Positions 1-14,758 of a DNA stretch of 14,758 nt are shown piece after piece. The position numbers were made by a program, and so were the translations under genes. Origin of the DNA: Nitrospirae bacterium CG2_30_53_67 (GTDB lineage Bacteria; CG2-30-53-67); NCBI GenBank assembly GCA_001873285.1, contig MNYV01000012.1, positions 1 through 14,758 on the forward strand, written 5' to 3'. Under the pieces are notes generated by a model. The model was not told the DNA's origin. It saw only the letters and a program-made list of their open reading frames with translations, and searched no databases. How positions within the stretch are numbered: the stretch's first letter is position 1; each line of letters opens with the position of its first letter.

Positions 1-510
1 CGCGGAGGCCTTTGTGATCTTGTCGAAGAGATCCCGTGCGGTATCCTCAGGCCCGATGAAGATCTTCTTCTGTCCTACGATGCCGCCGGCATCGGGCTTC
101 GGAACCATGTCATGCAGGGTGACGCCGGTTTCGCTCTCGCCATGGATCAGCGCCCAGTTGACCGGGCATCGCCCCCTGTACTTTGGAAGATAGGAGCCGT
201 GCATGTTCATGGATCCGAGGCGGGGGATCTTCAAAATCTCCCCAGGGAGCATGTTCCGATAATAAAAGGAGAAGATCACGTCCGGCTTGAGTGATTCGAC
301 CCATCGGATAAATGCTTGGGTCCTCACGTCAGAAGGGGTATGGACCGGGATGCGGTTCCTGCGGGCGAGGTCTGCTGCCGACCGGAACCAGATCTCTTCC
401 CTTGGATCATCCTCGTGGGTGACCACGGCGATCACCTCGGTCCCCTCATTGATCAGGACCTCAAGGCATGCGTGGCCCACATTATGATAAGCAAAGACCA
501 GGGCTCGCAT
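1..510 (-). CDS. arnA: ArnA-type UDP-L-Ara4N formyltransferase domain, partial (C-terminal part outside window)
   Basis: The visible 170 residues are the N-terminal formyltransferase domain of ArnA, which uses N10-formyl-tetrahydrofolate to formylate UDP-4-amino-4-deoxy-L-arabinose in the cytoplasm. The protein opens MRALVFAYHNVG, like the E. coli start. With the start at 510 the catalytic residues fall at the known E. coli numbers: Asn102 and His104 in the NMHGSYLPKYRGR stretch, and Asp140 in KPDAGGIVGQ. The frame is open to position 1, so the C-terminus is missing. It cannot be told whether the ArnA dehydrogenase/decarboxylase domain follows or the formyltransferase stands alone. An in-frame ATG at 525 would overlap arnC, but the residue numbering favours 510. 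The gene starts 4 bases after the arnC stop, so it is probably coupled to it. Seen: motifs and numbering. Inferred: pathway role. Confidence 0.9.
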   Translation of the reverse strand, partial: MRALVFAYHNVGHACLEVLINEGTEVIAVVTHEDDPREEIWFRSAADLARRNRIPVHTPSDVRTQAFIRWVESLKPDVIFSFYYRNMLPGEILKIPRLGSMNMHGSYLPKYRGRCPVNWALIHGESETGVTLHDMVPKPDAGGIVGQKKIFIGPEDTARDLFDKITKASA

Positions 511-514
511 CGGG

Positions 515-1513
515 CTATTTCCCATATCCATATATCTTCCGTATGACGAATCTCGGTCTCCTCCGCACCTCCTGGTAGATCCGGCCCACGTATTCCCCCA
601 TGATCCCGACGCTGAACATCAGGATGCCGATCAGGAAAAAGAGGATGTCGAAAAGGGTGAAAAGTCCTTCAGCCTCCGGGCCTACGATGATTCTCCGGAC
701 CGCCAGAAAGATGCCGAAGGCCACGCTCAGCATGGCAATAATAAATCCGAGAAAGGTGAATATCTGGAGCGGAACAACCGAGAATCCGGTCATGAGATCA
801 AAATTCAGGCGGATGAGTTTGTAGAGGGTGTACTTGGATTCTCCGGTAAGCCGTTCCTCATGCCCCACCTCGACTTCCGTGGGATTGGAGGCGAAGGAAT
901 GCGCCAGGGCCGGGATGAAGGTGGTCGTCTCATGACACTTGTTGATGTTCTCGATGATCCGCCTGTGATAGGCCCGGAGCATGCAGCCGTAATCCTTGAG
1001 CTCGATGCCGGTGATCCGGCTCGTGATCTTGTTGACGGCCCAGGAAGGAATCTTTCTGAAAAGGGAATCCCGGCGCTGCTTCCGGTATCCTCCCACGGCG
1101 TCGAAACCGGCCTCGATGCTCTTGACCAGTTTCGGGATCTCTTCCGGAGGGTTCTGCAGGTCTGCGTCTATGGTGATGATGATCTCCCCGCGGCATTTCT
1201 CAAAGGCGGACATGATCGCCATGTGCTGGCCGAAGTTCCCGTTGAACTCGATGATCACCACCTCCCCGGGGCAGCGGTTCAGAAAATCCCTCAGAATGTC
1301 CATGGATCGGTCCACACTGCCGTCGTCCACAAAGATGATCTCAAAGGGCTTCCCTATGTTTTTAAGAACCGGATAGAGGCGCCCGAAGAGCCTCTCCAAG
1401 GTGGCTTCCTCGTTGTAGACCGGAACCACCACGGATAGGTAGGCGGCGGACGGATTCATCCCGGCAGGTTCCGGGTGCGCCTTGTGCTCTCGTATCTCCC
1501 GATCCATCTTCAT
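515..1513 (-). CDS. arnC: ArnC-like undecaprenyl-phosphate 4-deoxy-4-formamido-L-arabinose transferase (GT2)
   Basis: A 332-residue family-2 glycosyltransferase that moves formylated L-Ara4N from UDP to undecaprenyl phosphate at the inner face of the cytoplasmic membrane. The fold is typical: SVVVPVYNEE (27-36), DDGS (63-66), the metal-binding DADLQNPPEEIP stretch (116-127), then KDYGCMLRAY (173-182) and GESKY (224-228), all close to E. coli ArnC. Two hydrophobic segments near 248-273 and 284-308 are the expected C-terminal membrane hairpin, ending GEYVGRIYQEVRRRPR. E. coli ArnC is about 322 residues; the extra length here is N-terminal. The start at 1513 is supported by a strong GGAGGAGG just upstream, inside the end of arnB. 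Start and arnB stop overlap as ATGA, which suggests translational coupling. A general DPM1-like transferase is the alternative, but neighbours argue for ArnC. Confidence 0.92.
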   Translation of the reverse strand: MKMDREIREHKAHPEPAGMNPSAAYLSVVVPVYNEEATLERLFGRLYPVLKNIGKPFEIIFVDDGSVDRSMDILRDFLNRCPGEVVIIEFNGNFGQHMAIMSAFEKCRGEIIITIDADLQNPPEEIPKLVKSIEAGFDAVGGYRKQRRDSLFRKIPSWAVNKITSRITGIELKDYGCMLRAYHRRIIENINKCHETTTFIPALAHSFASNPTEVEVGHEERLTGESKYTLYKLIRLNFDLMTGFSVVPLQIFTFLGFIIAMLSVAFGIFLAVRRIIVGPEAEGLFTLFDILFFLIGILMFSVGIMGEYVGRIYQEVRRRPRFVIRKIYGYGK

Positions 1514-2709
1514 GTCCTCCTCCTGTGCTGCCGGCAGACCTTCCTGACGGCGGCGATCACGTCCTCCTGATCCTTATCCGTCATCGCGGGATAAAGAGGC
1601 AAAGAGAGAATCCGGTCCGAGACATACTCGGCGTGCGGCAGGTCTCCCCGGCGGTAAGGAAAATGTTTCCGATAATAGTCGTGAAGGTGAACCGCGATGA
1701 AATGAATCCCTGTGCCGATCTTTTCCATCTTGAGCGCATCCATGAATCCGTCACGGTCCAGGGTCAGTTTTTCAGGCCGCACCAGTATGACATAGAGATG
1801 CCAGGCGTGAAGGTGAGGATAAGAGACCTCCTGGGGCAGTTCGATCTCATCCAGATCGGCGAAGGCCTGGTGGTATCGCTCCGCCATCTCCTTTCGCCTC
1901 CGGTTGAATGTCGGAATCCTTCTCAACTGGTGGATCCCCAATGCGGCCTGGATGTCCATGAGGTTGTATTTGAAACCGGGGGCCAGGACGTCGTAATGCG
2001 GCGTCCCCTTTTCATCGTAGCGTTTCCAGGCGTCTTTGGATATGCCGTGAAACTTGAGCATGCGGATGGTCTCGGCCAGGTCTTCGTGGTTTGTGGTGAC
2101 CATCCCTCCCTCTCCGGTGGTCATATTCTTGATCGGGTGAAAGGAGAAGACCGTGAGCTCGCTTCCGGCGCCGATCCGCTTCCCTCGGTATTCCGTCCCT
2201 ATTGCATGCGCGGCATCCTCGATGACCTTAAGATGGTGAGCGCCGGCAATCTCGTGGATCCGGTCCATATCGCAAGGCTGCCCTGCGAAGTGCACAGGAA
2301 TGACGGCCTTGGTCCTGCCGGTGACCTTCTCTTTTATTTTTTCGGGGTCGATCTGCAGGGTCTGCGGGTTGATATCCGCAAAGACCGGCGTGGCCCCGTT
2401 GGCTACGATCATGTTCACGGTGGCCACGAAGGTCATCGGCGTCGTTATCACCTCGTCCCCGGGACCGATGCCCAGGGCCATCATGGAAAGATGCAGTCCG
2501 GCTGTGGCCGAAGAGAGCCCCACGGCATATTTGGAGCCTACGTATTCGGCGAAGTCCTTTTCGAATTGATGGGCCTTGGGCCCGGTGGTGATCCATCCGG
2601 ATCGGAGTGAGTCGGAAACCTCCGCAATCTCCTCTTCGCCGATGGATGGGAGGGAAAAGGGGAGAAAGGTGAGCCGCCCGGGGGGCGATTGCTCTATATT
2701 TTTGGTCAT
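1510..2709 (-). CDS. arnB: ArnB-like UDP-4-amino-4-deoxy-L-arabinose--oxoglutarate aminotransferase
   Basis: A 399-residue DegT/DnrJ/EryC1-family, PLP-dependent aminotransferase. ArnB converts UDP-4-keto-pentose to UDP-L-Ara4N using glutamate, in the cytoplasm. Seen: LPFSLPSIGEEEI near the N-terminus, RSGWITTGPKA (36-46), SATAG (67-71), the EDAAHAIGT block (164-172) and SFHPIKNMTTGEGG (189-202), where Lys194 is the expected Schiff-base lysine. The C-terminal half has KFHGISKDAW, KYNLMDIQAALG, HAWHLYVI and GTGIHFIAVHLHDYY, all ArnB-like. Length is near the usual 380-390. The ATG at 2709 follows an AAGGGG at suitable spacing. It lies 66 bases after arnT and overlaps arnC by 4 bases. Other sugar aminotransferases of this family are possible in principle, but the arnC and arnA neighbours make ArnB the best call. 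Confidence 0.92.
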   Translation of the reverse strand: MTKNIEQSPPGRLTFLPFSLPSIGEEEIAEVSDSLRSGWITTGPKAHQFEKDFAEYVGSKYAVGLSSATAGLHLSMMALGIGPGDEVITTPMTFVATVNMIVANGATPVFADINPQTLQIDPEKIKEKVTGRTKAVIPVHFAGQPCDMDRIHEIAGAHHLKVIEDAAHAIGTEYRGKRIGAGSELTVFSFHPIKNMTTGEGGMVTTNHEDLAETIRMLKFHGISKDAWKRYDEKGTPHYDVLAPGFKYNLMDIQAALGIHQLRRIPTFNRRRKEMAERYHQAFADLDEIELPQEVSYPHLHAWHLYVILVRPEKLTLDRDGFMDALKMEKIGTGIHFIAVHLHDYYRKHFPYRRGDLPHAEYVSDRILSLPLYPAMTDKDQEDVIAAVRKVCRQHRRRT

Positions 2710-2748
2710 AAATCCCCTTCAGCTTTGGGTAACAGACTGAATATATCA

Positions 2749-2775
2749 ATCTCAAATCTCAAATTTGAAATCTCT
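2749..2775. repeat. Short AT-rich repeat in the arnT-arnB gap
   Basis: The 66-base gap between arnT and arnB holds a tandem TCTCAAA TCTCAAA followed by a 10-bp perfect palindrome, TCAAATTTGA (2759-2768). No T-run follows the palindrome on the minus strand, so it is not a typical intrinsic terminator and need not separate arnT from arnB. It looks like a small dispersed intergenic repeat. No function can be assigned. Confidence 0.4.
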
Positions 2776-4437
2776 TTATATCGGCGTCTGCTCCCCTTGA
2801 TTATGGTTGGTGAGAAAAACCAGATCCCACTTCCATCCCTTGAGGGGGAGATCCGGTATATAGAGCTGTATGCTGACTTTTTCCAGGCGTTCTTTTTCAC
2901 GTTTATAGATGGATCGGTTCATCAGGCAGTATACGGTTTTCCCCTGTTTGAGAAATGAGATTCCATCCTCGATCCTGTACTCGAAATCCTTGAGGGGGCG
3001 GTTTCGCTCCCGGTTGATGTAAAAGACGGCGCTGGGCGGGTGAAAGCCCACGCAGCCGAGATCGCTGTCACCGGCTTTTTCCGCCGCCATCCGGCAGAGC
3101 TTCTTGGATGAACGGCTTCGGGCGTCCAGTTCCGGATAGACCACGCCGGCAGAGAAGAACTCCATCGAGAAGGCGAGAACAAAAAAGGCCGTCAGCATCC
3201 TTGTTGCCTCGCTCCGTTTGATGAACCGGAACATCAAGGCCGACCAGATCGTGATGAAAAGGAGCGCTGTTAGCGTCTGCAATACGAGACCGGAGAGTTT
3301 TACCAGGACAAAAACCGTCCCTGCCGTTCCAACCAGAATCAGGAGGACAATCAGAAAGATTCCGCCGCCCCTCACCCAGCGCATCAAGCTGATGAATTTA
3401 TTTTCATAAAAAATTTGATGAAGCGCCTCACCCACAAGGAGAGAGAGGGCCGGATAAAGAGGAAGAATATAGATGGAACGTTTGCTTTGCGACAGGCTGA
3501 AAAAGATCAGCATCGAAAGAAACCAGATCAGGAGAAAGATCCTCCCCGGATTTTTTTCCTTGTCTTTTTGAAACCAGTAGGACATGGTGGCCGGCAGGAG
3601 AATCGTCCATGGCATGAAGTGCAGGGGAAGTTTCACCAGGTAATAATAGAAAGGCTGCAGATGATCAAAGGCATGGAAGAACCTCTCTATGTTCTGCCGG
3701 AAAAAGAACTCGGTTCCGAAGGCCTTTCCCTCCAGAATGAACCATGGGGATGCGACCAGCAGGATCAGGAGCAAGCCCGTCAAAGGTTTCATGCGGGCGA
3801 CGGCCTTGATATCCTTCTGAACGAGAAGATAGAGCCCGGCGACCATCACGGGAACCATGACTCCGAGCGGGCCTTTGGCCAGAACGGCCAGTCCCATTGC
3901 GAGGTAGGCGGCAAGGATGTTTCTTTGAGGAAGGATGCCGTGATAACATGAATAAAAAACAAACAGGGAGAAGGTCAGCAGAAGGCAGAGGATCATATCA
4001 ATCTCCGCGGACCGGGCCTGCTCAAAGATCATATGGTTGCTGATGAAGATCAGGGCGCCCAGGAACGCGGCGCTGTGGCCGAAGATGATCCTTCCCAGGA
4101 GGAAGACCAGCAAGGCCGTCCCGATCCCCGCCAGGGCCGAGGGGGCCCGAGCCGAGAACTCATCCACCTTCCCCTGGAATGCGGAAAAGGCGGCGATGCT
4201 CCAGTAATAGAGCGGCGGCTTGACCAGGGCGGGTTTGTTGGTGATGGGCTCGCCGTTGTAGCTGAGATGAATCCAGTCCTTGCTTTTCAGCATCTCATAG
4301 GCGATGACCGCCCCCCTTGGTTCGTCCGGATCCCAGAGAGAGATCTTCCCAAGGTTATAGAAGAAAACAGACCCTGAGAGGGCAAGAATGAGGATGACGG
4401 ATAACCAGTATTTAATCAGCCATTTGTCTGATGACAT
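2776..4437 (-). CDS. arnT: ArnT-like lipid A 4-amino-4-deoxy-L-arabinosyltransferase (GT83/PMT family membrane enzyme)
   Basis: About 553 residues from the ATG at 4437, close to the roughly 550 of ArnT. The family transfers L-Ara4N from undecaprenyl phosphate to lipid A on the periplasmic side of the inner membrane. Seen: a first membrane segment, then the periplasmic-loop motif LWDPDEPRGAVIAYEML (34-50), matching the catalytic acidic motif of ArnT/PMT enzymes, then KPPLYYW (73-79), a second acidic site in SAEIDMIL, and many further hydrophobic helices with a soluble C-terminal tail. Start choice: ATG 4437 has AGGAAG about 8 bases upstream. The longer GTG start at 4464 lies inside a 29-bp repeat that recurs upstream of secA and has no clear ribosome site. 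Generic GT39 enzymes look alike, so substrate is inferred from arnB, arnC and arnA downstream. Confidence 0.82.
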   Translation of the reverse strand: MSSDKWLIKYWLSVILILALSGSVFFYNLGKISLWDPDEPRGAVIAYEMLKSKDWIHLSYNGEPITNKPALVKPPLYYWSIAAFSAFQGKVDEFSARAPSALAGIGTALLVFLLGRIIFGHSAAFLGALIFISNHMIFEQARSAEIDMILCLLLTFSLFVFYSCYHGILPQRNILAAYLAMGLAVLAKGPLGVMVPVMVAGLYLLVQKDIKAVARMKPLTGLLLILLVASPWFILEGKAFGTEFFFRQNIERFFHAFDHLQPFYYYLVKLPLHFMPWTILLPATMSYWFQKDKEKNPGRIFLLIWFLSMLIFFSLSQSKRSIYILPLYPALSLLVGEALHQIFYENKFISLMRWVRGGGIFLIVLLILVGTAGTVFVLVKLSGLVLQTLTALLFITIWSALMFRFIKRSEATRMLTAFFVLAFSMEFFSAGVVYPELDARSRSSKKLCRMAAEKAGDSDLGCVGFHPPSAVFYINRERNRPLKDFEYRIEDGISFLKQGKTVYCLMNRSIYKREKERLEKVSIQLYIPDLPLKGWKWDLVFLTNHNQGEQTPI

Positions 4438-4446
4438 TAATTTCTT

Positions 4447-4475
4447 CCTGATGTTTTCACCCACTCTTTTAGAGA
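4447..4475. repeat. 29-bp perfect direct repeat, copy 1 (upstream of arnT)
   Basis: Positions 4447-4475 are identical to 14655-14683, in the same orientation and 10,208 bases apart. Both copies sit before a minus-strand gene (arnT; secA) and both are flanked on the high-coordinate side by A/T-rich runs. The unit contains a small CTCTaaaAGAG inverted repeat on the minus strand. Its ends are sharp: sequence differs at 4446 and 4476. Nature unknown; it could be a dispersed intergenic element or a shared leader segment. Confidence 0.85.
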
Positions 4476-4539
4476 GAATTTAAAAAAATAAAACTAACAT
4501 AAAACCCTTCATTCTGCAAGATTTTTCATGTTCAAGGCA

Positions 4540-4569
4540 TTGACAGAAAGCCGTTCCTTCGGATAGAAT
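4540..4569 (+). promoter_or_regulatory. Sigma70-type promoter for the GH13 gene
   Basis: A perfect -35 box TTGACA (4540-4545) is followed after 18 bases by TAGAAT (4564-4569), a good -10 box. Transcription would begin near 4576, giving a leader of about 20 bases. AAGGA (4585-4589) lies 5 bases before the ATG at 4595 and is the ribosome site. A TATAAT at 4572-4577 is also present but has no well-spaced -35. Confidence 0.6.
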
Positions 4570-4594
4570 CCTATAATTTTAGAAAAGGATCGGC

Positions 4595-5902
4595 ATGCAG
4601 AAAAAAAGACCTTTTAAGCAAGGGGCAAGGATCTACAACCTCTTCCCGCTCCTTGCCGGCGTCATAGATCTATGGCCCGCCCATCTGCGCCGGGCCAGGG
4701 ATATGGAGTTCAATTGGGTTTTTGTAAACCCGTTCCATTATCCGGGCTTTTCAGGAAGCCTCTATTCCATCAAGGATTACTACAAAATCAATCCCCTGCT
4801 TGTTTCCGAGCGATCGTCAAAAAGTCCGATGGATCAATTAAAGAAGACGGTGGAGGAGACGAAAAAACTGGGGCTGAATATGATCATGGATCTGGTCATC
4901 AACCATACGGCCGTGGACTCGCTTCTGGTTAAGCATCATCCGGCATGGTATCTTTGGAACCCTGAGGGTACGGTGAAGAATCCTTCGGTATGGGAAGGGG
5001 ACCGGTGTGTGGCGGTCTGGGGGGACCTGGCTGAAATCAACAACGAAAACTCTCCGGATCGGGAGAATCTTTGGAGATACTGGGAGGAGCTTGCGCTCTT
5101 TTACTGCGGGGTCGGGTTCAAAGGGTTTCGATGCGATGCGGCCTACCAGGTGACGGACGCTCTCTGGAAACGGCTGATCCATCGGGTCAAGGAATCCTAT
5201 CCCGGCGCCCTTTTCTTCGCCGAGACCCTGGGCTGCGAGATTGAGGATGTGGTGAGGCTGGGGAAGGCCGGATTCGATTATACCTTTAACAGCTCCAAGT
5301 ACTGGGATTTTGAGGAGCCGTGGTGCCTGAGCCAGTACCGGGAGAATTCATGCTGGACACCGTCCGTGAGTTTTGCCGAATCCCACGACACCCTGCGTCT
5401 CGCAGAGGAACTCCATGGGGATGAACAAGAAATCAAACAGCGTTATCTCTTCTCAGCGCTCTTCTCAACGGGCGTGATGATGCCCATGGGTTTTGAGTTC
5501 GGGTTTCAAAAAAGGCTGCACGTGGTTTCAACCAGGCCTGCTGACTGGGAAGAGACCCATACGGATCTGACCGGTTTTATCCGGGAGGTGAATGGTTTAA
5601 AAAAAAGCCATCCGGTTTTCAATCAAGACGGCCCCATGGAGATCGTAGACGTGGAGAACCCGAGAGTCCTCTGTTTAAAGAAGAAGACCTTTGAAGGAGA
5701 CGAATGCGCCCTGATCCTCCTGAACAAGGATCAAAAAACGCCCCAGGCTTTTCGCATCCCCTCCCTTGTCTCCCTCCTTTCCGAGGAGGGCCCGGCCATG
5801 GATATGACGCCGGAACATTTGAGGACTGTTCTTCCCGATGATTTTCGGGAAGAGATCCCTCCCGCAGGTTACCGGGTCATCCATAGCGGGCCTTGTTTCT
5901 GA
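4595..5902 (+). CDS. GH13 alpha-amylase-family enzyme, substrate unknown
   Basis: A 435-residue single-chain (beta/alpha)8 enzyme with all four GH13 signature regions: DLVINH (99-104), GFRCDAA with the predicted nucleophile Asp181, FFAETLG with the predicted acid/base Glu210, and ESHDT with His264 and Asp265 as the transition-state pair. It starts directly in the barrel (IYNLFPLLAGVIDLWP) with no signal peptide, so it is cytoplasmic. It ends in a small beta-type domain, and no carbohydrate-binding module is seen. The C-terminal half (SALFSTGVMMPMGFEFGF, then FIREVNGLKKSHPVF) loosely recalls GlgE-type maltosyltransferases, but the region-II sequence differs, so hydrolase and transferase both remain possible. 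It is divergent from the arn operon, has its own promoter, and converges on the methyltransferase-like gene. Family call is firm; reaction is not known. Confidence 0.85.
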   Translation: MQKKRPFKQGARIYNLFPLLAGVIDLWPAHLRRARDMEFNWVFVNPFHYPGFSGSLYSIKDYYKINPLLVSERSSKSPMDQLKKTVEETKKLGLNMIMDLVINHTAVDSLLVKHHPAWYLWNPEGTVKNPSVWEGDRCVAVWGDLAEINNENSPDRENLWRYWEELALFYCGVGFKGFRCDAAYQVTDALWKRLIHRVKESYPGALFFAETLGCEIEDVVRLGKAGFDYTFNSSKYWDFEEPWCLSQYRENSCWTPSVSFAESHDTLRLAEELHGDEQEIKQRYLFSALFSTGVMMPMGFEFGFQKRLHVVSTRPADWEETHTDLTGFIREVNGLKKSHPVFNQDGPMEIVDVENPRVLCLKKKTFEGDECALILLNKDQKTPQAFRIPSLVSLLSEEGPAMDMTPEHLRTVLPDDFREEIPPAGYRVIHSGPCF

Positions 5903-5981
5903 TTTTTATCCTCCCTTTGTCATTCATCCGGCAGATATTAAGGATCTCAAAATAGATTTAAGACCATTAATAAATCGGAAT

Positions 5982-6605
5982 TCAGGAGATCGTGCTGGAC
6001 AGTTTCTTAAAGAGATACTCTCGAAGCCTGTTTTTGTGGTAATAGGATTTCACGACTTCAAACTGGCAGAAGAGCTGCATGATCTCCCGGTTCTTGTAAT
6101 GGCAAGCCGTGGACGGAATCTCTTGGGCGGGTTCATGGATGACCATCTCCTGGTCGATGATCTTGTGGCGCATCACGTGCTTTGCATGGAGTTCTTCCCG
6201 GGCATCAAAGAGGGCGATGATGAATCCCCCGCCTTTGAGGAGGACAAAGAGCCTTTCAATCAGGATCCCGGCATCTTCCGGCTTCATGGCTTCAAAGATG
6301 TCCCAGCAAAGGATCCCGTCAAAGGAGGAGAGGGGATAGTTCTGGAGAAATTTCGGTTCGGACGGGGCATCCTCTACGGAAGAATTCAGGTAATCGCTCA
6401 GGAAGTCCTCCACGTAGATTTTAAAACCTTTTAGTCCGAAGAAACGGATATTGGAATTGCAGGCCGATCCCATATCCAAAAGGGCCGGATGCTCAAGATG
6501 GGAGGTGTTTTCAAAGAAGAAGTCTAAGGTCCGAAGAGGGCTCTTGGTGCACGGTTCGGGTTCCGGAATGTGGAGCCGGCTTTCTGATCGTGTACTCCAT
6601 TGCAT
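5982..6605 (-). CDS. Small methyltransferase-fold protein with a degenerate SAM motif
   Basis: A 207-residue soluble protein with the order of a class I SAM-dependent methyltransferase: ALLDMGSACNSN (41-52) at the motif I position, an acidic VED (65-67) at the end of strand 2, SFDGILCWDIFE (94-105) at motif IV, and LLKGGGFIIALFD (122-134) as strand 5. Motif I lacks the usual GxGxG glycines, so SAM binding is uncertain. It lies 94 bases downstream of bactofilin on the same strand, so co-transcription is likely. The N-terminus is weakly supported: no strong ribosome site precedes the ATG at 6605, and a different minus-strand frame is open over about 6527-6698, leaving room for an upstream frameshift. 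Substrate cannot be named. Confidence 0.68.
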   Translation of the reverse strand: MQWSTRSESRLHIPEPEPCTKSPLRTLDFFFENTSHLEHPALLDMGSACNSNIRFFGLKGFKIYVEDFLSDYLNSSVEDAPSEPKFLQNYPLSSFDGILCWDIFEAMKPEDAGILIERLFVLLKGGGFIIALFDAREELHAKHVMRHKIIDQEMVIHEPAQEIPSTACHYKNREIMQLFCQFEVVKSYYHKNRLREYLFKKLSSTIS

Positions 6606-6699
6606 AAACGTTCTTTCAGGTCAATGGCCGCATCATACGTCCGTCCATGCCGGGGGTCTCCCTGAAAACCATCGCCATCCGGGAGCGAAAAAATTGTGA

Positions 6700-7218
6700 T
6701 TAATGGGCGCCCGCTTTTGCAGCCGAGAGGGAAATGGGTTCCATGGTCTCTTTGATCTTTTCCTTGCCGTTCTTGCCTTTGAATTCGACATTCAAATTCA
6801 TGGGTTTTCTTTCGCTTTCCATCTCTATGCTCCCCTTGAATTTGGCGCCGTCTTCAATGACCACACGCGGGGCGATGATGTTTCCTCTGAGGCTTCCGGT
6901 TTTTGTGATCTCGATTTTGTCCTCAGCATAGACATTCCCTTGGACCTCGCCCATGATGGTGATGTTCTTGGCAAAGACTTCGGCTTCAATCCTTCCATTG
7001 GAACCGATGGTCAAATTGTGGTCCTTGAGTTCAATGTTCCCATCCACCTTCCCCTCAACGGTCAGGTCTTCATTCCCGGTCAGTTCACCCTTGATATAGA
7101 TGGACTGCCCGATAAAGACGCTTTTCTTTGACAGGTTCTGATCAGGAGCGGGCGTCGAGAATGGGCGCTGCGGTTCGGGATCCGTTTTCTTGAATGGGGC
7201 TTCTTTTCTTTCAAACAT
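6700..7218 (-). CDS. Bactofilin (polymer-forming cytoskeletal protein, DUF583)
   Basis: A 172-residue bactofilin. These proteins polymerise without nucleotide and act in cell shape, polar organisation or envelope remodelling. A proline-rich N-terminal tail (1-30) leads into the beta-helix core (about 33-132), made of repeated short strands with glycines at turns: GELTGNEDLTVEGKVDGNI, TIGSNGRIEAEVFAKNI, TIMGEVQGNVYAEDKI, then GSLRGNI and VVIEDGAKFKGSIEM. A lysine- and glutamate-rich tail follows, as is common in the family. The ATG at 7218 has a strong AGGAGG 8 bases upstream. The methyltransferase-like gene follows on the same strand. No peptidase or chromosome-partition gene, which sometimes accompany bactofilins, is present here. 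Confidence 0.93.
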   Translation of the reverse strand: MFERKEAPFKKTDPEPQRPFSTPAPDQNLSKKSVFIGQSIYIKGELTGNEDLTVEGKVDGNIELKDHNLTIGSNGRIEAEVFAKNITIMGEVQGNVYAEDKIEITKTGSLRGNIIAPRVVIEDGAKFKGSIEMESERKPMNLNVEFKGKNGKEKIKETMEPISLSAAKAGAH

Positions 7219-7305
7219 GGGGAATTCCTCCTGAAATGAATAGAAAAAAAGAGCGGGACCCAGGCCTTCTTTCAGATCCCGTTTATATATATATTTTATT
7301 TCAAT

Positions 7306-7340
7306 ATCCCCTTATGCGCAAGGGCTCCCTTGCAGGGGAT
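7306..7340. promoter_or_regulatory. Strong stem-loop upstream of bactofilin
   Basis: Two nested perfect stems: ATCCCCT (7306-7312) pairs with AGGGGAT (7334-7340), and GCAAGGG (7318-7324) pairs with CCCTTGC (7327-7333), with a 5-base bulge on one side only. That gives 14 base pairs. No T-run adjoins it on either strand, so it is not an intrinsic terminator. If bactofilin is transcribed from further upstream, the structure would lie in its leader. Function is not known. Confidence 0.5.
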
Positions 7341-7352
7341 AGAGGATATGAT

Positions 7353-7380
7353 GGGATGATTGGGGATGATAGGGATGATT
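7353..7380. repeat. Three tandem copies of a 9-10 bp GGGATGATT unit
   Basis: GGGATGATT, GGGGATGATA and GGGATGATT run head to tail between the bactofilin leader hairpin and the tRNA promoter. It is a simple short tandem repeat, perhaps a protein-binding site or just slippage. The rest of the 266-base gap between bactofilin and the tRNA is A/T-rich with no open frame of note. Confidence 0.5.
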
Positions 7381-7442
7381 TTTGGTGTAAAACGGACAAG
7401 TTACGGTCATTTTAAGAAAAATGAAGTCATGCTAAGAAATCA

Positions 7443-7470
7443 TTGACTTTTCTGAAAGCTCTGGTAGTAT
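7443..7470 (+). promoter_or_regulatory. Sigma70-type promoter for tRNA-Val
   Basis: TTGACT (7443-7448), a 16-base spacer and TAGTAT (7465-7470) lie just before the tRNA. The predicted start is near 7477, about 8 bases upstream of the mature 5' end. The close fit to the consensus and the position make it the likely tRNA promoter. Confidence 0.55.
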
Positions 7471-7484
7471 TTGCAGCAGAGAGT

Positions 7485-7559
7485 GGGCGATTAACTCAGC
7501 GGTAGAGTGCCATCTTCACACGGTGGAAGTCGCCGGTTCGAACCCGGCATCGCCCACCA
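7485..7559 (+). tRNA. tRNA-Val (anticodon CAC)
   Basis: A complete cloverleaf is readable. The acceptor stem GGGCGAT pairs with ATCGCCC, and the D-arm is ACTC/GAGT. The anticodon stem CCATC/GGTGG (one T-G pair) holds the loop TTCACAC, with anticodon CAC at 7517-7519, reading valine codon GUG. The T-arm GCCGG/CCGGC carries the loop TTCGAAC. The discriminator is A, and CCA is encoded at 7557-7559. The variable loop is short, as for class I tRNAs. It lies alone on the plus strand between two minus-strand genes, with no tRNA neighbour and no integrase in view. Confidence 0.96.
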
Positions 7560-7608
7560 TTTTTATTACTTCCTGAGATGTGATGGTTCTTCATTCCTGA
7601 ATGCACTT

Positions 7609-9660
7609 TCATCCCCGGCCGGACTTCATGGACGAGATCTTCTTGAGCCACGAGACCACGCCGGGGGTTGCGAGCCAGACTTCGCGCATCTGCTCACGGT
7701 AGAACCAGGCCTCATCGTCTCCACCCAAGGTTACCCAACTCGGATGCATTTCGGGCTTGCGTACACGTTTTGCGATCAGATAATGAAGGACTTTGGGGCG
7801 TGATTTTACAGCCCGTCGTGCTGCCTCCCCGGCCTCCACGAGACGGTCCATCCGGTAGAGGGCCAGGACGCGGCCATAAAGCAGTTCCGGACTTCCGTCA
7901 TCGGGATACCGGTCGGCAAGTTGCAAAGCCTTCTGTTCCTCCCCTGATCGAAGACAATGATCCATGACCAGGCAGCGGAAACCGTGATTGTCATTCGGAT
8001 TCAAGGCGAGCATCTGCTCAGCGAGTTTCATCGCCTCCCGGTCATCACCGCGCTGCACGCAGAGCGACGTCAGCCGCGCAAGAAGTCGAAGAGGAGGCCG
8101 GTTTTCCACAAAGCCCCAGTTGAGACGCAGGCCGGGATGTTTACGCAAAACGGCATCTATGATCGCATGCGCACGGCGGAGCAAAGGTTCCAAAAGCACA
8201 TTTTCCAGAAATGGGAGGTCGGATTCGGGATGCATATAAACCGCAGTGGCCAGATCGTCTATGATCTCCAGGCTGTCAAAGGCCTGCGGATGATCTTCAA
8301 GGAATTCCATCCAGTCATCCTCCTCGCCGGGGTCCCAGATATCTTGGTTTTCAAAGGGATAAGGGTTGACGGAAAAGGGCTTGCCCAAGGGGACAACCTC
8401 TTGCCATCCCTCTTCAAGTTCCTCGATCTCCTCGGAAGGCATAAGAAGCATTTCGGGATCCCGGCTCCGGGATTCCTCATCGCCGGTTTCATCTTCCAGC
8501 GCTTTAAACTGTCTTTGCCATGCCGCCTCCAGTTTTGGAATCTGGCCCAAAGGGATTCCCAATTTTTTCATTCGATCCGCTGTGCCGGACAAGGAATCTC
8601 CCATTAGATCGGATCCAGGCGTATCCGTCACCACAAAATAGAGCGGCACAGGGCGGTCAGCCGCTTTCCGGATCCACTGTTTGAGCCTTTCCACGGCGCT
8701 CCCTGTGGTCTCAGAACCCACGTTAGATAGAGCCGCCACAGGGTCTTGACTCGCTTCTATCAGGAAATTGAGAGGAGTTTCATCCTCTTTGTAGCCAAGC
8801 CTTTGCAGGCGTTTGGCCGGAAACCGAGACCGCTCTCGAGCCTCATCCGTTCTTTTCTCCGCGACCAATAAATGGACCTCGAGAACGCCGATCATGGGAT
8901 TGTCAGGGTCATCACTTCGGGCTTTTTGAAAAGCGTCCCATGCCCCCTGATGATCCCCCTGATCCATGCGAATGGCGGCCAGGCGCTGGTAAGCCCCGGC
9001 GCGAAGGGGGGAAGCAGGCGCAGTGCCGATGACTTGTTGAATGAGCTTTTGCTTTTTCGCGTAGGAGCCAAGCTCATCATAAAGATTGAAGACCATCTCC
9101 AAAGCGAATTCATGCAGACTGTCCGTGCCGGCCATTTCACCGTGAAATAGCGGCAGAAGGAGCGACAAGGCCTTTTTGGGCTGTCCGTGATCCCGGAGGT
9201 CTTCCGCCTTATCCACAAGAGATTCAATGGGGATCTTCCGCGCTGCCAAAAGCTGCTGCACCGTATCCCGGGGCAGCTTCTCCAGCACCAGGGGCCACAG
9301 GGTCTGCACATGAAGCGGCGGCAGCGCAGGAAGCGACGCGCAGCACTTCTTGTATTTTGCTCCGGACCCACAGGGGCAGGGGTCGTTCCTGCCCGGAGTG
9401 GGAAGTGGGGAAGGCCGGAAACCGTTTCCGGGGAGCGGGACGGCGTTCCAGACCGCACGGGATAGAATTGTCGCCAGGGCGTGAAGAGCTTGCGGCGCCT
9501 CTAAGGGGAACATCCCCTCCCCCATGTAGTCAGGCAGCTTCACCTGAAGCCATTGCCTGTATCGTTCATAGTCCTCGTGTTTTAAAATCTCCGAAACGGA
9601 ATTACTCAGCAGCTTTTCAGATTTGATCTCTTTGAAGTTATCCATACCCGTATTCATCAT
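7609..9660 (-). CDS. SEC-C motif protein with TPR-like repeats and an ST7-like C-terminal region
   Basis: A 683-residue soluble protein without signal peptide. A helical N-terminus (1-80) leads to the SEC-C motif GRNDPCPCGSGAKYKKCC (90-107), whose Cys95, Cys97, Cys106 and Cys107 should bind zinc; in SecA this motif contacts SecB and ribosomes. A helical region with at least one TPR-like repeat (about 223-252, with GDHQGAWDAFQKA) follows, then a strongly acidic stretch (about 388-470). The C-terminal part (about 515-672), with ALNPNDNHG, RYPDDGSPELLYGRVLALYR, VLHYLIAKR and WLATPGVVSWL, resembles the ST7/TPR family as I recall it. GAGGAG lies 5 bases before the ATG at 9660. It is separated from ald by about 200 bases. 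Cellular role unknown; a scaffold or protein-quality role is only a guess. Confidence 0.85.
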   Translation of the reverse strand: MMNTGMDNFKEIKSEKLLSNSVSEILKHEDYERYRQWLQVKLPDYMGEGMFPLEAPQALHALATILSRAVWNAVPLPGNGFRPSPLPTPGRNDPCPCGSGAKYKKCCASLPALPPLHVQTLWPLVLEKLPRDTVQQLLAARKIPIESLVDKAEDLRDHGQPKKALSLLLPLFHGEMAGTDSLHEFALEMVFNLYDELGSYAKKQKLIQQVIGTAPASPLRAGAYQRLAAIRMDQGDHQGAWDAFQKARSDDPDNPMIGVLEVHLLVAEKRTDEARERSRFPAKRLQRLGYKEDETPLNFLIEASQDPVAALSNVGSETTGSAVERLKQWIRKAADRPVPLYFVVTDTPGSDLMGDSLSGTADRMKKLGIPLGQIPKLEAAWQRQFKALEDETGDEESRSRDPEMLLMPSEEIEELEEGWQEVVPLGKPFSVNPYPFENQDIWDPGEEDDWMEFLEDHPQAFDSLEIIDDLATAVYMHPESDLPFLENVLLEPLLRRAHAIIDAVLRKHPGLRLNWGFVENRPPLRLLARLTSLCVQRGDDREAMKLAEQMLALNPNDNHGFRCLVMDHCLRSGEEQKALQLADRYPDDGSPELLYGRVLALYRMDRLVEAGEAARRAVKSRPKVLHYLIAKRVRKPEMHPSWVTLGGDDEAWFYREQMREVWLATPGVVSWLKKISSMKSGRG

Positions 9661-9676
9661 TCACGCTCCTCTTTAT

Positions 9677-9702
9677 GACCGGGAGGCTAACCCGTCTTTT
9701 TT
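9677..9702 (+). terminator. Terminator-like hairpin with T6, plus strand
   Basis: GAC(C)GGG (9677-9683, one bulged C) pairs with CCCGTC (9691-9696), directly followed by six T residues. It has the form of a weak intrinsic terminator reading on the plus strand, yet no plus-strand gene ends here. It could stop antisense transcription into this gap. The stem is short, so chance is possible. Confidence 0.3.
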
Positions 9703-9744
9703 CCCCTTGATCCCCTCATGCAGTCTGGCCGACTTGCCCTCCTT

Positions 9745-9762
9745 GTCCCGATCTATCGGGAC
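9745..9762. repeat. Perfect inverted repeat GTCCCGAT/ATCGGGAC
   Basis: An 8-bp perfect inverted repeat with a 2-base centre (9745-9762) lies in the 199-base gap between ald and the SEC-C protein gene. GTTTTA follows on the plus strand, too short for a convincing terminator. It resembles the short dispersed palindromes elsewhere in this window. I see no gene in the gap. Confidence 0.5.
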
Positions 9763-9859
9763 GTTTTACCGGGGAATGTTTTTTAAAAAGATCCTCTAAC
9801 CGTAAAATACCCTATCATAAAAAAGCCGTACATTAAAGATGAATTTGCCTTTTGCAGAC

Positions 9860-10677
9860 TCAGAAGGTCAGATTCTCAAGCGGGGTATACGGGAGGCCCA
9901 GGGATTTGGAGACCAGGGGATGGGTCAGATGCCCTTTGTGTGTGTTAACCCCCTTATACAATGCCTTTGACTTTTTCAGGGCCTTGGCGAGGCCGGCATC
10001 AGCGATCTCCGAAAGGTAGGGGAGGGTCACATTGGTCAGGGCGAATGTGGAGGTCTTGGCTACGGCGCTGGGGATATTGGTGACGGCGTAGTGGATGACA
10101 TTGTCCACTTCATAGACCGGGTCGGAGTGCGTGGTGGGCCGGGTGGTCTCGATGCAGCCCCCCTGGTCCACGGCCACATCCACCACCACGGAGCCCCCTT
10201 CCATGGAGCGGATCATCTCTCTCGTCACCACCTTGGGCGCTCTCGCGCCGGCGATGAGCACGGCGCCGATCAGGAGGTCGGCCCTGGCCACGGCGTTTGA
10301 TATATTTTTCTTGATTGCCGTCAGGGTGGTGATGTTTCCCTGAAAATAATCATCATGAGAAATTCGGTGAGGGAGGGGTTTGCAGCCAGGTGGAGGAAGG
10401 TGAAGAGGGTCTGTCCTTCCCTGAAGAGGTCGTATTCAGCAGGGAGGGGCTCCTTGACCTTGAGGATCAGTTCCGATTCGCTGAACAGGGTGCGAAGGTC
10501 GGTCAGGATCTTCCCCCCGGCCTCTTCAAATTCATGATCCGGGATCCCGCTTCCCACGCCGGCCCCCTCCTGGATCAGGACCTGATGGCCGGATTCGGTA
10601 AGGTCTTCCACCCCCGCGGGTGTAATGGATACGCGGCGCTCGCCGTCCTTGATCTCCCTTGGGACCCCGATGATCAT
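9860..10677 (-). pseudogene. ald: Alanine dehydrogenase, disrupted by internal deletion and frameshift
   Basis: Alanine dehydrogenase oxidises L-alanine to pyruvate and ammonia with NAD. The upstream fragment (10321-10677, 118 codons) starts MIIGVPREIKDGERRVSITP and keeps the substrate residues Arg15, Lys75 and His96 at their known numbers. It then reads out of frame and stops. The downstream fragment is open in another frame from about 10356 to 9860 and holds DLLIGAVLIAGARAPK, the DQGGC motif with the Asp270-equivalent, THSDPVYEV and LPYTPLENL at the C-terminus. By family numbering (about 370 residues), roughly residues 108-206 are missing, including the NAD-binding glycine motif. The join is near 10350-10358 and also shifts frame. 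The start overlaps the amidase stop as ATGA and has AGGAG upstream. An assembly error is the alternative to a true deletion. Confidence 0.88.
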
Positions 10678-11504
10678 CGGATCTCCTGTTCCTCCTTGAG
10701 GACCAGATTCCCATACAGATTCATCCGCCGGTCCTTAAAGAAGCCGCTCTGCGTCCTGGCCTCGGCGATTATGGAGAGGTCAATATCAACCAGCGAGATG
10801 CCTTCCTGAATGCCGATGGGATCGGCGAGCAGTTCGCCGTAGGGATTTACACAAAAACTCCCGCCGTAGAAATCAAGGCCATGGTCGTGTCCTGCCCGGT
10901 TGACCCGAAAAACAAAAAGGTTGTTGACGAAGGCGTTGGCGGAGATGACGTGGAGCCATCTCTCCTGCGAGGCATAGGCCGCCGCGGTCGGAGCGAAGAT
11001 GATTTCGGCCCCGCCGAGGGCCAGGGCCCTCGATCCTTCGGGGAAGAAATTATCCCAGCAGAGCTGAATGCCGATCTTCCCGCAGGCTGTGTCCATCACA
11101 AGGAACCCGGACTCGCCGGGTTGAAAATAATATTTTTCATTCCAGCCGGGGATAGAGGGGATATGGGCTTTTTGATAAACCCCGATGGCCGTCCCGTTCG
11201 CATCAAAGACCGCGGCCGAGCTGAAGGTTTTTTCCCCCTTCCTTTCAAAGAAGGGACAGATCAGCACGACCTTATGGTCACGCGCCGCCTCACGAAACGG
11301 GTTAAGAATTTCGTGATCAAGGGGAATGGCATGATTGAATGCCTCTGGGGTTTCCTCTTTCAGAAACCAGGGGAGGAAGAAGATCTGAGGAAAACAGATG
11401 ATCCTGGCCCCACTCTCGGCGGCATGGCCGATATAACGGACGGCCTTCCGGATGTTTCGATCAATATCATCGGAACAGAAAATCTGTATGCCGGCGATCT
11501 TGAT
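10674..11504 (-). CDS. Nitrilase-superfamily amidase with non-ATG start (possible pseudogene)
   Basis: About 276 residues of a carbon-nitrogen hydrolase, resembling N-carbamoylputrescine amidase-type enzymes. The reading frame begins ATC AAG ATC GCC GGC ATA CAG, where family members usually read M-K-I-A-G-I-Q, with AAGGAG 7 bases before the ATC. No ATG, GTG or TTG occurs in frame between the upstream stop and a GTG at 11267, which would lose the first 79 residues. Counting from ATC, Lys112 (YQKAHIP) and the nucleophile Cys149 (GIQLCWDNFFPEGSR) are present, but the expected catalytic Glu is Gln40 (CFPQIFFLPWF). The end FFKDRRMNLYGNL is family-typical. It overlaps ald by ATGA and is first in that operon. 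Either it uses a rare start, or ATG was lost, or the base is a sequence error. Confidence 0.75.
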   Translation of the reverse strand: MKIAGIQIFCSDDIDRNIRKAVRYIGHAAESGARIICFPQIFFLPWFLKEETPEAFNHAIPLDHEILNPFREAARDHKVVLICPFFERKGEKTFSSAAVFDANGTAIGVYQKAHIPSIPGWNEKYYFQPGESGFLVMDTACGKIGIQLCWDNFFPEGSRALALGGAEIIFAPTAAAYASQERWLHVISANAFVNNLFVFRVNRAGHDHGLDFYGGSFCVNPYGELLADPIGIQEGISLVDIDLSIIAEARTQSGFFKDRRMNLYGNLVLKEEQEIR

Positions 11505-11511
11505 GGCGGCT

Positions 11512-11517
11512 CTCCTT
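11512..11517 (-). promoter_or_regulatory. Shine-Dalgarno AAGGAG before the ATC start of the amidase
   Basis: AAGGAG on the minus strand lies 7 bases from the ATC codon at 11502-11504, which is ideal spacing. It marks 11504 as the ancestral translation start even though the codon is not a standard start. Confidence 0.65.
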
Positions 11518-11578
11518 GTAACAGGTTGACTTATCTTCGCCGCTCTGCACGGAGCGACTGAATTCGTAATTACATGTC

Positions 11579-11735
11579 ATTGTCCGGCTCGACCTGTCTG
11601 CCGTGACATCGGCACAGGCAGGCCGGACAATCCATGGTTCGACAAGCTCACCATGACAATTGTCACCCTGAGCCTGTCGAAGGGTGGATTCCCCGATCAA
11701 GCATGCCCTCCGACTTGATCGGAGGGTCGGGGAAT
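11579..11735. repeat. Cluster of three consecutive hairpins (dispersed palindromic repeat)
   Basis: The 278-base gap between secA and the amidase gene holds three imperfect palindromes in a row. First, ATTGTCCGGC (11579-11588) pairs with GCCGGACAAT (11622-11631). Second, TTCGACA and GCTCA (11638-11650) pair with TGAGC and TGTCGAA (11669-11681) around a GACAATTGTC palindrome. Third, ATTCCCCGA (11688-11696) pairs with TCGGGGAAT (11727-11735), with inner CCCTCCGA/TCGGAGGG. The second matches a TTCGACA...CCTGAGCCTGTCGAA sequence type often seen between genes in bacterial assemblies; the third recalls ATTCCC...GGGAAT repeats of the Neisseria dRS3 kind. They may protect or end the secA transcript. 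No gene is seen in the gap. Confidence 0.75.
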
Positions 11736-11782
11736 GACGTTGTTTGTTGATTCATGGCGCCATGCACAGTTCTGCTTCGGCC

Positions 11783-14407
11783 TCATTTCCCGCAGCATTT
11801 CTTGTATTTTTTCCCGCTCCCGCAGGTGCAGGGTTCGTTTCTGCCGATCTTCTTTCCCTTGACCACGGTCTGTACCTTGGCGGCCCCGCCGCCCTCGCCG
11901 CGGCTGTAATAGACCTCCTGTGAGTGTTTCGGCTTCTCCATCTCTACGGCTTCAGGGCGTTCGATCTTGAGGTGGAAAAGCAGGGTCAGGGCATTTTCAT
12001 TGATCCGGTCCAGGGTCTCCTGGAACATGTTGAACCCTTCTTTCTTGTACTCTAAGAGGGGGTCCCTCTGCCCGTAGCCTCGGAGGCCGATCCCTTCTTT
12101 GAGATGGTCCATGGCCAGAAGGTGGTCCTTCCACTGGGTATCGAGAGATTGGAGCAGGACCATCTGCTCGACCTGACGCATGAAGGACTCCCCGAGCTCA
12201 AGTTCCTTCTGATAATGCGTATTGGCGACATGGGTCTTGAGTTTTTCCGATAGATCTTCAGGCTCCATCCCCTGAATTTCATTTTCGTCAAAGGGGAGCT
12301 GAAGATGAAAGACCCTGTGATAAAAATCCTTCAGCCCGTCAACGTCCCATCGGCGGCCTTTTTTCTTATCTTCCGTGTAGGTCTGAATGGACCTCTGTAA
12401 AACTTCACCAATGGTTTCCTGGATGATATCCTTGACATATTCTCCCTCAATGATCTCTTTACGCAGGGCGTAGATCGACTCCCGCTGCTGGTTCATGACA
12501 TTATCGTATTCCAGGAGCTGCTTTCTGATGTTGAAGTTCTGGGATTCGACCTTCTTCTGGGCATTCTCGATGGCCTTGGTCACCATCCGGTTCTCGATGG
12601 GGACGTCCTCCTCGATGCCGAGACGGTTCATGATGGAGGAAATCCTCTCCGCGCCGAAGATCCGAAGGAGATCGTCTTCCAGGGAAAGGTAGAACCGGGA
12701 AGATCCCGGATCGCCCTGGCGGCCGCATCGGCCTCGGAGCTGGTTGTCGATTCTCCGGCTTTCGTGCCTTTCGGTGCCCAATATATGAAGCCCGCCCTCT
12801 TTGACGACCTTCTCGTGCTCTTCCCGGCACTGGACTCTGAAGTGTTCAAGGAGGGTCTCATATTTTTCGGTTCCCTCCTCGGCGGAGGCTGTGGCCAGGA
12901 ACTCAGGGTTGCCGCCGAGCACAATATCGGTGCCCCGGCCTGCCATATTGGTGGCGATGGTGACCGATCCGAACCGCCCGGCCTGGGCTACGATCTCGGC
13001 TTCTTTTTCGTGATGTTTTGCATTCAGCACATGGTGGGAGATGCTGGACTTTTTAAGGTAGGCGGAGAGCTTTTCGGAATTTTCGATGGAGATGGTGCCG
13101 ACCAGGACCGGCTGTCCGCGCCTCCGGCATTCCTCGATCTCGGTGACAACCGCCTTGAACTTTTCTTTTTCGGTCTTGTAGATCAAATCGTGAAAGTCGT
13201 TCCGGATCATGGGCTGATTGGTCGGGATGACGATGACCTCGAGGTTATAGATCTTTTGAAACTCCTCGGCCTCGGTGTCGGCGGTTCCGGTCATGCCCGC
13301 CAGTTTTTTGTACATCCGGAAATAATTCTGGAAGGTGATGCTGGCCAGGGTCTGGTTCTCCCGTTCGATCTTGACTCCTTCCTTGGCCTCCAGGGCCTGA
13401 TGAAGCCCGTCGCTGTATCTTCTTCCGGGCATGAGGCGCCCGGTGAACTCGTCCACAATGAGCACCTCATTGTCCTTGACCACGTAATCCGTGTCCCGTT
13501 TGAACAGGGTGTGGGCCTTGAGGGCCTGGTTCACATGGTGGACCAGTTCGATGTTGGATGCATCATAGAGGTTCTTCACACCGAGGTAGTTTTCTACCTT
13601 CTCGTTTCCTTCTTCGGTCAGGGCCGCGGTGCGGGCCTTCTCGTCCACGGTGTAGTCCGTGTCTTTTTCCAGCCTGGGGATGATTTTGTCGATCTTGTAG
13701 TACTTGTCCGTGGATTCTTCGGTCGGACCGGAGATAATGAGCGGCGTGCGGGCCTCGTCGATCAGGATGCTGTCCACCTCGTCTACGATCGCGTAGTTGA
13801 AATCACGCTGAACATAATCCTTCAGACGGAACTTCATGTTGTCCCGCAGATAGTCAAACCCGAATTCGTTGTTGGTTCCATAGGTGATGTCCGCATGGTA
13901 AGCGGTTTTTCTCTCTTCGTCCGACAGGCCATGCACAATACAGCCTACGGTCATCCCGAGGAAGGTATAGATCTTTCCCATCCACCGGCTGTCCCTTCCG
14001 GCCAGGTAATCGTTTACCGTGACCACGTGGACACCCTTGCCCTCGAGGGCGTTTAAGTAGACCGGAAGGGTTGCGACCAGGGTCTTTCCTTCCCCGGTCT
14101 TCATCTCGGCAATCCGTCCCTGGTGCAGGACGATCCCGCCGATGAGCTGCACATCGAAATGACGCATGGAGAGGGTCCGGACCGAAGCCTCTCGCACCAC
14201 GGCAAAGGCCTCGCACAGAAGATCGTCTATGGTCTCCCCTTTTTGCAGGCGGTCTTTAAATTCCAGGGTTTTTTTGGCGATCTCCGCATCGGACAAGGCT
14301 TTAATTCCAGGTTCCAGGGCGTTGATCCGGCCCACAAACGGTTTGATCTTCTTCAGCTCCCGTTCGTTCCGGGTGCCCATGATTTTTTTCAGGATATAGG
14401 CGATCAT
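11783..14407 (-). CDS. secA: Preprotein translocase ATPase SecA
   Basis: An intact 874-residue SecA, the motor that pushes unfolded precursor proteins through SecYEG at the inner membrane; E. coli SecA has 901. Seen: the N-terminus [20 protein letters not shown], Walker A MKTGEGKT with Lys108 as in E. coli, [16 protein letters not shown] (175-190), the DEVD Walker B (209-212), [28 protein letters not shown] and [15 protein letters not shown] of the second nucleotide-binding fold. The helical scaffold and wing follow. The C-terminus is the zinc-binding SEC-C motif [18 protein letters not shown] (Cys860, 862, 871, 872), the SecB/lipid contact site. The ribosome site before the ATG at 14407 is weak (GGAAATGATGCA). 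It stands alone, with repeat-rich gaps on both sides. Confidence 0.98.
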
Positions 14408-14454
14408 TGCATCATTTCCATGTTAGGTTCTTCTCCCATTTGGTGGGTAAAAAA

Positions 14455-14519
14455 GGGTTCGAGGGTTCCAGAACCTATAGAGATCCAGGGTTCAAGGGTT
14501 CCAGGGTTCAAGGATTCAA
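14455..14519 (+). repeat. Octamer array 1 (unit GGGTTCAA/GGGTTCCA)
   Basis: Eight units lie in near-perfect 8-base register: GGGTTCGA, GGGTTCCA, one diverged 9-base unit, GAGATCCA, GGGTTCAA, GGGTTCCA, GGGTTCAA and GGATTCAA. Units differ mainly at positions 7 and 3. The array sits about 50 bases upstream of the secA start. Confidence 0.8.
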
Positions 14520-14568
14520 GTGGTTTTTTTGATTTCTGTTACCCTTCAGTTTTTTCTATGCTTTTCAC

Positions 14569-14656
14569 TTGGACCCTAAGCCCCTTGACCCCTCGGACCC
14601 TTGAGTTTTTAAAAAGCACTTCACTTGACCCCTGGAATCCTTGACCCCTTGACCCC
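14569..14656 (-). repeat. Octamer array 2, inverted relative to array 1 (unit TTGACCCC on plus)
   Basis: Two runs of 8-base units: TTGGACCC, TAAGCCCC, TTGACCCC, TCGGACCC (14569-14600), and TTGACCCC, TGGAATCC, TTGACCCC, TTGACCCC (14625-14656), split by a spacer with TTTTTAAAAA. The complement of the unit is GGGGTCAA, close to array 1, so the two arrays face each other and a transcript could pair across them. The last unit abuts the 29-bp repeat. Confidence 0.8.
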
Positions 14657-14683
14657 TGATGTTTTCACCCACTCTTTTAGAGA
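14655..14683. repeat. 29-bp perfect direct repeat, copy 2 (upstream of secA)
   Basis: This is identical to 4447-4475. Here it adjoins octamer array 2 on one side and an A/T run on the other, about 250 bases upstream of secA. The sequence differs from copy 1 at 14654 and 14684, which fixes the repeat borders. Confidence 0.85.
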
Positions 14684-14758
14684 TGATTCTTTTTTTTAAA
14701 TGGCGGGGTTGGAACCCAAATCCTTACGTCTGATTGGGGACCTGGGACATTTTATTGG

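Follow-up and report, generated by a model that had tools for sequence, protein, structure and literature searches.

The secA-amidase locus

The window, i.e. the whole 14,758-nucleotide stretch of DNA that was analysed (Nitrospirae bacterium CG2_30_53_67, contig MNYV01000012.1), carries on its minus strand a nitrilase-superfamily gene, hereafter the amidase gene, between secA and a remnant of ald. Its features were compared with those of a family set of six genomes (the window's own and five relatives, covering three genera of one small family), of a non-redundant clade of 96 proteins that share a WFP-type motif and are sister to AguB, and of 19 outgroup proteins. Catalytic residues are given with their equivalents in the Medicago CPA (MtCPA).

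11783 to 14407, minus strand: secA, with Pfam SecA domains; precedes the amidase gene in every family genome (six of six) and in 26 of the 96 clade members
11512 to 11517, minus strand: Shine-Dalgarno (SD) sequence AAGGAG, 7 nt from the ATC; each of the six family genomes has AAGGAG or AGGGAG at a distance of 7-8 nt
11502 to 11504, minus strand: ATC, putative start codon; one of the six family genomes has ATT here, the other five ATC
10674 to 11504, minus strand: CN-hydrolase (nitrilase superfamily) gene, 276 codons plus stop, with a putative AUC start; basis PF00795, AlphaFold model and family orthologues
11385 to 11387, minus strand: Gln40, codon CAG, in place of the catalytic Glu (MtCPA Glu48)
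11169 to 11171, minus strand: Lys112 (MtCPA Lys121), kept in 95 of 96 clade members
11136 to 11138, minus strand: Glu123, the second conserved Glu (MtCPA Glu132), kept in 96 of 96 clade members
11058 to 11060, minus strand: Cys149, nucleophile position (MtCPA Cys158)
9860 to 10677, minus strand: alanine dehydrogenase (ald) remnant, residues 1-108 and 207-367 of a 371-residue relative, the halves out of frame

By homology, the first codon of the amidase frame is the ATC, and the stop lies at 10674-10676. An in-frame stop was found 25 codons upstream of the ATC, with no ATG, GTG or TTG between the two, and the first canonical start in the frame is a GTG at codon 80. A preliminary description of the sequence had reported an ATC behind a well-placed AAGGAG and 79 codons without any canonical start, and both observations held (11504-11502, spacer 7 nt). 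The first strand of the AlphaFold model, built with 63 sequences, comprises residues 2-7 (pLDDT 98), and a predicted strand from residue 2 fits a start at the ATC and not at codon 80. An annotation limited to ATG, GTG and TTG would call the protein 79 residues short and lose Gln40.

The putative ATC/ATT start is conserved in the family

Orthologues of the amidase were present in all six family genomes examined, the family proteins being 63-68% identical to the window protein. At the identical codon, five genomes read ATC and one ATT, always with an SD sequence 7-8 nt upstream. In G001, just five sense codons, TTA AGG AGG AAC ACC, separate the secA stop TGA from the ATC, and since none of them is a usable start, no other start is possible there. 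In G005, the stop TAA precedes CCG TCC GGA AGG AGG ACG AAA and then ATT, again with no canonical codon between. G003 reads ATG AAA ATC, where the ATG stands two codons before the ATC but only 1 nt after AAAGGAG. Taken together, the codon was kept in six of six genomes, the SD stood at a working distance in six of six and no canonical codon lay in reach, the ATG of G003 being too near the SD. This conservation is one origin that has been kept, not six independent origins.

Pairwise dN/dS, where computable, was 0.13-0.33 over codons 1-55, rough values with dS near saturation, and 0.04-0.19 over the remainder of the gene. Judged from these substitution patterns, codons 1-55 are under purifying selection, i.e. 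they evolve as coding sequence. Upstream of the ATC/ATT, the family alignment showed no codon periodicity; position -11, within the SD, was invariant, and the sequence beyond the SD was not conserved.

These data bear on the possibility that the true start lies elsewhere, at a far-upstream ATG or GTG, in a SecA-amidase readthrough fusion or at an internal codon, which we consider quite improbable. In G002 and G004, an in-frame ATG or GTG does stand 11 and 21 codons upstream of the ATC/ATT, without an SD, but no canonical start codon lies upstream in the window, G001 or G005, and nothing upstream is conserved beyond the SD. The secA stop is in frame with the ATC/ATT in four of the six genomes, as a readthrough fusion would have it; the spacers of the window (278 nt) and of G004 (47 nt), however, are not multiples of three, which excludes a simple fusion in these two genomes, and this candidate was discarded. 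An internal start at codon 80 would delete the first strand, the first helix and Gln40, all of which are conserved.

The reading frame is intact and the adjacent ald looks broken

The preliminary description had offered two explanations, either early decay or a rare ATC-initiated protein with altered chemistry. For decay, in which the start would have been lost and the active site would be degenerating, it can be said that the locus is not free of damage, the adjacent ald being both deleted and frameshifted. Against it, start, SD, Gln and open frame are common to six genomes of three genera, and dN/dS is well below 1 (about 0.13-0.33 for codons 1-55). Decay was therefore rejected as hardly credible, and by the same comparisons the amidase gene of the window is intact; the ATC/ATT start and Gln40 look like kept features. 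Of the second explanation, the ATC start gained support from the conserved codon and SD, while the altered chemistry is only plausible. That description had also named, as counter-evidence, homologues with a conserved Gln and a start elsewhere, and it had proposed aligning close homologues for recurrence: Gln was found in six of six genomes, and the putative start was not elsewhere but at ATC (five of six) or ATT (one of six).

Judged by its sequence, it is ald that looks truly broken in the window. Its ATG overlaps the amidase stop (ATGA), and 98 codons are missing (109-206 of the G002 protein), including the nucleotide-binding part. In G002, G004 and G005 ald is whole and shows the same ATGA overlap; it was not found in G001 and G003, and no second copy was found in the window's genome. 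The deletion could be an assembly fault. The broken ald had escaped the preliminary description, as had the repeated Glu-to-Gln change in the clade and the linkage to secA and lepB described below.

Non-canonical initiation in the genome and its relatives

We scanned 60 contigs of the window's genome (635 kb of 2.36 Mb; 476 closed coding-like ORFs) for ORFs in which an SD-supported non-canonical codon precedes the first canonical start by 20 codons or more and the codons of the intervening stretch are coding-like. The amidase was the only clear case among the 476 ORFs; the runner-up had weak coding scores and nearly all others had negative ones. A general relaxation of start codons in this genome was ruled out by this single case in 635 kb. 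Since the start and Gln40 both recur in six genomes and the gene is the only such ORF in the scan, their occurrence is more than chance.

A non-canonical infC start is the usual mark of IF3 discrimination, and self-regulation of infC through IF3 is known in model bacteria. In the window's family, infC has an SD and a non-canonical start, as the amidase does: ATA in G000, G001 and G003 and apparently CTG in G002 and G004 (loci L133-L137). In the sister family, infC starts with ATT. Judging by these codons, the lineage uses non-canonical initiation at the gene where one would expect it, infC. To our knowledge, a conserved AUC or AUU start is known in few bacterial genes besides infC, and our literature search for bacterial ATC starts returned nothing on point.

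The closest precedents are the IF3-repressed sigR of Streptomyces, with a GTC start in 32 of 34 species and a GTT start in the remaining two (PMC5472188), and cvfC1 (AUU), ccpN (AUA) and infC (AUA) of S. aureus (PMC13009471). In infC (AUU/AUA), sigR, ccpN and cvfC1, as in the amidase, a non-canonical codon behind a strong SD is kept across a genus or family with change at the third base only. The amidase differs from them in gene family and lineage; its control by IF3 would be by analogy, and an autoregulatory loop comparable to that of infC is not expected for it.

As for the origin of the codon, many deltaproteobacterial homologues read TTG-ATC-AAA, in which the ATC can be read as an old second codon; this suggests that the ATC of the window lineage is a former second codon that took over once the TTG was lost. 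One deltaproteobacterial homologue (L037, 2992-3003) reads GTG ATG TAG ATT AAG, with a stop directly before the ATT, which may reflect an ATT start that arose there independently, in parallel, or else an error in the sequence.

The nitrilase fold lacks the catalytic Glu

The window protein matched PF00795 with 168 bits (cut-off 23.2), and its AlphaFold model (mean pLDDT 93.9) shows the alpha-beta-beta-alpha nitrilase fold, with Z of 33-39 to many solved members of the superfamily. By predicted fold and by sequence it is a nitrilase-superfamily homologue, and its status as a hydrolase is putative. The closest solved fold was that of MtCPA/AguB (TIGR03381; PDB 5h8i/5h8j), with Z 39.4 and 1.8 A over 266 residues at 36% identity. 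The protein nevertheless scored 244.3 bits against the TIGR03381 cut-off of 410.25 and fell outside the AguB-type (YFC motif) proteins in the tree, in a separate clade (SH-aLRT 99) whose members often stand beside secA or lepB.

The triad of MtCPA consists of Glu48, Lys121 and Cys158, with Glu132 assisting by a share in the activation of Cys158 (PMC4812014). In the phmmer alignment to the MtCPA structure, whose chain numbering is apparently offset by 3 tag residues, Gln40 aligned with Glu48, Lys112 with Lys121, Glu123 with Glu132 and Cys149 with Cys158. Lysine, second Glu and Cys are thus shared with MtCPA, whereas Gln40, which lies within ICFPQIFFLPWF, replaces the catalytic Glu and leaves the Glu-Lys-Cys triad incomplete, as the preliminary description had recognised from the sequence (Gln at the expected Glu position, with Lys112 and Cys149 kept). 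All six family genomes encode Gln40. Codon 95 (11220-11222, minus strand) is a second conserved change, being Ser in six of six family members and Asn in all 65 clade members with both Glu and Cys. The Gln members showed no obvious compensating acidic residue; ancestry confounds the differences that they have at positions 54 and 131.

According to the titles of PDB entries 4izt and 4izu, fluoroacetamide and acrylamide are still bound as covalent adducts by the E41Q form of the Nesterenkonia sp. AN1 amidase. It shares with the window protein the fold and, by residue offset, the substitution; E41Q is a laboratory mutant, whereas Gln40 is natural and conserved. Nothing on point was found in the literature searched for a natural Glu-to-Gln change in the nitrilase superfamily.

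Single catalytic residues were lost repeatedly in the clade

At the Glu site, 17 of the 96 clade proteins have Gln, one Pro and one Ala, the last two being L063 and L077. A further 12 have Ser, Gly or Ala in place of the Cys and keep the Glu. In total, 31 of 96 lost one catalytic residue and none lost both Glu and Cys, a mutual exclusion that is not significant (0 double losses in 96, Fisher p = 0.12). All 19 outgroup proteins keep both residues. The clade tree required nine changes for the Glu position and eight for the Cys position, and its well-supported branches alone force at least five changes for the Gln label and at least three for Cys loss; in a first tree Gln needed nine changes, six of them forced. 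Reconstructed in this way, Glu-to-Gln arose several times in the clade. Every sampled member of two families (L158, L159 and L164; L157 and L161) has Ser at the nucleophile position, and four other proteins (L153, L155, L162 and L163) have Gly, with Glu and Lys kept in each case.

The Gln form might still be an active hydrolase in which Glu123 or water replaces the Glu at position 40, perhaps slowly or on another substrate. All 17 Gln members keep Lys112, Glu123 and Cys149, the gene is under purifying selection, Glu and Gln are mixed within close groups (e.g. L087/L102/L090), and the role assigned to Glu132 in activating Cys158 of MtCPA (PMC4812014) would suit such a replacement. On the other hand, none of the 19 outgroup proteins has lost the Glu, the E41Q Nesterenkonia structures show, by their titles, trapped adducts, and some clade members carry Gly for Cys and cannot be nucleophilic at all. 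We regard this as a serious possibility, yet an unlikely one. A post-translational deamidation of Gln40 to Glu, perhaps carried out by the protein's own active site, would restore the triad and is far less probable: an amidase homologue whose site also holds Cys and Lys, in a clade where Gln arose several times with the rest of the site kept, might achieve this, but the Pro and Ala of L063 and L077 cannot be converted and no precedent was found in the literature searched.

The clade is linked to protein export genes

Across several phyla, secA precedes the gene in 26 of the 96 members of the clade; lepB (signal peptidase I) lies nearby in 24, and argS or lepA in 17. Linkage to one of these was found at 67 of 96 clade loci, a lower bound with flank lengths that differ between loci, versus 0 of 19 outgroup loci. 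By guilt by association, a functional link of the clade protein to protein export is the natural guess; the literature searched for a secA- or lepB-linked nitrilase held nothing on point. Loss of a catalytic residue was seen in 16 of 26 members beside secA versus 0 of 24 beside lepB, groups that follow the tree, so that the counts are not independent. For members L038, L060, L084, L040, L102 and L090, the neighbour is either lepB or the group of argS, a SPOR-domain gene and lepA, an arrangement that parallels the linkage to secA in other members.

A proposed weakly initiated, hydrolysis-impaired protein

From sequence and predicted structure we propose, with a probability of roughly 60% for the reading as a whole, that the window encodes an AUC-translated, export-linked protein with Gln40 that binds its ligand and hydrolyses it poorly. 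The likeliest view of the start, from its conservation and from the analogy with infC and sigR, is that AUC/AUU is real, weak and probably IF3-sensitive. The codon (AUU in one relative) would be placed by the strong SD directly downstream of secA and read by initiator tRNA to give fMet-Lys-Ile..., at an efficiency kept low by IF3 discrimination; the protein would then be made in small amounts, with more of it at reduced initiation fidelity or under a shortage of IF3. In the predicted nitrilase fold, Lys, second Glu and Cys would be in place and the proton-shuttling Glu replaced by Gln. Following the adduct-forming E41Q Nesterenkonia amidase, we infer that an amide-like ligand is bound and perhaps trapped on Cys149, with hydrolysis poor or nil. 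The product is probably a nitrilase homologue that binds a ligand, is impaired in hydrolysis and has a link to protein export; it may act as a binding or sensing protein or as a very slow enzyme. Repeated loss of exactly one catalytic residue, in a clade whose genes neighbour secA and lepB, points to an uncharacterised export-linked component.

More speculatively, and with doubtful prospects, an export-tied nitrilase family may have repeatedly become a non-hydrolytic ligand-binding factor by single catalytic swaps (Glu to Gln, Cys to Ser, Gly or Ala) akin to the trapping mutants of crystallographers, with an IF3-gated AUC/AUU start behind secA setting the dose in the window lineage.

The secA-amidase spacer of the window also holds a 39-nt imperfect palindrome (11624-11695). 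Since the spacers of the relatives measure only 15-47 nt, an element seems to have been inserted in that of the window.
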